The notes beneath the pieces are model-generated. The model ran no database searches. It worked only from the letters and a program-made list of their open reading frames with translations, and was not told the DNA's origin. This document shows, one piece after another, positions 1 to 64,000 of a DNA stretch of 64,000 nucleotides. Position numbers and translations under genes: made by a program. How positions within the stretch are numbered: the stretch's first letter is position 1; each line of letters opens with the position of its first letter. Origin of the DNA: Lentimicrobium saccharophilum (lineage in GTDB: Bacteria; Bacteroidota; Bacteroidia; Bacteroidales; Lentimicrobiaceae); contig NZ_DF968183.1 in assembly GCF_001192835.1 (NCBI RefSeq), forward strand, positions 434,001 to 498,000. The letters run 5' to 3'.

Positions 1-54
1 AGTTAACCAATCGAAAACCTTTTTAATTTTGCCACAAAACAAACAGAGCATACC

Positions 55-582
55 ATGGAAAAGAAATTCTTTACGACCAGAACAATTCTCGTCTTATCAG
101 CAATTGCTATCGCTGCAATGATGCGTTTGGTTCCTCACTGGCCCAATTTTACGCCTGTTGCGGCCATCGCGCTCTTTGGCGGTGCCTACATTAACCGTAA
201 AGCACTTGCTTTTCTGGTTCCGCTGGCTGCCATGCTGCTCAGCGATTTGTTCCTGGGATTTCATTCCACCCTTTTCGCAGTGTATGCTGCTTTCATAATA
301 ACAGTTTATATCGGCCTTAAGCTTGGTAAAAATGTGAAAGCCGGAAGTGTTGCCCTGGCATCCGTTTCTTCTTCGGTCATCTTCTTCCTGATTACCAATT
401 TTGCCTCATGGATGAGTGGTATGATGCCTTATTCACCAGATTTCTCAGGTTTGATGCAGGCTTATGTGGCAGGTATTCCGTTTTTTAACAACGGCCTGCT
501 TGGCGACTTGTTCTACAATACCGTCCTTTTTGGAGGATTTTATCTGATCAGCAGACGTTATCCGTCGATCGTGAAAGCTTAA
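55..582 (+). CDS. Small polytopic membrane protein, DUF6580-like
   Basis: The 175-residue product is almost wholly hydrophobic, with about five or six predicted membrane segments (near residues 10-27, 37-50, 53-70, 74-90, 100-121 and 148-166) and short polar loops. The opening, a basic MEKK start followed by a segment and a conserved MRLVPHWPNFTPVAAIALF stretch, is what I associate with the Bacteroidota family DUF6580, sometimes described as putative transport or ECF-S-like proteins. No substrate can be read from the sequence. The ATG at 55 is the only sensible start. A strong intrinsic terminator follows 20 bases after the stop, so it is the last or only gene of its transcript; anything upstream lies outside the window. 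Confidence 0.7.
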   Translation: MEKKFFTTRTILVLSAIAIAAMMRLVPHWPNFTPVAAIALFGGAYINRKALAFLVPLAAMLLSDLFLGFHSTLFAVYAAFIITVYIGLKLGKNVKAGSVALASVSSSVIFFLITNFASWMSGMMPYSPDFSGLMQAYVAGIPFFNNGLLGDLFYNTVLFGGFYLISRRYPSIVKA

Positions 583-600
583 TTTAACGTCAATTATAAA

Positions 601-628
601 AAAAACCGGGTTCTCCCCGGTTTTTTTT
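601..628 (+). terminator. Intrinsic terminator after the DUF6580-like gene
   Basis: The arms AACCGGG (604-610) and CCCGGTT (616-622) enclose a 5-nt loop, followed by an unbroken run of T. The run of A before the stem means it could also work on the other strand, for the convergent GroES-like gene. Confidence 0.85.
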
Positions 629-729
629 ATGCAACTATTCGTCCACTACCTCCGTAAAATCCTTTCAGATTATTATAAATATGGGATTAATCAGGGCCTG
701 AGCAGCTGCTCAACTGTGTTTTCAGGTTT

Positions 730-1140
730 TTATTCAGGTTCATCCTCCCTTTCGAGCAGGAGAACAGAGTTTTGAGAAACAATAAAGTACTTCTCATCAT
801 TATAAACAATCTCTATTGCGCCTTTCTGCAAAAAGATGGCCAGATCACCCACCTTTGCCTGCAACGGAATGTAGCGGATATTATCACCCTCGCTCCGCTT
901 CCAGGGCTCATCTTCATTTTCCGGGACAGGGATCGGATAGCCCGGTCCGGCTCTCAGAACATAACCGGTCTGTATCTCTTCTTTTTCGCTGTAACCAGGT
1001 GGCAGAAAAAGCCCGCCTTTGGTCTTTTTGGATAAGGTGAGCGGCTTTATAAGAACGCGGTCACCCACCACTATCAGTTTGTGCAATTTTTCCTCTTCCG
1101 GCAGTTTCATATTCAGAAAATTAAATGCAGGCATCGTCAT
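730..1140 (-). CDS. GroES-like (cpn10 fold) co-chaperone family protein
   Basis: A 136-residue protein whose middle and C-terminus follow the cpn10 pattern: VVGDRVLIKPL near residue 24, then KTKGGLFLPPG, the mobile-loop region, GYVLRAGPG, and a late VGDLAIFLQKGAIEIVY segment. It is longer than true GroES (about 95 residues) because of a 20-residue N-terminal extension and an insert of Pro, Glu and Trp around residues 70-85. No groEL lies beside it, so I read it as the second, divergent GroES-like protein found in many Bacteroidota rather than as the main GroES. The start may be the ATG at 1140 or the one at 1134. A TAGTTTTG box on the minus strand (1158-1165) could be its -7 element. Its promoter region is shared with the divergent mutL transcript. 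Confidence 0.75.
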   Translation of the reverse strand: MTMPAFNFLNMKLPEEEKLHKLIVVGDRVLIKPLTLSKKTKGGLFLPPGYSEKEEIQTGYVLRAGPGYPIPVPENEDEPWKRSEGDNIRYIPLQAKVGDLAIFLQKGAIEIVYNDEKYFIVSQNSVLLLEREDEPE

Positions 1141-1153
1141 CGGGCTGATGATG

Positions 1154-1186
1154 TTTGCAAAACTATTGAAATTATCGGTAATTTTG
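1154..1186 (+). promoter_or_regulatory. Bacteroidota-type promoter for the mutL run
   Basis: TTTG (1154-1157), a 21-nt spacer, then TAATTTTG (1179-1186) match the Bacteroidota consensus TTG-N17..23-TAnnTTTG. Transcription would begin near 1193, about 85 nt before the small membrane protein gene. Confidence 0.6.
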
Positions 1187-1278
1187 TAAATTGGAAACGA
1201 GGAAAGCCGCTTTATATGGGTTGCGTATCATTTTATGCTTCATAGGGTAATACCGGCCTTCACAAAAACCAGTCAGCC

Positions 1279-1539
1279 ATGAAAATAGTCGCATTTAAGA
1301 CCGGCAAGCCCAAATCCTTTAATTATCGGCCCTTGTTTTATGATAAGAAGAAGGAAGAAATGGAGGAGCGTCTGAAAAGATATACAAAGCCCGAAGAAGT
1401 TGAATCGGAAAGGCTGAAATTAAAAATAAGGGAATCGTGGCGCAGGCGGGATAATTCCAACCGTCAAACGTCGCAAAGAACTTTCTATATTTATATTATA
1501 GCAGCCATCCTTTTATTGTACTTTATTTTTTTCCGTTAA
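1279..1539 (+). CDS. Small basic protein with C-terminal membrane anchor
   Basis: An 86-residue hypothetical protein. Residues 1-65 are highly charged with many Lys, Arg and Glu (for example KKKEEMEERLKRY), likely helical. Residues 68-85 form one hydrophobic segment rich in Ile, Leu and Tyr, ending in FFR. This suggests a tail-anchored inner-membrane protein with its charged part in the cytoplasm. The gene lies 19 nt before mutL and behind a good promoter, so it is probably the first gene of the mutL operon. Similar short proteins are found next to mutL in other Bacteroidota, but I know of no assigned role. Confidence 0.7.
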   Translation: MKIVAFKTGKPKSFNYRPLFYDKKKEEMEERLKRYTKPEEVESERLKLKIRESWRRRDNSNRQTSQRTFYIYIIAAILLLYFIFFR

Positions 1540-1558
1540 ACAGTTTCTCATTTCTATT

Positions 1559-3385
1559 ATGTCGGATATTATAAGGCTTCTTCCCGATTCGGTTGCCAAC
1601 CAGATTGCTGCCGGAGAAGTAATCCAGCGGCCTGCGTCAGCGGTGAAAGAGCTTCTTGAAAATGCTGTTGACGCCGGTGCAGGGCATATTGAGCTTATCG
1701 TGAAAGACGCCGGGAAAACCCTGCTTCAGGTCATTGACAACGGGTGCGGAATGTCGGCAACCGATGCGCGCATGAGTTTTGAACGCCATGCCACCTCAAA
1801 AATCAAGGAGGCCGCTGATCTTTTCAGGATACATACCCTGGGCTTTCGCGGAGAAGCCCTTGCATCCATCGCAGCCATAGCACAGGTAGAAGTTAAAACC
1901 CGCCGGATGGAGGACGAACTCGGCACCCATCTGGTGATTGAAGGCTCCGTGGTAAAGAGCCAGCAACCATGCGCCTGCACTGCAGGTACTTCCTTTCTGA
2001 TCAAAAACCTTTTTTTCAATGTTCCTGCACGCAGGAATTTTCTTAAATCGGATGCTGCCGAAATGCGGCATATCCTGGAAGAATTTCAGCGGGTGGCACT
2101 GGTCAACCCTCAGATTGCGTTTAGCTGCCATAGCAATGGGAAAGTCCTTTTTCAATTGCCTGCCGCGAACCTGAAGCAACGTATCATAAACCTGATGGGA
2201 TCCGGCTTTCAGGAGAAACTGATACCGGTGAATCAGGACAGCAATGTGGTGAAAATCTCCGGTTATGCGGGCAAGCCGGAGAGTGCAAAAAAAACAAAAG
2301 GCGAGCAATATTTCTTTGCAAATAACCGCTTTATCAGGCACCCCTATCTCAACCATGCCGTGGAGGATGCCTTCAGCGACCTGCTGCCGGAAGGCTATTT
2401 CCCTTCATACTTCATTTATCTGGATGTGGATCCTTCCAAGATTGACATCAATATTCATCCGACAAAGACCGAAGTCAATTTCCTTGACCATCAGGTAATC
2501 TACTCCATGCTACGGTCGGCAGTAAGACAGGCGATCGGCAAATTCAGTTTTTCTTCTACCCTTGATTTTGAAGCTGAAAAGAGTTTCGACACCTATTTTC
2601 CTAAAGACCGGCCTGTGGTAGCACCCGGCATCCACATCAATCCGGAGTACAATCCGTTTGTAAAGAAACAACAGGCAGAATTAAAACTGACCGCTCCCCT
2701 TCAGCAGCAGGATAACACTGACTGGGAAAAGCTTTATGATTTTGCCCGTAATGACCATCCTTCCGATCAGTCCGGGGCAAAATCCCTTACCATTGATGCC
2801 GACTTTGACAGTGAGCCTTTAAGCAGGGGGTTCATGCAATTCCAGAATAAATATATAGTTTCCAGGGTTAAGTCAGGTCTGATGATTATCGACCAGCAGG
2901 CAGCCCATGAACGGGTGCTTTACGAGCGTATGCTTGAAAAGATTGAACAACAGAAAGCCAGTTCTCAGCAACAACTCTTTCCCCAGACTGTTAATTTGTC
3001 AGCGCCTGATGCGGAATTGATCAGAGAGCTGTTGGAGGAATTTTCCCTGTTCGGTTTCCAGATAGAGCATTTCGGGCAGAACTCCTATATCATCAGGGGA
3101 ATTCCGGCGGATCTGGTGGATGAAAACATCCAGACACTTATTGAAAATGTGCTTGAAAACTTTAAAAATAACCAACTCGGCCTGAAAGTTGATAAAAAAA
3201 TAAACCTGACAAGGGCCATGGCACGTAATATGGCTGTAAAACCCGGCAAAGTGCTGATGCCTGAAGAAATGCAATCGCTGGTTGATGACCTTTTTTCCTG
3301 CCAGGTACCCAATGTCAGTCCTTCGGGAAAAACCATTATTGTAACCATTCAAGCGGACGAAATTGAAAAACGATTCGGCAATTAA
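1559..3385 (+). CDS. mutL: DNA mismatch repair protein MutL
   Basis: The 608-residue protein binds MutS at mismatches and couples recognition to strand incision. The N-terminal GHKL ATPase is complete: ELLENAVDAG (31-40), DNGCGM (60-65), HATSKI (77-82) and GFRGEALASI (95-104). The C-terminal dimerisation and endonuclease domain begins near residue 420. The metal-site motif usually written DQHA-x2-E-x4-E appears here as DQQA-x2-E-x4-E (445-456), with Gln for His. The late CPHGRP motif is replaced by CQVPNVSPSGK, a form I associate with Bacteroidota. No mutH is in the window. It is followed after 12 nt by a rhomboid protease gene, an order common in this phylum. The identification is secure; whether the nickase is active is not. 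Confidence 0.97.
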   Translation: MSDIIRLLPDSVANQIAAGEVIQRPASAVKELLENAVDAGAGHIELIVKDAGKTLLQVIDNGCGMSATDARMSFERHATSKIKEAADLFRIHTLGFRGEALASIAAIAQVEVKTRRMEDELGTHLVIEGSVVKSQQPCACTAGTSFLIKNLFFNVPARRNFLKSDAAEMRHILEEFQRVALVNPQIAFSCHSNGKVLFQLPAANLKQRIINLMGSGFQEKLIPVNQDSNVVKISGYAGKPESAKKTKGEQYFFANNRFIRHPYLNHAVEDAFSDLLPEGYFPSYFIYLDVDPSKIDINIHPTKTEVNFLDHQVIYSMLRSAVRQAIGKFSFSSTLDFEAEKSFDTYFPKDRPVVAPGIHINPEYNPFVKKQQAELKLTAPLQQQDNTDWEKLYDFARNDHPSDQSGAKSLTIDADFDSEPLSRGFMQFQNKYIVSRVKSGLMIIDQQAAHERVLYERMLEKIEQQKASSQQQLFPQTVNLSAPDAELIRELLEEFSLFGFQIEHFGQNSYIIRGIPADLVDENIQTLIENVLENFKNNQLGLKVDKKINLTRAMARNMAVKPGKVLMPEEMQSLVDDLFSCQVPNVSPSGKTIIVTIQADEIEKRFGN

Positions 3386-3397
3386 CCCAGCAATACT

Positions 3398-4234
3398 ATG
3401 AATTACCAGCAATACTCGCCCAGGGGATTCGGAATGCTGCCTCCGGTAGTTAAAAACCTGCTCATTATCAACGGATTGTTCTTTCTGGCTCAACTTACAT
3501 TGAAGCAGGTGTATCAGATCGACCTGGTTGACTATCTCGGTATGCATTACTTCGGTTCTTCCTTGTTCAATCCGGCGCAATTGGTCACATACATGTTCCT
3601 GCATGGCGGATTTACACATATTTTCTTCAATATGTTTGCCTTATGGATGTTCGGATATACGCTGGAACATGTCTGGGGACCAAAACGCTTTCTTACCTAT
3701 TATTTTGTCACCGGTATTGGTGCTGCATTGGTCCATATGGTTGTATTGTGGATTAATATTTCAGGCATTCAGTCAGATGTTACCGCGGTCATGATGTCGC
3801 CCTCCCCTGATGCCTTTGCCGCATTTATCGGCGAGCATTTCGCGCCGTATCAGGGTCAGCTGACTTCGTTTATCAACTCATGGTCAATGAATCCAGGCGA
3901 TCCTGCATATATCAATCAGGCATCCAATTACATGAATGAGCTGGTAATTCTGAAAATGGATGTACCCACCGTAGGTGCCTCAGGCGCTGTTTTCGGCATT
4001 CTGCTTGCCTTTGGCATGATGTTCCCTAACGCTTTGATCTACCTGTACTTCTTCTTCCCGATCAGGGCCAAATGGTTCGTCATTGCCTATGGTGCAATGG
4101 AACTCTATTTCGGTTTTGCCAACAACCCGGGAGATAATGTCGCACACTTCGCGCACCTGGGAGGTATGATTTTCGGATTTTTTCTGATCAGATACTGGAA
4201 CCGGAAGTTAAACCGTTTTACAAACTGGGAATGA
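3398..4234 (+). CDS. Rhomboid family intramembrane serine protease (first copy)
   Basis: A 278-residue polytopic membrane protein of the rhomboid family, which cuts transmembrane substrates within the bilayer. The catalytic serine is in GASGAVFG (Ser195) and the partner histidine in AHLGG (His253), a typical Ser-His dyad. The FLHGGFTHIFFNMFALW motif of the L1/TM2 region (His and Asn residues of the oxyanion side) is near residues 68-84. An unusual polar stretch of about 60 residues (roughly 125-185) sits between early and late helices. It starts 12 nt after mutL and is followed 127 nt later by a second rhomboid. The substrate is unknown. Confidence 0.92.
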   Translation: MNYQQYSPRGFGMLPPVVKNLLIINGLFFLAQLTLKQVYQIDLVDYLGMHYFGSSLFNPAQLVTYMFLHGGFTHIFFNMFALWMFGYTLEHVWGPKRFLTYYFVTGIGAALVHMVVLWINISGIQSDVTAVMMSPSPDAFAAFIGEHFAPYQGQLTSFINSWSMNPGDPAYINQASNYMNELVILKMDVPTVGASGAVFGILLAFGMMFPNALIYLYFFFPIRAKWFVIAYGAMELYFGFANNPGDNVAHFAHLGGMIFGFFLIRYWNRKLNRFTNWE

Positions 4235-4361
4235 TATTTTTTTAATATGAAATTCTCCTGAGTTACCCCGAATGGGATAATGTTATTAATTATTATTTTG
4301 TGAGGGTACTCCAAACCATCAAATGAATCACCGGATCAATCATCCGTAAAATTGTTTGCAG

Positions 4362-5291
4362 ATGTTTCAACAGGTTTCCATCATTGAACGGATCAGGATT
4401 TTCTTCAGCCGGCGCGAAGCATTGCCCATGCTTATCCTTGTCAATATTTTCGTCTGGCTGGCAACTCTGTTACTCAGGAGTTTTGCCTTTTTGTTTACCT
4501 CTCCTGAATCAGCTGCAAACGGAACCTATAGTTCAGGCGTTTCAGAATGGCTGATGATGGCATTCGCCATACCGGCAAATACCGGCGACCTGCTGACCCG
4601 CCCCTGGACGATTCTTACCTATATGTTCCTGCATCTGGACTTCCTTCATATTTTATTCAACCTCTTGTGGTTGTATTGGTTTGGGTTGATCTTTGTGAAA
4701 TATCTGTCTCAAAGACAGCTTCTCGGGACTTATCTTTTTGGAGGTATAGCCGGGGCACTGCTTTATGTACTGGCATTCAATATTTTTCCGGTGTTTTCAC
4801 TTGCCCGGGAATCCGCGCTGGCACTGGGCGCTTCGGCCTCAGTACTGGCCATTGTGGTGTCCATCGCTTTTTATGTTCCGGAGTATACCATCCACCTGTT
4901 ATTCCTTGGCCCGGTCAAAATCAAATATATAGCCATCTTTTCCATTCTGATGGATCTGCTTATGCTGAATTCGGGAAATGCCGGAGGACATATTGCCCAT
5001 CTTGGCGGGGCTTTGTGGGGTTTTGCCTGGGTTAAGATGCTCCCCGCGTTTGATCCGACCAGAATTTTCATGCATTCAGGATTCAGTCTTTCAAACCCTT
5101 TCAAAAGGAGAAGAAAGCCGAAATTAAAAGTGTTTAGAGGTAACAAACCGCTTACCGACGAGGAATACAACAAGCTGAAAGTCATGAATCAAAGGAAGAT
5201 TGACTCCATCCTTGACAAAATATCCAGGTCAGGGTATGACAGCCTGACCAAAGAAGAAAAGGAATTGCTTTTTTCCAACAGCAAAAAATAA
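4362..5291 (+). CDS. Rhomboid family intramembrane serine protease with cytosolic tail (second copy)
   Basis: I chose the ATG at 4362 (309 residues) over a TTG six bases earlier. The protein has six or so membrane segments, the FLHLDFLHILFNLLWLYW motif, the catalytic serine in GASASV (Ser158; the usual GxSG has Ala after Ser) and His213 in HIAHLGG. After the last helix a charged tail of about 80 residues follows, containing LTDEEYN and DSILDKISRSGYDSLTKEEK; this resembles the small C-terminal domain (DUF6576 type) common on Bacteroidota rhomboids. It is a diverged paralogue of the preceding gene. The 10-nt gap to the next gene suggests co-transcription with the EEP-family genes. Confidence 0.9.
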   Translation: MFQQVSIIERIRIFFSRREALPMLILVNIFVWLATLLLRSFAFLFTSPESAANGTYSSGVSEWLMMAFAIPANTGDLLTRPWTILTYMFLHLDFLHILFNLLWLYWFGLIFVKYLSQRQLLGTYLFGGIAGALLYVLAFNIFPVFSLARESALALGASASVLAIVVSIAFYVPEYTIHLLFLGPVKIKYIAIFSILMDLLMLNSGNAGGHIAHLGGALWGFAWVKMLPAFDPTRIFMHSGFSLSNPFKRRRKPKLKVFRGNKPLTDEEYNKLKVMNQRKIDSILDKISRSGYDSLTKEEKELLFSNSKK

Positions 5292-5301
5292 TTTTCAGCC
5301 C

Positions 5302-6450
5302 ATGACAGCTGTAAAAAAAGGACGACGAAAGTTTCCACTCTTTAAGGGCCTGTTTTTTACAGCTAACCTCATCGTAGTGGTCCTTTTTGCCATGGGATAT
5401 GCCGCTGCGTATATCCCGCCTGATCGCAACTGGATTTTCGCTTTTGCAGGACTGGCTTTCCCTTATCTGGCTCTGGCAAACATTGCTTTTGCAATTTTCT
5501 GGCTGATTACCGGAAAAAAATATATTGCATTGCTTTCTGTTTCTGTATTGATAATCAGCTGGTCGCGGCTTGGCGGATATTACAGATTTCATACCGGATC
5601 TGGCCGGCCAGCCGATAGCACCGGCATAAACGTGATGAGCTACAATGTCAGACTCTTTGATCTTTATAACTGGAAAAAAAATAAAATTAGTGAAAACGCC
5701 GCCAGGCAATTTCAGCTTCTCGCTGAACAAAAGCCCGATCTGCTATGTATTCAGGAGTATCATGCCGGACGTTCAGGTAAAGTGGATATATGTGATTCCA
5801 TTATTAAATATACCGGGCTGAAGCACAAATACATCGCTCATGTCAGCATGGACGGAAAGGACAAACCATACGGCATTGCAGTCTTCAGCCGCTGGCCGCT
5901 GACAGGCACAGGAATTGTCCGTTTTGAAGATAATCCCGTTAATTTCTGCCAGTTTTCCGATATTCTGATAGGACAGGACACCATCAGACTTTTCAATGTG
6001 CATCTTGAATCCATCAAATTCAGCCGGGAGGATTATCTGTTTGTAACGGACCTGAGGAAAAATCAGGAAGACCAGGAGGTATTCGCGGAAAATTCACTGA
6101 AGATATTGCAGAAACTGAAACGTGCCTTTATCTCCAGAGCCAGGCAATCCCGCAAATTATCGGAAGAAATCAACAGTTCCCCTTATCCTGTAATCGTATG
6201 CGGCGATTTTAACGATACTCCGTCATCCTATGCCTATCATACCATTTCAGGAAAACTTAATGACGCTTTCCGTACCGGAGGTCAGGGATTCAGCCAGACA
6301 TATGCGGGCGCCCTGCCTTCTTTCAGGATCGATTATATTCTGCATGACGAAAACAGGTTTTCTGCCAACAGCTTTTCCAGGATAAGAGAACCGCTTTCGG
6401 ACCATTACCCTGTCGTTGCAAACCTCTCGTTGGTTTTGAAAGATGAGTGA
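5302..6450 (+). CDS. Membrane-tethered endonuclease/exonuclease/phosphatase (EEP) family protein (first copy)
   Basis: 382 residues. Two or three hydrophobic segments occupy residues 15-95, then an EEP (DNase I / exonuclease III / sphingomyelinase fold) domain runs from about 108 to the end. Catalytic signatures are visible: MSYNVRLFD (Asn), IQEYH (metal-binding Glu), GDFNDT (301-306) and SDHYPV (366-371). The domain probably faces the periplasm, although topology cannot be proved from sequence. The substrate (nucleic acid, phospholipid or phosphoinositide-like) cannot be told from motifs. It overlaps the next gene, its paralogue, by one base (TGATG), so translation is likely coupled. Confidence 0.88.
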   Translation: MTAVKKGRRKFPLFKGLFFTANLIVVVLFAMGYAAAYIPPDRNWIFAFAGLAFPYLALANIAFAIFWLITGKKYIALLSVSVLIISWSRLGGYYRFHTGSGRPADSTGINVMSYNVRLFDLYNWKKNKISENAARQFQLLAEQKPDLLCIQEYHAGRSGKVDICDSIIKYTGLKHKYIAHVSMDGKDKPYGIAVFSRWPLTGTGIVRFEDNPVNFCQFSDILIGQDTIRLFNVHLESIKFSREDYLFVTDLRKNQEDQEVFAENSLKILQKLKRAFISRARQSRKLSEEINSSPYPVIVCGDFNDTPSSYAYHTISGKLNDAFRTGGQGFSQTYAGALPSFRIDYILHDENRFSANSFSRIREPLSDHYPVVANLSLVLKDE

Positions 6451-7559
6451 TGAAGTTCATTAACACGATTTTCCGGCTGCTTTTCAGGTTATCGGGTTTT
6501 CTCTTGCTTGCCGCTTTGATCGCCGCGATGGTCTCTCCACATATTGATCCTTATCAATGCTGGATTTTCGCATTTTTTGGCCTTGCTTATCCCCTGCTTT
6601 GGCTGGCCAACCTTTTAAATGTCCTGGTCAATATCAGAAACAAAGTAATGTCAAAGGTCATCCTGATCACCTTGCTGGCCGGTTTACCGCTTATGCTCAG
6701 ACATTTTGGCATAGCTGGTCCGGACAGACATGAAATGAACGTCAGGGATGCCTATACACTTATCTCCTATAACGTACATGGCTTTTCTGATATCAGCGGA
6801 GAACACTCAGTTTTTGATGTTCAGTTCCGTATTCAAGATCTTTACACTCAGGAAAACGCCGATCTTATTTGTATGCAGGAGTATCCGGTCCGGCGAAATC
6901 CGTCGGGCGGCTTTAACAGAAATATGAATATCCCGCCCCTGCTGCGCCATAATCATCTTTCATGGTATGAGCCTGACGGCATATACCTGGAGAGCGTTTT
7001 GATGACATCCACCAGACTAAAGGTACAGAACCAGGGCGCTGTATTTTCTCCTGATATTGAGGATTTTGCCATTTATACTGATATTTCGTTCCCCAAAGGA
7101 ACAGTCAGGGTCTATAATGTCCACCTGCAGAGTCTGATGCTTAAAGAAGAGCGGACGCTGCTGAATAATTCCACCACCGGATACATTAAAAAATCGACAC
7201 TCCGTCAGGGCTGGATAACGGCAGCAAAACTGCGTAGGGCATTTATTCTGAGGGCTTATCAGGTAAAATGCCTGGCGCAGCATATTCAGCAAAGCCCGTG
7301 GCCTGTGATTGTTGCCGGAGACTTTAACGACACGCCGGCTTCGTTTGCCTACAGAATTATATCCAAAGGATTGTGCGACAGCTTTAAATCAGGAGGTCAG
7401 GGATTTATAAGTACCTTTTCCGAAAGCCACTACCCTATCCGCATTGATCATGTATTTGCTTCTCCGCAAATAAAAATTTTATCCTACGAGAGAAAACTGA
7501 CGGGATATTCCGATCATTACCCCATTGAAGTAAGATTCTCTTTCAATAATAGTAATTAA
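6450..7559 (+). CDS. Membrane-tethered EEP family protein (second copy)
   Basis: I take the ATG at 6450, which shares one base with the previous stop, rather than the GTG at 6447. The 369-residue product repeats the plan of the gene before it: hydrophobic N-terminus with the same PHIDPYQCWIFAFFGLAYP-like segment, then an EEP domain with ISYNVHGF, MQEYPV, GDFNDT (about 290-295) and SDHYPI near the C-terminus. The shared membrane part and catalytic motifs show that the two genes arose by tandem duplication. The product lacks a clear signal peptide apart from the membrane segments. The gene ends the mutL-rhomboid-EEP run; uvrB follows with its own -7 box. Confidence 0.88.
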   Translation: MKFINTIFRLLFRLSGFLLLAALIAAMVSPHIDPYQCWIFAFFGLAYPLLWLANLLNVLVNIRNKVMSKVILITLLAGLPLMLRHFGIAGPDRHEMNVRDAYTLISYNVHGFSDISGEHSVFDVQFRIQDLYTQENADLICMQEYPVRRNPSGGFNRNMNIPPLLRHNHLSWYEPDGIYLESVLMTSTRLKVQNQGAVFSPDIEDFAIYTDISFPKGTVRVYNVHLQSLMLKEERTLLNNSTTGYIKKSTLRQGWITAAKLRRAFILRAYQVKCLAQHIQQSPWPVIVAGDFNDTPASFAYRIISKGLCDSFKSGGQGFISTFSESHYPIRIDHVFASPQIKILSYERKLTGYSDHYPIEVRFSFNNSN

Positions 7560-7618
7560 ACCAGAAGTTACAATGAACAGGCGCTCAGGAAAACTTCGCC
7601 ACATTGCCCGTGATGTCT

Positions 7619-7626
7619 TACCTTTG
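7619..7626 (+). promoter_or_regulatory. -7 box upstream of uvrB
   Basis: TACCTTTG matches TAnnTTTG 21 nt before the uvrB ATG. No TTG lies at the expected distance upstream, so only half of the promoter is supported. Confidence 0.45.
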
Positions 7627-7647
7627 TAAACCATTCACTGCTGAATC

Positions 7648-9669
7648 ATGGATTTCAAATTAACTGCCGATTTTACGCCGACCGGTGACCAGCCTGAAGC
7701 CATACGCCAGCTGGTTGAAGGACTCAGACGTGGTGATCCGGCCCAGGTATTGCTTGGCGTTACCGGATCGGGCAAAACCTTTACCATAGCCAATGTCATC
7801 AGGGAAGTTAACCGCCCTGCCCTGATTCTAAGCCACAATAAAACCCTGGCAGCCCAGCTTTACGGGGAGTTTAAGCAGTTCTTCCCCGATAACGCGGTTG
7901 AATATTTTGTGTCCTATTACGACTACTATCAGCCTGAAGCCTTCATCCCAACAACCAACACATATATTGAAAAGGACCTCTCCATCAATGATGAAATTGA
8001 AAAACTGAGGTTGAGTGCAACATCAGCCCTGCTCTCGGGAAGAAGAGATGTAATCGTGGTTTCTTCGGTTTCATGCATATACGGAATCGGTAATCCTGAT
8101 GATTTTGCGAATAATGTGATCCGCCTTAAAACCGGTGATAAAATCAGCAGGAACAAGTTATTATGGGCTTTTGTTGAAGGGCTTTACAACCGGACGGAAG
8201 CAGAATTCAACCGTGGAAACTTCAGGGTAAAAGGCGATACGGTAGATATTTTTCCGGCCTACGCCGATTATGCTGTCCGGATTATTTTCTGGGATGATGA
8301 AATTGAAACCATTGAGTCTTTTAATCCATCTGATGGCACCGTTATAGAAAAACTGGACAGGATCAATATCTATCCGGCCAATATTTTTGTGACTTCCAAA
8401 GAAAAGATGAAAGATGCCATAGAGCAGATCCAGTATGATATGATGTCGCAGGTTGAGTATTTTAACGAAACCGGCAAATCACTTGAGGCCAGGAGGCTGG
8501 AGGACAGGGTGAGCTATGACATCGAAATGATGAGGGAACTGGGCTATTGCAGCGGGATTGAGAATTATTCGCGCTATTTTGATGGCAGAAGCGCCGGATC
8601 CAGGCCATTTTGCCTGCTTGACTATTTCCCGGATGATTTTATCACAGTGATTGATGAGAGCCATGTGACGGTTTCGCAGATCAGGGCCATGTACGGCGGG
8701 GACCGTTCACGAAAACAAACCCTGGTGGAGTATGGTTTCAGGTTGCCCTCCGCACTGGATAACCGTCCGCTGAAATTCGAGGAATTTGAAGGAATGACGG
8801 GACAAACCATCTATGTAAGCGCCACCCCTGCCGATTTTGAACTTCAGAAATCAGAAGGCGTGGTCGTTGAGCAACTCATCAGGCCGACCGGGCTGCTGGA
8901 CCCTCCGGTGGAAATCAGGCCCAGCCTCAATCAGGTTGATGACCTTCTCGACGAAATCGCCCGTACTGTCGAGGCCGGCGGCCGGACCCTGGTAACCACA
9001 CTTACCAAACGAATGGCGGAAGAACTCACCAAGTACCTCACTAAACTGGATATTAACTGCCGTTATATACATTCCGATGTGGATACCATCGAAAGGGTGG
9101 AAATCCTGCGCGATCTCAGACTCGGGAACTTTGACGTCCTCGTAGGCGTTAACCTGCTGCGCGAAGGGCTTGACCTTCCCGAAGTTTCATTGGTCGCCAT
9201 TCTGGACGCCGATAAGGAAGGTTTCCTGCGCTCGGAACGGTCACTTACCCAGACAGCCGGGCGGGCTGCACGCAACATCAACAGCAAGGTGATTATGTAT
9301 GCGGATAAGATTACCGACTCCATGCGTCGCTCCATTGATGAAACCAACCGACGCCGTGAAAAGCAGATCGCCTATAATACGGCTAACAATATCATTCCCA
9401 GACAGATTATTAAATCGATGACCTCCATCATCGGGCAGACCGCCGTGGCAAGCGCTTCCGGCAAGGCATCCAAAGCTTATATTGAACAGGAAGCGTTAAG
9501 CATCGCGGCTGACCCTGTTGTAAAATATATGAGCAAAGAGCAACTGGAGAAAGCGGTGATTCAGACCCGGAAAGCAATGGAAAAAGCCGCAAAAGAACTT
9601 GATTTTATCGAAGCTGCCAGGCTGCGCGATGAGATGTTCGCCTTGCAGGAAATGCTTAAGAATCATTGA
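7648..9669 (+). CDS. uvrB: Excinuclease ABC subunit B
   Basis: The 673-residue helicase-like subunit of nucleotide excision repair, loaded onto damage by UvrA and then joined by UvrC. Walker A is GVTGSGKT (37-44); the damage-probing beta-hairpin carries YYDYYQPEAF near residues 92-101. The helicase motifs TVIDESHVT and QTAGRAARN are in place. The C-terminal UVR motif that binds UvrC is present (about 630-668, with the AKELDFIEAARLRDEM signature). Length and order match the family. No uvrA or uvrC is in the window; in many bacteria uvrB stands apart as here. Confidence 0.98.
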   Translation: MDFKLTADFTPTGDQPEAIRQLVEGLRRGDPAQVLLGVTGSGKTFTIANVIREVNRPALILSHNKTLAAQLYGEFKQFFPDNAVEYFVSYYDYYQPEAFIPTTNTYIEKDLSINDEIEKLRLSATSALLSGRRDVIVVSSVSCIYGIGNPDDFANNVIRLKTGDKISRNKLLWAFVEGLYNRTEAEFNRGNFRVKGDTVDIFPAYADYAVRIIFWDDEIETIESFNPSDGTVIEKLDRINIYPANIFVTSKEKMKDAIEQIQYDMMSQVEYFNETGKSLEARRLEDRVSYDIEMMRELGYCSGIENYSRYFDGRSAGSRPFCLLDYFPDDFITVIDESHVTVSQIRAMYGGDRSRKQTLVEYGFRLPSALDNRPLKFEEFEGMTGQTIYVSATPADFELQKSEGVVVEQLIRPTGLLDPPVEIRPSLNQVDDLLDEIARTVEAGGRTLVTTLTKRMAEELTKYLTKLDINCRYIHSDVDTIERVEILRDLRLGNFDVLVGVNLLREGLDLPEVSLVAILDADKEGFLRSERSLTQTAGRAARNINSKVIMYADKITDSMRRSIDETNRRREKQIAYNTANNIIPRQIIKSMTSIIGQTAVASASGKASKAYIEQEALSIAADPVVKYMSKEQLEKAVIQTRKAMEKAAKELDFIEAARLRDEMFALQEMLKNH

Positions 9670-9831
9670 AACAGATCAATGTATGTCACGTGCTGCTTCT
9701 TACCGCCTTACTTAAAATCACAAAAACCTGCCTTTAAAAATTGATTTATATGGCCACAGCCTGAAAGTGCAGCTCACGAGAACTATTCACATTGGCTGCC
9801 AATTGTTTATATCACCAATCCATTAGAATTC

Positions 9832-10677
9832 ATGCATCTGCCTTCAACAACCGATTTATTGCTGACCGCCATCAGAACTGCATACAAAGCGGGTAAAGCA
9901 ATTCTTGAAATTTACAACACTTCCTGGGAAACTACCTGGAAAACCGATCTGAGCCCGCTGACAACAGCCGATCTGAGGTCACATGAAGTGATCACCGCGG
10001 ACCTGCATCTGACCGGTATTCCTGTATTGAGCGAAGAAGGCGCCGAAGTAACATCGGGTACAAGAATGAATTGGAAACGATACTGGCTGGTTGATCCTTT
10101 GGATGGCACGAAAGAGTTTATTAACAGAAACGGAGAGTTTACGGTCAATATTGCACTTATGGCTGGTAATCAGCCGGTTGCAGGTGTCATCTACATTCCG
10201 GTTGCCGGCAGCCTTTACTTCGGAAGCAAAGACCTGGGATCATTCAGGATTGAAGAATCCCTGACGGGGGAAGATATACTGGAAGACACTTTTTCGGATT
10301 TGCTTCAGAAATCAACCAAACTCCCGGCAATCATGAATTCCGGTCCGTTGATCGTGCTGGCAAGCCGGTCACACCCTTCGTCTGAAACAGCCGGAATCAT
10401 CCAAAAAATTGAGCAGCGAAACAAGGATTGCCGGTTGCTGAGTGCCGGCAGTTCGCTCAAATTCTGCCACCTGGCCGAAGGTTCGGCGGATTTTTATCCC
10501 CGCTTCGGACCAACCATGGAGTGGGACACTGCAGCCGGCCAGGCCATAGCAGAAAATGCAGGTATTAAGGTTTTGACCTGGCCCGAAATGCAAGTTATGC
10601 GATATAATAAACCGTCATTGCTAAATCCCTGGTTTATAGCATTTAATCCTGATCGCATTGATCCTTCCGATTTGTAA
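9832..10677 (+). CDS. cysQ: 3'(2'),5'-bisphosphate nucleotidase CysQ
   Basis: A 281-residue member of the inositol monophosphatase superfamily. It removes the 3'-phosphate of PAP, the by-product of PAPS-dependent sulfate reduction. The metal-binding motifs are visible: SPLTTADLRSHE, SEEG near 65-69, WLVDPLDGTKEF (85-96, with Asp88 and Asp91) and EWDTAAGQAI near the C-terminus. This WDTAAG plus DPLDGTKEF combination is typical of CysQ rather than of SuhB. No sulfate assimilation genes adjoin it. The 162-nt space upstream shows no clear promoter. A bidirectional terminator follows. Confidence 0.93.
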   Translation: MHLPSTTDLLLTAIRTAYKAGKAILEIYNTSWETTWKTDLSPLTTADLRSHEVITADLHLTGIPVLSEEGAEVTSGTRMNWKRYWLVDPLDGTKEFINRNGEFTVNIALMAGNQPVAGVIYIPVAGSLYFGSKDLGSFRIEESLTGEDILEDTFSDLLQKSTKLPAIMNSGPLIVLASRSHPSSETAGIIQKIEQRNKDCRLLSAGSSLKFCHLAEGSADFYPRFGPTMEWDTAAGQAIAENAGIKVLTWPEMQVMRYNKPSLLNPWFIAFNPDRIDPSDL

Positions 10678-10696
10678 TTCAATTTATCTTATAAGC

Positions 10697-10732
10697 AAAA
10701 AAGCCATGATTGAAAGTCATGGCTTTTTTTTA
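10697..10732. terminator. Bidirectional terminator between cysQ and the FKBP operon
   Basis: AAAAAAGCCATGA (10697-10709) pairs with TCATGGCTTTTTT (from 10717) around a 7-nt loop. Runs of A before and T after let it serve both converging transcripts. Confidence 0.88.
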
Positions 10733-10750
10733 ATTGAATGAAATGTATCC

Positions 10751-12079
10751 TTACTTGAAGTCGATCAATTCGACATCAAAAATCAGGGTAGCGCTCGGAG
10801 GAATAGTCGGCATGCGGCCATTTTCACCATAAGCGATGGCTGACGGGATAATCAGTCTGGCTTTGCCGCCTTTCTTCATCAGGGCAATCCCTTCATCCCA
10901 TCCTTGTATGACCTGTCCCTGGCCCAGTACAAATTCAAACGGCTGACCACGGTCAACGGAGGAATCAAACTTGGTTCCGTCGAGCAGGGTTCCGGTGTAA
11001 TGGACTTTTACAGTTTTTCCGGCAACCGGACTTTGGCCGGTACCTTTTTGTGTTTCGATATAGTATAATCCGCTGGCTGTGGGTTTTGCCGTGATCTTAT
11101 TGTTTTTGATATAGCTCTGGATTTTGCCGGCTTCTTCTGCTTTGGCTTTCAGCTTTTCAGCTTCAGCCTTCTTCTGTTCTTCTTCACGTTCTTTATCAAA
11201 CTGAGCGCGTGTCTGAAAACTTACCATCTTGATATCATAAAGCAGCGTAGTGTAAGGCCCGACCATTGGCTTTCTGCCCTGTTCGCCAAAACCGAGTTGC
11301 GAAGGAACAATTATTGAAACTTCGCTGCCTTTTGACATCATTTTCAAGGCTTCTGTGGCACCCTCATTGTCAAAGGTCTTACCACATTCCCACTGCATTG
11401 GGTCACCCTGGTCAAATGAAGAATAAAATACCCTACCGTCAATATCCGATACCTTAAAATGAATTTTTACAATATCACCGTCTTTGGGCTTTTGACCTGA
11501 TCCCTTTACCTTTTCAATAAAATACAGTCCGGATTCAAGCGGTGCAGTTGTAATGCTATTAGCTGATAAATATTCAGCCAGTTTGGTTGCTTCCGATTCC
11601 TTTAGCTGAGCCATTTCTGCCCTGTTTTTCTCATCCATCTGCTCCCTGGTCATGGCAGAAAGCATCCTGATATCAAACACGATATCTTTTCCGATATAAT
11701 TTGAGTCGGGCAACTGGGGCATCCTGATTGTTTTCATGAAAAATGAGTCAGCACTGGTAATAAAGGTAGCGCTGTCACCCGGCTTCATCATGGCCAGGGC
11801 TGCATAAATATCCCCCTTATAGGTCGGTGGCTCCAGCGGCAGCATAAATGGCTCCGGCATATCGGAAGAGTTGAACAGTAAAGAATCATTGATGGAATAT
11901 TTCATAAGCAGGGTCATAATCATACCTTCCTTCATGGTAGTGGTATCATCCCCTTTTTCGTGAAATTTATAGTATAATCCGCCTTCTCCCTTTTTAAATC
12001 CGGGGTGCTTTGAGCAGGCAAAAAAAACGGCTGACATGCCGATGGCAAGCAGCACCAAACCAAGTTTTCTGTTATTCAT
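10751..12079 (-). CDS. Lipoprotein with three FKBP-type peptidyl-prolyl isomerase domains
   Basis: 442 residues with a lipoprotein signal (hydrophobic stretch ending FFAC, Cys about 22), so likely anchored in the periplasm or outer membrane. Three FKBP-like modules follow: a degenerate one (about 35-145), a second (about 175-290) and a canonical C-terminal one (about 340-442) with VKVHYTGTLLDGTKFDSS, GQVIQGWDEG and SATLIFDVELIDF. Charged helical linkers rich in Lys, Glu and Ala separate the modules. Only the last module keeps most active-site aromatics, so catalysis probably rests there while the others may bind clients. It is the third gene of the nrnA operon, 32 nt after the GldI-like gene. 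Confidence 0.85.
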   Translation of the reverse strand: MNNRKLGLVLLAIGMSAVFFACSKHPGFKKGEGGLYYKFHEKGDDTTTMKEGMIMTLLMKYSINDSLLFNSSDMPEPFMLPLEPPTYKGDIYAALAMMKPGDSATFITSADSFFMKTIRMPQLPDSNYIGKDIVFDIRMLSAMTREQMDEKNRAEMAQLKESEATKLAEYLSANSITTAPLESGLYFIEKVKGSGQKPKDGDIVKIHFKVSDIDGRVFYSSFDQGDPMQWECGKTFDNEGATEALKMMSKGSEVSIIVPSQLGFGEQGRKPMVGPYTTLLYDIKMVSFQTRAQFDKEREEEQKKAEAEKLKAKAEEAGKIQSYIKNNKITAKPTASGLYYIETQKGTGQSPVAGKTVKVHYTGTLLDGTKFDSSVDRGQPFEFVLGQGQVIQGWDEGIALMKKGGKARLIIPSAIAYGENGRMPTIPPSATLIFDVELIDFK

Positions 12080-12111
12080 TTGTTCTGAATTTAATATTTA
12101 AGCGTTTAAAT

Positions 12112-12636
12112 TTAATGAAGCGATACAAGTTCAAGATCATAGATCAGGGTTGATTTTGGCGGTACTTTGTTCTGATCGCCCAACAGCCCGAAACCGAGGT
12201 GCGAAGGTATGATAAATTTCGCTCTGTCGCCGACCCTCAGTAATAAAATTCCCTCTTCAAGTCCGCTCTCAACACCCCCTCGGCCAATCATAAATTCTTT
12301 CAGGCCATCCCTGTCTGAATTGTATATTTCATCGCCTGTAATCAACCTGACAGAGTACCTCAGCACAGCAATTTTTCCGGTTTCTGCCATCGGGCCTTTG
12401 CCGCGATGATAGATCGAATAGCGGAGCCCGGTCCCGGTTTCTTCCATGGTCCATTTGTACCGACTGATAAAACCTGCAATCTGCTCTTCTTCTGCCTTTA
12501 TCGCCTGCCTGTTGGCATGAAGCAATGGTTCTTCCACCAGTTTCGGATCGATTTCCCGCGTGTTATCGCGCTGCTTACCTGATTGGCATGCAATAACCAA
12601 CAAGATTATAAAGGGAAACAAAAATCCCGGTTTCAT
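12112..12636 (-). CDS. GldI-like FKBP-type lipoprotein
   Basis: A 174-residue lipoprotein (lipobox VIAC, Cys17) with one FKBP domain over residues 65-173 (GLRYSIYHRGKG, EFMIGRGGVESGLEEGILLL, KFIIPSHLGFG, LIYDLELVSL). Size, lipid anchor and the charged helix before the domain resemble GldI, the gliding-motility-associated isomerase. The neighbourhood ndk - DHH phosphoesterase - gldI - FKBP is, as far as I recall, also found in Flavobacteria. A folding role for exported proteins, perhaps T9SS-related, is an inference; no other gld gene is in the window. It lies 22 nt after nrnA and 32 nt before the triple-FKBP gene. Confidence 0.7.
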   Translation of the reverse strand: MKPGFLFPFIILLVIACQSGKQRDNTREIDPKLVEEPLLHANRQAIKAEEEQIAGFISRYKWTMEETGTGLRYSIYHRGKGPMAETGKIAVLRYSVRLITGDEIYNSDRDGLKEFMIGRGGVESGLEEGILLLRVGDRAKFIIPSHLGFGLLGDQNKVPPKSTLIYDLELVSLH

Positions 12637-12658
12637 AGATTCAAAATTAAATTTCAGC

Positions 12659-13711
12659 TTACAATTTTAATATGGTGCTCTGACTTGCAGCCTGTTTCAG
12701 CTCTTCCTTATAACGGGGCAAAAGGCCGGAAAATTTTTCAATGGTATCCGTAAGTGAAAGAAATGAGTCCCCCCCCGAAGCATTCCGGTGCCCTCCTCCT
12801 TCAAAATGCTCCCTGGCAAAGTAATTTACTGAGAAGTTCCCTTTTGACCTGAATGAAATTCTGACCCTGTCGGACTTCTCAGTAAAAAAAGCAGCAAAAC
12901 TGATGCCTTTGATGGACAAGGCATAGTTCACAACGCCTTCTGAATCACCCGGTTGAAAATGAAATCGTTCCATATCAGTCTTGCTTAACCAGATGTAGGC
13001 AGTAGCATACTCCGGCAGCACGGTCATCCGCTCGCTCAGACAAAATCCAAGCAGACGCATGCGGTTTTCGGAATATGTATCATAAACAAGCCGGTGAATC
13101 TGCTCTGTGTCAATACCCCGCCTTACCAACTCAGCCAATACTTCATAGGTATGCGGATAATTGCATGAATAACTGAATGAACCCGTGTCTGTCATCAATC
13201 CGACATAAAGACAAACCCCGGTTTCCACATCAATCAGATGTTCATCACCCATAGCCCTTATAAAATCATAAACAAGCTCAGCAGTCGAAGATGTTTCAAC
13301 AACCGAAAGCATATAATCAAAATGATCTTCAGGCTGAATATGGTGATCGATCAGAATCTTTTTAGCCCTGGCGGCAAACAACTGTTCCTTGAACAGGTTT
13401 ACCCTCGGGATGGCATTGTAATCAAGGCAAAATATCACCGATGCATCTGCAAGCAGTACATCCGCACTATGCGAATGATGAAAATAGATGATGGCGTCCT
13501 CCTGACCCGGCATCCACCTCAGAAAATCAGGAAAATCATTTGGAATAATAATGCTTACCTTTTTACCCTTCTTTTTCAGATACCTGCTTAAAGCAAGTGA
13601 TGAGCCGAGCGCATCGCCGTCAGGATTGTAATGCGTTGTGATTACAATTTCGCCATCAGTTTCCAATAGCTTTTTAACCCCTGAAAATATCTCGCTGTTA
13701 AACTTATACAA
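12659..13711 (-). CDS. nrnA: DHH family phosphoesterase, NrnA-like oligoribonuclease/PAP phosphatase
   Basis: 350 residues with DHH and DHHA1 domains. Motifs are THYNPDGDALGSS (about 26-38), CLDYNAIPR, LIDHH (the name-giving DHH), GLMTDTGSFSYS and the C-terminal GGGHRNASGG. The family hydrolyses short oligoribonucleotides (nanoRNA) and 3'-phosphoadenosine 5'-phosphate. The only start that gives the normal short N-terminus before the first motif is a TTG at 13711; no in-frame ATG lies near. A good promoter 37 nt upstream supports that start. First gene of the operon with the two FKBP lipoproteins, divergent from ndk. Confidence 0.88.
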   Translation of the reverse strand: MYKFNSEIFSGVKKLLETDGEIVITTHYNPDGDALGSSLALSRYLKKKGKKVSIIIPNDFPDFLRWMPGQEDAIIYFHHSHSADVLLADASVIFCLDYNAIPRVNLFKEQLFAARAKKILIDHHIQPEDHFDYMLSVVETSSTAELVYDFIRAMGDEHLIDVETGVCLYVGLMTDTGSFSYSCNYPHTYEVLAELVRRGIDTEQIHRLVYDTYSENRMRLLGFCLSERMTVLPEYATAYIWLSKTDMERFHFQPGDSEGVVNYALSIKGISFAAFFTEKSDRVRISFRSKGNFSVNYFAREHFEGGGHRNASGGDSFLSLTDTIEKFSGLLPRYKEELKQAASQSTILKL

Positions 13712-13747
13712 AGCAGGTTTTTTAAATAATTACAATTTTATCGAACA

Positions 13748-13776
13748 CAAAAATAGAAATATTGTTAATAGGGCAA
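13748..13776 (-). promoter_or_regulatory. Promoter of the nrnA operon
   Basis: On the minus strand TTG (13774-13776), an 18-nt spacer and TATTTTTG (13748-13755) fit the Bacteroidota consensus. Transcription would start about 30 nt before the TTG start codon. Confidence 0.6.
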
Positions 13777-13823
13777 CCAATCAATTATCGTACATTTACC
13801 TGAAAACAATCCAACTATAAGTT

Positions 13824-14243
13824 ATGGCAGGCAATTTCACTTTTACCATGATTAAACCGGCAGCTTATGAAAATAAGCATGCAGGTAAAATCCTTGATAT
13901 GATCTTACAGGGCGGCTTCCGCATAAAGGCAATAAAACTGGTCAAACTCAGCTACGAACAAGCCGGTGAGTTTTACGGAATTCACAAAGACAGACCTTTC
14001 TACAACGATCTGGTAACATTCATGTCATCAGGGCCGGTTTTGGCTGCAATCCTTGAAAAGGAGAATGCCGTGGACGATTACCGTAAACTGATCGGCTCTA
14101 CCAATCCTGCCGATGCTGCAGAAGGAACAATAAGAAAGCTTTTTGGTATTTCAGTTCAGAAAAATGCAGTTCACGGATCTGACAGTGACGAAAATGCCGC
14201 CATTGAGGCCGCATTCTTCTTTTCGGCGCTGGAACGTTGCTGA
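13824..14243 (+). CDS. ndk: Nucleoside-diphosphate kinase
   Basis: The 139-residue enzyme transfers the gamma phosphate of ATP to other nucleoside diphosphates through a phosphohistidine. The family signature NAVHGSDS holds the active His117. TMIKPAAY at the N-terminus, [16 protein letters not shown] and the [12 protein letters not shown] region all agree. The length is typical. Divergent from nrnA; a weak TACATTTA box (13791-13798) is the only promoter hint. Its stop is 5 nt from the stop of the convergent XRE gene, with no terminator seen between them. Confidence 0.97.
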
Positions 14244-14248
14244 ACCCC

Positions 14249-14881
14249 TTACATTTCAGGTAAAAATTCAGCAAAGGTTTTGTCAGAATAAAACATTACG
14301 ATTTTTACAAGTTTCCGGTCACCAACCTGAAATCCTGTCACTTTTTGTACTATCTCCTCTACAGGAGCATCCATAGCCATCCCGCTTGACTTCTCAGCTA
14401 TTTTTAGGCCCGGACCTGGCTTAATTTCTTTTGAGTCCGGTTCGTTGCTGTTTTCACGCTGAGGCGTTAGCATTTCCTGGTCCTTTAAACCGGTTTCATC
14501 AGGCTGTTTTTCAGTCGTTTGGATGTTATGCTCGGGAGTATTTTCCTTCTGCTGAACAGGATATTTCTCCTGATCCGTGGTCTCGTCCGCAAATAATTCC
14601 ATCATCACGGGTTTAGGCTTTTGAATTACCTCGGTATCTCTTCTAACCGGCTCAGCTTCCCGTCCAGGATATGGGTTCATCATGGGACCCTCGCCAAACA
14701 GTAACCACTGCATACTGATATCAGGATACAAACGGATCAGCTTCTGAATAAAATCAAGACTCGGTTTATTCCGGCCGTTCAAGATATGAGATATGCCGGA
14801 ACGTTGTACGCCCAGATCGTCTGCCAATTGGGCCGGGCTGATGTTTTTTGCCTTCAGCACCATGGATATCCTGTTGTTCAT
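14249..14881 (-). CDS. XRE-family (Cro/CI-type) transcriptional regulator
   Basis: I use the ATG at 14881 (210 residues); the longer frame begins at a TTG inside the promoter. Residues 1-65 form a helix-turn-helix of the Cro/CI type (ISPAQLADDLGVQRSGISHI, then NGRNKPSLDFIQKL, ending in PDISMQWLLFGEGPM). That ending is common in Bacteroidota regulators. Residues 75-165 are a low-complexity linker rich in Glu, Pro, Gln and Lys, and the last 40 residues form a small domain of hydrophobic strands (VTGFQVGDRKLVKIVMFYSD). The gene lies beside the AT-rich region with repeated TTACA-NN-TGTAA palindromes, and a 9-of-10 version overlaps its own -7 box, so autoregulation is plausible. Confidence 0.85.
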   Translation of the reverse strand: MNNRISMVLKAKNISPAQLADDLGVQRSGISHILNGRNKPSLDFIQKLIRLYPDISMQWLLFGEGPMMNPYPGREAEPVRRDTEVIQKPKPVMMELFADETTDQEKYPVQQKENTPEHNIQTTEKQPDETGLKDQEMLTPQRENSNEPDSKEIKPGPGLKIAEKSSGMAMDAPVEEIVQKVTGFQVGDRKLVKIVMFYSDKTFAEFLPEM

Positions 14882-14904
14882 ATTTGTAAGCTGTTTTGAA
14901 ATTA

Positions 14905-14935
14905 CAAATTTAAACCTTCCTGACAATTATTCAAA
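14905..14935 (-). promoter_or_regulatory. Promoter of the XRE gene with overlapping operator-like site
   Basis: On the minus strand TTTG (14932-14935), a 19-nt spacer and TAAATTTG (14905-14912) match the consensus exactly. The plus-strand sequence TTACAAATTTAA (14902-14913) overlapping the -7 box differs by one base from TTACA-NN-TGTAA, which recurs further upstream. Confidence 0.7.
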
Positions 14936-15576
14936 TATTCCGGATGTTAATAATGTAAATTATAATAAATTCAGATATTTCTAAAGTATAAAGCAGATAA
15001 CACACTTTACAATGCAGTTTATTAATGTTTTATATATTATAATGTCACTGTAGTTTAATAATTATAAATGTGGTTATTTTCTGCATTGATACTTCATATA
15101 AATCTATTATATTACTGGCTATATGTCATTTATACTTTATTGTTTAGTATATAGTCAAATTTTATGGCATATACAAATGTTACCTGAATTTTAATGATAT
15201 TTTCGTGTTAACTTCTGTAACATGGTACAATGGTAAACAAAAATATACGCATATAATCCACTTAGATCAAATTACACCTGTAATATCAATTTAATTGCCA
15301 ATTTGGAAGAGTTAAATAGAGATAATTATATCTATGTCATTTATTATTAATTATTTAATGAAATAAAGATAATTGAGCTACTTGTATTAATCCTGGTCTA
15401 AGGTTAGTTTACATTTGTAATATATTATTAGTACACAATATAGATAAGTTCATTTAATCGATCAGTTATTTACCTATTAATTTGATTTTAAGTGCATTAA
15501 TAAATTTTACAACTGTACTCTAGTATTTTATGATTGTATACTATTCTAAATCCATAACTACGATTTACATCTGTAA
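14936..15576. other. AT-rich gene-poor region upstream of the XRE gene
   Basis: This stretch has strikingly low GC compared with its neighbours and no credible coding frame on either strand. Apart from the palindromic sites listed separately, I see short runs of TATA-like sequence but no tRNA, hairpin array or transposon end. Confidence 0.6.
15272..15576. promoter_or_regulatory. Cluster of TTACA-NN-TGTAA palindromes (putative operators)
   Basis: Perfect copies lie at 15272-15283 (spacer CC), 15409-15420 (TT) and 15565-15576 (TC), with a one-mismatch copy at 15507-15518 (AC). The first is extended to ATTACA-TGTAAT. Three perfect 10-base palindromes within 305 bp far exceed what base composition would give (I estimate well below 0.1 per kilobase). 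The dyad symmetry and 12-bp size suit a dimeric HTH protein; the adjacent XRE regulator is the obvious candidate. The TT copy also contains TACATTTG, a -7 match, so a promoter role for that one is possible. Confidence 0.5.
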
Positions 15577-15867
15577 CAAATTTATTCTTCTATCGATTCC
15601 AGAACAGACCGGATAAAGAATATTGCTCCAGCTGCTCTTATACCGGAAGTTTTCAGATCTGAGATCAACTATATATTCTTCAATAAATTTCCTGAGCTGT
15701 TTAGGCCGGACAAACTTACATTACAAAAATACCTGAATGCTGTCTTGAGAAGTTGCCTCACTCCCCTGAACTTATCTCTGGTTAGAACAGATTTTAGCGA
15801 TCACGAATGCATGCAGCATTTTTTACGGAAATCTGAAAGGGATATCGACAACCAAAAACAGGTTTAA
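15577..15867 (+). pseudogene. Open frame without a start codon, possible gene remnant
   Basis: A continuous frame of 96 sense codons runs from the TAA inside the last palindrome to a TAA at 15867. It has no ATG, GTG or TTG before codon 57 (a TTG at 15745), so it is not a normal gene. The translation has ordinary composition (for example LIPEVFRSEINYIFFNKF, then DKLTLQKYLNAVLRS) and GC is clearly higher than in the AT-rich flank. I do not recognise the family. It may be the 3' part of a decayed gene whose 5' end was lost; chance openness cannot be excluded. Confidence 0.35.
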
Positions 15868-15884
15868 GTGCCTCTGTAAGAATA

Positions 15885-15908
15885 CAAAAAATCCGGTAAA
15901 AACCGGAT
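15885..15908 (-). terminator. Terminator of the subtilase gene
   Basis: ATCCGGT (15891-15897) pairs with ACCGGAT (15902-15908) around AAAA; the run of A at 15885-15890 reads as T on the minus strand after the stem, 30 nt beyond the subtilase stop. Confidence 0.85.
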
Positions 15909-15937
15909 CAGGAAAAACTATCAGAAAATTTTTCGCG

Positions 15938-17629
15938 CTATTTTATGACCTTTTTGGTTGTAACGGCATAACCATCTGACACCTGAAGCATGTAAATTCC
16001 GGAAGGGTAACTGTCAAGGTTATTCAGAGCGACCATATTTTTACCCTTCGCGATTTCAACGCCGATCAGACTGCTCACAACTTTGCCGTTTGAATTGATC
16101 AGTCTTATATCAAGAACAATCGGATAATTTGCGGTTACTTCCAGACTTATGCGGGAGGTGAACGGATTGGGAAAGGTTTTTAATTCATGAAAGGCTTTTT
16201 GCTCATGGATTACTGATTGGGTGAGGAGAGAGTTGGCCTGAACAAAATCTGGAATTCCCCAACCTTTGAGGTTATCGGGACCTGATGATTGAGAAGCGCT
16301 CATCCTGATTGCATTGATCAGTTCCATATTGGTGAATGTTGGGTTGGCCTGCCACAAACAAGCCGCGGCACCGGCGATAATGGGAGAAGAGAAAGATGTT
16401 CCGCTTCCTCCTGCCACTCCTGAGGGGATTGTGGCAACAATTGTCTGTTGCCCCTGGGCTGTAACATCCGGTTTTATTCTTCCGTCGGCGGTAGGACCTT
16501 TTGAGCTGAAATAGGCATATGCACCGGCCAGATCCACAGCGCCAACAGTAAGCACACTGTCTCCGTCAGCAGGCGCTGTGATATACTGCCATGCATTTGC
16601 GCCGGAGTTACCTGCGCTGTTCACCACCAGGATTCCCTTTGCAGCGGCCATATCCGCACCTATTGTTACCACCGCTGTATTCCCGTCCATATCACTGTAT
16701 GTGTGATTCTCGGCGGGATCGTCGAAAGTACTGTAGCCCAGCGATGAATTGATGATATCAACACCGGCAGAATCAGCAAATTCAGCAGCATTAACCCAAT
16801 AATACTCCTCCATGATATATTCTGAAACAGCATCTTCCGAGCGCAACAACCAGTACGAAGCCTTCGGAGCGGTCCCGATCAGTTGTCCCGGGAGGTTGCC
16901 ACCCATGGTTGACAATACCATCGTACCATGGGTACTGATGCCTGTATGATAGACATTGTTGCCAGGCTGAACAAAATCGCGCGTACCGAGAATCTGTCCG
17001 TGTGCACGTAAACTGTCAAAAGCCTGCATCACATCCACACTGTTATATCCTGCATCAATCACACCGATGGTTATTCCATTTCCGGTGAAGTTCAGGGCAT
17101 GCAACTGGTCGATATTGATCATCCGGGCCTGGTTCAATGAAGCGCCATAATTATAGGCAGCCTGACTCTTATAAACTTGACCTTTGATCCTGGAAGCCGG
17201 TTTTTCAATTACCTCATTATCAAAATATGGCTTCTCTGAGTTTCTCGTATCCAATGCAAAAAGATGGTCGGCTGATTGCATGTGCCTGATGAAAGGTTTC
17301 TTTGAGATCTGCATAGCCACTTCAGGACGATCAACCCTGATAATCACAAGATTCAGCCATTTGGATTTGTAGATGACCTCAGCACCGGCGTCTTTTAACT
17401 GGTTAATATATGAAGAGCTGACAGGCAAATCAGTCTCATTAACAGGAATCTGCTGTATCAAACGGCGCTCAACTGACTTCTGAGAAAGAAATTTTGCCGG
17501 CTCGGCAATGCTATACTCTGAAAACTGCTTATCAAGCAACTTTACTTCATAATAGTAAGCACGTTGCTGACTATAGGCAGAGAAGGCCAGTGCGAAAAAT
17601 AATATTCCGAAAATAATCGTTTGCTTCAT
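15938..17629 (-). CDS. Secreted S8 (subtilisin-like) serine protease with T9SS sorting domain
   Basis: I take the ATG at 17629 (563 residues) rather than a TTG nine bases earlier. A signal peptide (MKQTIIFGILFFALAFSAYS) is followed by an N-terminal inhibitor-like region (about 25-160) and a peptidase domain. The triad is Asp192 in GVIDAGY, His234 in THGTMV and Ser412 in GTSFSSP, with Asn341 of the oxyanion hole in NSAGNSG. The last 80 residues (from FPNPFTSRISLEV to a Lys-rich end with GIYMLQVSDGYAVTTKKVIK) are a type A T9SS C-terminal domain. The enzyme should therefore cross the outer membrane and be released or anchored there. It stands alone with its own promoter and terminator. Confidence 0.95.
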   Translation of the reverse strand: MKQTIIFGILFFALAFSAYSQQRAYYYEVKLLDKQFSEYSIAEPAKFLSQKSVERRLIQQIPVNETDLPVSSSYINQLKDAGAEVIYKSKWLNLVIIRVDRPEVAMQISKKPFIRHMQSADHLFALDTRNSEKPYFDNEVIEKPASRIKGQVYKSQAAYNYGASLNQARMINIDQLHALNFTGNGITIGVIDAGYNSVDVMQAFDSLRAHGQILGTRDFVQPGNNVYHTGISTHGTMVLSTMGGNLPGQLIGTAPKASYWLLRSEDAVSEYIMEEYYWVNAAEFADSAGVDIINSSLGYSTFDDPAENHTYSDMDGNTAVVTIGADMAAAKGILVVNSAGNSGANAWQYITAPADGDSVLTVGAVDLAGAYAYFSSKGPTADGRIKPDVTAQGQQTIVATIPSGVAGGSGTSFSSPIIAGAAACLWQANPTFTNMELINAIRMSASQSSGPDNLKGWGIPDFVQANSLLTQSVIHEQKAFHELKTFPNPFTSRISLEVTANYPIVLDIRLINSNGKVVSSLIGVEIAKGKNMVALNNLDSYPSGIYMLQVSDGYAVTTKKVIK

Positions 17630-17702
17630 CGTAATCAATTAATTCTGATAATCAGAACAAGCAGGGCAATAAAAAGTTTACCGTTCCCGTCCTGACCATT
17701 TG

Positions 17703-17735
17703 CAAAGATCGGTAATTCCTGTATTGATTTTCAAA
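17703..17735 (-). promoter_or_regulatory. Promoter of the subtilase gene (variant -7)
   Basis: Minus strand TTTG (17732-17735), a 21-nt spacer and GATCTTTG (17703-17710), one mismatch from TAnnTTTG. The same GATCTTTG occurs before the DUF362 gene at 63177. Confidence 0.45.
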
Positions 17736-17855
17736 ATGTTGACTTTATTTTATAGCCGGAAAGAATAAAATGTAATGACCATTGCCCGCCGTTGAAAGAA
17801 AAAATTAAGATATACTGCTGACAAACTGCTCTGACCTTTATAAAATAAAATATGC

Positions 17856-18722
17856 TTAATCCTGCCGGATGGCAGACGCGAAACGTTGTTTACCAGACAG
17901 ATCGGTGAGTATTTCCACATGGCTGAATCCCATTTCAGTCAGAAGCTGCCTGATGTTATCCCCTTCCGCTTCATTGATCTCAAACCAGAGCGAACCGCCC
18001 GGCTTCAGGTTAATCCAGGCGAATTCAGCAATAGAACGGTAAAATATCAATGCATCATGATCATCAACAAACAAAGCCAGCACCGGCTCATATTTCAGCA
18101 CATTGGGCTGCATGAAAACCTTTTCCGATTCCTTAACATAAGGCGGATTGCTGACAATCAGATCATACAAATCTTCTGCGGGCCAACTACTCTTATCAAG
18201 GATATCAACTTTATAAAACCTCACACTATGGTTATGCTTTTCAGCGTTGGCTGAAGCGATCTCAATTGCAATATCGCTGATGTCGAAGGCGGTAATTTCG
18301 GGCCTGGTTAATAGTACCGAAAGGCTGACAGCAATGGCGCCGCTTCCGGTTCCGATATCCAGAACGCGTAAGCCACTGAAATCACTGTATTTTTCTGCAA
18401 TCCGCATTACCAGCGCTTCCGTTTCAGGTCTGGGAATCAACACCCCGGGTTTAAGCACAAACTCGAGATTACAAAACCAGGTTTTCCCTGCCACATATTG
18501 AACCGGCATCTGTTGAATGAGGGACGGAATCGCTTGTTTTACAGCGGATTCAAATTCAGACGTGGCTTCATCGTTCCTGATTAACAACCATTCTGCATCA
18601 GAAAGGCCATGCAGCCCACGAAAAAGAAAGCGTTGAATTGCCCGTGCTTCCCTTTCTCCGTAGACTGACACTATTGAGTTAAACAGATGCTTTTCAAGTT
18701 CCCGGTTTGTCATACTGTTCAT
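17856..18722 (-). CDS. prmC: Peptide chain release factor N5-glutamine methyltransferase
   Basis: The 288-residue SAM-dependent enzyme methylates the GGQ glutamine of release factors. An N-terminal helical domain (1-85) is followed by a Rossmann methyltransferase with LDIGTGSGAIAVSL (SAM-binding motif I), DISDIAIEIASANA, and the catalytic NPPYV motif that contacts the glutamine side chain. RPETEALV before motif I is also typical of PrmC. Start at 18722; an in-frame ATG nine bases later is possible. A TAATTTTG box on the minus strand (18731-18738) lies only 9 nt ahead, giving a very short or no leader. Divergent from the next gene. Confidence 0.95.
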   Translation of the reverse strand: MNSMTNRELEKHLFNSIVSVYGEREARAIQRFLFRGLHGLSDAEWLLIRNDEATSEFESAVKQAIPSLIQQMPVQYVAGKTWFCNLEFVLKPGVLIPRPETEALVMRIAEKYSDFSGLRVLDIGTGSGAIAVSLSVLLTRPEITAFDISDIAIEIASANAEKHNHSVRFYKVDILDKSSWPAEDLYDLIVSNPPYVKESEKVFMQPNVLKYEPVLALFVDDHDALIFYRSIAEFAWINLKPGGSLWFEINEAEGDNIRQLLTEMGFSHVEILTDLSGKQRFASAIRQD

Positions 18723-18793
18723 TAAAACGACAAAATTAATCCGAAAAATCCATCATAATAACTGGTTTTCTCTTTCGGGGTATTTTGATTTGA

Positions 18794-18801
18794 TAACTTT
18801 G
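18794..18801 (+). promoter_or_regulatory. -7 box upstream of the unrecognised gene at 18819
   Basis: TAACTTTG fits TAnnTTTG 17 nt before the ATG; no proper -33 TTG is seen. Confidence 0.45.
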
Positions 18802-18818
18802 TCAATTAAATACCGTTT

Positions 18819-19835
18819 ATGGCTGGTTTTTTCCTGAATGAAACAGAATATAATATAGATGCCGGCCATCATTCTATTACTGTGCCGGAAGCGATCAGGG
18901 ATGAAATTAAGGGAACATCCCTCCTGATCAGACAATTTTTGCCTGACAATCTGAGCTATTCCCTGGTGGATTTAAGCTCGGCTCCGGCGGGATTATTGTC
19001 CGGTTCAATGATATACACCCCCAAAGGACTGGTTGGTTTGCTGAAGGAATGCAGTTTTTTTGTTCCCCTGTCGGGTCTGGTAAATGAATATTCCCTGACC
19101 AGACCCGAGAACCATGAGCTGCTCACAGCGGTTGTTTTTTTCTATCTGAATCTTAATCCATTTCCAACAGATTTGATGTCGCTTTGGCTGATGGAAACAG
19201 GCATTGCGAAAGACACTGCTGACCGGATTTCCGAAGCGGTTTTTATTTGCAGGACTGAAAAGGATGAATCAACTGGCCTTTCTGATAAGTTTTTCAAAAA
19301 GGTTAATCCCGGTGTCTCAACCAATTCCTTTTACAATCACCGTTTAGCACAACCCGATGATATCCCGGCATTTACAGGTGCCGAAGGATTAGCATTGGTT
19401 TATGATCTGTTCACTTTTCACAGGATTGCAGATAACCATAAAGGGGACAGATACCTGTTGCTTGACCAGCTTCCCGAAACCGGGTTCATTGTTCAGGATC
19501 ACCATCACCTGGTGCTTGGACTGAGCATCACGCTGTTGGAACTTTCTGTGATCTCGGAATCAGTGCTGCCTGAATTATTCAACCTGATCCTGCGAAAAAC
19601 TGTCCTCTGGGAGCGCAGTCTGTTAAGTCTGGGTAGTTTTATTCAACTGACCGGGGCTGAATTTACTGAAAGCATCAGTAAAAGCGCAATAACTGCCTCT
19701 CTTGTTATCAGCCATGGACACGGACAGTATCTGCCGGTGCCTTATGCTGATATTGAACCTGATTATATTCTGCATAAACCCATAAACGATGGTATACCTG
19801 TTTATCTGATCATTAAGCGCCAGGGTACATCATAA
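18819..19835 (+). CDS. Protein of unknown function (338 residues)
   Basis: I do not recognise this family. The product has no signal peptide, no convincing membrane segment and no known catalytic motif. It contains a His-rich turn (QDHHHLVLG, about 226-234), an acidic stretch with several Ser and Glu residues, and an ISHGHGQYLPVPYADIEPDY segment near the C-terminus. Hydrophobic strands alternate with polar loops, so it looks like a folded cytoplasmic alpha/beta protein. It starts with ATG behind a TAACTTTG box and precedes a DMT transporter by 50 nt. A short reverse frame over its start (to 18753) is a shadow. Confidence 0.7.
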   Translation: MAGFFLNETEYNIDAGHHSITVPEAIRDEIKGTSLLIRQFLPDNLSYSLVDLSSAPAGLLSGSMIYTPKGLVGLLKECSFFVPLSGLVNEYSLTRPENHELLTAVVFFYLNLNPFPTDLMSLWLMETGIAKDTADRISEAVFICRTEKDESTGLSDKFFKKVNPGVSTNSFYNHRLAQPDDIPAFTGAEGLALVYDLFTFHRIADNHKGDRYLLLDQLPETGFIVQDHHHLVLGLSITLLELSVISESVLPELFNLILRKTVLWERSLLSLGSFIQLTGAEFTESISKSAITASLVISHGHGQYLPVPYADIEPDYILHKPINDGIPVYLIIKRQGTS

Positions 19836-19861
19836 CACCCGTAAGGTCCTGTGCCATTCAC

Positions 19862-19869
19862 TATATTTG
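19862..19869 (+). promoter_or_regulatory. -7 box upstream of the first DMT transporter
   Basis: TATATTTG, followed by CGC, fits TAnnTTTG 16 nt before the ATG at 19886; a -33 element is not evident. Confidence 0.4.
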
Positions 19870-19885
19870 CGCAAATTTCAGCCTG

Positions 19886-20752
19886 ATGATTTATCTCTTT
19901 TTTGCTGTAGCCGCATCTACCCTTATTCTGGTCTGCTTTAAACTTTTTGAACGGTATAAGATTGACAGTTTTTCGGCCATTACGATCAACTACATTGTAG
20001 GAGCCTTGTTTGGATTCGGGTATACCGGACGAAACTTTACATTAACCCTCTCCCCTGTGGCCGACTGGATGATTATGTCGCTGATTACCGGGGCATTGCT
20101 GATTCTGGGATTTGTCATGTTCTCCATATCAGCCCGGAAAGCCGGCATCGCGCTGACGGCAATCAGCAGCAGAATGTCCGTAATTATCCCGGTTATCATC
20201 GGATTGGCTGTGATCGGCGATAAAGCCGGGCCAATAAAAATTACCGGTATATTATTGGCTCTAATCGCATTTTACCTGACCCTGAAGAAAGATAAGGCCC
20301 TCGTGCTGATGGCCAATGTAATCTTTATCCCTGTATCGGTCTTTTTGTTAATGGGATTGAATGATTCAGCCGTAAAAATCACGCAGCATTTTTTTCTTCC
20401 GGCGGGGAATGAGGCAGCCTATGTAACATATGCAGCTTCAGCTTTTGCTGTTGCCTTTGTTTTTGGGGCCATAATCAGTGTTTACAGGTTGTTGAAGCAA
20501 AATGTAAAAATAAAGCCCATTGATTTGCTTGCCGGAGTAACTCTTGGCTTATTAAACTGGTATTCATTATTTTATCTGCTCAAAGGATTGGAGTTGGTAC
20601 AGGTCTCTGTTTTTATTCCCCTGCTCAACGTCAGTGTGGTTATTCTTTCTTCTTTAACCGGTTATTTTATTTTCAGGGAAAAGCTGAAAACAATCAACTG
20701 GGTTGGGATTGCCGTTTCCGTCATTGCAATTTACCTGATTGCAGCCGGGTAA
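19886..20752 (+). CDS. DMT superfamily (EamA-like) transporter
   Basis: A 288-residue protein with about ten membrane helices in two halves, each ending in a conserved Gly- and Ala-rich helix followed by short basic loops (LALIAFYLTLKKDKA and, at the end, GIAVSVIAIYLIAAG). This is the drug/metabolite transporter plan. The typical linker before the last helix, FREKLKTINWVGI, is present. The substrate cannot be predicted; relatives export amino acids, sugars or small metabolites. The ATG at 19886 directly precedes the first helix. Confidence 0.85.
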   Translation: MIYLFFAVAASTLILVCFKLFERYKIDSFSAITINYIVGALFGFGYTGRNFTLTLSPVADWMIMSLITGALLILGFVMFSISARKAGIALTAISSRMSVIIPVIIGLAVIGDKAGPIKITGILLALIAFYLTLKKDKALVLMANVIFIPVSVFLLMGLNDSAVKITQHFFLPAGNEAAYVTYAASAFAVAFVFGAIISVYRLLKQNVKIKPIDLLAGVTLGLLNWYSLFYLLKGLELVQVSVFIPLLNVSVVILSSLTGYFIFREKLKTINWVGIAVSVIAIYLIAAG

Positions 20753-21022
20753 ATCCGGGTCGGTAAATGGCTGGTATTCGCTGCAATAATGAATAAGATT
20801 TTATAATGTAGCCGTCAGATTCTGTTTCATGAACTGTAGCAGTTTCATTTATTCAAGACATTTCATCACTTCAGACATAAAAACGCTGAAATCAGCAGTT
20901 ACAATTTGTGATTCCCGGCTATTATCAGTTAGTCCGGTACAATTATCAAAAGATTTCAACACCCGGCCAATCACATCAGAAACTTTGTACCTTTAATTAT
21001 TAACCCTTTAACCCGTTACCTC

Positions 21023-23383
21023 ATGAAGCGAATTTTAAACTGCTTTACTTACATTGTTGTATTGATGGCAATTGTGCCTTCCGGGCAGCTTTCCGGACAG
21101 AGTTATCTGCCGTTTTCACAGAGCAATTACAGCGGTTCTGCAGGGTTGTTGCTGCAACCTGCCTCCATTGCCGATAGCCGTTACCGTTTCGACATGACAG
21201 TTTTTGGTGCTGAAATGATGGCAAACAACACTTTTGTTGCGCTTGACAAAAAGACTTTTTTTAAGCCATCTACCTGGGAGGACGAGGATTTCGGCGATAA
21301 GTACGTTTTCCGGAAGTATGACGGAAAAGATAAATACGGGTTTGTGAGTGCAGGTGCTATTCTGCCATCATTCATGATCAACCTTGATGAGAATTCAGCA
21401 ATCGGATTCACTTCAAGGACACGAGTGATGTTAAACATCGACAATATCACGGAAGACCTGGCACAGCTCTTCAGCGAAAGATTTGATTACGAACCGCTGC
21501 TCAGGAAAACGCTCACCAATGCAAACTTCAGTATGCAGGCAAACTCCTGGGCTGAGTTCGGATTTACCTATGCCACGGTAATTCTGAATAAACAGAAACA
21601 CTTTCTGAAAGGAGGCGCTACCCTGAAATACCTGCAGGGGCTGAGTTCAGGTTATGTGTTTATCAATGACCTCACATACAGGCTCGACAGCCCTGATACA
21701 TTGTCACTGTTTCAGTCAAAGGTCAACTATGGTATCTCTGAAACATTTGATGAGGAGGGTAATCCAGCATTTAAAAGCCTTCCCGGGCCGGGGATCGGCT
21801 TCGATCTGGGCCTGGTATATGAGTACCGGCCGGATATTGCTTCATTCACCTATTCCATGGACGGTAAAGACGGCCTGCTCAGGGGTGACAAGGATAAATA
21901 TCTCTTCAGGCTGGGAATCTCTCTGCTTGATTTTGGCAGCATCAGGTACAATAAAGGTTTTTACAGCCAGGATTTTAATGCTGACATAAGGGATTGGTAT
22001 ATTCATGGCATGGAAATTAATTCGATTTCAGATATCAATGATACCCTGCGTGCCCGCTTCGGATTCAATGATAATACCAATGAATCATACAGCATGGGAC
22101 TTCCAACGTCCCTGAGCCTGCAGGCGGACTTCAATCTTGGAGCAGGTTTTTACCTGAATTTCACGCCTTTCTTCGCCCTTCGTAAGGGAACCAATATGAT
22201 ATCGAAAACACATTACGTTACGTCCTATACATTTACACCCCGTTACGATCACAAATGGTTTGGATTTGCGATACCAGTTCATCTGGATCAGTTTAACCGC
22301 TTTAATGCAGGTCTCAGCCTGCGCCTTGGTCCCGTATGGGTAGGATCCAATACCATTATCAATAACAGGTTGGCAAAACAGAGTTATGCGCTTGATGGCT
22401 ATATAATGTTCAAGATTCCTGTGTACCGCAGTGTAAAGGGCGACAAAGACAATGACGGTGTCAGCGATGAGAATGATCTGTGTCCCGATGTGCCTGGCAC
22501 CTGGGAGATGCGCGGATGCCCTGATGCTGATGCTGACGGCATCCCTGATCATCTGGACGATTGTCCGTATGATGCCGGAACCGAAGCGCTCAGGGGGTGC
22601 CCTGACCGCGATGGCGACGGAATTGCAGATAAGGACGACCAGTGTCCTGACCATCCCGGGCTTCCCCAATATAACGGATGCCCCGATTCAGATGGTGATG
22701 GCATTGTCGATCATCTTGATGAATGCCCTGACCAGCCGGGCTCTGCCAGTCTGAATGGCTGTCCCGACCGTGATGGAGACGGTATTCCCGACCGTTCAGA
22801 CCTCTGTCCGGATACACCCGGAAAACCGGAATTCGGTGGCTGCCCGTTTGCAGATTCTGACAAAGATGGCATCCCCGATGAAGACGATGACTGCCCGACG
22901 ATTCCTGGTCCGAAAGAATTTATGGGCTGCCCGGATACTGACGGCGATGGCATTTCTGACAAATATGACCTCTGTCCTACCATAGCCGGTGTACCCGAAA
23001 ATAATGGCTGCCCGGCAATCAAAAAGGAAGAAAAAGAAATCATCGACAGGGCATTCTCCAACCTGGAATTTGAATCCGGTAAGTCGGTAATCAAACCTGT
23101 TTCATACCCGGCACTCAACGAACTGGCTGAATTGCTCGTTCAAAAACCGGTATGGAAGGTGCAGCTTTCAGGCCATACGGATAATACAGGGAAACCGGAA
23201 TCCAATATGACCCTTTCGAAAAACAGGACGCAGGCAGTTAAGGATTACCTGATCAGCCGGGGTGTCGAAGAATACCGCATCCGCACAGAATGGTTCGGAC
23301 AGGAACGTCCCGTTGCCGATAACAAAACAGCAGCCGGTCGTCAGAAGAACAGAAGGGTTGAAATGAAGATTGTCTTCGATTAA
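21023..23383 (+). CDS. DUF5723-like outer-membrane protein with TSP3 repeats and OmpA domain
   Basis: 786 residues. A signal peptide (1-26, ending LSGQS) leads into a region of about 430 residues rich in aromatic, alternating strands, matching the DUF5723 barrel-like family of Bacteroidota. Residues about 473-665 hold seven thrombospondin type 3 calcium-binding repeats of the form DxDGIxDxxDxCP. Residues 670-786 are an OmpA C-terminal domain with LSGHTDNTG, NMTLSKNRTQAVKDYL and NRRVEM, expected to bind peptidoglycan. The protein would link the outer membrane to the cell wall. Codon use agrees with neighbours. No clear promoter: TACCTTTA near 20990 is one base off. Confidence 0.9.
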   Translation: MKRILNCFTYIVVLMAIVPSGQLSGQSYLPFSQSNYSGSAGLLLQPASIADSRYRFDMTVFGAEMMANNTFVALDKKTFFKPSTWEDEDFGDKYVFRKYDGKDKYGFVSAGAILPSFMINLDENSAIGFTSRTRVMLNIDNITEDLAQLFSERFDYEPLLRKTLTNANFSMQANSWAEFGFTYATVILNKQKHFLKGGATLKYLQGLSSGYVFINDLTYRLDSPDTLSLFQSKVNYGISETFDEEGNPAFKSLPGPGIGFDLGLVYEYRPDIASFTYSMDGKDGLLRGDKDKYLFRLGISLLDFGSIRYNKGFYSQDFNADIRDWYIHGMEINSISDINDTLRARFGFNDNTNESYSMGLPTSLSLQADFNLGAGFYLNFTPFFALRKGTNMISKTHYVTSYTFTPRYDHKWFGFAIPVHLDQFNRFNAGLSLRLGPVWVGSNTIINNRLAKQSYALDGYIMFKIPVYRSVKGDKDNDGVSDENDLCPDVPGTWEMRGCPDADADGIPDHLDDCPYDAGTEALRGCPDRDGDGIADKDDQCPDHPGLPQYNGCPDSDGDGIVDHLDECPDQPGSASLNGCPDRDGDGIPDRSDLCPDTPGKPEFGGCPFADSDKDGIPDEDDDCPTIPGPKEFMGCPDTDGDGISDKYDLCPTIAGVPENNGCPAIKKEEKEIIDRAFSNLEFESGKSVIKPVSYPALNELAELLVQKPVWKVQLSGHTDNTGKPESNMTLSKNRTQAVKDYLISRGVEEYRIRTEWFGQERPVADNKTAAGRQKNRRVEMKIVFD

Positions 23384-23390
23384 TGTTAAT

Positions 23391-24395
23391 ATGACTTTAC
23401 GGATTACACCTGATCCTGAACGTTGCCGGGCTGTCGGTTTATTGACCGGCACGCTCAGGATCAGGCAATCATTTTATGAAAGAAGGTTTCTTAAAGCCCG
23501 GATGCATGAAGAAACCAAACTATGCATGCTGTTTGGTTCAGTGGCAATCTGCCATCAGACACACGCTTTGCACAGCGCAAAAAAAAACCTGTCCGGGTGG
23601 GATTATATGGAAGCTGTTTTTTTTAGCCTTGCGGAGCAAGGATCATGGCTGCTTGAACCCACCGTAGTTGCAAAAACTAATAAAAATGTCATCAGGAAGG
23701 CATTGCTGTCTGCCTTCAGCGACAACGGCCGTGCCGGAGATTCCTCGCTCGACAGGATTGACGAGCGGGCTGAATTATACCACGACCTTTGTAAAATCAT
23801 TACAAGACAATACGGAGGCAAATTCGGTCAGCTGCTCGCAGGTAGTGAAGGATTGTTAATGAACAATGGCTGTGGATTTTATGAATTGCTTGCTGCTTCA
23901 AAAGCTTTCGGCGATCCGGTTAGAAAAAAGTCCTCATTTCTTTTTAAACTGCTATATGATTCCGGCCTTTATACTGTTAATGATCCGGAAAACTTTGTAC
24001 CCATCATGGATTATCACATGCAACGCGTTTTGCTCAGGATGGGTTGCCTGATCATCAATGACAGGATACTTGAGGAAAAACTGATCAGCGGGGCTGAGAT
24101 GCAAAGCGATGAGCCTGTTAGAAGTGCATGTATTGAAGCATTAAAAATTATTGCCATTCATTCTGGTTTTCAACCCTGGGTCATGAATGATTTCTTCTGG
24201 CCTTTAGGTCGCTCCTGCTGCAATGAAACCACCCTTTGTTCCGATCATTTCTGTATAAAAAAGCCCTGCACATTTCATCTGATGACGGAAATCAGCGACC
24301 ACAGCGGGTGTGCTTTTGCATCCTGCTGCCTTGGAAAAAACGATTTGAAATACAGGTCATTCCGCGAACCCAATGTTAAAACACACTATTACTGA
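23391..24395 (+). CDS. HhH-GPD-like / queuosine-salvage-like protein with cysteine cluster
   Basis: I use the ATG at 23391 (334 residues); an upstream TTG overlaps the OmpA gene. By eye the middle resembles the queuosine 5'-phosphate N-glycosylase family (DUF2419, Qng1): LSGWDYMEAVFFSLAEQG, then RAELYHDLCKIITRQYGGKF, and FVPIMDYHMQRVLLRMG where Qng1 has an Asp-Tyr-Arg motif. The end recalls the endonuclease III iron-sulfur loop: LGRSC followed by C-x6-C-x4-C-x4-C spacing (EndoIII has HGRYTC and C-x6-C-x2-C-x5-C). Three more Cys follow. Both families are helix-hairpin-helix glycosylases, so a base- or nucleoside-cleaving enzyme with a metal cluster is my best guess. Its stop overlaps the HIT gene start by one base. 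Confidence 0.45.
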   Translation: MTLRITPDPERCRAVGLLTGTLRIRQSFYERRFLKARMHEETKLCMLFGSVAICHQTHALHSAKKNLSGWDYMEAVFFSLAEQGSWLLEPTVVAKTNKNVIRKALLSAFSDNGRAGDSSLDRIDERAELYHDLCKIITRQYGGKFGQLLAGSEGLLMNNGCGFYELLAASKAFGDPVRKKSSFLFKLLYDSGLYTVNDPENFVPIMDYHMQRVLLRMGCLIINDRILEEKLISGAEMQSDEPVRSACIEALKIIAIHSGFQPWVMNDFFWPLGRSCCNETTLCSDHFCIKKPCTFHLMTEISDHSGCAFASCCLGKNDLKYRSFREPNVKTHYY

Positions 24396-24868
24396 TGAAA
24401 AAAGACTGCCCATTTTGCGATTCACATGTCACTGCGCAGATATTTGCCACCGAGAACGGCTTTTCCGCATTATACAACCATTCTCCCATACTTCCCGGAC
24501 ATACCCTTATCATTCCGGACAAACACACCGGCAGCTTGTTTGAACTCAATGAAGAAGAAATATCAGGCTTTTTTACTTTTGCCCGTAAGGTTACTTCGTT
24601 TCTCACGGACATCTACCGGTCAGATGCCTATGACTGGTCGTTGCAGGAAGGCGTAGCTGCAGGACAAAGTGTGGATCATCTTCACCTGCATATTATTCCA
24701 CGTAAGCCGGGCGATCTTCCCGAAGGGGTGGAATGGTATGGAAAACTCCATGAGCAGCAATCCCTTGCATTGGACGACTCCGAAAGGATTGTTCTGAGCG
24801 AACGGGAGTATCAGGAAATCAGCCGGGCAATGAAGGAGAAATGGGACTCATTTGTCAGTCATCAGTAA
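24395..24868 (+). CDS. HIT family hydrolase
   Basis: 157 residues with a histidine triad, DHLHLHIIPR (His-x-His-x-His), near residues 90-99, and the N-terminal NHSPILPGHTLIIPDKH strand-helix typical of HIT proteins. A pair of cysteines (CPFCDSHV) at the N-terminus suggests the zinc-binding form. The family hydrolyses nucleoside phosphoramidates or dinucleoside polyphosphates. The ATG shares one base with the stop of the HhH-like gene (TGATG), so the two are translationally coupled and probably act in the same nucleotide-related task. Convergent with a DMT transporter gene. Confidence 0.92.
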   Translation: MKKDCPFCDSHVTAQIFATENGFSALYNHSPILPGHTLIIPDKHTGSLFELNEEEISGFFTFARKVTSFLTDIYRSDAYDWSLQEGVAAGQSVDHLHLHIIPRKPGDLPEGVEWYGKLHEQQSLALDDSERIVLSEREYQEISRAMKEKWDSFVSHQ

Positions 24869-24885
24869 TCTCATTTCCCCGGGAA

Positions 24886-25809
24886 TCAGATAAAAAACAG
24901 GGAAACGCCTCCAACGGCGACTACGGCCCCGGCAATCTCGCGCCAGGTTACTTTCTCCTTCATAATCAACACGGAAGGAAAAATGATAAGAACCGGTACG
25001 ATAGACATAATGGTAGAGGCTATGCCGGAAGAGGTGTACTTAACGGCAATCAGCGAAAAGGAGACGCCCAGGAAGGGACCGAAAAAGGCGCCCAGGCTCA
25101 GTCGTTTCAGGGCCGGTTTATGCATCAGCGCTTCACGCACTCTGCTCCAGCCACCATATATTGAAATAACAAGGACGAAACCGGCCACACCGGTCAGCAC
25201 CCTGATCTGCGTCGCAGCGAAGGCATCATAATCTCCCATTCCGTATTTACTCAGCACCAGGCCAACTCCCTGCCCTGCTGCGCCTCCGAAAGCAAGCAAC
25301 AATCCTTTTACGGGGTACCTGAATCTGAGCGGATTGCTGAAGCGGTTTTTTCCGTTGCTGGCCCCCGGTTCTTTGCGAGCCATGATGGCCATGCTGATCC
25401 CGGCAAATGTCAATGCCATACCCAGAAGACTTTTGGCATCCAGGGTTTCGCCCATCAGCAGCAAGCCCGTGACCGCAGCGATGGGTGGGGCCATTGCCAT
25501 AATCAGCATTGAAATGCGCGCCCCGACTACCACATATGCCTGAAAAAGAAAAAGATCGCCCAGTACGAAACCTACCAGCCCCGAAACCGAAAGCCAAATC
25601 CATTGATGACTGCTTGCATCAAAAGGGAAAAAACTGCCTCTGGTCACCAGGCCAAAAACTCCCAGCAACATCATGGCCAGAAATAGACGGATCAGGTTAA
25701 CCGACAAGGAACCAACCTTTTTACTGGCAGATTCAAAGGCAAGTGCAGTAATGGTCCAGAAGACAGCCGTGAGTAGTGCAGCCAGTTCGCCGCCGTATTG
25801 ATTGATCAT
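24886..25809 (-). CDS. EamA/DMT family transporter
   Basis: 307 residues with ten hydrophobic helices in two EamA-like repeats. Typical features are the N-terminal ALLTAVFWTITALAFESA helix, the ISMLIMAMAPPIAAVTGLLL helix with paired Pro, and a C-terminal ITGREIAGAVVAVGG-like segment (here VTWREIAGAVVAVGG). The middle loop after helix five is basic (ARKEPGASNGKNR). The substrate is unknown. It is not closely similar to the DMT gene at 19886. A TAATTTTG box sits 71 nt upstream. The stop is 17 nt from the HIT stop; no terminator is seen between them. Confidence 0.87.
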   Translation of the reverse strand: MINQYGGELAALLTAVFWTITALAFESASKKVGSLSVNLIRLFLAMMLLGVFGLVTRGSFFPFDASSHQWIWLSVSGLVGFVLGDLFLFQAYVVVGARISMLIMAMAPPIAAVTGLLLMGETLDAKSLLGMALTFAGISMAIMARKEPGASNGKNRFSNPLRFRYPVKGLLLAFGGAAGQGVGLVLSKYGMGDYDAFAATQIRVLTGVAGFVLVISIYGGWSRVREALMHKPALKRLSLGAFFGPFLGVSFSLIAVKYTSSGIASTIMSIVPVLIIFPSVLIMKEKVTWREIAGAVVAVGGVSLFFI

Positions 25810-26247
25810 TGGAACAGAGACCTCGTTTCAGTGCTATATAAATTAAGGTGTTAATTGCGGCCATTTGAAAATGCATGTGCAAAATTATCTATTGAGCAGG
25901 CACCCATGACGAATGTTGAAAAATATACATAGAAATACTCTGAGTGTGATCTACCGTCAGGGATATCCGTCGACCTGACCATATGTACAGATCATTTTCA
26001 ACAATGGCCCGGAATGAACTACGGCCGGATTGAAAATTACCCGAATTCCCTGACAAACATACGTTTATAAGCCATAAGTGAGTAATGGCCTTTTTATAAG
26101 CGTCATTTTCCCGATTTTGCGCATCAGAAAAAACCTTAAAGCAGGATTTACGCAGGAAAAAATGAGTAAGTTTGACAGCGCATGTTGATGTTGAGCCATA
26201 AAAGGCAGATGATTTCCATTGCGGAATTATAATTACTCAGGCACAGG
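25810..26247. other. Intergenic region between DMT transporter and yigZ-like gene
   Basis: 438 bases without a credible gene. On the minus strand TAATTTTGCAC (box at 25880-25887) is a likely -7 element for the DMT gene; the same 11 bases recur before slyD at 31381. I see nothing else recognisable. Confidence 0.5.
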
Positions 26248-26862
26248 ATGTTATTCGACGACACATACAAAACTATCAATGGCCCCTCATCGGGTTTGTA
26301 CAAGGAGAAAGGCAGTAAATTTATCGCTCTTGCAAGACCGGTAGACTCAGAAGCTGCTGTTAAAACTGAAATTGAATCGATCAGGAAGGAGTTTTATGAT
26401 GCCCGGCATCATTGTTTTGCTTATGTACTCGGGTCCGACAAGGCAGCCTGGAGGGTGAATGACGACGGAGAGCCGTCCGGAACTGCAGGACGACCGATTC
26501 ACGGACAAATACAATCCTTCGACCTGACTAATATTCTTGTTGTTGTGGTCAGGTATTTCGGAGGAACCAAACTGGGGGTCAGCGGACTGATAAATGCTTA
26601 TAGATCTGCAACTCATGAGGCTCTGAACCAGGCCCGGATTGTTGAAAAAACTGTAAATGAGATTTATAGGTTGAAATTTAATTATGCCAACATGAATGAT
26701 GTTATGAGGATTGTAAAGGAAGAAAACATTCATATCATTGATAATCAATTTGATATGGAATGTTCTCTCACTTACAGGGTAAGAAGGTCATTGGCCGATC
26801 AGGTGAATTCAAAATTCGGAAAAACGTATGAAAGTGAAATAATATATTTAAAAACTGAATAA
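26248..26862 (+). CDS. YigZ/IMPACT family protein
   Basis: 204 residues. The N-terminal UPF0029/IMPACT domain is clear: SKFIALARPV, ARHHCFAYVLG, DGEPSGTAGRPI and VVVVRYFGGTKLGVSGLINAY. The last strand-rich 60 residues correspond to the C-terminal DUF1949 domain. The family is widely conserved; the eukaryotic relative regulates the eIF2 kinase GCN2, but the bacterial role is not settled. The ATG at 26248 is well placed. It is monocistronic here, 240 nt before dnaA. Confidence 0.92.
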   Translation: MLFDDTYKTINGPSSGLYKEKGSKFIALARPVDSEAAVKTEIESIRKEFYDARHHCFAYVLGSDKAAWRVNDDGEPSGTAGRPIHGQIQSFDLTNILVVVVRYFGGTKLGVSGLINAYRSATHEALNQARIVEKTVNEIYRLKFNYANMNDVMRIVKEENIHIIDNQFDMECSLTYRVRRSLADQVNSKFGKTYESEIIYLKTE

Positions 26863-27102
26863 CTATTGAATGACAGGCCAATCCATCGTTTTGAACTTTT
26901 TTGTGATACACATATTTTTCTGTAAAAGCAAGAGCAAAATGATTTTTTTTTAAACTTTTTTTAAGAGATTTTTGTTGAAAAATCAGTCCAACTGCTGATA
27001 ACTTAAAAATTACTGACAATCAGATGCAAATTGACCGGACTGGTCGCAAAAGCTGAATAGCAAGTTTCTTAGTGGTTAATAATTATTGCATAATAAGGGA
27101 GA

Positions 27103-28539
27103 ATGAGAAAAGATTATCAGGAGGTCTGGGAAAATTGCCTAAGAATCATCAAGGACAACATCAACTATCAAAGTTTTAAGACCTGGTTTTCACCAATTAA
27201 GCCTGTTAAGCTTGACGAAAATGTGCTTACCATTCAGGTTCCAAGTCAGTTTTTTTATGAGTGGCTTGAGGAGCACTACATCAATCTTCTCAAGAAAACC
27301 ATAAAACAGGAACTGGGTCAGAACGGTCGTCTTGAATACAGCATCATCATGGAAAGCTCTAACGATGCAAGGCCACCTTATACCATTCAGGTTCCGACAA
27401 GCAACAAAGGTTTGTTGGCAAATCCTTCCGTTTCCATGCCCATCGATCTCAACAAAGGCTCAACCAAAGAAATTCCCAATCCTTTTGTAATCCCGGGTCT
27501 CAGGAAGATTAAGGTTCATTCTCAGCTGAATGAATCCTACTCGTTTGATAATTTCATTGAAGGAGATTGTAACCGCCTGGCGAGATCCGCAGGGTATGCG
27601 GTTGCTACCAACCCCGGCAAAACAGCCTTCAATCCTATATTTATTTATAGTGCGAACGGTTTGGGCAAAACACACCTTGCGCATGCCATCGGAATTCAGG
27701 TTAAAAATAACTTTCCGGATAAGACCGTACTTTATGTAACTGCCGAGCAGTTTATCCAGCAATTCATTGATGCGGTAAAAAATTCAAATCAGAACGATTT
27801 TGTCCATTTTTACCAGATGATTGACGTGTTACTGATAGACGACATTCAGTTCCTTTCCGGTAAAGAAAAAACACAGGACGTTTTCTTTCATATATTCAAC
27901 CATCTGCACCAGAACGGGCATCAGCTTGTAATCACCTCCGACAAGGCTCCTGTTGAGATGAAAGGCATCGAACCCCGGTTGCTCTCCCGCTTTAAATGGG
28001 GCCTTGCCGCTGACCTCCAGGTTCCCGACCTGGAAACCCGTATTGCCATTCTGAATAAGAGATTGTATAAGGACGGGATTGACATGCCCGAAGAAGTGAT
28101 TGAGTACCTTGCCTACAGCATTACCACAAATATCAGGGAACTGGAGGGCGCATTGATTTCACTGATGGCGCAATCCTCACTGAATAAAAAAGCCATCACC
28201 ATCGACCTGGCCCGTCAGATGATTGATAAGTTCGTAAAGAACACCTCAAAAGAAATTTCGATCGATTACATTCAGAAGATTGTCTGCGACTTCTTCAATA
28301 TCCATGTGGACCACCTGAATTCAAAAACCAGGAAAAGAGAAATTGTTCAGGCACGGCAACTGGCGATGTATTTCTCCAAGAAACACACAAAGTCATCGTT
28401 GGCAACAATCGGACTGCACTGCGGTAACAAGGACCATGCTACCGTCCTGCATGCATGCCGTACCGTGAATAACCTGATCGAAACTGACAAACAGTTCAGG
28501 AATTACGTGGAGGAGATTGAAAAGAAAATTAAAATCTGA
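27103..28539 (+). CDS. dnaA: Chromosomal replication initiator DnaA
   Basis: 478 residues in the usual four-domain order: domain I (1-85, VWENCLRIIKDNINYQSF), a linker, the AAA+ ATPase (about 145-370) and a C-terminal DNA-binding domain with the signature NKDHATVLHACR. Walker B is LLIDDIQFLSGKEKTQ, and the arginine-finger region LLSRFKWG is present. The P-loop reads SANGLGKT (183-190), with Ser where the usual pattern has Gly or Ala. I found no cluster of DnaA boxes (TTATNCACA) in the 240 nt upstream, so oriC is probably elsewhere, as is frequent in Bacteroidota. A strong terminator follows. Confidence 0.97.
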   Translation: MRKDYQEVWENCLRIIKDNINYQSFKTWFSPIKPVKLDENVLTIQVPSQFFYEWLEEHYINLLKKTIKQELGQNGRLEYSIIMESSNDARPPYTIQVPTSNKGLLANPSVSMPIDLNKGSTKEIPNPFVIPGLRKIKVHSQLNESYSFDNFIEGDCNRLARSAGYAVATNPGKTAFNPIFIYSANGLGKTHLAHAIGIQVKNNFPDKTVLYVTAEQFIQQFIDAVKNSNQNDFVHFYQMIDVLLIDDIQFLSGKEKTQDVFFHIFNHLHQNGHQLVITSDKAPVEMKGIEPRLLSRFKWGLAADLQVPDLETRIAILNKRLYKDGIDMPEEVIEYLAYSITTNIRELEGALISLMAQSSLNKKAITIDLARQMIDKFVKNTSKEISIDYIQKIVCDFFNIHVDHLNSKTRKREIVQARQLAMYFSKKHTKSSLATIGLHCGNKDHATVLHACRTVNNLIETDKQFRNYVEEIEKKIKI

Positions 28540-28568
28540 ACCGGATTGTTTAACTGATAATGACCATC

Positions 28569-28607
28569 CTAGCCTCATCCGGGAATCCTGTGATGAGGTT
28601 AGTTTTT
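28569..28607 (+). terminator. Terminator of dnaA
   Basis: An 11-bp stem, CTAGCCTCATC (28569-28579) with GATGAGGTTAG (28592-28602, one G-T pair), is followed by TTTTT. It lies between dnaA and the phosphatase gene. Confidence 0.88.
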
Positions 28608-28618
28608 AATGCTGCTGT

Positions 28619-29089
28619 ATGAAGAAGATTCTCATGGTATGTCTTGGCAATATCTGCCGCTCTCCACTGGCAGAAGGGATTATGCGCAAGAAACTGAATG
28701 ACTGTAACATTGATGCCGAAGTTGACTCCTGTGGATTTGAGTCTTTTCACACCGGCGACAGACCGGATCAGCGAGGTATTGAAGTGGCGCAAAAAAACGG
28801 AATTGATATCAGCGGGCACCGGGCAAGATTGTTCAGGGTGGCTGACTTTGATGAATTTGACCATATCTTTGTGATGGATCAACGCAACTACGCCGATGTC
28901 GCTGCTGTTGCCAGAAACCAGCAAGACATGGAGAAGGTTGATTTTATTATGAATATGGCATATCCGGCGAGTAACACTCCGGTACCTGATCCTTATTTCG
29001 GAGGACGGGCCGATTTCAGAAAAACATGGGAAATGCTTGATGAAGCTACCGACAGAATTATCGACCAGATTCTAAACAGAAAACGCTGA
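28619..29089 (+). CDS. Low molecular weight protein-tyrosine phosphatase
   Basis: 156 residues with the signature CLGNICRS (C-x5-R-S, Cys8 and Arg14) directly at the N-terminus, and the general-acid loop VPDPYFGG near residue 121. The family removes phosphate from phosphotyrosine; in bacteria it often acts on tyrosine kinases for polysaccharide export or on low-molecular substrates such as phosphoarginine. No kinase or capsule genes adjoin. A one-gene-per-spacer arrangement follows: the next ATG is 7 nt after its stop, so it probably heads a three-gene operon with the dehydratase and RsmI-like genes. Confidence 0.94.
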   Translation: MKKILMVCLGNICRSPLAEGIMRKKLNDCNIDAEVDSCGFESFHTGDRPDQRGIEVAQKNGIDISGHRARLFRVADFDEFDHIFVMDQRNYADVAAVARNQQDMEKVDFIMNMAYPASNTPVPDPYFGGRADFRKTWEMLDEATDRIIDQILNRKR

Positions 29090-29096
29090 TTTATTT

Positions 29097-30050
29097 ATGT
29101 TACCTGGCAAAGCATCGGTCGTGGAGGCTGCAGACAGAATAGCGCCTTACATTCACCGCACTCCAGTGCTTACGTGCAGCACTATTAACAGGATGTTCGG
29201 CGGCGAAATATTCTTTAAATGCGAGAATTTTCAGAAGGCGGGCGCATTCAAATCCCGCGGGGCAACCAATGCAGTGTTCCAGCTTTCAGACACTGAAATC
29301 CAAAGAGGAGTTGCCACCCATTCGTCGGGCAACCATGCCGGTGCGCTGGCTTTGGCAGCTTCCAGAAGAGGCATAAAAGCCAATATTGTGATGCCTGAGA
29401 ATTCCAGCAGAATAAAAATATTGGCTGTTGAATCCTACGGCGGGCTCATTACACGCTGCAAACCCACGCTTGCCGCACGGGAAGAAACCCTGAAAGAAGT
29501 GATAAGCAAAACCGGAGCTGTTGAAATACATCCATACAATGATCTTCGCATTATTGCCGGTCAGGCTACTGCCGCCAAAGAAATGATAGAAGAAGTAAAT
29601 GATCTTGATCTGATTATGGCTCCGGTGGGCGGTGGAGGTCTGCTGAGTGGCACGGCATTGTCTGCCAGATACTTCGGCAAACATATCAGGGTGATCGCCG
29701 CCGAGCCAGCCGGCGCTGACGATGCATTCAGGAGTTTTACATCGGGAACATTTATTCCGTCCGTTGATCCCCGTACCATCGCTGACGGGCTGCGTACTTC
29801 CCTGGGGTCCCTCACTTTCCCCATTATTATGGAAAATGTGGATGACATTGTTACGGTGAGTGAAGAGGGCATCATTGAGGCCATGCGATTGATCTGGGAG
29901 CGGATGAAAATCATCGTGGAGCCGTCTTCCGCCGTTCCTTTGGCTGCAATCATTGAAAACAAACTGAATATCAGCGGAAAACGAACCGGCATTATCCTTT
30001 CGGGCGGAAACGTCGATCTGGAAAATCTGCCATTTAAAACAACCGTATGA
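29097..30050 (+). CDS. PLP-dependent threonine/serine dehydratase or racemase
   Basis: 317 residues of fold-type II PLP enzyme. The PLP lysine is Lys52 in KAGAFKSRGA; SSGNHAGALA contacts the cofactor phosphate side and GGGGLLSG is the glycine loop. There is no C-terminal ACT regulatory domain, so it is the short form: catabolic threonine ammonia-lyase, or a serine racemase as in eukaryotes. Sequence alone does not decide between them. Metal-site residues typical of serine racemase (Glu, Ala, Asp around the EPAGADDAF stretch) are suggestive. Overlaps the next gene by four bases (ATGA). Confidence 0.85.
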   Translation: MLPGKASVVEAADRIAPYIHRTPVLTCSTINRMFGGEIFFKCENFQKAGAFKSRGATNAVFQLSDTEIQRGVATHSSGNHAGALALAASRRGIKANIVMPENSSRIKILAVESYGGLITRCKPTLAAREETLKEVISKTGAVEIHPYNDLRIIAGQATAAKEMIEEVNDLDLIMAPVGGGGLLSGTALSARYFGKHIRVIAAEPAGADDAFRSFTSGTFIPSVDPRTIADGLRTSLGSLTFPIIMENVDDIVTVSEEGIIEAMRLIWERMKIIVEPSSAVPLAAIIENKLNISGKRTGIILSGGNVDLENLPFKTTV

Positions 30051-30766
30051 AACCAGAAAAAGGGAAATTATATCTGATTCCGGCCACCCTGGGAGATACC
30101 CCGCCGGAACAGGTGCTGCCTGTTTTTAACCTGAATCTGTTACAACATATAGATGTTTATGTGGTGGAAGAGCTGAAGACAGCCCGGCGTTTCCTCAGAA
30201 AATGCGGCTACAGAAAGGATTTTGACACTGTTACCGACTTCTTCCGGTTAAATGAGCACACCTCAGAAACGGAAATAGAAACATTTCTGGAGCCGGCCCT
30301 GTCTGGCAGAAACACCGGACTTCTTTCGGAAGCGGGTTGTCCGGCAGTTGCAGATCCCGGATCTGCACTGGTCAGACTTGCACACGCCAAAGGCATACAA
30401 GTGGTACCGCTTTCGGGACCCTCATCGATTATGCTGTCACTGATGGCTTCAGGCTTCAACGGACAGCAGTTTTCTTTTTATGGCTACTTACCGGTAAGGC
30501 CTCCCGAAAGGATTCAGAAACTCAGGGAGATTGAACGGGAAACAATCAGGACCGGCGCTACCCAGATTTTTATTGAAACTCCTTACCGGAACAGGCAGAT
30601 GCTGGAATCAATTCTGAGCACCTGCAGCGATACATTGCAGCTCTGTTTAGCCGTCAACCTTACCCTGCCAGACGAAAAAATCATCACCCTTTCGGTTGCC
30701 GGATGGAAAAAGTCCGGCTATCAGCCCCCCAGGGCGCCTGCCGTATTCCTGCTGACAAGGCAATAA
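30047..30766 (+). CDS. RsmI-like SAM-dependent methyltransferase
   Basis: 239 residues of the tetrapyrrole methylase/RsmI superfamily. LYLIPATLGDTPPEQVLP at the N-terminus, GLLSEAGCPAVADPGS (motif for SAM binding) and VVPLSGPSSIMLSLMASGF are typical. RsmI methylates the 2'-OH of C1402 in 16S rRNA. This protein is a Bacteroidota variant that is shorter at the start and lacks the usual C-terminal helical domain; whether it replaces RsmI or is a paralogue I cannot tell. Its four-base overlap with the dehydratase gene indicates coupling. A terminator for the converging slyD sits at its end. Confidence 0.85.
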   Translation: MKPEKGKLYLIPATLGDTPPEQVLPVFNLNLLQHIDVYVVEELKTARRFLRKCGYRKDFDTVTDFFRLNEHTSETEIETFLEPALSGRNTGLLSEAGCPAVADPGSALVRLAHAKGIQVVPLSGPSSIMLSLMASGFNGQQFSFYGYLPVRPPERIQKLREIERETIRTGATQIFIETPYRNRQMLESILSTCSDTLQLCLAVNLTLPDEKIITLSVAGWKKSGYQPPRAPAVFLLTRQ

Positions 30767-30787
30767 AAAACGGCCGTTTCCGGCCGT
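30765..30787 (-). terminator. Terminator of slyD
   Basis: ACGGCCG (30770-30776) pairs with CGGCCGT (30781-30787) around TTTC; the A run at 30765-30770 is the T tract for the minus strand. Confidence 0.82.
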
Positions 30788-30811
30788 CTCTGATCTGAGG
30801 ATAATAAATCT

Positions 30812-31318
30812 TTAGTGATGGTGTCCGTGAGGGCCATGAACATGTCCATGACTGATCTCTTCCGCGGTTGCCTCCCGCAGTTCCAGAATTTTACCGGTAA
30901 AATGCAGGGTCTTGCCTGCCATAGGGTGATTAAAATCCATTTTTACCTTATCATCCGAAATGGAAACCACGGTTCCGTCCAGAGGCCTTCCTTCATTGTC
31001 CTGCATAGGAATAACATTGCCCACAAACAGCATATCCGGATCAATTTTTCCGTCAACCATGAAAATATCTATAGGAAGATCAACCACTGCTTCTTCAATC
31101 ACAGGGCCATAAGCATCATCAGAACTCAGCGTGAATTCAAAGTTATCATCTGCCTTGAGTTCAGCGAGGTTTGATTCGAATTTCGGCAACATATTGCCTG
31201 CTCCGTAAAGAAATACAAGCGGTTGTGCAGCATCCGCCATATCTACCACTTCGCCTTCTGCGTTGTCCAACTTAAGTTCATAGGTAAGTGACACCACTTT
31301 GTTTTTTGAAATAACCAT
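30812..31318 (-). CDS. slyD: SlyD-like FKBP-type peptidyl-prolyl isomerase
   Basis: I choose the ATG at 31318 (168 residues); the longer frame adds an unconvincing hydrophobic leader. The FKBP core begins with VISKNKVVSLTYEL and is interrupted by the IF (insert-in-flap) domain (about 65-125), the chaperone part that marks SlyD. NPMAGKTLHF-like wording (NHPMAGKTLHFTG) closes the core. The C-terminus is His-rich (SHGHVHGPHGHHH) and should bind nickel or zinc. Cytoplasmic. A minus-strand TAATTTTG box at 31384-31391 lies 66 nt upstream. Confidence 0.93.
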   Translation of the reverse strand: MVISKNKVVSLTYELKLDNAEGEVVDMADAAQPLVFLYGAGNMLPKFESNLAELKADDNFEFTLSSDDAYGPVIEEAVVDLPIDIFMVDGKIDPDMLFVGNVIPMQDNEGRPLDGTVVSISDDKVKMDFNHPMAGKTLHFTGKILELREATAEEISHGHVHGPHGHHH

Positions 31319-31625
31319 TTTCTGAGAAATTTGAAAGTTTGCAATGCCAACAAAGAGGATAGCCACTATGTTGAATAACCGTGCAAAATTACAGATAAAA
31401 GCCATGCGTACATAAAATACGGCATAATCATTCTTCAATTTACCTTATACGAGACTACAATAAATTGAATATTAAATACTTAAGAAAAATATACAAAGCG
31501 GATGCAGACCAGTTGCCCTTCAGGCATCCTTTGATACAACATGAATTCGCAGTTGTTCTAAGTCTTGAGATGTTTACCATATGCAACCCGAAAAAAGGCG
31601 TCGTTCTGAAAGCTGAACCGGATCA
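31319..31625. other. Intergenic region between slyD and the PBP1A gene
   Basis: 307 bases. It holds the putative -7 box TAATTTTG (31384-31391, minus strand) of slyD. A plus-strand open frame (31465-31719) runs into the PBP gene and has no coding character. No hairpin terminator for the PBP gene was found. Confidence 0.45.
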
Positions 31626-34001
31626 TCAGGGGACGGGCAAAACCGGCAATGAATCGTTGCCGGCGGGTCCGGTAACGGCTCCGGCAGCATCACTGTCACT
31701 GTCAGCTGATTTGCATTGATAATTTCGTGATACTCCGGCCGGAGGATTTTTAAATTTTCCCCGGTATGATCGAAGGCGCTCGTCTTTGAGCACCATTTCC
31801 ATAAATATTCCATATTCCGGTAATGCTGTCCGGAGACCTTCACCTAGGCGGGAGGTCCTGAAGCGGGTATTTCTGTGCTCCCCTCCTACCCAGACGCCAC
31901 TGACCAGCCTGGGGGTAACCCCGACAAACCATCCATCAGAGAAATCTGAAGAGGTACCTGTCTTGCCTCCGAATTCCGTATCATACCTGAAAAGATCATA
32001 TTCCCATAATCCCTGTGTAGTGCCTCCGGCTTCCTGAAGTCCCGACCTGAGCATTACACTCATAAGAAATGCATCCTCTTCCGAAATAACGCTCTCCGGT
32101 ACCGATTTATGACTGAAGATTACCCTCCCGTTCACATCTTCGATCTTTGTTACAAAGACCGGCTCGTTGAGCTGGCCGCCATTTACAAATGCGCAGTATG
32201 CATTCACAATTTCAAGCAAGGTAACTTCACCGGAGCCCAGGCAAACAGAAGGCACTGAATTAAGCGGAGATTTTATTCCCATTCGCTTTGCCGTTTCAAT
32301 CACTGCATCCCAGCCCATTTCTTTGGTAAGCTGAACGGCAACTGAATTAACCGACCTTGCAAAAGCACTCTTCAGGGTAATATTTTGTCCCGTAAATACC
32401 CAGTCGGCATTATGCGGCGACCAAACCCGCTGCTCGCCGTCTTCGGTATACCTGATACTCACCGGCTGATCAGCGCGTCTGTCGCATGGCCCTAAACCCT
32501 GTTCAAATGCGGAAGTATAAACAAAAGCCTTGAAAAGCGATCCCGGCTGACGCCTTGCCTGGTTCACATGATCATACTTGAAAAAACGGTAATCGATTCC
32601 ACCGACCCAGGCTTTTACATACCCGTTGGCGGGATCGATGCTGACAAAACCCGTGTTCAGCAGGTGACGGTAATACCTTAAAGAATCCATCGGGCTCAGC
32701 AGCGTATCCCTGCTACCGGATGAAGTATAGATTTTCATCCTCCTCGCCTGGTTCATATATTTTCTGACCGAATCAGCATTCCCTGAAAACATGGCATACA
32801 AACTCTCATAATGCGGAGTTTCAACGGCAAGCTTTTCCAGGTAATCCGGAATTTCCATGCCATCACTGTCAACCCAGGGGTTCATATCTTTCCAGTGTTC
32901 AAAGAATTTTGCTTGCAGATTCTTCATATGTAAGCGGACAGCTTGTTCGGCATATTGCTGCAACAATGGGTCAAGTGCAGTGTATATTTTAAGTCCGTCG
33001 GTGTAAATATTGTATCCTGAAGTACGGGCCCAATCCTCAAGACTGCGGGCGACCGCCTCTCTGAAATAGCCGGTTTCCTCTTTTTCAGGCCCAGCTTTCC
33101 GGTACGACAGATTCAAATCCAGCTTTACCAGTGAATCTTTGGTTTTCAGATCAATAAAGCCATACTGTTCCATCTGAGCGAGAATGTTATTCCTGCGCCT
33201 TAGGGCATTTCCCGGGTTTAAAACCGGACTGTAATAGGTCGGCGCTTTGAGAAGTCCGACAAGTAAGGCAGCTTCCTCAGTACGGAGTTCAGAGGGTGAT
33301 TTATCGAAAAAAGTGTGTGATGCCGCTTCAATACCGAAAGCAAGACTTCCAAAATCAACGGTATTGAGATACAAGGTAAGAATTTCGTTCTTAGTATAGT
33401 AATATTCCAGCTTAACGGCACTTATCCATTCCTTTAATTTGTAAATGGCCGTGTTGATGCCGGATACATTTCGCAGTAATCCTTTGCTCCGATTGTCGCG
33501 CGTTTTATAGAGGTTCTTGACAAGTTGCTGCGTAATGGTGCTTCCGCCTCTCCTGTCTCCCCTTGCCGTACTCCAGAAAGCGGCAACCGTTGCCCTGAGG
33601 TCAATCCCGAAATGACTATAAAAACGGATATCTTCTGCAGAAAGCAGTGCATTTACAAGATCAGGAGGAAGTTCGGTGAAATCTACAGGTGAACGGTTTT
33701 CAAGATAATATTTGCCTATAAGGGTACCATCCGCCGCATAGAGTTCTGAAGCTATATTCATTTCGGGACTTCTGAGGTCCGATAATTCAGGAGATGACCC
33801 GAAAAGACCGAAAAGATTGATATCAACGGCCAGAGCCAGTGTAAGCAGATACAGTACAACCCTTCCGGACCATAAAAGCAGTTTCTTCCACCACTTCATC
33901 TCCCTGCCCGGCATTTTGATATATAAGCGGTAGAAAAATTTTGCGATACGCTTCAGCGCATTAACAAATAAAGGCACTATATTATTGTATTTCAATTTCA
34001 T
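31626..34001 (-). CDS. Class A penicillin-binding protein (PBP1A-type)
   Basis: 791 residues: bifunctional peptidoglycan glycosyltransferase and DD-transpeptidase. A basic N-terminus and one membrane helix (about 38-62) anchor it. The GT51 domain shows SAEDIRFYSHFGID, RRGGSTITQQLVKN and the later LYLNTVDFG. The transpeptidase holds PGSLFK (SxxK, Ser near 485), SVNS (SxN) and KTGTSSDFSDGW (KTG). The last 25 residues are low-complexity, rich in Ser, Asp, Ala and Pro. A single-copy housekeeping gene, divergent from a TPR protein. Numbering is approximate. I leave out a symbol because several PBP1 paralogues exist in this phylum. Confidence 0.95.
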   Translation of the reverse strand: MKLKYNNIVPLFVNALKRIAKFFYRLYIKMPGREMKWWKKLLLWSGRVVLYLLTLALAVDINLFGLFGSSPELSDLRSPEMNIASELYAADGTLIGKYYLENRSPVDFTELPPDLVNALLSAEDIRFYSHFGIDLRATVAAFWSTARGDRRGGSTITQQLVKNLYKTRDNRSKGLLRNVSGINTAIYKLKEWISAVKLEYYYTKNEILTLYLNTVDFGSLAFGIEAASHTFFDKSPSELRTEEAALLVGLLKAPTYYSPVLNPGNALRRRNNILAQMEQYGFIDLKTKDSLVKLDLNLSYRKAGPEKEETGYFREAVARSLEDWARTSGYNIYTDGLKIYTALDPLLQQYAEQAVRLHMKNLQAKFFEHWKDMNPWVDSDGMEIPDYLEKLAVETPHYESLYAMFSGNADSVRKYMNQARRMKIYTSSGSRDTLLSPMDSLRYYRHLLNTGFVSIDPANGYVKAWVGGIDYRFFKYDHVNQARRQPGSLFKAFVYTSAFEQGLGPCDRRADQPVSIRYTEDGEQRVWSPHNADWVFTGQNITLKSAFARSVNSVAVQLTKEMGWDAVIETAKRMGIKSPLNSVPSVCLGSGEVTLLEIVNAYCAFVNGGQLNEPVFVTKIEDVNGRVIFSHKSVPESVISEEDAFLMSVMLRSGLQEAGGTTQGLWEYDLFRYDTEFGGKTGTSSDFSDGWFVGVTPRLVSGVWVGGEHRNTRFRTSRLGEGLRTALPEYGIFMEMVLKDERLRSYRGKFKNPPAGVSRNYQCKSADSDSDAAGAVTGPAGNDSLPVLPVP

Positions 34002-34244
34002 ACATAAGGCAAACGCAAATTCAGTTCAAAAAAGGCATCATTCCAAAACAACCGCAATTTACGGCGATAATCTCACCAAAATTCCATCAATATGTAACTT
34101 ATAATCGGTTTATCCGTCATAAAAATGTCGCTAATTGAGGATATGCACCGACAGCAATAGAACCGGGTATTTACCGGGCAAAAAAAGCTTTCTGCAGTTA
34201 TTGAATTTCTGATTACTTTTACATTAATCTATTTTCTGTTGTTT

Positions 34245-34676
34245 ATGTTGAGAAAATACTTTTCCATAATCATTCCACTTTTAATTCTGGTCAGCATTTC
34301 AGCATCGGCTCAGGCGGATGCTTCTGATTATCTTAAAGCAGCCATAAACGCTACGGAGCAGAAACAATACACCAGGGCTATCGCATTATGCGATGCGGCC
34401 ATCAATAAAAGCAACACCTATTCTGCGGCCTATTTTCATCGCGGATACAACAAGTTGCTTATCAAGGATTACGAAGGTGCCATTGTAGATTTTACGGTTT
34501 GCCTTGATCTGAGTCCCGATAACCTCTGGGCCTATCTCTACCGGGGCCATGCAAACCAGAAAGCCGGAAACAGCTGGTCAGCCACGCGCGATTTCAACAG
34601 CGCACGTAAAATTGATTCAATTGAGACACTGGCGTTTATGACAGCCAACATGTTCAGGTCTTCGCTGGGAAAATAA
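34245..34676 (+). CDS. Exported tetratricopeptide repeat protein
   Basis: From the ATG at 34245 (143 residues; a TTG lies six bases earlier). A signal peptide (MLRKYFSIIIPLLILVSISASAQA) is followed by about three TPR units: KAAINATEQKQYTRAIALCDAAI, AAYFHRGYNKLLIKDYEGAI and AYLYRGHANQKAGNSWSATR. TPR helices form a protein-binding groove, so it may serve as a periplasmic adaptor. No partner is evident: both neighbours are on the other strand. Short, with nothing catalytic. Confidence 0.85.
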   Translation: MLRKYFSIIIPLLILVSISASAQADASDYLKAAINATEQKQYTRAIALCDAAINKSNTYSAAYFHRGYNKLLIKDYEGAIVDFTVCLDLSPDNLWAYLYRGHANQKAGNSWSATRDFNSARKIDSIETLAFMTANMFRSSLGK

Positions 34677-34687
34677 TCACATTAGCA

Positions 34688-35911
34688 TTACTCTAACCGC
34701 TTTAACCGTTCAGCCAACGGTGGATGAGAATAGTTAAAGAAGACATAAAGGGGATGCGGAGTCAGGTCGGCCATATTCTCCGATGCCAGTTTTCGCAGGG
34801 CTTTTGTAAGTGAAGCCCCGCCTGCAAATGATTTTGCAAAGTAATCAGCTTCAAATTCGTGATGTCGCGAGATACAATTTGCGCCCAATGAAATAATTGC
34901 GGAAACCGGGCTGTACAAAACTAAAAAAACGATCAACCCAAGATGAAAAGGCATCCGTTCACTTCCCAAAGATTTATAAATTATCTGATTATCAATAATT
35001 AAGGAGAACAGAAACAGAATCAGTCCGGTTTGAAGGACAGAAAAAAACAGTCCTTTCTGAATATGCCTCCTACGGTAATGCCCTGTTTCGTGGGCCACCA
35101 CAGCCACAATCTCATCCGCAGTATGGTTTTGAATCAGCGTATCGAATAAAACAATCCGCCTGCGCGAACCAAATCCCGAGAAATAGGCGTTTGCCCTGCT
35201 TGACCGTTTCGATCCGTCAATTACAAAAATATTTGCGACATTGAAACCGGTCCTGAACGCAAGTTCATTCAGTTTTGACCGGAGTTCACCTTCTTCAAGC
35301 GGGGTTTGCCTGTTAAACAATGGCACAATAAGCGAAGAGTAGAAGAGGGTAAATAGAACAGAGAACAGTGAAATGACCACCCAGGCCATCCACCAGAAGG
35401 AGGTTCCGGCCAGGGTGTATAGCCATATTACCAGGCTCAGCATTCCTCCGCCAAGTATGGCCCCCAACAGCCATGATTTCAGCTTGTCGCTGATATAAAG
35501 CCGCGGAGTAATCCTGTTGAATCCCCATTTCTGCTCGATGACAAAAGTATCATAAACATCGAAAGGCGTGGACAACAGGTCTGACGCCAATCCAAGTACA
35601 GCGAAGAAAAGCAGGCTTTGCAGTAATGCACTGTCAGAAAGAGTACTGACCCATTCATCAAGCTTTACAAATCCAAAAGATAACATTATCATTATCAGCA
35701 GGAAAGAGAACCAGGATGACAGCACGCCAAAGCGGTAGGACTCCTGTCTGTAACTTCGGTATTTTAAATACTTATCTCCGGGATATATTTCCTTCATCGA
35801 AGGGGGGACATCATTTGCCCGTGACCGGTTGTTGAGAAAGGAAAGCAATTGCTCAAGAACAAATCCGGCAATTACCAATCCGAGAAGAAGTAAGAAAACC
35901 AGGTTGTCCAT
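34688..35911 (-). CDS. M48 family (Ste24-like) membrane metalloprotease
   Basis: 407 residues. Several membrane helices surround the zinc site HETGHYRRRH (HExxH, first His near 274) with a downstream Glu in HEFEADYFA. The N-terminal half (EIYPGDKYLKYRSYRQE, then KSWLLGAILGG) follows the Ste24/CAAX prenyl protease N-terminal domain. Eukaryotic relatives trim prenylated proteins and clear blocked translocons; the bacterial ones are thought to act in membrane protein quality control. It is monocistronic between convergent TPR and upstream VWA genes. Confidence 0.93.
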   Translation of the reverse strand: MDNLVFLLLLGLVIAGFVLEQLLSFLNNRSRANDVPPSMKEIYPGDKYLKYRSYRQESYRFGVLSSWFSFLLIMIMLSFGFVKLDEWVSTLSDSALLQSLLFFAVLGLASDLLSTPFDVYDTFVIEQKWGFNRITPRLYISDKLKSWLLGAILGGGMLSLVIWLYTLAGTSFWWMAWVVISLFSVLFTLFYSSLIVPLFNRQTPLEEGELRSKLNELAFRTGFNVANIFVIDGSKRSSRANAYFSGFGSRRRIVLFDTLIQNHTADEIVAVVAHETGHYRRRHIQKGLFFSVLQTGLILFLFSLIIDNQIIYKSLGSERMPFHLGLIVFLVLYSPVSAIISLGANCISRHHEFEADYFAKSFAGGASLTKALRKLASENMADLTPHPLYVFFNYSHPPLAERLKRLE

Positions 35912-36002
35912 AAACGGGAAAACGGGTTAAATCTAAAAGCACACTTCAAACTATAATCACAAAACGGCTTGCAAACTCCTTTTCGCTGAACGCGACAGGG
36001 CA

Positions 36003-38108
36003 TCAATAACTACCATTAAATCGGCGCAGAAACCATTCGGTGCCAAGAACAAGAATAATCAGTGCCAGCAATGGAATGAAGCTGATCAGGTCAGTGAAGT
36101 GCTTTCGCGAGTAAATTACAGGTTTTGCATCTTCTCTGCTGTTAAGCAGAGGTAAAAGTTCACCGGTCTCTTCCGGTTTTAATGATTTTCCTCCGGTTTG
36201 AGCTGCTATGGCATTCAGCAGGCGATGATTGGCAATTGTATTTATATCCTCAAGGTTGAGTGCTGTTACAGTAAAACTCCCGTCCCTCCGCAATGCAGCG
36301 GCACCGGAACCTGTAGTGGCTGTAAACCGGTATAATCCCGGTGGAAGATTGCCCGCATTGAGGTAATAACCTTCATTCATGGCTGAAAATGTGAAATCAT
36401 AGACTTTATCATCTTCCCCCGTTATGGTGAGATCGATTTCCGGATCATTGACCATTTCCCCGCTTTCATTCAGCAGCAATGCGTTGAACTCAATTGGTTC
36501 ATTTTCAGCATAAGTGTTTCTCCAGGTCAGTTTCAGACGGTTACGGTCTGTCTCGGCGGAGAGGTATTGTAAAAGCTTACCCGTGAATTCATCAAATGCA
36601 ATGTGATTCCCGTTAACCTGATAATCGTGAAATCTCCATTTCCAGATTCCCTCTCCTGCGATAACGCCGTAGCGGATTTCGGCAATCTGACTGAAGAGGA
36701 TCAGTGGCATTCCGGAGCTGACTGACCCGATACCCTGGTATGCCAGCACATTAACCGCGTTTGACTGCTGGTATTGTGCAAAAGGGCTCAGGAGCGGCGG
36801 AACCGTCGTTAGCAGGGAAGTGATATGTTCAGGCGTAACAAAAAGGGTAAAATCCTTGTTGAATACGGGCAGCGCCTCATTACCTGATTTTCCCTGTCCG
36901 ATTAAACTTAAACCGGTTTTCAGTCTGTTAAAAGCCGGGATATCAGACTGAGACCCCAACACAAACAACACCGGAACTTTTTGTCCGGCCAATGCTGTTG
37001 TAAGGCCGATTGCTGCATTGGTCAATGATGGCACCTGATGCAGGATAAAAAGGTTATATCCGGAAAGGTCCGTTTTCAGGTTATCGGCAAAAAAGAGATC
37101 CGCTTCAAAATTGTTACCATTGTCAATCGCCCTTTCCAGGGCAGCCAGGTCAGGATGAGGGGCGTTGCCGACGATAGCGATCTTTTGTTTTCCTTCCTTA
37201 ACTTCAATAAAGATTTCTCGTATATTATTCGCTTTGTTGATTTCTCCTTCAACAGCATCCACGGTTATCCTGAATTTTTTAATACCTGGCTCTCTGGCTT
37301 CTGTTGAAAATGAGATTGTACGAACCTGATTATCTGATGAAAAATCAAGTTTCGTTGAATAAACATCACTGCCTTCGGAAGTTACTTTCATTTCAGCACT
37401 CATTCCTCCCGCATCACGTGCCTGAACAACCAATTCAACCGGAAAGCGGTTCCCTTTAAATACGGTTCTGTTGTAATTAACCCGCTGAATGATGAGGTCC
37501 CGCTTCACAGTGGTATCGCCGGCATTGATGGTATAAACCGGGTAAGCGGCATCACGCGCTGCATACAGGGGATCTTTGCCCGAATTGTAGATTCCGTCTG
37601 ATACAAGTACAACTGCACCTACATTGCGGTTGTAGAAACGGGCATTGATCTCTGAAAAGAAAGAAGCTATGTCAGACAATTCATCCCGGTAATCTGCAAC
37701 TTCACTTTCTGTTACCTGTTGCCCGAAGGCATAATTATAGATTTCAAACCTGCCTTTTAGTTCTTCTCTCAGTTGCGAGAGCATCAAAGGCAGCTGGTTT
37801 TGCTGGAATAAGCTGTCAGTTCCCAGAACCATAGACCTGGAATTATCAATTCCTATGATCACCGCGGGCAGTTCAGTGGTGCGGGAAATGGTTTTTATCA
37901 TTGGAGACAGCAACAGAAAAGCAATCAGTGAGGCCGAAAGAAACCGCAATACAGAAAGGAAAATCACCAGCGAACGCGGGAAATCCTCAGAGGTGTTCTT
38001 ATAATACAGCACCAATGCAACTCCGGCACCGAGCAGCAGACATAATGGGACAAACCATAGAGGATATCCGGAGATAAGTTGAAAACCGGGGATAGCAGGA
38101 TTGATCAT
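36003..38108 (-). CDS. Membrane protein with von Willebrand A-type domain
   Basis: I use the ATG at 38108 (701 residues) over a GTG 30 bases earlier. Two N-terminal helices (about 12-35 and 45-70) are followed by a VWA domain with the metal-site motif DNSRS (DxSxS, near 88-92) and LVSDGIYN. Long beta-rich segments then fill residues 210-660, including a region with a glutamine-amidotransferase-like look (KIAIVGNAPHPDLAALERAI). A final helix (FISFIPLLALIILVLGTEWF) precedes a short RRFNGSY tail. This architecture (BatA/VWA-like with terminal helices) recurs in Bacteroidota; the function is unknown. Confidence 0.8.
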   Translation of the reverse strand: MINPAIPGFQLISGYPLWFVPLCLLLGAGVALVLYYKNTSEDFPRSLVIFLSVLRFLSASLIAFLLLSPMIKTISRTTELPAVIIGIDNSRSMVLGTDSLFQQNQLPLMLSQLREELKGRFEIYNYAFGQQVTESEVADYRDELSDIASFFSEINARFYNRNVGAVVLVSDGIYNSGKDPLYAARDAAYPVYTINAGDTTVKRDLIIQRVNYNRTVFKGNRFPVELVVQARDAGGMSAEMKVTSEGSDVYSTKLDFSSDNQVRTISFSTEAREPGIKKFRITVDAVEGEINKANNIREIFIEVKEGKQKIAIVGNAPHPDLAALERAIDNGNNFEADLFFADNLKTDLSGYNLFILHQVPSLTNAAIGLTTALAGQKVPVLFVLGSQSDIPAFNRLKTGLSLIGQGKSGNEALPVFNKDFTLFVTPEHITSLLTTVPPLLSPFAQYQQSNAVNVLAYQGIGSVSSGMPLILFSQIAEIRYGVIAGEGIWKWRFHDYQVNGNHIAFDEFTGKLLQYLSAETDRNRLKLTWRNTYAENEPIEFNALLLNESGEMVNDPEIDLTITGEDDKVYDFTFSAMNEGYYLNAGNLPPGLYRFTATTGSGAAALRRDGSFTVTALNLEDINTIANHRLLNAIAAQTGGKSLKPEETGELLPLLNSREDAKPVIYSRKHFTDLISFIPLLALIILVLGTEWFLRRFNGSY

Positions 38109-38225
38109 AGCAACTGCAAATTTCTGAAAAAAGCGCACATCATTTACAGTTGCGGCTTATCCATTATACAATCAGGGCTGCATCCCGGCTTTAGGGTGCA
38201 ACCCTGACCTGATTATCGTAATACT

Positions 38226-38912
38226 TTATTGCCTGAAATCCGTCAGTTCTGTAGTTCCTAACAACTTACCATTCTTATCGTATGTCTCAGTTTTCACTGC
38301 ACCAACATTTTTGGCTATCCATTGCACTGATTTAGTGGTCATTTTCAGGATCGTTTTCACTTCAGAATCAAAAGAGAGCTTGTAGCACTCAAAAGTTCCG
38401 GCGGCAGTGGTCACAGATTCGATGCCCTCAACTTTCCGGTTATAAATCTTAACCGACATGGTCATCATGGTCATTCCCGAAGACACAAAGCTGATCTGAA
38501 TATTTCCATCGTTCAGGGTTTGTCCGGGTTGCAGCATTCCCGGATATTCAAGGTCCAGGCCGTCAACCTTCATCTCCATTTCTTTCATGCCGCCCATGGT
38601 TGAAGGATCCAGGAAATTTTTCATATCCATATAGAACACATCGCCCTTGCATCTCATTTCAAGTTCCTGTTCAAAACCAGGCTTGTCTTTCTCATCAAGT
38701 TGTTCGCTTTTCACCCTGATAACTGTACCATCAGCCGTTTCATTCACCGAAAGAATGGTTTGACGACTGGTACCGGTTAGTTTACCCTTGGCATTATAAC
38801 TCTTTGTTTCAAGGAATGCGCCGCTTTTCATTGGAAAATATGCTTCACAATTCTGCGGCATGGCGCTGGCAACGGCAAATAAGCCAATCAGCAAGAGAAT
38901 TAACTTTTTCAT
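38226..38912 (-). CDS. Exported DUF3108-like protein
   Basis: 228 residues with a signal peptide (MKKLILLLIGLFAVASAMPQ) and a beta-rich periplasmic body. The phrases YFPMKSGAFLETKSYNAKGK, TTAAGTFECYKLSF and VGAVKTETYDKNGKL resemble DUF3108/TapB-type proteins seen across Bacteroidota, often in lipocalin-like folds. The single Cys pair does not suggest a lipoprotein. A minus-strand TATTTTTG box (38938-38945) is likely its -7 element. Role unknown. Confidence 0.7.
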   Translation of the reverse strand: MKKLILLLIGLFAVASAMPQNCEAYFPMKSGAFLETKSYNAKGKLTGTSRQTILSVNETADGTVIRVKSEQLDEKDKPGFEQELEMRCKGDVFYMDMKNFLDPSTMGGMKEMEMKVDGLDLEYPGMLQPGQTLNDGNIQISFVSSGMTMMTMSVKIYNRKVEGIESVTTAAGTFECYKLSFDSEVKTILKMTTKSVQWIAKNVGAVKTETYDKNGKLLGTTELTDFRQ

Positions 38913-39060
38913 AGGTGACTGATTTTTTAAAGATACACAAAAATATAAAAAATCAAGATTATCATATTATAACCTGATTGATTTTTTACAGGGGAGCTAG
39001 GAAGCACTTAAGCGGAAAAGCAAAATGCGGGATTAAACTACCGGGAGGCACAAAAGAACA

Positions 39061-39079
39061 AAAGCCGCATGCGTGCGGC
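39061..39079 (-). terminator. Possible terminator after fabG
   Basis: GCCGCA (39064-39069) pairs with TGCGGC (39074-39079). On the minus strand the stem is followed by TTTTGTTCTTTTG, an imperfect T tract, about 110 nt beyond the fabG stop. Confidence 0.4.
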
Positions 39080-39186
39080 GATTGTCAATATCAGAATATT
39101 ACGGATCCGGTAAAGAAACCGGTCATCACAGGATACATAAAACCAAGGTGATCGGCTTTAATTCCGGCTTTCGTCCAAATGGTGAA

Positions 39187-39933
39187 TTACATGTGCATTC
39201 CACCGCAGACGCTGATCACCTGACCAGTTACATAAGAAGATAGGTCAGAGGCAAGGAACAGGCTGACATCGGCAACATCTTCCGGTTTCCCGCCGCGCCT
39301 GAGGGGAATACCTTCTATCCATGCCTTGCGGACATCTTCCGGCAGTTTAGCGGTCATATCAGTCTCGATAAACCCGGGGGCTATGGCATTGCAGCGGATG
39401 CTGCGCGAACCGAGTTCCTGGGCCATGGATTTGGTAAATCCAACGAGGCCGGCCTTTGAAGCTGAATAGTTTGATTGCCCCGCATTGCCCGAAAGCCCAA
39501 CCACAGAACTCATATTGATGATGGAACCGCTGCGCTGTTTCAGCATTACTTTCTGAACCGCTTTGGTCATATTAAAGATGGATTTCAGGTTAACTTTGAT
39601 AACCAGATCCCAATCGGCTTCGGTCATGCGCATCAACAGATTATCACGGGTAATTCCGGCATTGTTTACAAGCACATCGATGCGGCCGAAATCATTTGTA
39701 ACATCATTGATCAGTTTATCACTCCCTTCGAATGAACTTGCATCCGAGGCATAACCTTTCGCTTTCACACCCAGGGCAGCGAGTTCCTTTTCCAGTGCAA
39801 TGGCGTTTTCATCGTAATTCAGGTCGGAGAATGCCACATTGGCACCTTCAGCTGCAAATCTGAGCGCAATGGCTTTTCCGATACCACGGGCACCTCCGGT
39901 AACCAGTGCGGTTTTTCCTTCAAGTAATTTCAT
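39187..39933 (-). CDS. fabG: 3-oxoacyl-ACP reductase
   Basis: 248-residue short-chain dehydrogenase: cofactor motif TGGARGIG (12-19), NNAGIT, the catalytic Ser in NMSSVVG and YSASK (Tyr near 155). The C-terminal VTGQVISVCGGMHM ending is typical of FabG, which uses NADPH in fatty acid elongation. Other fab genes are not nearby, but the close match to FabG wording over its whole length makes it the likely housekeeping enzyme rather than another SDR. Confidence 0.92.
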   Translation of the reverse strand: MKLLEGKTALVTGGARGIGKAIALRFAAEGANVAFSDLNYDENAIALEKELAALGVKAKGYASDASSFEGSDKLINDVTNDFGRIDVLVNNAGITRDNLLMRMTEADWDLVIKVNLKSIFNMTKAVQKVMLKQRSGSIINMSSVVGLSGNAGQSNYSASKAGLVGFTKSMAQELGSRSIRCNAIAPGFIETDMTAKLPEDVRKAWIEGIPLRRGGKPEDVADVSLFLASDLSSYVTGQVISVCGGMHM

Positions 39934-40004
39934 AATCCGTTTTTTCGTTTATTATTCAATGAACTGAAATAAAAAGCAGACAATTTACGCTGCACAATCA
40001 ACCA

Positions 40005-43000
40005 TCAGGTGTTTGAAGCGGAAATCCATCTCACCAGGTTAAAATCCTGACGGTGCGGCAGCATGGGATGCCGCGGGAACAACCTGAAGGCATAATCAAA
40101 GACTCCGGCCTGCAATGTCGGGATTTCAATAAAGAAGGTCACAATATTACCGTTAACGCCGGCAATGGCCATTTCTTCAATGAATGAAATCTTTTTGACT
40201 TCATCATTTACTTTGTGACCAAACAACACTTCGAGCCCTATATCATTGGCGCTGAGTTCATTCACATTCACCACTATTTCTGCAACAAAATTTTCGCCGA
40301 GGCGCAGGGGTTTGCGCGTTAAGTCGGGTACATTCACGCTGACCACTTCAATACTTTCCCATCCCCGGAGAATTCTGCGTTTCCAGGATGAGATCATCCT
40401 TACATTTTCAAAATCATTGGCAAAGAGCATGGATGAGCGTTTAATCAGCTTATTGTAGAACTGATTATAATAATCATCGAGCATCCGTTTCATGGTAAAC
40501 TCAGGTGAAATTCCGGCGATGGTGTTTTTTATGTACGAAACCCATTTTTCAGGAATTCCCTTGCTGTTTCTATCATAGAAAGCCGGAATAATCTCCTCTT
40601 CAAAGATATTGTAGATGTTCTCGGCATCCAGTTCATCCTGGAACTGCTGATTTTCGTATGTACGTTCTTCCTGCAGCGCCCAGCCGGCATTCGGCTTGTA
40701 ACCTTCGGCCCACCAGCCGTCGAGCACGCTGAAGTTCACCACACCGTTCATAACGGCTTTTTCGCCGCTGGTACCCGAAGCTTCGAGCGGGCGTGTCGGC
40801 GTATTCAACCAGACATCGACCCCCTGCACCAATTGGGCACCCAGTGCCATGTCATAGTTTTCGACGAATACTACCTTACCCATAAACTGGGGTTGTTTCG
40901 AAAACTCAATGATGCGCTTGATCAGATCCTGCCCGGCCTTATCAGCAGGATGTGCTTTACCGGCAAATACAAACTGCACCGGATGCTCCGTGTTGTTTAC
41001 CAGTTGAGCGAGACGTTCAGGATTGGTGAACAAAAGGTGCGCGCGCTTGTAGGTGGCAAAACGCCGGGCAAAACCAATGGTTAGTGTATTATCATCCAGG
41101 TTATCCAGCGTTTTCATAATAAACTTGGGATTTTCCTGCCTGTGTTTCAGGTCCTCCCCCAGCCTGTTGCGGAGGTAAGCGATCAGTTTTCTGCGATGCT
41201 TATTTCTTAAAGCCCAGATTTCTTCATCAGGCACCTCAGCTATCTTCTGCCAGCGGGCCCTGTCCGGCTGATTAGTAAGAAAGTCCTCTCCAAAATAACG
41301 GGCATACAGGTCCTTCCATTCAACCGAAGCCCAGGTAGGCAGGTGCACGCCATTGGTAACATGCGAGATATACAATTCCTCCGGATAGTAACCAGGGAAC
41401 ATCCCCTGGAACATTTCGCGGCTCACCCTTCCATGGATGCGGCTTACCCCGTTCATTTCCTGCGAAAGGCGTGTGGCCAGCACGCTCATCGAGAACTTTT
41501 CGTCATGTTTGTCCTCAACATAACGGCCCAGGTTCATAAATGAATTCCAGCTCAGGTTCAGGCGGTCGGCATAATGCGGTATGTAAGCCCTGAGCACATC
41601 TTCGCTGAATGCATCATGTCCTGCCGGAACAGGGGTGTGTGTCGTAAATAACTGGGTGGCCCTCACAATCTCGAGTGCCTGATCAAATGAGAATTTCTGT
41701 TCGTGAACAAGCAGGCGAAGCCTTTCGATGCCAATAAATGCAGCATGTCCTTCGTTGCAATGATATACCGATGGGTTGAATCCGAGGGCCTTTAACATAC
41801 GGATACCTCCGACGCCAAGCAGCAATTCCTGTTTGAAACGGTTATCCCAGTCACCACCATATAACTGATGGGTAATGAAACGGTCCTGTTCATTGTTTTC
41901 GTCAATATCCGCATCCAGCAGATAGAGGGGTACGCGGCCTACATCCAGTTTCCAGACCTTGGCGTAAAGATTACGTCCCGGCAGGGCGATGGACACCTTA
42001 AGCCATTCACCGTTACCGTTGCGCACCGGTTTCAGTGGCATGTGGGTAAATTTCTGCGGATTGTAGCTATCAATCTGGTCGCCGGATATGGAAAGGTTCT
42101 GCCTGAAATATCCATAACGGTACAACAGTCCCACGCCGACCATATTCGCGTTGGAATCGCTTGCTTCCTTCAGGTAGTCTCCGGCCAGCACTCCAAGCCC
42201 GCCGGAGAATATCTGTACGGTGTCGTGCAAACCATATTCCATGCTGAAATAGGCGATCTGATGTCTGGATTTTTCAGCGCCCTTCTTCATGTAGCGTTCA
42301 AACTCTTCATAAACATGGTCGAGTTTGCTCACAAATGCTTCATTGCGTTCAAGCTGCAGCATCTGTTTCACCGTAAGCGATTCAAGCAGCGCGATCGGGT
42401 TGTGATGCAGGGTTTCCCACTGTACAGGATCAATCATGCGGAACAGCTCTTCAGCCTCGTGGTTCCAGCACCACCACAGGTTTCGCGACAGGCGTTTCAG
42501 CCCGTTAAAACGCTCAGGAATCCCGGGTTTAACGAGCACTTTGTGCCAAACCGGAGTCTGGTGCTGCTTAAGCGGAAAACTCATCAGCATATCGGGCTGA
42601 CGTTTGTCGCGGTACAATTCCTCGCGCAACTGTGCCTTGCCCAATGCGATGGAAAATGCTTCCCTGTATTTCCCGGCAAGGTCATCCCAGAGGGCGATCC
42701 GGGATATCTGCCAGGCCAGATTCCTGGCATCTTCAGTTTGATTTCCGTTAAATCCTGAAAATTTAAACAGGATTTCAGTTATTGAGGTTACAACTTCATT
42801 GTAATTATTATCCTTTCGATCAATAACCCAGGCTCCGGGCTCATATTGCTTCATTTTCTCCCTGATCCAAAGTCCAAATCCTGCAAGGGATGTTGTGATG
42901 GTGGGAATATGAAATGCAAGGCTCTCCAGCGGAGTGTATCCCCACGGTTCATAATAGGACGGGAATACTGAAAGATCGAAACCGATCAGTAATTCATAAT

Positions 43001-44270
43001 AGGAGTAATTGAAGATTCCATCGGTTCCATCAAGATAAGAAGGTACAAACACAAGCTTAACCTTGTCGCCGGCCTTGTTCAGCAATCCGGCCGACCTGGC
43101 CTTGTTCAGTACCTGATCGTATTCAGCATCGTGAAGCCCATGGGTAAGGTAGACTCCTTCAACAGGATTGCTGAAATCGGGTTCATTCAGCCGTTTCAGC
43201 AGCTCAGCCGAAGGACCTGAATGATTGGCAGGCACAGTAATAAAGGCTACCACCTGACGTTTCAGTTCAGGATTCCGGTTTAACCCTGCAAGCGCTTCGA
43301 TGTAAATATCGATTCCTTTATTGCGGAATTCGTACCGTCCGCTGTTCACCACGAGCATGGAATCCTCAGGCAGATCGGTATTGAATAACGCCCTGGAAAC
43401 CTGTAACAGCTTAACCCTGGCCATTTCGCGGCGGTTGCCGAATTCGGCGGGCGACGGCACAAAGCCATCGTCGAAACCGTTGGGGGTAACCAGGTCAACC
43501 GGACGACCAAGGAAGTGCCTGCATTCGGTCGCCGTAATATCGCTCACAGTGGTAAATGCATCACTGGCCTGCGCTGCAGCCCGTTCCAGTGAAAACTTTG
43601 ATACAATGTCAAATCTGCGTGCAGCGGCATCGGGCGGATAACTGGCAAATTCACCGTACAGCGGAAGATTATTGCCGGCAACAGCCCTTCCCAGCGCCGT
43701 GGCATGGGTGGTAAATATACATCCTACCTGCGGCACCGCCTCACGGAGGTGCAGCACACCGGTGCCGGTCATCCACTCATGGAATAATGCCACAATGCGA
43801 TCATGGGCGGAAATATTGAACTCGTAAAAGCTTTCTATAACCTTGGCTGCAGCATACCCAAAGAGGGCCGGCTCAACATAATCCCATTGCCCTGAAATAG
43901 AGTCCAGCTGGAAGGATTCCCAGAATTTCGCAAAAATTTTATCCTTCTGCTGAAAATAGGGCGTAAAATCAACCAGTACCACAATCGGACGGCTCTTGAT
44001 ATTCCAGCGACCTATCCTGAGGCGAAGGCCGTTGGATTCTGCATACTCGCGCCAGGAGCGGTATATGTAACGGTCTTCAATAAAATCGGGGTTGTGGTTC
44101 GTTTCTTTCCAGACGTCGGGGCCTATAAGGATGTAGTTGTCTTCGTATTCCCGCTGTACTCCGGGAGCTTTCGTTGAAACTACCGTGTATATGCCCCCCA
44201 CCTTATTGCAGATTTCCCAGCTTGTTTCAAAAATATAATCGGGTCGTAGTGTCTTCAGTTTTTCAGTCAT
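40005..44270 (-). CDS. Fused GT3 glycogen synthase - GT35 alpha-glucan phosphorylase
   Basis: A 1421-residue two-enzyme fusion. Residues 1-560 are a glycosyltransferase family 3 glycogen synthase of eukaryotic (fungal/animal) type, with WEICNKVGGIYTVVSTKA at the N-terminus and PSYYEPWGYTPLESLAFH before the end. From about 570 the N-terminal helical part of alpha-glucan phosphorylases (LSRNLWWCWNHEAEELF) leads into GT35 with the PLP-lysine loop EASGTSGEKAVMNG and VLDGWWAEGY. A beta-sandwich tail closes it. One chain thus carries both the building and the phosphorolytic activity. It has its own promoter and is downstream of the GH57, GT4 and debranching genes on the same strand. Confidence 0.93.
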   Translation of the reverse strand: MTEKLKTLRPDYIFETSWEICNKVGGIYTVVSTKAPGVQREYEDNYILIGPDVWKETNHNPDFIEDRYIYRSWREYAESNGLRLRIGRWNIKSRPIVVLVDFTPYFQQKDKIFAKFWESFQLDSISGQWDYVEPALFGYAAAKVIESFYEFNISAHDRIVALFHEWMTGTGVLHLREAVPQVGCIFTTHATALGRAVAGNNLPLYGEFASYPPDAAARRFDIVSKFSLERAAAQASDAFTTVSDITATECRHFLGRPVDLVTPNGFDDGFVPSPAEFGNRREMARVKLLQVSRALFNTDLPEDSMLVVNSGRYEFRNKGIDIYIEALAGLNRNPELKRQVVAFITVPANHSGPSAELLKRLNEPDFSNPVEGVYLTHGLHDAEYDQVLNKARSAGLLNKAGDKVKLVFVPSYLDGTDGIFNYSYYELLIGFDLSVFPSYYEPWGYTPLESLAFHIPTITTSLAGFGLWIREKMKQYEPGAWVIDRKDNNYNEVVTSITEILFKFSGFNGNQTEDARNLAWQISRIALWDDLAGKYREAFSIALGKAQLREELYRDKRQPDMLMSFPLKQHQTPVWHKVLVKPGIPERFNGLKRLSRNLWWCWNHEAEELFRMIDPVQWETLHHNPIALLESLTVKQMLQLERNEAFVSKLDHVYEEFERYMKKGAEKSRHQIAYFSMEYGLHDTVQIFSGGLGVLAGDYLKEASDSNANMVGVGLLYRYGYFRQNLSISGDQIDSYNPQKFTHMPLKPVRNGNGEWLKVSIALPGRNLYAKVWKLDVGRVPLYLLDADIDENNEQDRFITHQLYGGDWDNRFKQELLLGVGGIRMLKALGFNPSVYHCNEGHAAFIGIERLRLLVHEQKFSFDQALEIVRATQLFTTHTPVPAGHDAFSEDVLRAYIPHYADRLNLSWNSFMNLGRYVEDKHDEKFSMSVLATRLSQEMNGVSRIHGRVSREMFQGMFPGYYPEELYISHVTNGVHLPTWASVEWKDLYARYFGEDFLTNQPDRARWQKIAEVPDEEIWALRNKHRRKLIAYLRNRLGEDLKHRQENPKFIMKTLDNLDDNTLTIGFARRFATYKRAHLLFTNPERLAQLVNNTEHPVQFVFAGKAHPADKAGQDLIKRIIEFSKQPQFMGKVVFVENYDMALGAQLVQGVDVWLNTPTRPLEASGTSGEKAVMNGVVNFSVLDGWWAEGYKPNAGWALQEERTYENQQFQDELDAENIYNIFEEEIIPAFYDRNSKGIPEKWVSYIKNTIAGISPEFTMKRMLDDYYNQFYNKLIKRSSMLFANDFENVRMISSWKRRILRGWESIEVVSVNVPDLTRKPLRLGENFVAEIVVNVNELSANDIGLEVLFGHKVNDEVKKISFIEEMAIAGVNGNIVTFFIEIPTLQAGVFDYAFRLFPRHPMLPHRQDFNLVRWISASNT

Positions 44271-44382
44271 GCTAAGTTATTAGATTATTAAATATCAGCG
44301 CCTTTCTCATAAGATTGACACAGCAAAGCTGAATTCCGGGCTTATTGATCATGCTTCACGACAAAGCCTTTTTTCAGCGGTG

Positions 44383-44415
44383 CAAAAATAATGAAATAAA
44401 CGTTGGCCTCTGCAA
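44383..44415 (-). promoter_or_regulatory. Promoter of the GT3-GT35 fusion gene
   Basis: On the minus strand TTG (44413-44415), a 22-nt spacer and TATTTTTG (44383-44390) fit TTG-N17..23-TAnnTTTG. The leader would be about 105 nt long. The rest of the 384-nt gap (44271-44654) contains the terminator below and no gene. Confidence 0.55.
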
Positions 44416-44517
44416 AACGAAAATCCTGTTTTGATTCCGGCCGGAACTCAATTCAGACGTAAAATAAATTTCCTTGAATCAAGAATTTGCTGCAGAAGAC
44501 TCATAATCAGACAATAC

Positions 44518-44540
44518 AAAAAATTACGCAGGTAGCGTAA
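44518..44540 (-). terminator. Terminator of the debranching-GT4-GH57 operon
   Basis: TTACGC (44524-44529) pairs with GCGTAA (44535-44540) around a 5-nt loop; the A run 44518-44523 gives the T tract on the minus strand. It separates the GH57 gene from the promoter of the fusion gene. Confidence 0.65.
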
Positions 44541-44654
44541 AAGCATAACCTGAACTGTTACCCGACACCCCTGCAATCGCCTTCGTACCCGGTAGCGGGG
44601 AGCATTTTATGCCGGATTAAAAGAAGAATTCAGACAGAAATAAAGATTTACCGG

Positions 44655-46004
44655 TTACTTTTTCCGGGCAACAGGCTTCTTCTTTTCCGGTGCTGTTTTC
44701 CCGGCAGCGCTTTTTTGGGTTGAAACCTTTGGGGGTGCAGCTTTCTTCGCAACAACCTTCTTTGCCTTTTTGGCAGGATCCGGCACACTGAAATCAGCAG
44801 ATTCAGCCATGACAGGCATTTTAACTGATTTCAACCTGGTGATAAAATCAGACAGCACATTCATGTAATTGATAAATGCTTCGTAGGGCGTGCTGAACGG
44901 ATTGAAATATTTGTGCACGGCACCATCGGAGAACCATTTGGTGCACATATAGTAGAAATGGTCAGAGGACTGAAGATAAAGCCAGTCCTTCTGAATATCC
45001 GGGTCAGTGCAATTGCGGATTTGCGGCAGCAGGCCATAGAGGCTGTCAAACGCTTCATCCTGCATTTCATTACCAAGCCAGGCTGTAAGGTCCCTTTCTT
45101 CATCGGCCCATGATATGGGAACGGGCACCGACACAGCAGCCACAGGCTGTAGCCTTTCGGCAACGGCTGTAGGTGTATCGAAGCTGAAATCAGTCGACGA
45201 GAAAACCTGTTTTGGCAGCGATTTCATGAAATCAAAAATTCCTGTTTCCTGCCACTGATGTTCTCCGAAGGTTTCATAGTCAAGGCCTATATTCACCACC
45301 TGTTGATTTTTATCAAATGCGGCCAGCCAACCTGTAAACTTCTCGGCAGTCAGCGGCCATTCTATCCAGCTATGATTTGAGAACCGGAAACCAATATCAT
45401 CGCTTAGCTGAAAATTGCGCAGCAGCAATTTTAATTTCGGATTGGCGGCATTGCAATACAGGAAGTTGGGGCTTTTCCAGCCGAGTACATGTTTGGCGCC
45501 TTCGGTAAGCATGACCTTATAGCCCATATCATATACCTGCTGACCGATAAAATCGGCGTAAATCAGTTCGGTATTTCTGAATGCGGTCGGGCGTTTCCCG
45601 AAAAGTTGTTCAATGCGGTCAGCGTGTCTGTTCACCTGCGACCGGAACTCCTCTGCATCCTTGAGTGAAACGAGGGAGTGCGCGTAAGTTTCTGCCAGAA
45701 ACTCAACATTCCCGGTATCAGCAAGTTTCCTGAAACTCCGGATAACTTCAGGCGCGTAAAGTTCAAACTGGTCGAGCGCGATGCCGGATATGGAGAAGCT
45801 GACCCTGAACCTGGCTCCGTATTCTTTGATGAGGCCCAGCAATAGTTCGTTCATCGGAAGATAAGAACGTTCAACAACCCGTTTAATAATTGTACGGTTC
45901 TGATATTCATCATAATAATAATGACTGGCTCCGATATCAAAAAACCGGTAAGTTCTCAGACGGAAGGGCTGATGTACCTGAAAATAAAGACAAATTGACC
46001 TCAT
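44655..46004 (-). CDS. Glycoside hydrolase family 57 (alpha-amylase-type) with Lys/Ala-rich tail
   Basis: 449 residues. GH57 signatures are visible: VHQPFR near residue 10-15 (motif 1), LAETYAHSL, and DYETFGEHQ (motif 4). Family members hydrolyse or transfer alpha-1,4-glucan, so it likely trims or remodels glycogen. There is no signal peptide, so it is cytoplasmic. The last 45 residues form a Lys-, Ala- and Pro-rich tail (PAKKAKKVVAKKAAPPK, later EKKKPVARKK) that resembles histone H1 tails and lacks catalytic character. It follows the GT4 gene by 34 nt. Confidence 0.9.
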   Translation of the reverse strand: MRSICLYFQVHQPFRLRTYRFFDIGASHYYYDEYQNRTIIKRVVERSYLPMNELLLGLIKEYGARFRVSFSISGIALDQFELYAPEVIRSFRKLADTGNVEFLAETYAHSLVSLKDAEEFRSQVNRHADRIEQLFGKRPTAFRNTELIYADFIGQQVYDMGYKVMLTEGAKHVLGWKSPNFLYCNAANPKLKLLLRNFQLSDDIGFRFSNHSWIEWPLTAEKFTGWLAAFDKNQQVVNIGLDYETFGEHQWQETGIFDFMKSLPKQVFSSTDFSFDTPTAVAERLQPVAAVSVPVPISWADEERDLTAWLGNEMQDEAFDSLYGLLPQIRNCTDPDIQKDWLYLQSSDHFYYMCTKWFSDGAVHKYFNPFSTPYEAFINYMNVLSDFITRLKSVKMPVMAESADFSVPDPAKKAKKVVAKKAAPPKVSTQKSAAGKTAPEKKKPVARKK

Positions 46005-46038
46005 AATATCCTGTGTTTAGCTTTTCATGAATAATTGG

Positions 46039-47319
46039 TTAGCAAACCTGTTCATATACACGTTTGATATGCGTTGCGGCATTTTCCCACTTCAGACTAT
46101 TAACTTCCTGGGCCCCATATTTTGAGAACATACGGGGCAGGCTCTTGTACTGGAGCAAACCGTAGATGGCATCAGCCATGGCGTCAATATCCCAGAAATC
46201 GACTTTAAGGGCATGCTGAAGCACCTCCGCCACACCTGACTGCTTGGAGATCACCACCGGCACATTGGAGCGCATGGCCTCAAGGGGGGATATTCCAAAA
46301 GGCTCTGAAACAGAGGGCATTACGTAAACATCGCTCATGGCGAACATCCTGTCGACATTCTCGCCCCGGAGGAATCCTGTGAAATGAAACCTGGTTGATA
46401 TCCTGAGCTGCGCCACCCGGCGGATCATTTTTTCAAGCAGATCGCCGGTCCCGGCCATCACAAAACGTACGTTTGGATCGCGCTGCAATACCTTGTAAGC
46501 GGCCTCAATAAAGTATTCCGGTCCTTTCTGAAAGGTAACCCGGCCCAGGAAGGTCACTACTTTCTCCGGCACATGTTTTTCAACCTGACTGAAGTCAATC
46601 TGTTCGGTTGGTTCAACCGCGTTATGCACGGTAATGACTTTTGCCGGGTCAATGCCATACCTGTCTATCACAATATTGCGGGTAAGATTGCTTACCGTAA
46701 TCACCCTGTCTGCAGCCTCCATACCGGAGCGCTCGATGTCATAAACCCGCTGGTTCACATTTTCGCCCGAGCGGTCAAACTCCGTTGCATGCATGTGCAC
46801 CACCAGTGGTTTACCGGTAGCCTGTTTTGCTGCAATGCCCGCCGCATAGGTCAGCCAGTCGTGGGAATGAATGACATCAAACTGAGAATCACGGGCAATC
46901 TGTGCGCCAACCAGTGCATATCGGGCAACTTCTTCAAGCAGATTCTCCCCATACTTACCCGAGAAGGTATAGCGGGCGTTGAAGATGGAATCCTCACTGA
47001 GGGTGGTGACCTTTTCCGCACTTTCCATCAGGTTGTCGAAAGCCTCCGGGCCAACATAAGGCACCAGACTGGAATTTACTTCCAGATAAGTAATGTTTTT
47101 CCAGAATTCAAGCTCCTCTGTTTTACGGATATCAATGCTGACATCACTCGCATTGATCAGCCTGACGGCTTCCTGACTTTCATCGCCATATGCTTTGGGA
47201 ACCACAAAAAGCACTTCCACCCCGTTTTTCAGCAGGCCTTTGGTCATCCCGAAACAGGCAGTTCCCAGTCCTCCGGTTATATGAGGGGGAAATTCCCAGC
47301 CAAACATCAATACTTTCAT
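46039..47319 (-). CDS. GT4-type glycosyltransferase of the glycogen cluster
   Basis: 426 residues with the GT-B fold. MFGWEFPPHITGGLG holds the Gly-rich nucleotide-sugar turn; VVTFLGRVTFQKGPEYFIEA and PSVSEPFGISPLEAMRS are typical GT4 motifs (E-x7-E). Bacteroidota glycogen loci often carry such a protein, annotated as a glycogen synthase-like GT4. Whether it makes glucan chains or primes them is open, since a GT3 synthase is also present. Middle gene of the operon: 41 nt after the debranching enzyme and 34 nt before GH57. Confidence 0.9.
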   Translation of the reverse strand: MKVLMFGWEFPPHITGGLGTACFGMTKGLLKNGVEVLFVVPKAYGDESQEAVRLINASDVSIDIRKTEELEFWKNITYLEVNSSLVPYVGPEAFDNLMESAEKVTTLSEDSIFNARYTFSGKYGENLLEEVARYALVGAQIARDSQFDVIHSHDWLTYAAGIAAKQATGKPLVVHMHATEFDRSGENVNQRVYDIERSGMEAADRVITVSNLTRNIVIDRYGIDPAKVITVHNAVEPTEQIDFSQVEKHVPEKVVTFLGRVTFQKGPEYFIEAAYKVLQRDPNVRFVMAGTGDLLEKMIRRVAQLRISTRFHFTGFLRGENVDRMFAMSDVYVMPSVSEPFGISPLEAMRSNVPVVISKQSGVAEVLQHALKVDFWDIDAMADAIYGLLQYKSLPRMFSKYGAQEVNSLKWENAATHIKRVYEQVC

Positions 47320-47360
47320 AAATTGAGATCCCTTCTTTAAATAAAATGTAAACCGAGAAA

Positions 47361-49316
47361 TTATTTTTTGCTTTTTGAATAAGTCCTTATCAACCAGTTG
47401 ATTCTGAGCAGTTCTGCCACATTCCAGGCCTGCGAAATGGCTCCGCCCGGTTTGTGTGGCGGATCCCCGTCATAAACCTCGGAGATGGTCCCGACACCGT
47501 GTTCATTCATCACGGACTCGAAACCCCGGTAAAGGTCAGTTACCATTTTCAAACCAGATTTGCCATGAATTCTGAGGTATCCTTCCACAAAATGCCCCAG
47601 CAGCCAGGGATATACAGATCCCTGATGATAAGCCATATCCCGCTGGGTCTGGTTGCCGGTGTAAGTCCCTTTGTACAGAGGATTTTTGGGTGATAATGAA
47701 CGAAGGCCTCTGGGAGTAAGCAGTTCAGATTTTATGCGCTCCAGCACTTTATTTCTGATTTCCTCGGTAAGCGGCGTGTAAGGCAGAGAGGTTGCGAACA
47801 CCTGGTTTGGCCTCATGGAAATATCTTTGTAGTCACCGTGGGTGTAGTCGGCCAGATGCTCCCGGCTTTCAACCCAGAAATTATCCAGGAAAGCTTCCGG
47901 GAAAGCATCCGCTATGGGTTTCCAGGCATTTACAAAAGTGCGATCGCCGGCTTCGTCAGCCAAATCAAGCGCAAACATCAGGGCATTGTACCACAATGCA
48001 TTGATCTCCACAGCATAACCTATACGCGGGGTCACCGGCTTTCCTTCCACCACCGCATCCATCCAGGTCACCGGAATTCCGGCTTCACCGGCAAAGATCA
48101 GTCCGTTATCATGCATTTTTATGTTATGATATGTCCCCGTCCGGTATCCTTCAAGGATGGTTTTCATTTTTTTACCGTATTCCTTCCAGATGCCGTCATT
48201 GGATCCGGAAAAAATACCGTATTGCTGCAGCGCCCAGAAAAACCAGAGGGGCGTATCTGCTGAATTATAAATGGCATGTTCGCCGATACCCTTATTAGGA
48301 AACAAAGGCCCGCGCATTTCAGGGAGGATGTTGTCGATGGCCGCTTTGGCCAGTTTAAGCTCACCGGCTACCATGGCAAGGCCAGGCAAAGAGATAAATG
48401 TATCGCGCCCCCACCGCCCGAACCAGGGATAACCGGCAATTACCTCCACCTTTTTCCCTTGCCTGATGATAAACTGCTGGGCCGCATTCAACAGACAATG
48501 CTCAAAACTGTCGCGGGGAACCCTCCTGCTGATTTCATTGTTATAGAGTTTCTTCAGCATCGCGGGGTTCACCGGATCGGTTCCTGCCGAAAGATATATG
48601 CTTTCTCCTTTGGCAATGGGCATTTCAAAGTATCCCGGCACATAAAGGTCCTCAAGATAATCATACCCCCTGGCCTTTTCCCGGATGTACTCGATATTAT
48701 AATACCAGTCAGGGACATGCACATACTCAGGCTCTTTCGAAAACTGCAAATGCAGAAATGAATATCCGCGATACATGCGCAACTTTATTCCATTCGGAAT
48801 TTCTTCGTAGCTGGTATCCACATCATAATTGGCTTTACTGAGCGCGTGAATATTGCGGAAAGCCAGGAAGGGGCGAAACCTGATGATGGTGGGCGAATGG
48901 GCATCCACCAGCGTGTATTTGATAATTGTGCGTCCGTCCTTGTGTGAAAACAGCATCTCTTTCGTAAACACCATTCCGCCGACTACATAAGTATGCATGG
49001 GAATGGGTTCGGTGGTAAAATCACGCAGGTATTTATGTCCCTTGGGCGCAAATGTTTCTCCCTGATACTTGCGGATAGAGAGATTAAACTCAGTGTTATG
49101 CTGTATCAGCGTTTCATCCAGCGAAGAAAGCAGCACATGGTTTCCGTTATCCAGCGCCGGCTGCGGAACCACCAGCATACCATGATATTTGCGGGTATTG
49201 CAGTTAATAATGGTCGAACTTGCATATGCCCCTTCGCGGCTTGTTCTCAGAAGCTCTATGGGCAAACTGTATTCAAGGTTTACCAGCTGTTTTTTTTCAA
49301 AAGTGATATAACTCAT
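47361..49316 (-). CDS. Glycogen debranching enzyme (amylo-alpha-1,6-glucosidase)
   Basis: The real start is the ATG at 49316 (651 residues), where MSYITFEKKQLVNLEYSL matches the family; a longer frame adds 31 aromatic, basic residues with no counterpart. An N-terminal GDE_N domain (about 1-260) is followed by an (alpha/alpha)6 barrel with the signature YPWFGRWGRDTFISLPG, QRDMAYHQGSVYPWLLG and AWNVAELLR. It removes alpha-1,6 branch points left by phosphorylase, so it fits with the GT35 part of the fusion protein. First gene of the operon with GT4 and GH57. Confidence 0.95.
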   Translation of the reverse strand: MSYITFEKKQLVNLEYSLPIELLRTSREGAYASSTIINCNTRKYHGMLVVPQPALDNGNHVLLSSLDETLIQHNTEFNLSIRKYQGETFAPKGHKYLRDFTTEPIPMHTYVVGGMVFTKEMLFSHKDGRTIIKYTLVDAHSPTIIRFRPFLAFRNIHALSKANYDVDTSYEEIPNGIKLRMYRGYSFLHLQFSKEPEYVHVPDWYYNIEYIREKARGYDYLEDLYVPGYFEMPIAKGESIYLSAGTDPVNPAMLKKLYNNEISRRVPRDSFEHCLLNAAQQFIIRQGKKVEVIAGYPWFGRWGRDTFISLPGLAMVAGELKLAKAAIDNILPEMRGPLFPNKGIGEHAIYNSADTPLWFFWALQQYGIFSGSNDGIWKEYGKKMKTILEGYRTGTYHNIKMHDNGLIFAGEAGIPVTWMDAVVEGKPVTPRIGYAVEINALWYNALMFALDLADEAGDRTFVNAWKPIADAFPEAFLDNFWVESREHLADYTHGDYKDISMRPNQVFATSLPYTPLTEEIRNKVLERIKSELLTPRGLRSLSPKNPLYKGTYTGNQTQRDMAYHQGSVYPWLLGHFVEGYLRIHGKSGLKMVTDLYRGFESVMNEHGVGTISEVYDGDPPHKPGGAISQAWNVAELLRINWLIRTYSKSKK

Positions 49317-49594
49317 AGCTGCGAATTTGGCAAAATGATATAAAAATGTCCTGAACCTTTGTAAAAAATACTTCTTAGCAAAGATGCTAAAAAATGATCG
49401 CCAAAACAAATAAAACTACGGTTTAATTTGACGAAATCAGTCCGACAAACAAGGACTACAGCTTTTTGTTCAACTTTTTAACATTATTTGCAAACAATTC
49501 ACTTTTTCCAACCTTTTAACCGTTTGGTAAATCTGATTTGCAGCGTATCAAATTTTGAAGTTATTTTAGCTCCCGAATTTTAAACACTCCACGA

Positions 49595-52420
49595 ATGAAG
49601 TCAATCATCCGCCCTGTGCTCTGGATTACTACCCTGATTTTTCTGCCGCTTGTCCGCATTGCCGCCCAGGATGCCGTGCCCTTGCATCCGGGAGTTTACG
49701 ACACCTGGCATAGCATAGATAAACCGGGCATTTCCGCTACCGGCAAACTGGTGTATTTTGAGCAAAACCCGCAGTACGGCGATGGCAAACTAATCATCCA
49801 TTACCCTTCGACAGACGCCTATGACACCCTGAAAAGGGCCGGGGGGGCGCAGGTTTCGCCTGGAGAAGATTTCCTGGCCTGCCGCATCCGTCCGTTTTTG
49901 CGCGAAACAAGAAAAGCCAGGCTTGACGGAAAGAAAAAGGATGAACTGCCCAAAGATTCGCTGCTAGTATACGCCCTCAACGGTAAAAGGTACATTTATC
50001 CCGGATTGAAATCTTTCGGTATACCGGCAAAAAGCGGGAAAACCATGTTTGCCCTGATCGACAAACCGGAACCTAAGGAAGATACCGCAGTAAACGATAC
50101 ACTTTCAGCCGATACGGTGGCTGTGAAAAAGAAGGTTTCACCAAAGAAAAAGAAGGATAAAACAGAAACATACCTGTTAAAAATTATTTACCCGGCTGAC
50201 AGCCTGATATTTACCCATGAGCAGGTTACCCAGGCGGTGATCAGCGAAACAGGCACAAGTATCATCTATGCTACCTACAAACCCGACAGCATCCCTGTTT
50301 CAGAAGTCATGTTTTTTGATACAGAGAAACAGTCGGAGCGGCAGCTTTTCTCAGCGCCGGGACATATCCGCAACCTTGCCGTGGACGCGCAGGGCGGTCA
50401 GGTGGCTTTTATGCACAGCAGCGACACTGCCAAAACCAAGCGGTACAGTTTATACTACTTTCAGCAAAGTATTGTGCATGTTGCAGATACGGCTGACACA
50501 AGACTTCCGGCTGGGTTTGTCCCCGGCGAACATGGTAAAGTCTATTTTTCGGAAGACGGCAGTAAACTTTATTTTGGCATAGCCCCTGCCCCGCTGCCGG
50601 AAGTGAAAGACACGCTTACCGATGATGAAAAAGCAACAGTCGATATCTGGCACTGGCGTGATCCTCAGTTACAGCCCCAGCAGCTGAAGCAACTGGATGA
50701 AGAACGGAAAAGAACCTATCTGACCGTTTATCATCCCCGTACCGGCAAACTGATCCATCTTGCAGATGAAATGGTCAGAAGTGTAAACACCGGGTTTAAA
50801 GGCAATGGAAAATTTGCCCTGGGATTTAACAGTGAACCATATCAGGTGGAAGCTTCATGGCGCGGTAACCGCTACCGGGATGTTTACCTGATCAATAATG
50901 AAACAGGGAGCAGGGAGTTGTTGCTGCAGCGCATTTCAGGACAGGTAAGCCTGGGAAACAGCGGAAAATACATTGCATGGTATTCCGAAACCGACAGCCT
51001 TTGGAAAACCATGACGCTGAAAGATAAAAAGATCACGTCCCATCCGGCAGGCAAAGACATCGCATTTTATGATGAAGAACATGACGTTCCCGGCCTGCCC
51101 GGGCCTGCCGGGAGCGCCGGCTGGCTGAAAGATGACAGGTTCTTCGTGGTTTACGATCGCTTTGACCTCTGGGGACTTGACCCGGAAGGCAAAAACAGCC
51201 CGGTATGCCTCACTGCCGGCGAAGGACGCAGGCTGAACAAGCGGTTCCGCAACCTGAACCTCGACAGGGAAGTTCCTCACATCGAGAACGCGGATGGCAG
51301 TTTCCTGCTCAGCAGCTTTGATTTTGAAACCAAAGATGCAGGATTCCGGAAGCTTGAAGGGGCCGGCGGAGGGTCTCCCGTCAGCCTGCTGGAAGGACCG
51401 TATAAGTATTCCACACCGGTTAAGGCTGAAATAAGCCAAAACCTGCTTTGGGCGCGGAGCAGTTTCAGTGAATTTCCGGACCTGTGGCTAAGCGATATGA
51501 CGTTTGCATCATCCGTAAAAATATCGGATGCCAATCCCCAGCAGAAAAATTACCTCTGGGGCAGTGTGGAAATTGTTTCCTGGACCACCACAGCCGGTAA
51601 ACCGCAGAAGGGGCTGCTCTATAAACCCGCCGGTTTTGATCCCGGAATAAAATATCCTGCCTTGGTCTATTTTTACGAAAAATACACCGATCAGCTGCAC
51701 CAGTACTACGCGCCGAAACCCTCACGCAGCATCATCAGTCCCACCTACTGCACCAGCAACGGGTACGTGGTTTTTATCCCCGACATTGACTACGAAGACG
51801 GTTACCCCGGGCTTAGCGCCTACGAATCGGTGGTAAGCGGCACACTCGATCTGATTGCCCGCGGTTTTATTGACCGTGACCGTATCGGCATTCAGGGGCA
51901 GAGTTGGGGCGGATATCAGGTCGCATGGCTGATCACACGTACCAATCTTTATAAAGCGGCCATGGCGGGCGCTCCGGTCAGCAATATGACCAGCGCTTAC
52001 GGCGGTATCCGCTGGGAATCGGGCATGGTAAGGCAGTTTCAGTATGAGGAAGGCCAGAGCAGGATCGGCGCCTCCCTCTGGGACCGGCCCGATCTGTATA
52101 TTGAAAACTCCCCCCTCTTCAGGGCCGACAAAATTGAAACACCCCTGCTGATTATGGCGAACGATGCCGATGGCGCCGTTCCCTGGTATCAGGGCATTGA
52201 ATTGTTTACCGCACTGCGCCGGCTGCAGAAACCCTGCTGGCTGCTGAACTACAACGGCGACGAGCACAACCTGGCCAAAAGAGGCAATATGAAAGACCTG
52301 GATATCCGGATGATGCAGTTTTTCGACCATTACCTGAAAGGAAAACCGGCGCCGGAATGGATGACAAAGGGGTTGCCGGCCATCGATAAAGGCAGGAAAA
52401 CAGGCTATAATATTGATTAA
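49595..52420 (+). CDS. Secreted S9 (prolyl oligopeptidase) family serine peptidase
   Basis: 941 residues. A signal peptide (1-24, ending RIAAQ) exports it to the periplasm. A long beta-propeller-like region (about 40-680) is interrupted by a Lys-rich stretch (KKKVSPKKKKDK near 180). The C-terminal alpha/beta-hydrolase contains GQSWGGY (catalytic Ser), MANDADGAVPW (Asp) and NGDEHNL (His). No T9SS domain is present. The family cuts short peptides, often after Pro, and helps scavenge amino acids. Divergent from the debranching gene; no clear promoter in the 278-nt gap. Confidence 0.93.
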   Translation: MKSIIRPVLWITTLIFLPLVRIAAQDAVPLHPGVYDTWHSIDKPGISATGKLVYFEQNPQYGDGKLIIHYPSTDAYDTLKRAGGAQVSPGEDFLACRIRPFLRETRKARLDGKKKDELPKDSLLVYALNGKRYIYPGLKSFGIPAKSGKTMFALIDKPEPKEDTAVNDTLSADTVAVKKKVSPKKKKDKTETYLLKIIYPADSLIFTHEQVTQAVISETGTSIIYATYKPDSIPVSEVMFFDTEKQSERQLFSAPGHIRNLAVDAQGGQVAFMHSSDTAKTKRYSLYYFQQSIVHVADTADTRLPAGFVPGEHGKVYFSEDGSKLYFGIAPAPLPEVKDTLTDDEKATVDIWHWRDPQLQPQQLKQLDEERKRTYLTVYHPRTGKLIHLADEMVRSVNTGFKGNGKFALGFNSEPYQVEASWRGNRYRDVYLINNETGSRELLLQRISGQVSLGNSGKYIAWYSETDSLWKTMTLKDKKITSHPAGKDIAFYDEEHDVPGLPGPAGSAGWLKDDRFFVVYDRFDLWGLDPEGKNSPVCLTAGEGRRLNKRFRNLNLDREVPHIENADGSFLLSSFDFETKDAGFRKLEGAGGGSPVSLLEGPYKYSTPVKAEISQNLLWARSSFSEFPDLWLSDMTFASSVKISDANPQQKNYLWGSVEIVSWTTTAGKPQKGLLYKPAGFDPGIKYPALVYFYEKYTDQLHQYYAPKPSRSIISPTYCTSNGYVVFIPDIDYEDGYPGLSAYESVVSGTLDLIARGFIDRDRIGIQGQSWGGYQVAWLITRTNLYKAAMAGAPVSNMTSAYGGIRWESGMVRQFQYEEGQSRIGASLWDRPDLYIENSPLFRADKIETPLLIMANDADGAVPWYQGIELFTALRRLQKPCWLLNYNGDEHNLAKRGNMKDLDIRMMQFFDHYLKGKPAPEWMTKGLPAIDKGRKTGYNID

Positions 52421-52430
52421 CATGTGTTTG

Positions 52431-52448
52431 ATCCGGCTTGAACCGGAT
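52431..52448 (+). terminator. Possible terminator after the S9 peptidase gene
   Basis: ATCCGG (52431-52436) pairs with CCGGAT (52443-52448) around a 6-nt loop, but the following GTTCTTTAA is only a weak T tract. Confidence 0.4.
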
Positions 52449-53086
52449 GTTCTTTAAGCAGGTCAAAGGTTTTGTTAATCAAAGACAGCAACCCGACGCA
52501 TCTTTTCACGAGTAATCCCTCGAATGAGGAAGCCTTATCGTTATTTGATGTGTCAGAATTATAGTTTGGCTTTAACAAACAGATGCCACCAAAGCTCCGG
52601 CTGCACAAATAATCAGGCACTAATAACTCCTTAATCACTGCGCTTTTTACCTAAAGAGCAAATGACCAGCTTCAGGCGGATGAAGCCATATTTTTTGCAT
52701 CGGAATTATGACTCCTCCGGAGTCATATGTTTATAGAAAAAGATCAGAATATAAGCACACGACCCCGGCGGGGTCGCATGTTTTAGCAATTAATTAATCA
52801 AACTACATTCAAATATTCAAACCATCAATTATCGATCAAAAACGATGAAATCAGATGAAAGACGTTCGACCCCTCCGGGGTCGTGCAGCCATTTTGCATT
52901 CTTTATTTCTACAGACATGCGACCCCTCCGGGGTCGAAAAATCATTTTGCATTCTGAGCCCCTTCAAGCATACGAATCCGCTAAAAATTATAATAACACA
53001 TATGACTGCCCTGCCTGAGTATTCAGTAGGCCATTCAGCAAATTCCCGCAGGTTGCTAAATCATCCATAAAAACGTCCTGTCATTG
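52449..53086. other. Intergenic region with palindromes, no confident gene
   Basis: Six hundred bases between the S9 gene and the promoter at 53087. A 73-codon frame on the minus strand (52638-52417) and a 71-codon frame on the plus strand (52855-53070) have no recognisable domain; the latter only spans palindromes. The palindromic elements are listed separately. Confidence 0.5.
52708..52936. repeat. Four REP-like palindromes on a 53-bp lattice
   Basis: Palindromes of arm-7-or-8, loop-3 form: ATGACTCC-TCC-GGAGTCAT (52708-52726), CGACCCC-GGC-GGGGTCG (52760-52776), CGACCCC-TCC-GGGGTCG (52867-52883) and the same again (52920-52936). Starts are spaced 52, 107 and 53 bases, as if one unit of a 53-bp array had decayed. 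The last two share the trailing sequence CATTTTGCATTCT. Arms change together (ACTCC/GGAGT against ACCCC/GGGGT), which argues for selection on pairing. They are unlike the palindromes at 58.9-61 kb. Confidence 0.75.
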
Positions 53087-53117
53087 TTTGAAAGCCCGTC
53101 TGTCATTCATAACTTTG
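53087..53117 (+). promoter_or_regulatory. Promoter of the frameshifted barrel-protein gene
   Basis: TTTG (53087-53090), a 19-nt spacer and TAACTTTG (53110-53117) match the consensus fully. The leader to the ATG at 53222 would be about 98 nt. Confidence 0.65.
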
Positions 53118-53221
53118 TAAAGTATTCCAAAGCGAAAATTCTCTGTCACAAGAATGACCTGTTCATTATTTATGATAGAGGCCTGTATAATTTGAAAGAC
53201 ATTCAACAACAGCATAAAAAT

Positions 53222-54411
53222 ATGAAACTTACGTCTTTAGCCGGAATTGCGCTGACCATGGCCTTTTTATTTACCATAACGCCGGAAGCCCATTCGCAGG
53301 ACGAACTGGAAAATATGCTCACGCGGCGTCAGATTTCCTGCCAGGACATTTCACTGAACAGTTCAGAATATATTCCCTGGTACCATCAGGAAGGGCTGAT
53401 GGATTCGGCGCTGCTGGTACTCCGTACTGGGGTGAAAAATGCGGCAGCACCGAGCCCGTAACCCGCACAAATATTCTTCTTTCACTCGAACTGCATTATT
53501 TTGATGAATCATTGCTGGACCAGAATTTCCTGAGGTATATGCGCGCGTTTGACAGCCGCATGGATTTAATCAGGGAAGAGAACACCCATGTTTACAATTA
53601 TTATCAGTCATCCTTCGACTATGTTCCGGTCGGGGGTGAGCTGGATAAATGGACGATGGACCTGGCATCAGCAATTAAAGCTGATTATGAGCCCGGTTCA
53701 TTGGAATACCTGCTTTGCCTTTTCTATTCAGGACAGACCGACACTGTTTTCCAATTGCTGACCACTTCCCCTTATCGCGAAACGGTTCCCGGAAAGCACT
53801 ACAATGAAGAACTCAGTAAGGTGCTGAATCTGCCTTCCCTCAGCCTTTCATTTTATGGCGGCACCTGGATCCCCACCGGGCCGCTTGCATCCATGGGCAT
53901 GCATCCCGAGCTGGGGATGACCTACGGCCTCAAAATGAAGGAACACCTTTACGAACTTGTTCTTGGTGTGAAGTTTATCAAAACCCCGGAATCCTATCTG
54001 GCAAGGAAGGAGAAAAACGGTCCTCAGGAGCTGACCAATGACTTCACCGGCGGCTATATTGCTGTAGAATACACCCGCGACCTGTTCCGGAACATCCGTT
54101 TCACTCCTTTCTTTACCGCCGGCGCAGGATTTGACGGTTTCACCATGTTCAATACCGACGGCAACGATGAGGAGGAAACAGCCTCGGCCAACAGCTATAA
54201 CTTCAGCATTGGCGGAGGTTACCGCTTTCCGGTGGCCAAAAGCTCTTACCTTGCCGTTCAGGCAAGGTACAATATGGTTGATTATACCCTGAACAAGCTC
54301 TTTGATAAAAAGGGGCACGTGGTAAGTATCCGGCTCAGCTTTGGCATATTTCAGAACCAGTACCGCGACCGGCAACTTCAGCAGCTGAATTACCAGGGAT
54401 CCCGGAAATAA
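53222..54411 (+). pseudogene. Frameshifted gene for an exported beta-barrel-like protein
   Basis: Two frames join into one protein. The first (ATG 53222) gives a signal peptide (MKLTSLAGIALTMAFLFTI, then AHSQ) and a short helical part, and stops at 53461. The second continues in the -1 frame without a start codon of its own (first start-like codon 53512, though the frame is open back through TEPVTRTNILLSLELHYFD) and ends at 54411 with repeated aromatic strands and a GGGYRFP-type barrel end. The switch lies at about 53418-53440; loss of one T in CGTTAC, or one A in the A5 run, would restore it. No canonical slippery heptamer is present. Family not recognised; outer membrane location likely. 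Confidence 0.75.
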
Positions 54412-54496
54412 TTCACGGTCTGCCCGCCAAGATATGTTAATCAAGGAAATCAACCACTTCCATGCAATAGAACAATACAGGTACCGGCTGAATCGT

Positions 54497-54504
54497 TACC
54501 TTTG
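54497..54504 (+). promoter_or_regulatory. -7 box upstream of the beta-helix lipoprotein
   Basis: TACCTTTGCAAC contains a TAnnTTTG match 18 nt before the ATG at 54523; no TTG at the right distance. Confidence 0.45.
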
Positions 54505-54522
54505 CAACATCAAACCGAATTC

Positions 54523-55971
54523 ATGAAACGATACCGATTCCTGGCCGGGTTGTTACCGGTGTTTGCTTTACTTTTTTTCGCATCCTGTCAGAAAGACGAT
54601 AAATTTGACAATAATCCGGATCTGAATCTGTCATTCTCAGCAGATACCGTTTTTTTCGACACAGTATTCACCACTGTTGGGTCTTCCACAAGGGTGTTTA
54701 TGATCTACAATCCTTCCGACAACAAGGTCAACGTCAGCTCTGTAAGGCTTGCGCGCGGCAGCAGTTCACCGTTCAGGATGAACATCGACGGCATCGCTGC
54801 CACGGAGATCAGGGATCTTGAAATTGCCGGTAAAGACTCCCTTTTCGTTTTTGTTAAAGTCACGATAGACCCCAACCAGGCCAATGCCCCACTGATTCAG
54901 AATGACAGCATCGTGTTTACCACCAACGGTAATATTCAGGATGTGAAGCTGGTGGCCTGGGGACAGGATGCTTATTTTTACAGAAACGGGATTATCGGAA
55001 GCGATTATGTGTTCACCCCGGAGAAGCCGCATGTCATTTACGGTTACCTGATCGTTGATTCACTCTACACCCTTTCGGTGGAAGCGGGCGCCAGGGTACA
55101 CCTGCACAGCGGGGCCATCCTGATGGTTTACCGCGATGCTACCATCAAAGTGAACGGCACCCGCGAAAATCCGGTGATTTTTGAAGGCGACAGGCTGGAA
55201 GATTACTACCGCGATATCCCCGGACAGTGGGGACGCATCTGGCTCTATGCAGGCAGCATCAACAACGAGTTTAATTATGCCGTTATCCGCAACGGTGAAG
55301 TGGGCATCCATGCCGACACCACCGGCAATTCGCCCAACCCTACCCTGAGAATCAGCAACTCGCTGATCTACAATATGAGCAAAACCGGCATACTGGGTCA
55401 GGGAACCACCATAGAAGCGGCAAACTGCGTGATCGGCAACTGCGGGGCCCGGTCACTGGCCCTGACGCTTGGCGGTCGTTACGATTTCAGGCACTGCACC
55501 ATCGGCAATTTCTGGAATAAGTCATTCAGGAGGGAAACCGCGCTGGTACTGAACAACTACTATATTGACTTCACGGGGGCCGTGCAACTCAGGCCGCTGG
55601 AGCAGGCCTACTTCGGCAACTGCGCCATTTACGGGGAGAAAAATGAAGAAATCACCTTCGACCAACACAGCAGCGGCGGGGTCTTCAACTACCGTTTCGA
55701 AAACTGCCTTTTAAAAACAGAAGCCAATATCGAAGATGCTGAAAAGTTCCCCGGCTCCCTGAAAAATCAGAACCCCTGGTTCCGCGATCCTTATCAGGCA
55801 CTGTACCAACCCGACACGCTGGTCTCCTCCCTGATCAACAAAGGGAATGCCGGCGTGCTTAACGGTTCGTTTATCAATCTGCAGGAGGATATTGACGGCA
55901 GGTTGCGCACCGCTGACACGGCGCCAGATATCGGCGCGTATGAATTCAGCGAAGAAAACCGGAAAAAGTAA
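54523..55971 (+). CDS. Lipoprotein with right-handed beta-helix
   Basis: I take the ATG at 54523 (482 residues), where MKRYRFLAGLLPVFALLFF leads to the lipobox ASC; the frame seven codons longer begins at a TTG within the -7 box. Residues 25-150 are a beta-sandwich-like region (SADTVFFDTVFTTVGSS). From about 180 to 460 short strands and turns form a parallel beta-helix (PTLRISNSLIYNMSKTGILG, RYDFRHCTIGNF). The end DIGAYEF is a motif often seen closing such helices. Surface-exposed or periplasmic lipoprotein; ligand unknown, perhaps a polysaccharide. Confidence 0.82.
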   Translation: MKRYRFLAGLLPVFALLFFASCQKDDKFDNNPDLNLSFSADTVFFDTVFTTVGSSTRVFMIYNPSDNKVNVSSVRLARGSSSPFRMNIDGIAATEIRDLEIAGKDSLFVFVKVTIDPNQANAPLIQNDSIVFTTNGNIQDVKLVAWGQDAYFYRNGIIGSDYVFTPEKPHVIYGYLIVDSLYTLSVEAGARVHLHSGAILMVYRDATIKVNGTRENPVIFEGDRLEDYYRDIPGQWGRIWLYAGSINNEFNYAVIRNGEVGIHADTTGNSPNPTLRISNSLIYNMSKTGILGQGTTIEAANCVIGNCGARSLALTLGGRYDFRHCTIGNFWNKSFRRETALVLNNYYIDFTGAVQLRPLEQAYFGNCAIYGEKNEEITFDQHSSGGVFNYRFENCLLKTEANIEDAEKFPGSLKNQNPWFRDPYQALYQPDTLVSSLINKGNAGVLNGSFINLQEDIDGRLRTADTAPDIGAYEFSEENRKK

Positions 55972-55988
55972 TCCGGCAGCTATCTAAC

Positions 55989-56020
55989 AAAACAGCCAGG
56001 CTTTCCGGCCCGGCTGTTTT
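55989..56020. terminator. Bidirectional terminator between lipoprotein and sucD
   Basis: AAAACAGCC (55989-55997) pairs with GGCTGTTTT (56012-56020), with a GC-rich loop that can pair further. A and T runs on both sides serve both converging genes. Confidence 0.8.
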
Positions 56021-56037
56021 TATATCTGCAAAGAAAA

Positions 56038-56910
56038 CTATCCTTTGAGCACTTCCAGCATTTTAGCGCCGATTTCGGCCGGGGAATCCACCACATGCAC
56101 CCCGCATTCGCGCAGGATGGCTTTCTTGGCTTCAGCCGTATCTGAGGCTCCTCCCACGATGGCACCGGCATGGCCCATGGTACGGCCTTTGGGCGCGGTG
56201 GCCCCGGCGATAAAACTGACCACCGGCTTGGTTCCGTGCGCTTTGATCCAGTAAGCAGCCTCGGCTTCCATGCCGCCACCGATCTCGCCGATCATCACAA
56301 TACCTTTGGTTTCGGGATCGTTCATAAACAGCTCAACGGCATCGCGGGTGGTAGTCCCGTTGATGGGGTCGCCGCCGATTCCGATGGCGGTGGTCTGGCC
56401 CAGTCCTGCTTTGGTGAGCTGGTCAACGGCTTCGTAAGTAAGGGTGCCCGAACGGCTTACAATGCCCACCACCCCTTTCTGATGGATAAATCCGGGCATA
56501 ATCCCGATCTTGGCCTCACCCGGGGTGATGATGCCCGGACAGTTCGGCCCTATCAGCCGGCTGTCGCGCCCCTTCAGGTACTCCTTCGCCATCATCATGT
56601 CTTTTACAGGAATTCCTTCGGTGATGCAAACGATGACTTTTATTCCGGCATCGGCCGCTTCCATAATGGCATCCGCGGCAAATGCCGGCGGAACAAAGAT
56701 GACGGACACGTCAGCCCCGGTATCTTTCACCGCATCGCTTACCGTATTGAATACCGGTTTACCCAGGTGATACCTTCCGCCCTTTCCGGGAGTGACGCCA
56801 CCAACCACATTGGTGCCGTATTCAATCATCTGGGAGGCGTGAAATGTTCCTTCGGTGCCGGTAAATCCCTGCACGATCACTTTAGAATTCTTGTTAACCA
56901 GGATGCTCAT
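56038..56910 (-). CDS. sucD: Succinate-CoA ligase, alpha subunit
   Basis: 290 residues. CoA-binding N-terminus ([16 protein letters not shown] and GGVTPGKGG), then the phosphohistidine loop GHAGAIVGG with the active His near residue 247. The alpha subunit carries the phosphorylated intermediate in the citric acid cycle step succinyl-CoA to succinate. The beta-subunit gene sucC is not in the window, so the two are split here. Highly conserved over the full length. Divergent from mnmE. Confidence 0.97.
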
Positions 56911-56965
56911 AAAAAGGCCTTTCGGGTTTAATTGGTAAATTTAACAGGCTAAAATGAAAAAAAGC

Positions 56966-56973
56966 TAATTTTG
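56966..56973 (+). promoter_or_regulatory. -7 box upstream of mnmE
   Basis: TAATTTTG fits TAnnTTTG, 76 nt before the ATG; no -33 TTG at the proper distance. Confidence 0.4.
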
Positions 56974-57049
56974 TTCAACAACTTCCTGAAAAATTGCTTA
57001 AATTCCATCATTCTTTTGGATGGCCTAAAATAATGAAAATTCTGACGCC

Positions 57050-58453
57050 ATGAACCTGAGCTATTTATCTTCCGACGATACCATCTGCGCCTTATCAACA
57101 CCTGCCGGCATGGGCGCCATTGCCATCATCAGGCTCTCCGGACCTGACGCCATAAAGACAGCCGCTCAATATTTCAAGCCTAAACGCCATGATTTCAAGC
57201 TGGAAGCATCCGGTTCACATACCGCGCATTTCGGCACTTTCGGCACCGAAGCCGGCGTGATTGACGAAGTGCTGATCACCGTCTTCAGGGCGCCCAATTC
57301 TTACACCGGCGAGGACGTGGTTGAGATTTCCTGCCACGGTTCCGTTTACATCCAGCAGAAGATCATCGAAGTGCTGCTGCAGCATGGCGTAAGGCTCGCG
57401 GAGCCGGGTGAGTTCACCCTCAGGGCATTTATGCACAACCGCTTCGACCTGTCGCAGGCCGAAGCCGTGGCCGACCTGATCGCCTCCAATTCCGAATCCT
57501 CGCACAAACTGGCCATCAACCAGATGCGGGGCGGGTTTTCGGAGAAAATAAGGGAACTCAGGGCGCGCCTGGTCGATTTCGCCTCCCTGATTGAGCTGGA
57601 GCTTGACTTCAGCGAGGAAGACGTTGAATTCGCCGACCGCAGCGGCCTGCTTAAACTGCTGGCCACCATCAAAACCGAGATCGAGAACCTGAAATCAAGC
57701 TTTGCGCTGGGCAATGTAATGAAACACGGCATTCCGGTGGCCATCGCCGGCAAACCCAATGTGGGCAAGTCCACCCTGCTGAACGCCCTACTGAACGAGG
57801 AAAGGGCCATTGTTTCCGAGATCCCCGGCACCACCCGCGATGCCATTGAAGATACCATTGCCATCAAAGGGGTGACCTTCCGTTTTATCGATACCGCCGG
57901 CCTGCGCCACACCAACGAGCCCATAGAAACCATCGGTATCGAACGCACTTATGAAAAGATGAACCAGGCCGCCGTGGTGCTGTACGTTTTCGACATTACC
58001 ACCGCTTCGGAAAAAGAGATTGATGACGCCATCGCCGATATCCGGATGCAGCTTGAAGACCCTGACAAACAGATTATTCCGGTGGCCAACAAAACGGATA
58101 TGCTGCTGGAGGCCCCCCACTCCTTTAAAAAACTGGTGGAACTCGACACCTTGTTTGTTTCGGCCAAGCGCAACGAAAACATCAACCTGATTACCGAACG
58201 ACTGCTAAAAACAGCCCATTCCGGCGAGACCGGAGATCAGACCATTGTTTACAGCCTCAGGCATTACGAAGCCCTGACCCGCGCCGGGCTCAGCATCGAA
58301 AGCATTGAAAAGGGATTTGCGGAGAATCTCCCCACCGACCTGATCGCCATCGATATCCGGCAAGCCCTGCACCACCTGGGCAGCATCACCGGTGAGGTGA
58401 CCACGGAAGAACTGCTGGGGAATATTTTCGGGAAGTTCTGTATCGGCAAATAA
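57050..58453 (+). CDS. mnmE: tRNA modification GTPase MnmE
   Basis: 467 residues. The N-terminal folate-binding domain opens with DTICALSTPAGMGAIAIIRL. The G domain (about 220-380) shows GKPNVGKS (G1), GTTRD (G2), DTAGLR (G3) and NKTD (G4). The C-terminal CIGK ends with the conserved Cys464. With MnmG it makes the cmnm5 group at U34 of several tRNAs. The length is standard. It is the last housekeeping gene before the repeat island, and no terminator is seen after it. Confidence 0.98.
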   Translation: MNLSYLSSDDTICALSTPAGMGAIAIIRLSGPDAIKTAAQYFKPKRHDFKLEASGSHTAHFGTFGTEAGVIDEVLITVFRAPNSYTGEDVVEISCHGSVYIQQKIIEVLLQHGVRLAEPGEFTLRAFMHNRFDLSQAEAVADLIASNSESSHKLAINQMRGGFSEKIRELRARLVDFASLIELELDFSEEDVEFADRSGLLKLLATIKTEIENLKSSFALGNVMKHGIPVAIAGKPNVGKSTLLNALLNEERAIVSEIPGTTRDAIEDTIAIKGVTFRFIDTAGLRHTNEPIETIGIERTYEKMNQAAVVLYVFDITTASEKEIDDAIADIRMQLEDPDKQIIPVANKTDMLLEAPHSFKKLVELDTLFVSAKRNENINLITERLLKTAHSGETGDQTIVYSLRHYEALTRAGLSIESIEKGFAENLPTDLIAIDIRQALHHLGSITGEVTTEELLGNIFGKFCIGK

Positions 58454-58518
58454 ATCAGCTATTTATGTTCTATTAATGAATCTGTAAAGCCATTGATTCA
58501 AGCGTTGACCTTCGCAAC

Positions 58519-58566
58519 ATGAAAGACCTGATTGAGTTTTTTATCAGCTCCCTCACCCCTGCTTAA
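58519..58566 (+). pseudogene. Possible truncated gene start (15 codons)
   Basis: ATG at 58519 begins MKDLIEFFISSLTPA and stops at once. The preceding TTGACCTTCGCAAC resembles the usual -7/start context with two mismatches. It could be the 5' end of a gene cut off when the island formed, but a chance frame is equally possible. Confidence 0.2.
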
Positions 58567-58588
58567 ATAGCCAGCCTGTGCCTGAGCA

Positions 58589-58825
58589 TTAACATGTCAT
58601 CCTTTTAGGCATGTTTTGCCCCGGAATCACTGGCCTGGTTTGTCTGGAATATTCACCATTGTCGGTAAGTACGGCATCATCAACGGCTATCAACTGATTG
58701 CCGTTGTAATAATAGGTAAGGTTGTCGATGATGTCCGTACTCCAGTTGCTGAGGCTGCCTTTACGTTCAATGCCTTTTATGTTCCCGTTTAAATCGTATG
58801 ATTTTATCCTGTTTTTCCTGAACAA
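58589..58825 (-). pseudogene. RHS-repeat protein fragment
   Basis: A 78-codon frame starting at a TTG, with no normal gene start. It has two RHS/YD-type signatures: SYDLNGNIKGIERKG and, after DNLTYYY, NGNQLIAVDD. RHS proteins are thousands of residues long, so this is a relic of a much larger polymorphic-toxin or wall-associated gene. Upstream on the minus strand an in-frame stop closes it after about seven more codons. It borders the tandem repeat array, suggesting that rearrangement removed the rest. Confidence 0.7.
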
Positions 58826-58904
58826 AAAATTGATTACCTTAGACCTGAATTAATGATTATAATCCGATCATTCCTTTAACCATATTTATTAACAGATTCC
58901 GGTT

Positions 58905-59658
58905 AAGCCCTGAAAGGGCGAAATATAATAATGGCGGGAGAAGCCCGCCGTAAAAGAAAACCAGATATGAACCAAGCCCTGAAGGGGCGCAATTTAAAAA
59001 CATCAGGCTGGGCCAATCACTAAAGAAATCAGCCTGAGCCCTGAAAGGGCGAAATATAATAATGGCGGGAGAAGCCCGCCGTAAAAGAAAACCAGATATA
59101 AACCAAGACCTGAAGGGGCGAAATATAAAAACATCAGGCAGAGCCAATCACTAAAGAAATCAGCCTGAGCCCTGAAAGGGCGAAAGATAATACCGGCGGG
59201 AGAAGCCCGCCGTAAAAGAAAACCAGATATAAACCAAGCCCTGAAAGGGCGCAATACAAAAACATCAGGCAGAGCCAATCACTAAAGAAATCAGCCTGAG
59301 TCCTGAAAGGGCGAAAGATAATACCGGCGGGAGAAGCCCGCCGTAAAAGAAAACCAGATATAAACCAAGCCCTGAAGGGGCGAAATACAAAAACATCAGG
59401 CAGAACCAATCACTAAAGAAATCAGCCTGAGCCCTGAAAGGGCGAAAGATAATACCGGCGGGAGAAGCCCGCCGTAAAAGAAAACCAGATATAAACCAAG
59501 CCCTGAAAGGGCGAAATATAAAAACATCAGGCAGAGCCAATCTCAAAGAAAATCAGCCTGAGCCCTGTAAGGGCGAAAGATAATACCGGCGGGAGAAGCC
59601 CGCCGAAAAGAAAACCAGATATAAACCAAGCCCTGAAAAGGCGCAATACAAAAAGATC
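58905..59658. repeat. Left REP array: six 131-bp tandem units
   Basis: Landmark GGCGGG-AGAA-GCCCGCC starts at 58933, 59064, 59195, 59326, 59457 and 59588, exactly 131 bp apart. Each unit also has GCCCTGAAAGGGC and GCCCTGAARGGGC, so three hairpins per unit. The last unit runs directly into the transposase start. The stretch between hairpins reads ATCAGGCAGAGCCAATCACTAAAG, resembling the first bases of the gene (see findings). Reverse frames here (for example 59278-59003) are artefacts because 131 is not a multiple of three. Confidence 0.95.
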
Positions 59659-60111
59659 ATGGGACAATCATTAGTAAAGAATTACCTGCACATCACCTTC
59701 AGCACCAAGCATCGTGTACATCTGATCCACCCACCCACCGAAGCCGAGCTGCACAGTTACCTGGGAGGCATCTGTAAAAACCTGGACTGCCAGCCGCTGA
59801 AGATCGGCGGCTTCACCAATCACGTGCATATTCTCTGTATGCTGTCAAAAAATGTGACCCTGGCAAAACTGCTGGAAGAGGTAAAATCCCATTCATCAAA
59901 ATGGATTAAAACCAAAGATTCCTCATTAAAGAACTTTTACTGGCAAAATGGTTACGGGGCTTTCTCAGTTAACCCGGCTGAAGTTGATGTTGTGAAGGCC
60001 TATATTGAGAATCAGCATGTACATCACAGAAAGTTAACTTTCGAAGAGGAGTATCTGGAATTTCTCGCCAAGTATGGAATAGAGTATGATGAGAGATACG
60101 TATGGGATTAG
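59659..60111 (+). CDS. REP-associated tyrosine transposase (Y1/IS200-like, RAYT)
   Basis: 150 residues, intact. The HUH motif is HVH at 55-57 (FTNHVHILCML) and the nucleophilic tyrosine is Tyr115 in VKAYIENQHVHH. The N-terminal NYLHITFSTKHR strand is typical of Y1 transposases. Such enzymes cut single-stranded DNA at hairpins next to a short guide sequence, and RAYTs are thought to move REP elements. No IS605-type TnpB is present. Hairpin arrays abut both ends: the left array touches the ATG and the right begins 8 nt after the stop. It carries no sign of decay. Confidence 0.93.
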   Translation: MGQSLVKNYLHITFSTKHRVHLIHPPTEAELHSYLGGICKNLDCQPLKIGGFTNHVHILCMLSKNVTLAKLLEEVKSHSSKWIKTKDSSLKNFYWQNGYGAFSVNPAEVDVVKAYIENQHVHHRKLTFEEEYLEFLAKYGIEYDERYVWD

Positions 60112-60118
60112 TGATTAC

Positions 60119-60985
60119 GCCCCTTCAGGGCTGTACTTTCTGCGGGGGCCGGACTCCACGGGGCTGCGCCCCGCGTTAAGGGATAACGCCCCTTCGGGGC
60201 TGTGCTCTCTGCTGGACCTGAGGTTCAAGGGGCTGCGCCCCGCGTTAAGGGATAACGCCCCTTCGGGGCTGTGCTCTCTGCCGGACCTGAGGTTCACGGG
60301 GCTGCGCCACGCATTAGGGGATGTCGCCCCTTCAGGGCTGATCTTCCGTCGCATCCGGATTCCTCCGGGCTCCGCCCAGGGTTAATGAATGGCGCCCCTT
60401 CGGGGCTGTGCTCTCTGCTGGACCTGAGGTTCAAGGGGCTGCGCCCCGCGTTAAGGGATAACGCCCCTTCGGGGCTGTGCTCTCTGCCGGACCTGAGGTT
60501 CACGGGGCTGCGCCCCGCGTTAGGGGATGTCGCCCCTTCAGGGCTGATCTTCCGTCGCATCCGGATTCCTCCGTGCTGCACCCAGAGTTAATGGATGTCG
60601 CCCTTGCAGGGCTCATTTTGCAGTCGGATCAGGATGTCACAGGGCTTCGCCCTGTGTTAGTAAATTCAGCCCTTGCAGGGCTGATCTCCCGCCATATCCG
60701 GATTACACGGGGCTGCGCCCCGCGTTAGGGGATTTCGCCCTTTCAGGCTGATCTTCCACCGAAGTCGAGTTCCGAAGGGCTCTCCCCCATGTTAACGGAT
60801 TTCGCCCTTTCAGGGCTCACTTTACTGCCAGATCCGGATGTCACGGGGCTGCGCCCCGCTTTAGGAGATCTCGCCCTTGCAGGGCTGATCTCCCACCGAA
60901 GTCGAGTTCCGCAGGGCTCTCCCCCATGTTAACGGATTTCACCCTTTCAGGGCTGGTTCTCCTGCCGGATGAGGGTTTATAATCA
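60119..60985. repeat. Right REP array: thirteen 67-69-bp units
   Basis: Units begin at 60119, 60188, 60257, 60326, 60394, 60463, 60532, 60600, 60669, 60737, 60804, 60873 and 60941. The typical unit has two hairpins of opposite arm order, GCCCC-TTC-GGGGC and GGGGC-TGC-GCCCC. Units 2-4 are repeated as units 5-7 (206-bp higher-order repeat). In unit 8 both hairpins change together to GCCCT-TGC-AGGGC (60600-60612) and CACAGGGC-TTC-GCCCTGTG (60638-60656). The 69-bp period keeps frames open on both strands, giving repeated translations that are not genes. No unit is spaced by unique sequence. Confidence 0.95.
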
Positions 60986-61011
60986 GAATACTCCACTCCT
61001 TATAAAACCGA

Positions 61012-61040
61012 AAGGCTGTCCCGCAATGCAGCACAGCCTT
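61012..61040 (-). terminator. Possible terminator of the DUF362 operon
   Basis: AAGGCTGT (61012-61019) pairs with ACAGCCTT (61033-61040) over a 13-nt loop; on the minus strand the stem is followed by TCGGTTTTAT. Weak T tract. Confidence 0.45.
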
Positions 61041-61075
61041 CAATAATTCCCTCGTTTAAATTGACTATCTGTAGA

Positions 61076-61918
61076 CTAATACAGTCCTTTTTCAAGATTC
61101 TCAAGCAGTGTGGCCGGGGCGGCGCCTTCGGTCAGTAAAAGCCGGTTTTGCCCGCGGGAGAAAAGGCGGAATACGTTTACTTCCTCCGTGGAAGTTGCAA
61201 GTCCGGCAAAGCCGTTCTGCTGTATGAATTTTTCCCTGTCAGCTCCGTCATTAAAGCGAATCTCAGCCACATAGTAAGGCTTCCCGTCTGCTTTCACAGT
61301 AAGTATCCAGGCTTCAAAACTGCTCAAATCCCCGAAGAGCGCATCCCAACGGACAAAGCCGTTCTGTATTCCCAACCGGCCGGTAACCAGTTTCAGGTCG
61401 CGGAGGTCCGAATCCTGAAATTCCGCTTTGAAAATACCGGGCACCTCCGCTTCTTCTCCAGGCAACCGGGCAAGCAGATCACCGGCAATGGCGAGCATCA
61501 CCCGCTCTCCCTCAGCATTGCCGGCGGGGTTTGATACTGAAAGGTAGTATTTGCCCTTTGCCGCGATGTACTGATAGGGCGTCAGGCAATCATGATGTGT
61601 AAGTGTTCCGGAGGCGCGGCATCTGAAACGGGCGATGCTGTATATGCCGTATGCCGCCGCGGCAGATTTCATGCAGTAGAGATCCGCCTTAAAATCAAGG
61701 TTGGAAGCCTTCACGTCAAAAACGTGAATCTCCTCAAACCCGTATTCCAGGTAGAGATCCGCCCCGCCATTGATGTAGCCCCACAATTCCTCATTGCCGA
61801 ACTGCCTGACATTCACCGAGACAAAGCCGGGTATGGAATCAGGATCAAGCGCCGGTGTTTGCTGGGCAAATGCAGTTCCGGCCAGCAAAATCAGTAATAC
61901 AAGTTTAAATAGTCTCAT
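61076..61918 (-). CDS. Exported protein, DUF6599-like
   Basis: I take the ATG at 61918 (280 residues), which opens a signal peptide (MRLFKLVLLILLAGTAFAQ); the longer frame lacks one. The body contains YINGGADLYLEYGFEEIHVF, which I associate with DUF6599 proteins, together with beta-rich segments and a CRASGT cysteine. The gene follows the Tat-exported DUF362 gene by 53 nt and is probably co-transcribed, so the two may work together outside the cytoplasm. No catalytic motif is visible. The family call is from memory and only moderately sure. Confidence 0.65.
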   Translation of the reverse strand: MRLFKLVLLILLAGTAFAQQTPALDPDSIPGFVSVNVRQFGNEELWGYINGGADLYLEYGFEEIHVFDVKASNLDFKADLYCMKSAAAAYGIYSIARFRCRASGTLTHHDCLTPYQYIAAKGKYYLSVSNPAGNAEGERVMLAIAGDLLARLPGEEAEVPGIFKAEFQDSDLRDLKLVTGRLGIQNGFVRWDALFGDLSSFEAWILTVKADGKPYYVAEIRFNDGADREKFIQQNGFAGLATSTEEVNVFRLFSRGQNRLLLTEGAAPATLLENLEKGLY

Positions 61919-61971
61919 AAAGAATTCAGATAAAGGTCCTTTGCTTTCTGCTAAAACCGGCCAATGCCATG

Positions 61972-63150
61972 CTAACGGACAACTTCCACCAGCTCTATTT
62001 TCTCCATATTGCACTCGCCCAGTCCCAGGCGGGAAGCATATTCCATAAATTGCCTGCCACGGGGGACGTCCTCCTGCTGAATCCCCTCCTCAATGCGCTT
62101 ATGCAGGACGATGTCGTAACCGATGCGGTCAACGGCCACGGGATCGGTACCAACCAGCAGGGTGTTGTAGTTACAGATGTATTGCGGATTGGCGCCCGGA
62201 CCACCCTGGAAGCAGCCGCGCAGGCCGTCGGCAATGTTAAGCACCACCTTATCGCGCACCGGCGGGAAGCAGCAGACTTCGGCGCTGGTATCGCCCCAGA
62301 GTTTTGCGTGCAGACGACCGGTATTGGTGATTACCCCGTAGCCCAGATTCTTCAGGCAGAGCGTAATGGAGGCTCCGGCATTTTTCAACACGGGAACGTT
62401 GATGATCTTATCCAGCTGCTGGGTACAGATCTTTGTAAAATAGGAATATTTGCCCCCATTCACCATAAAGGGCATGGTGTAATCATCGTATTCGCCTTCC
62501 ACATCGGCGAAGTAGAACCAATCGCGGTCAATCACGGCTTCGCTGAGCAGCTTTCCGTCGCTGCCGTAATAGGCACCATCGGCACCTTTGCGTTCTGTGC
62601 CAGTGATGGTGATGCCCGGATAAGCTTCAGGGGTGAAACCGGCTTCGTGCAGCTGAAATTCCCGGCGGTCCCACAGCACAATATTTTCCCCTGGAATTCC
62701 CGCTTCGAGCAGTTGTTCAATAATGCTCTGCACCAGTTCATGGCTGCTGGAGAGCAGGGTGCCGCCGATGGGATTCAGTTTCAGGCCGATTTTTTCGTGG
62801 GGCTGTACAAAGGTCAGCCAGGCTTCTTGCAAGGTGGCGGCCCCGGTCAGCAACAGCATAGATTCCGACAGCATATTGTACACCACCGTCTTCACCGGCT
62901 TGTCATCCTGCACGGAAGCCATATCCACGACTTTTACCACCCTTGCAGGGAATTTTCCCGGGAGGGAACCCTCCTTCCGGGGATATTTAAGCGCATCGGC
63001 GATGTTGGTGGCGGGCTTTTCCGCATCCTGAACCTGCGCTAAGACCGATTTAAGGGGTGAAGGAGCGATCATGGCTCCCAGACTGCCGGCTGCTGCCAGC
63101 TTAAAAAATTTCCGGCGTCCTGATTCATCCGGCTTGTCATTTTTGCTCAT
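61972..63150 (-). CDS. Tat-exported DUF362 domain protein
   Basis: 392 residues. The twin-arginine signal GRRKFFKLAAAGSLGAMIAPS sends it folded across the inner membrane, which fits a cofactor-bearing protein. The DUF362 core includes KIGLKLNPIGG, a VWDRRE-like turn, INVPVLKNAGASITLCLKNL and GLRGCFQGGPG. Several Cys (CTQQ, CLKN, CCFPP, CFQGG) might bind iron-sulfur or metal, but no ferredoxin motif is present. First gene of the pair with DUF6599-like. Preceded by a variant promoter at 63177. Confidence 0.85.
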   Translation of the reverse strand: MSKNDKPDESGRRKFFKLAAAGSLGAMIAPSPLKSVLAQVQDAEKPATNIADALKYPRKEGSLPGKFPARVVKVVDMASVQDDKPVKTVVYNMLSESMLLLTGAATLQEAWLTFVQPHEKIGLKLNPIGGTLLSSSHELVQSIIEQLLEAGIPGENIVLWDRREFQLHEAGFTPEAYPGITITGTERKGADGAYYGSDGKLLSEAVIDRDWFYFADVEGEYDDYTMPFMVNGGKYSYFTKICTQQLDKIINVPVLKNAGASITLCLKNLGYGVITNTGRLHAKLWGDTSAEVCCFPPVRDKVVLNIADGLRGCFQGGPGANPQYICNYNTLLVGTDPVAVDRIGYDIVLHKRIEEGIQQEDVPRGRQFMEYASRLGLGECNMEKIELVEVVR

Positions 63151-63176
63151 GGCGATCGATTATATGCTTCGGATTA

Positions 63177-63207
63177 CAAAGATCAAACCTACATGAATTT
63201 ATGCAAA
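63177..63207 (-). promoter_or_regulatory. Promoter of the DUF362 operon (variant -7)
   Basis: On the minus strand TTTG (63204-63207), a 19-nt spacer and GATCTTTG (63177-63184), one base from TAnnTTTG. Same variant as before the subtilase gene. Confidence 0.5.
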
Positions 63208-63519
63208 TACACAAACAACTGATAAATTTTTCATATTTATTTCTCTGTCAATTTATTCAATCTGTTACCCGTCAGGTTTCATTATGATGAGAAGGCAAGC
63301 CGAACGTAAGGGCTTGTTGGCTCTTTGATTTCTATGAAACCTTAACCAATGCTGAATTGCAGATCTTTTCAGACATTTTCCCATTAAAATTATCAGATTA
63401 TAACCAACAGCCTTTAAAGGTTTGTATCTTTACTTGTTATATAAAAACAGCATATTTCTGTTCCGCGGTAATGCAGAGGCTCAGGAAAGTCTACTTTTAT
63501 AATGTATGATAAACAAACT
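63208..63519. other. Intergenic region between DUF362 and the terminal lipoprotein
   Basis: About 310 bases without a gene. TATCTTTA near 63425 is one base from a -7 box and might serve the lipoprotein. Nothing else is recognisable. Confidence 0.4.
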
Positions 63520-64000
63520 ATGAAAAATCGCCTGCTGATCCTGACAGTACTGTTGAGTTTTTTGATTTCATCCTGCAAAAAGGAGCCTGCGGTTGAAAAC
63601 CCTGACCCTGTAATTCCTGATCCTGACAGCCTTATTGTTGAGGAAGATTATTTTCTTTTCCCTGACTCTGCGCTCTGGATAGAAACACGCAGTTATGAGG
63701 AAGGCGTTAGTCATCCTTATTATGATCTCTGGTTTTATAACATCGATACATCATATTTCTATTTTTCGGGTGATACCACACTCAGCAGGCCTACCATGCT
63801 GGGATATGACGACTTTTTGCCCGAAGAGCCGCATCTGTACAAAAAGCTTTTCTGGGTAAGGAGGAATTACCGGTGGAACCTGCCGGAAGAGATACCTGAC
63901 AAACACCCCGGAACATTGACAGTAACCTCAGGGTATGCAGCTTTTCTGAGGCAGGACACTGCTACCAGGCGGGTATATATTGATCCTAACAGTGATTACT
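63520..64000 (+). CDS. Lipoprotein, cut by the window end
   Basis: The frame from the ATG at 63520 stays open to the last base, giving 160 residues of an incomplete protein. MKNRLLILTVLLSFLISSC is a lipoprotein signal with Cys19. A Pro- and Asp-rich linker (ENPDPVIPDPDSL) follows, then a beta-type region rich in aromatic residues (DYFLFPDSALWIETRSYEEG). Similar leaders occur in Bacteroidota surface lipoproteins with variable ends. The family is not recognised, and the C-terminus, including any T9SS domain, lies outside the window. Confidence 0.7.
   Translation, partial: MKNRLLILTVLLSFLISSCKKEPAVENPDPVIPDPDSLIVEEDYFLFPDSALWIETRSYEEGVSHPYYDLWFYNIDTSYFYFSGDTTLSRPTMLGYDDFLPEEPHLYKKLFWVRRNYRWNLPEEIPDKHPGTLTVTSGYAAFLRQDTATRRVYIDPNSDY

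Follow-up and report, generated by a model that had tools for sequence, protein, structure and literature searches.

Glycosylases of the helix-hairpin-helix (HhH) superfamily share a fold and differ in base recognition and accessory elements. In endonuclease III glycosylases the G-x-G hairpin of the helix-hairpin-helix precedes the lysine, and the cysteine loop follows the consensus C-x6-C-x2-C-x5-C. In the NKxD motif of GTPases, an Asp-to-Asn change alters base recognition from the guanine type to the 2-oxopurine type. Qng1 (PF10343, DUF2419; PDB 7u07, 7u91, 7ugk) has D298 and W302 as active-site residues, as given in a section of PMC11592518, a paper citing the Qng1 work, and K199 and D231 of StQng1 are the residues mutated in PDB 7u5a and 7ulc, by the entry titles. 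The archaeal 8-oxoguanine glycosylase AGOG (PF09171; PDB 1xqo, 7olb) sandwiches the base, in Pab-AGOG, between W212 and F146, and its Q24, K149, D174 and D208 contact N1, N2, O6 and N7 (passages of PMC9638937); these residues were mapped onto Pa-AGOG numbering by offsets. AGOG Asp218 is structurally equivalent to OGG1 Gln315, which bonds N1 of 8-oxoguanine (a passage of PMC3397491). The reductive urate pathway, as presented in PMC12507026, comprises XdhD, YgfK, SsnA, HyuA, YgeW, YgeY and YgeX, and the main text of that paper has no mention of 'glycosylase', 'nucleosid' or 'Bacteroid'. Within the portions of the literature covered on DUF2419 and iron-sulfur, on HhH-GPD nucleosidases and on DNA glycosylases with Se-dependent xanthine dehydrogenase (XDH), the family presented here is not described.

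The window (the whole 64,000-nucleotide stretch of Lentimicrobium saccharophilum DNA analysed) carries a gene pair encoding an HhH-GPD/Qng1-like protein and a HIT-family protein (Table 1). The initial annotation had reported a 334-residue frame overlapping the HIT gene via TGATG, and the overlap is real; the closest relatives of the 334-residue protein have the same start site. By profile the HIT protein is ordinary (PF01230, E 1.5e-21, 77.3 bits against a cut-off of 21.5). PADLOC matched it to ThsC, a HIT-family model, which was taken as general HIT kinship, and at E<=0.01 returned no match for the glycosylase-like protein.

Table 1. Gene pair and landmark residues, in window positions
Feature	Position	Strand	Extent or basis
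HhH-GPD/Qng1-like protein with conserved cysteine loop	23391..24395	+	334 aa plus stop, ATG start
Codons K179 to K186 (K179, F183, K186)	23925..23948	+	alignment with StQng1, Pa-AGOG
Codons D207-Y208, catalytic-type Asp	24009..24014	+	alignment with StQng1 D231, Pa-AGOG D172
Codons N266 to W270, base-edge and stacking positions	24186..24200	+	alignment with StQng1 D298/W302, Pa-AGOG D218/W222
Cysteine loop C276, C277, C283, C288, C293, candidate [4Fe-4S] site	24216..24269	+	conservation
Second conserved metal-type group H304, C307, C313	24300..24329	+	conservation
TGA stop of glycosylase-like gene	24393-24395	+	sequence
TGATG, overlap of glycosylase-like stop and HIT start	24393..24397	+	1 base common to both ORFs
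HIT-family protein, 157 aa, His triad HLHLHI	24395..24868	+	PF01230 and sequence

A scan of genome_contigs yielded 58 loci encoding family members, 51 titled Bacteroidota and seven titled as other phyla. Such titles are not always reliable, because the protein of a locus titled Chlorobiota (L036) is identical to that of a genome (G457) placed in the window's order. Across the class as a whole the family is uncommon, since a class-wide draw of 395 genomes found it in a single one, that of the window; plasmids had no match to the window protein or to a Qng1 fragment. The alignment comprised 58 rows, namely the window and 57 of the 58 loci, L058 being left out for its broken frame. Invariant or nearly so are C54-H55-Q56-T57, E125-R126, D175, K179-K180, D207-Y208-H209, C219, R244, D267, the loop G273-R-S-C276-C277...C283...C288...C293, and H304, C307 and C313. 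The conserved Asp-Tyr pointed out in the initial annotation corresponds to D207 and Y208, each present, like K179 and D175, in 58/58 rows; F183 occurs in 50/58 and K186 in 57/58. Position 266 is Asn in 56/58 rows and His in L055 and L057, and position 270 is Trp in 48/58 and Tyr in 10/58. Two loci from MAGs titled Micrarchaeota and Patescibacteria (L022 and L057) pair on the tree with support 100/98 and have none of the sought neighbour genes; their titles may reflect either gene transfer or misbinning.

An AlphaFold2 model built from the 58-row alignment had a pLDDT of 96.2 and a pTM of 0.93. All eleven Foldseek matches at E<=0.001 were Qng1/DUF2419 chains (best 2.8e-9), with MutY, AGOG and endonuclease III behind them. 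In VIA-align the top seven rows were all Qng1, led by 7uk3 (Z 26.1, with 274 residues aligned at 3.1 A), and 1orn, a MutY chain and AGOG followed at Z 14.8-14.9, the value being 14.9 for both 1orn and the MutY chain. The fold, as modelled, is common to Qng1 first and to DNA glycosylases second. By profile comparison, the family against two Qng1 fragments gave a probability of 93 (E 3.4e-7), and against four AGOG fragments hhalign gave a weak link, with a probability of 25 (E 7.5e-4). At E<=1, PF10343 (Q_salvage) matched 52/58 members (best 7.5e-10), PF00730 (HhH-GPD) 6/58 (best 0.0029), PF09171 (AGOG) 6/58 (best 0.0072) and DUF2400 2/58; at E<=1.7e-5, estimated to lie near the cut-off, PF10343 matched 22/58. 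For the window protein itself PF10343 is the sole Pfam match at E<=1, at 18.5 bits, under the gathering cut-off of 25, and no NCBIfam model matches at E<=1. Q_salvage at E<=1e-8 was found in 0/247 phylum genomes, which is no proof of absence since it was found in 0/14 controls too. Cas9 rows (E about 0.1) and ribosomal rows (E 1.9) in the searches were taken as chance.

Thus the Qng1/DUF2419 likeness of the body and the HhH-GPD kinship, both proposed in the initial annotation, have stood, and the profile check for an unrelated fold found none. The superfamily fold and the Lys/Asp catalytic-type pair are both present, and the protein is a member of the HhH glycosylase superfamily. By these tests the family is not a member of Qng1 but is new within the Qng1/AGOG/Nth superfamily. 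With Qng1 it shares the fold (Z 26), a Glu-Arg pair, the catalytic-type Lys and Asp, and the Trp of the C-terminal helix. It differs in its added conserved cysteine loop and H304/C307/C313 and in having Asn at the D298 position. Its carriers have the QueA family and often a Se-dependent XDH.

K179 and D207 align with StQng1 K199 and D231. StQng1 D298/W302 correspond to N266/W270 in a helix that was aligned by eye, with support from the AGOG comparison, the two Qng1 residues being those named in the cited section of PMC11592518. In Qng1 and the family alike, the base-edge residue (D298 or N266) stands seven and the Trp (W302 or W270) three residues ahead of a shared Gly. AGOG K140, F144, K147, D172, D218 and W222 align with K179, F183, K186, D207, N266 and W270; AGOG differs from the family, which has Asn at the D218 position and extra conserved cysteines. 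As read from these alignments, the putative pocket is preserved as in Qng1 and AGOG, bar the change of the base-edge Asp to Asn. By analogy with the GTPase motif, Asn266 may favour a 2-oxopurine; an amide can also read 8-oxoguanine, because OGG1 has Gln.

Following L-G-R-S is the cysteine loop C276-x6-C283-x4-C288-x4-C293. Among rows covering these positions C276, C283, C288, C293 and H304 are each present in 57/57, C277 in 56/57 (the remaining one is X), and C307 and C313 in 56/56. The LGRSC and C-x6-C-x4-C-x4-C pattern of the initial annotation is therefore both present and conserved in the covering rows. Its suggested likeness to the endonuclease III loop stood in part: the loop is compact and conserved and, as in endonuclease III and MutY (PDB 1orn, 2abk, 1kg2), which have the same fold, at least four conserved cysteines lie in a C-terminal loop after the helix bearing the base-edge position, but the spacing is x6/x4/x4 instead of x6/x2/x5. 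The family further differs from these enzymes in its extra conserved Cys/His residues and in lacking the GxG hairpin, K179/K180 lying within FGDPVRKK with no such hairpin before K179 in the sequence. In all, up to nine cysteines are conserved (C54, C219, C276, C277, C283, C288, C293, C307 and C313). The loop probably holds a [4Fe-4S] cluster that would shape the C-terminal end of the fold. The further conserved residues beyond the loop, H304, C307 and C313, were not visible to the initial annotation.

The HIT gene lies downstream within 7 bases in 11/58 loci, where, of the 58, three lack downstream sequence and L012 offers just 216 bases of it. On a first tree of 56 rows (L055, L056 and L058 left out), the 11 HIT-adjacent loci and the window form one side of a branch with support 89/99. 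In a larger tree, built quickly from 81 rows that include 25 order-genome proteins, L083 has HIT adjacent yet falls outside the HIT clade; 16 of these 25 proteins are identical to genome_contigs proteins, so the two sets overlap. HIT is one gene away in L027, L081 and L082, and in L027 the gene between is a 5'-nucleotidase, which in L033 is the second gene after SsnA. The HIT clade and L027 share a recurring block of HIT, EamA, YigZ and DnaA genes, so the HIT link may be purely positional. HIT as a family-wide partner was rejected on the count of adjacent loci. What survives of the two-enzyme salvage or repair unit once proposed is its setting in nucleotide or base metabolism; HIT is not the general partner, being found mostly in one clade, and the recurrent partners elsewhere are Se-dependent XDH, SsnA and a CoA-binding protein. 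An OmpA-like protein, whose repeats are rich in aspartate as judged by eye, is encoded at window positions 21023-23383, ending 7 bases upstream of the gene; its homologue adjoins the gene in 9 loci including the window, every one with HIT adjacent.

Neighbours were counted by tblastn at 1e-10 over the 58 loci. Se-dependent XDH is a neighbour in 19/58 (with the TIGR03311 cut-off at 830 bits, two representatives scored 877 and 880), an SsnA-like amidohydrolase in 13/58 (two representatives scored both fell under the SsnA cut-offs), and a CoA_binding_2 protein in 12/58. XDH and SsnA enclose the gene, with all on one strand, in 11 loci, and in 4/58 the gene neighbours a hydantoinase-like gene and two PLP enzymes. 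The XDH/SsnA label changes 9 times on the 56-row tree, at least 5 of the changes forced by well-supported branches, and 6 times on the 81-row quick tree, at least 3 so forced; the association is thus not confined to one local clade. When the 33 loci that have 3 kb or more of flanking sequence on both sides were sorted, 9 had XDH or SsnA, 9 had HIT adjacent and 15 had neither.

Co-occurrence was counted in 295 genomes of the order, with limits of E<=1e-10 for the family, E<=1e-200 for XDH and E<=1e-80 for SsnA-like proteins. The family occurs in 27 genomes (carriers), XDH in 71 (62 over the cut-off) and SsnA-like proteins in 79. XDH is found in 19/27 carriers against 52/268 others (Fisher p 1e-7) and SsnA in 19/27 against 60/268 (p 8e-7), by a test that ignores relatedness. 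Eight of the 27 carriers have no XDH at E<=1e-200. Four of these have no match at 1e-40, three of the four being at least 94% complete; one (G487) has an XDH piece beside the gene at a contig end; and the remaining three have scores typical of ordinary xanthine dehydrogenases, such matches being found in 5/14 control genomes too. The tie is not obligatory, since 7/27 carriers have neither XDH nor SsnA at the limits applied, and not exclusive, since the family is missing from 52/71 XDH genomes. Among genomes of the window's genus, G000 and G607 have the family, XDH and SsnA, and G399 and G511 have none of the three.

YgfK (TIGR03315) scores over its curated cut-off in 62/71 XDH genomes, among them that of the window; the reductive urate pathway, as outlined in PMC12507026, is therefore likely present in many of them. 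At E<=1e-50 it is matched in 71/71, and in 7/14 controls with 1 over the cut-off; the weaker matches may be other flavoenzymes. The idea that the protein stands in for the dearomatising reductase YgfK was rejected, YgfK itself being present in the XDH genomes. The window's genome has SsnA (C1:1053165-1054418), XDH (C1:1054814-1057360) and YgfK (C1:1068140-1071136) on another contig, within about 18 kb. Two stretches were taken from this region, C1:1043000-1062900 (L065) and C1:1060000-1078000 (L144). When the family was compared by tblastn with the 19.9-kb XDH/SsnA stretch, no gene remnant was found between XDH and SsnA: 277 rows were returned up to E 10, the best (E 0.002) far from the gap and two short rows at E >6 touching it.

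Since some relatives lie inside anaerobic purine-breakdown gene sets, the protein may cleave a purine base from its sugar. Carrier genomes or operons share with the reductive urate pathway, as PMC12507026 describes it, Se-dependent XDH, SsnA-like, hydantoinase-like and YgfK genes. With roughly even confidence for and against, we infer that the protein is an N-glycosidase which probably carries a [4Fe-4S] cluster and releases a purine base to be broken down anaerobically. Asp207 and Lys179 would form the catalytic pair hydrolysing the N-glycosidic bond of a purine nucleoside or nucleotide; the free base would then enter anaerobic degradation via Se-dependent XDH, YgfK, SsnA and hydantoinase, and a cluster in the cysteine loop would shape the C-terminal end of the fold. 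Members of the window's clade have the gene apart from the purine operon, and there it would probably be co-translated with HIT, whose presumed role is that of a nucleotide hydrolase. A narrower and rather doubtful proposal, resting on the GTPase analogy, is that the family represents a new class of purine nucleosidase, with an iron-sulfur DNA-glycosylase fold working in anaerobic catabolism and the single exchange of the base-edge Asp of Qng1 and AGOG for Asn266 shifting recognition from guanine-type bases to a 2-oxopurine (such as xanthine or urate). If this nucleosidase reading is true, nucleosides or nucleotides would give direct entry to the reductive urate pathway. If the protein is indeed such an N-glycosidase, a repair-type fold carrying a metal cluster would serve metabolism and not DNA or queuosine nucleotides, some Bacteroidales would have a candidate nucleoside-to-base step for anaerobic purine breakdown, and residue 266 would offer a one-residue test of base choice in a glycosylase fold.

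An activity on DNA is unlikely. The protein would then excise an oxidised or deaminated purine (8-oxoguanine, hypoxanthine, xanthine) from DNA, as a further cysteine-cluster branch of OGG/AGOG/Nth. This reading fits the structural matches (Z 14-15) to endonuclease III, MutY and AGOG, the AGOG-like pocket residues and H55-Q-T57, which we take to resemble the QQT segment of MutY. The Pfam families PF00730 and PF09171 are each touched by 6/58 members at E<=1, and the amide of OGG1 Gln315, at the equivalent place, bonds N1 of 8-oxoguanine according to the same passage of PMC3397491. Qng1, however, is nearer than any DNA glycosylase (Z 26 vs 15), the hairpin ahead of K179 is missing from the sequence, the gene lies repeatedly inside purine-degradation operons, and the window's genome has two other HhH-GPD genes. 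Charge points both ways: the window protein (pI 8.3, net charge +4) is not against DNA binding, but the family medians (pI 6.3, net charge -3) are.

That the best fold and profile match is Qng1, with PF10343 at E<=1.7e-5 in 22/58 members, raises the reading of a divergent Qng1 acting on queuosine-5'-phosphate in queuosine/7-deazaguanine salvage. This we regard as very improbable, because the QueA family (PF02547) of de novo queuosine synthesis is present in 27/27 carriers, so salvage should not be needed (with room left for recycling), and because N266 takes the place of StQng1 D298, an active-site residue by the cited section of PMC11592518; no queuosine gene occurs among the neighbours scanned, and the window protein stays under the Pfam cut-off. 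A protein that is no glycosylase in vivo, serving as a metal-cluster protein, redox sensor or accessory factor of the Se/Mo hydroxylase system, would suit the up to nine conserved cysteines and the company of XDH and the small CoA-binding protein. It is decidedly unlikely, given that both catalytic-type and most pocket residues are invariant or nearly so and that 52/71 XDH genomes manage without the family.

The CoA_binding_2 protein (about 150 residues) lies just upstream of the gene in L007, L020, L021, L025, L026, L028, L029, L033, L034, L038, L040 and L054, and in six of these 12 loci no XDH or SsnA is in view. An adjacent PLP enzyme pair (about 417 and 490 aa) lies ahead of XDH in L020, L032, L045 and L052. 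At 1e-5, no NCBIfam row for the L052 pair (for the first enzyme, among the best 25 of 38 matches) bears the name diaminopropionate ammonia-lyase, so these PLP enzymes may be unnamed last-step enzymes. The purine cluster of the window's genome also holds a threonine-synthase-like PLP enzyme and a 495-residue PLP enzyme, by likeness to L052, and its YgfK and a MocA-like nucleotidyltransferase (by eye) are about 11 kb from the SsnA, XDH and PLP genes. In one clade (L042, L046, L047, L048 and L051) XDH lies upstream of the gene, and a penicillin-amidase-family protein and a fused MeaB/methylmalonyl-CoA-mutase-type protein are encoded downstream.
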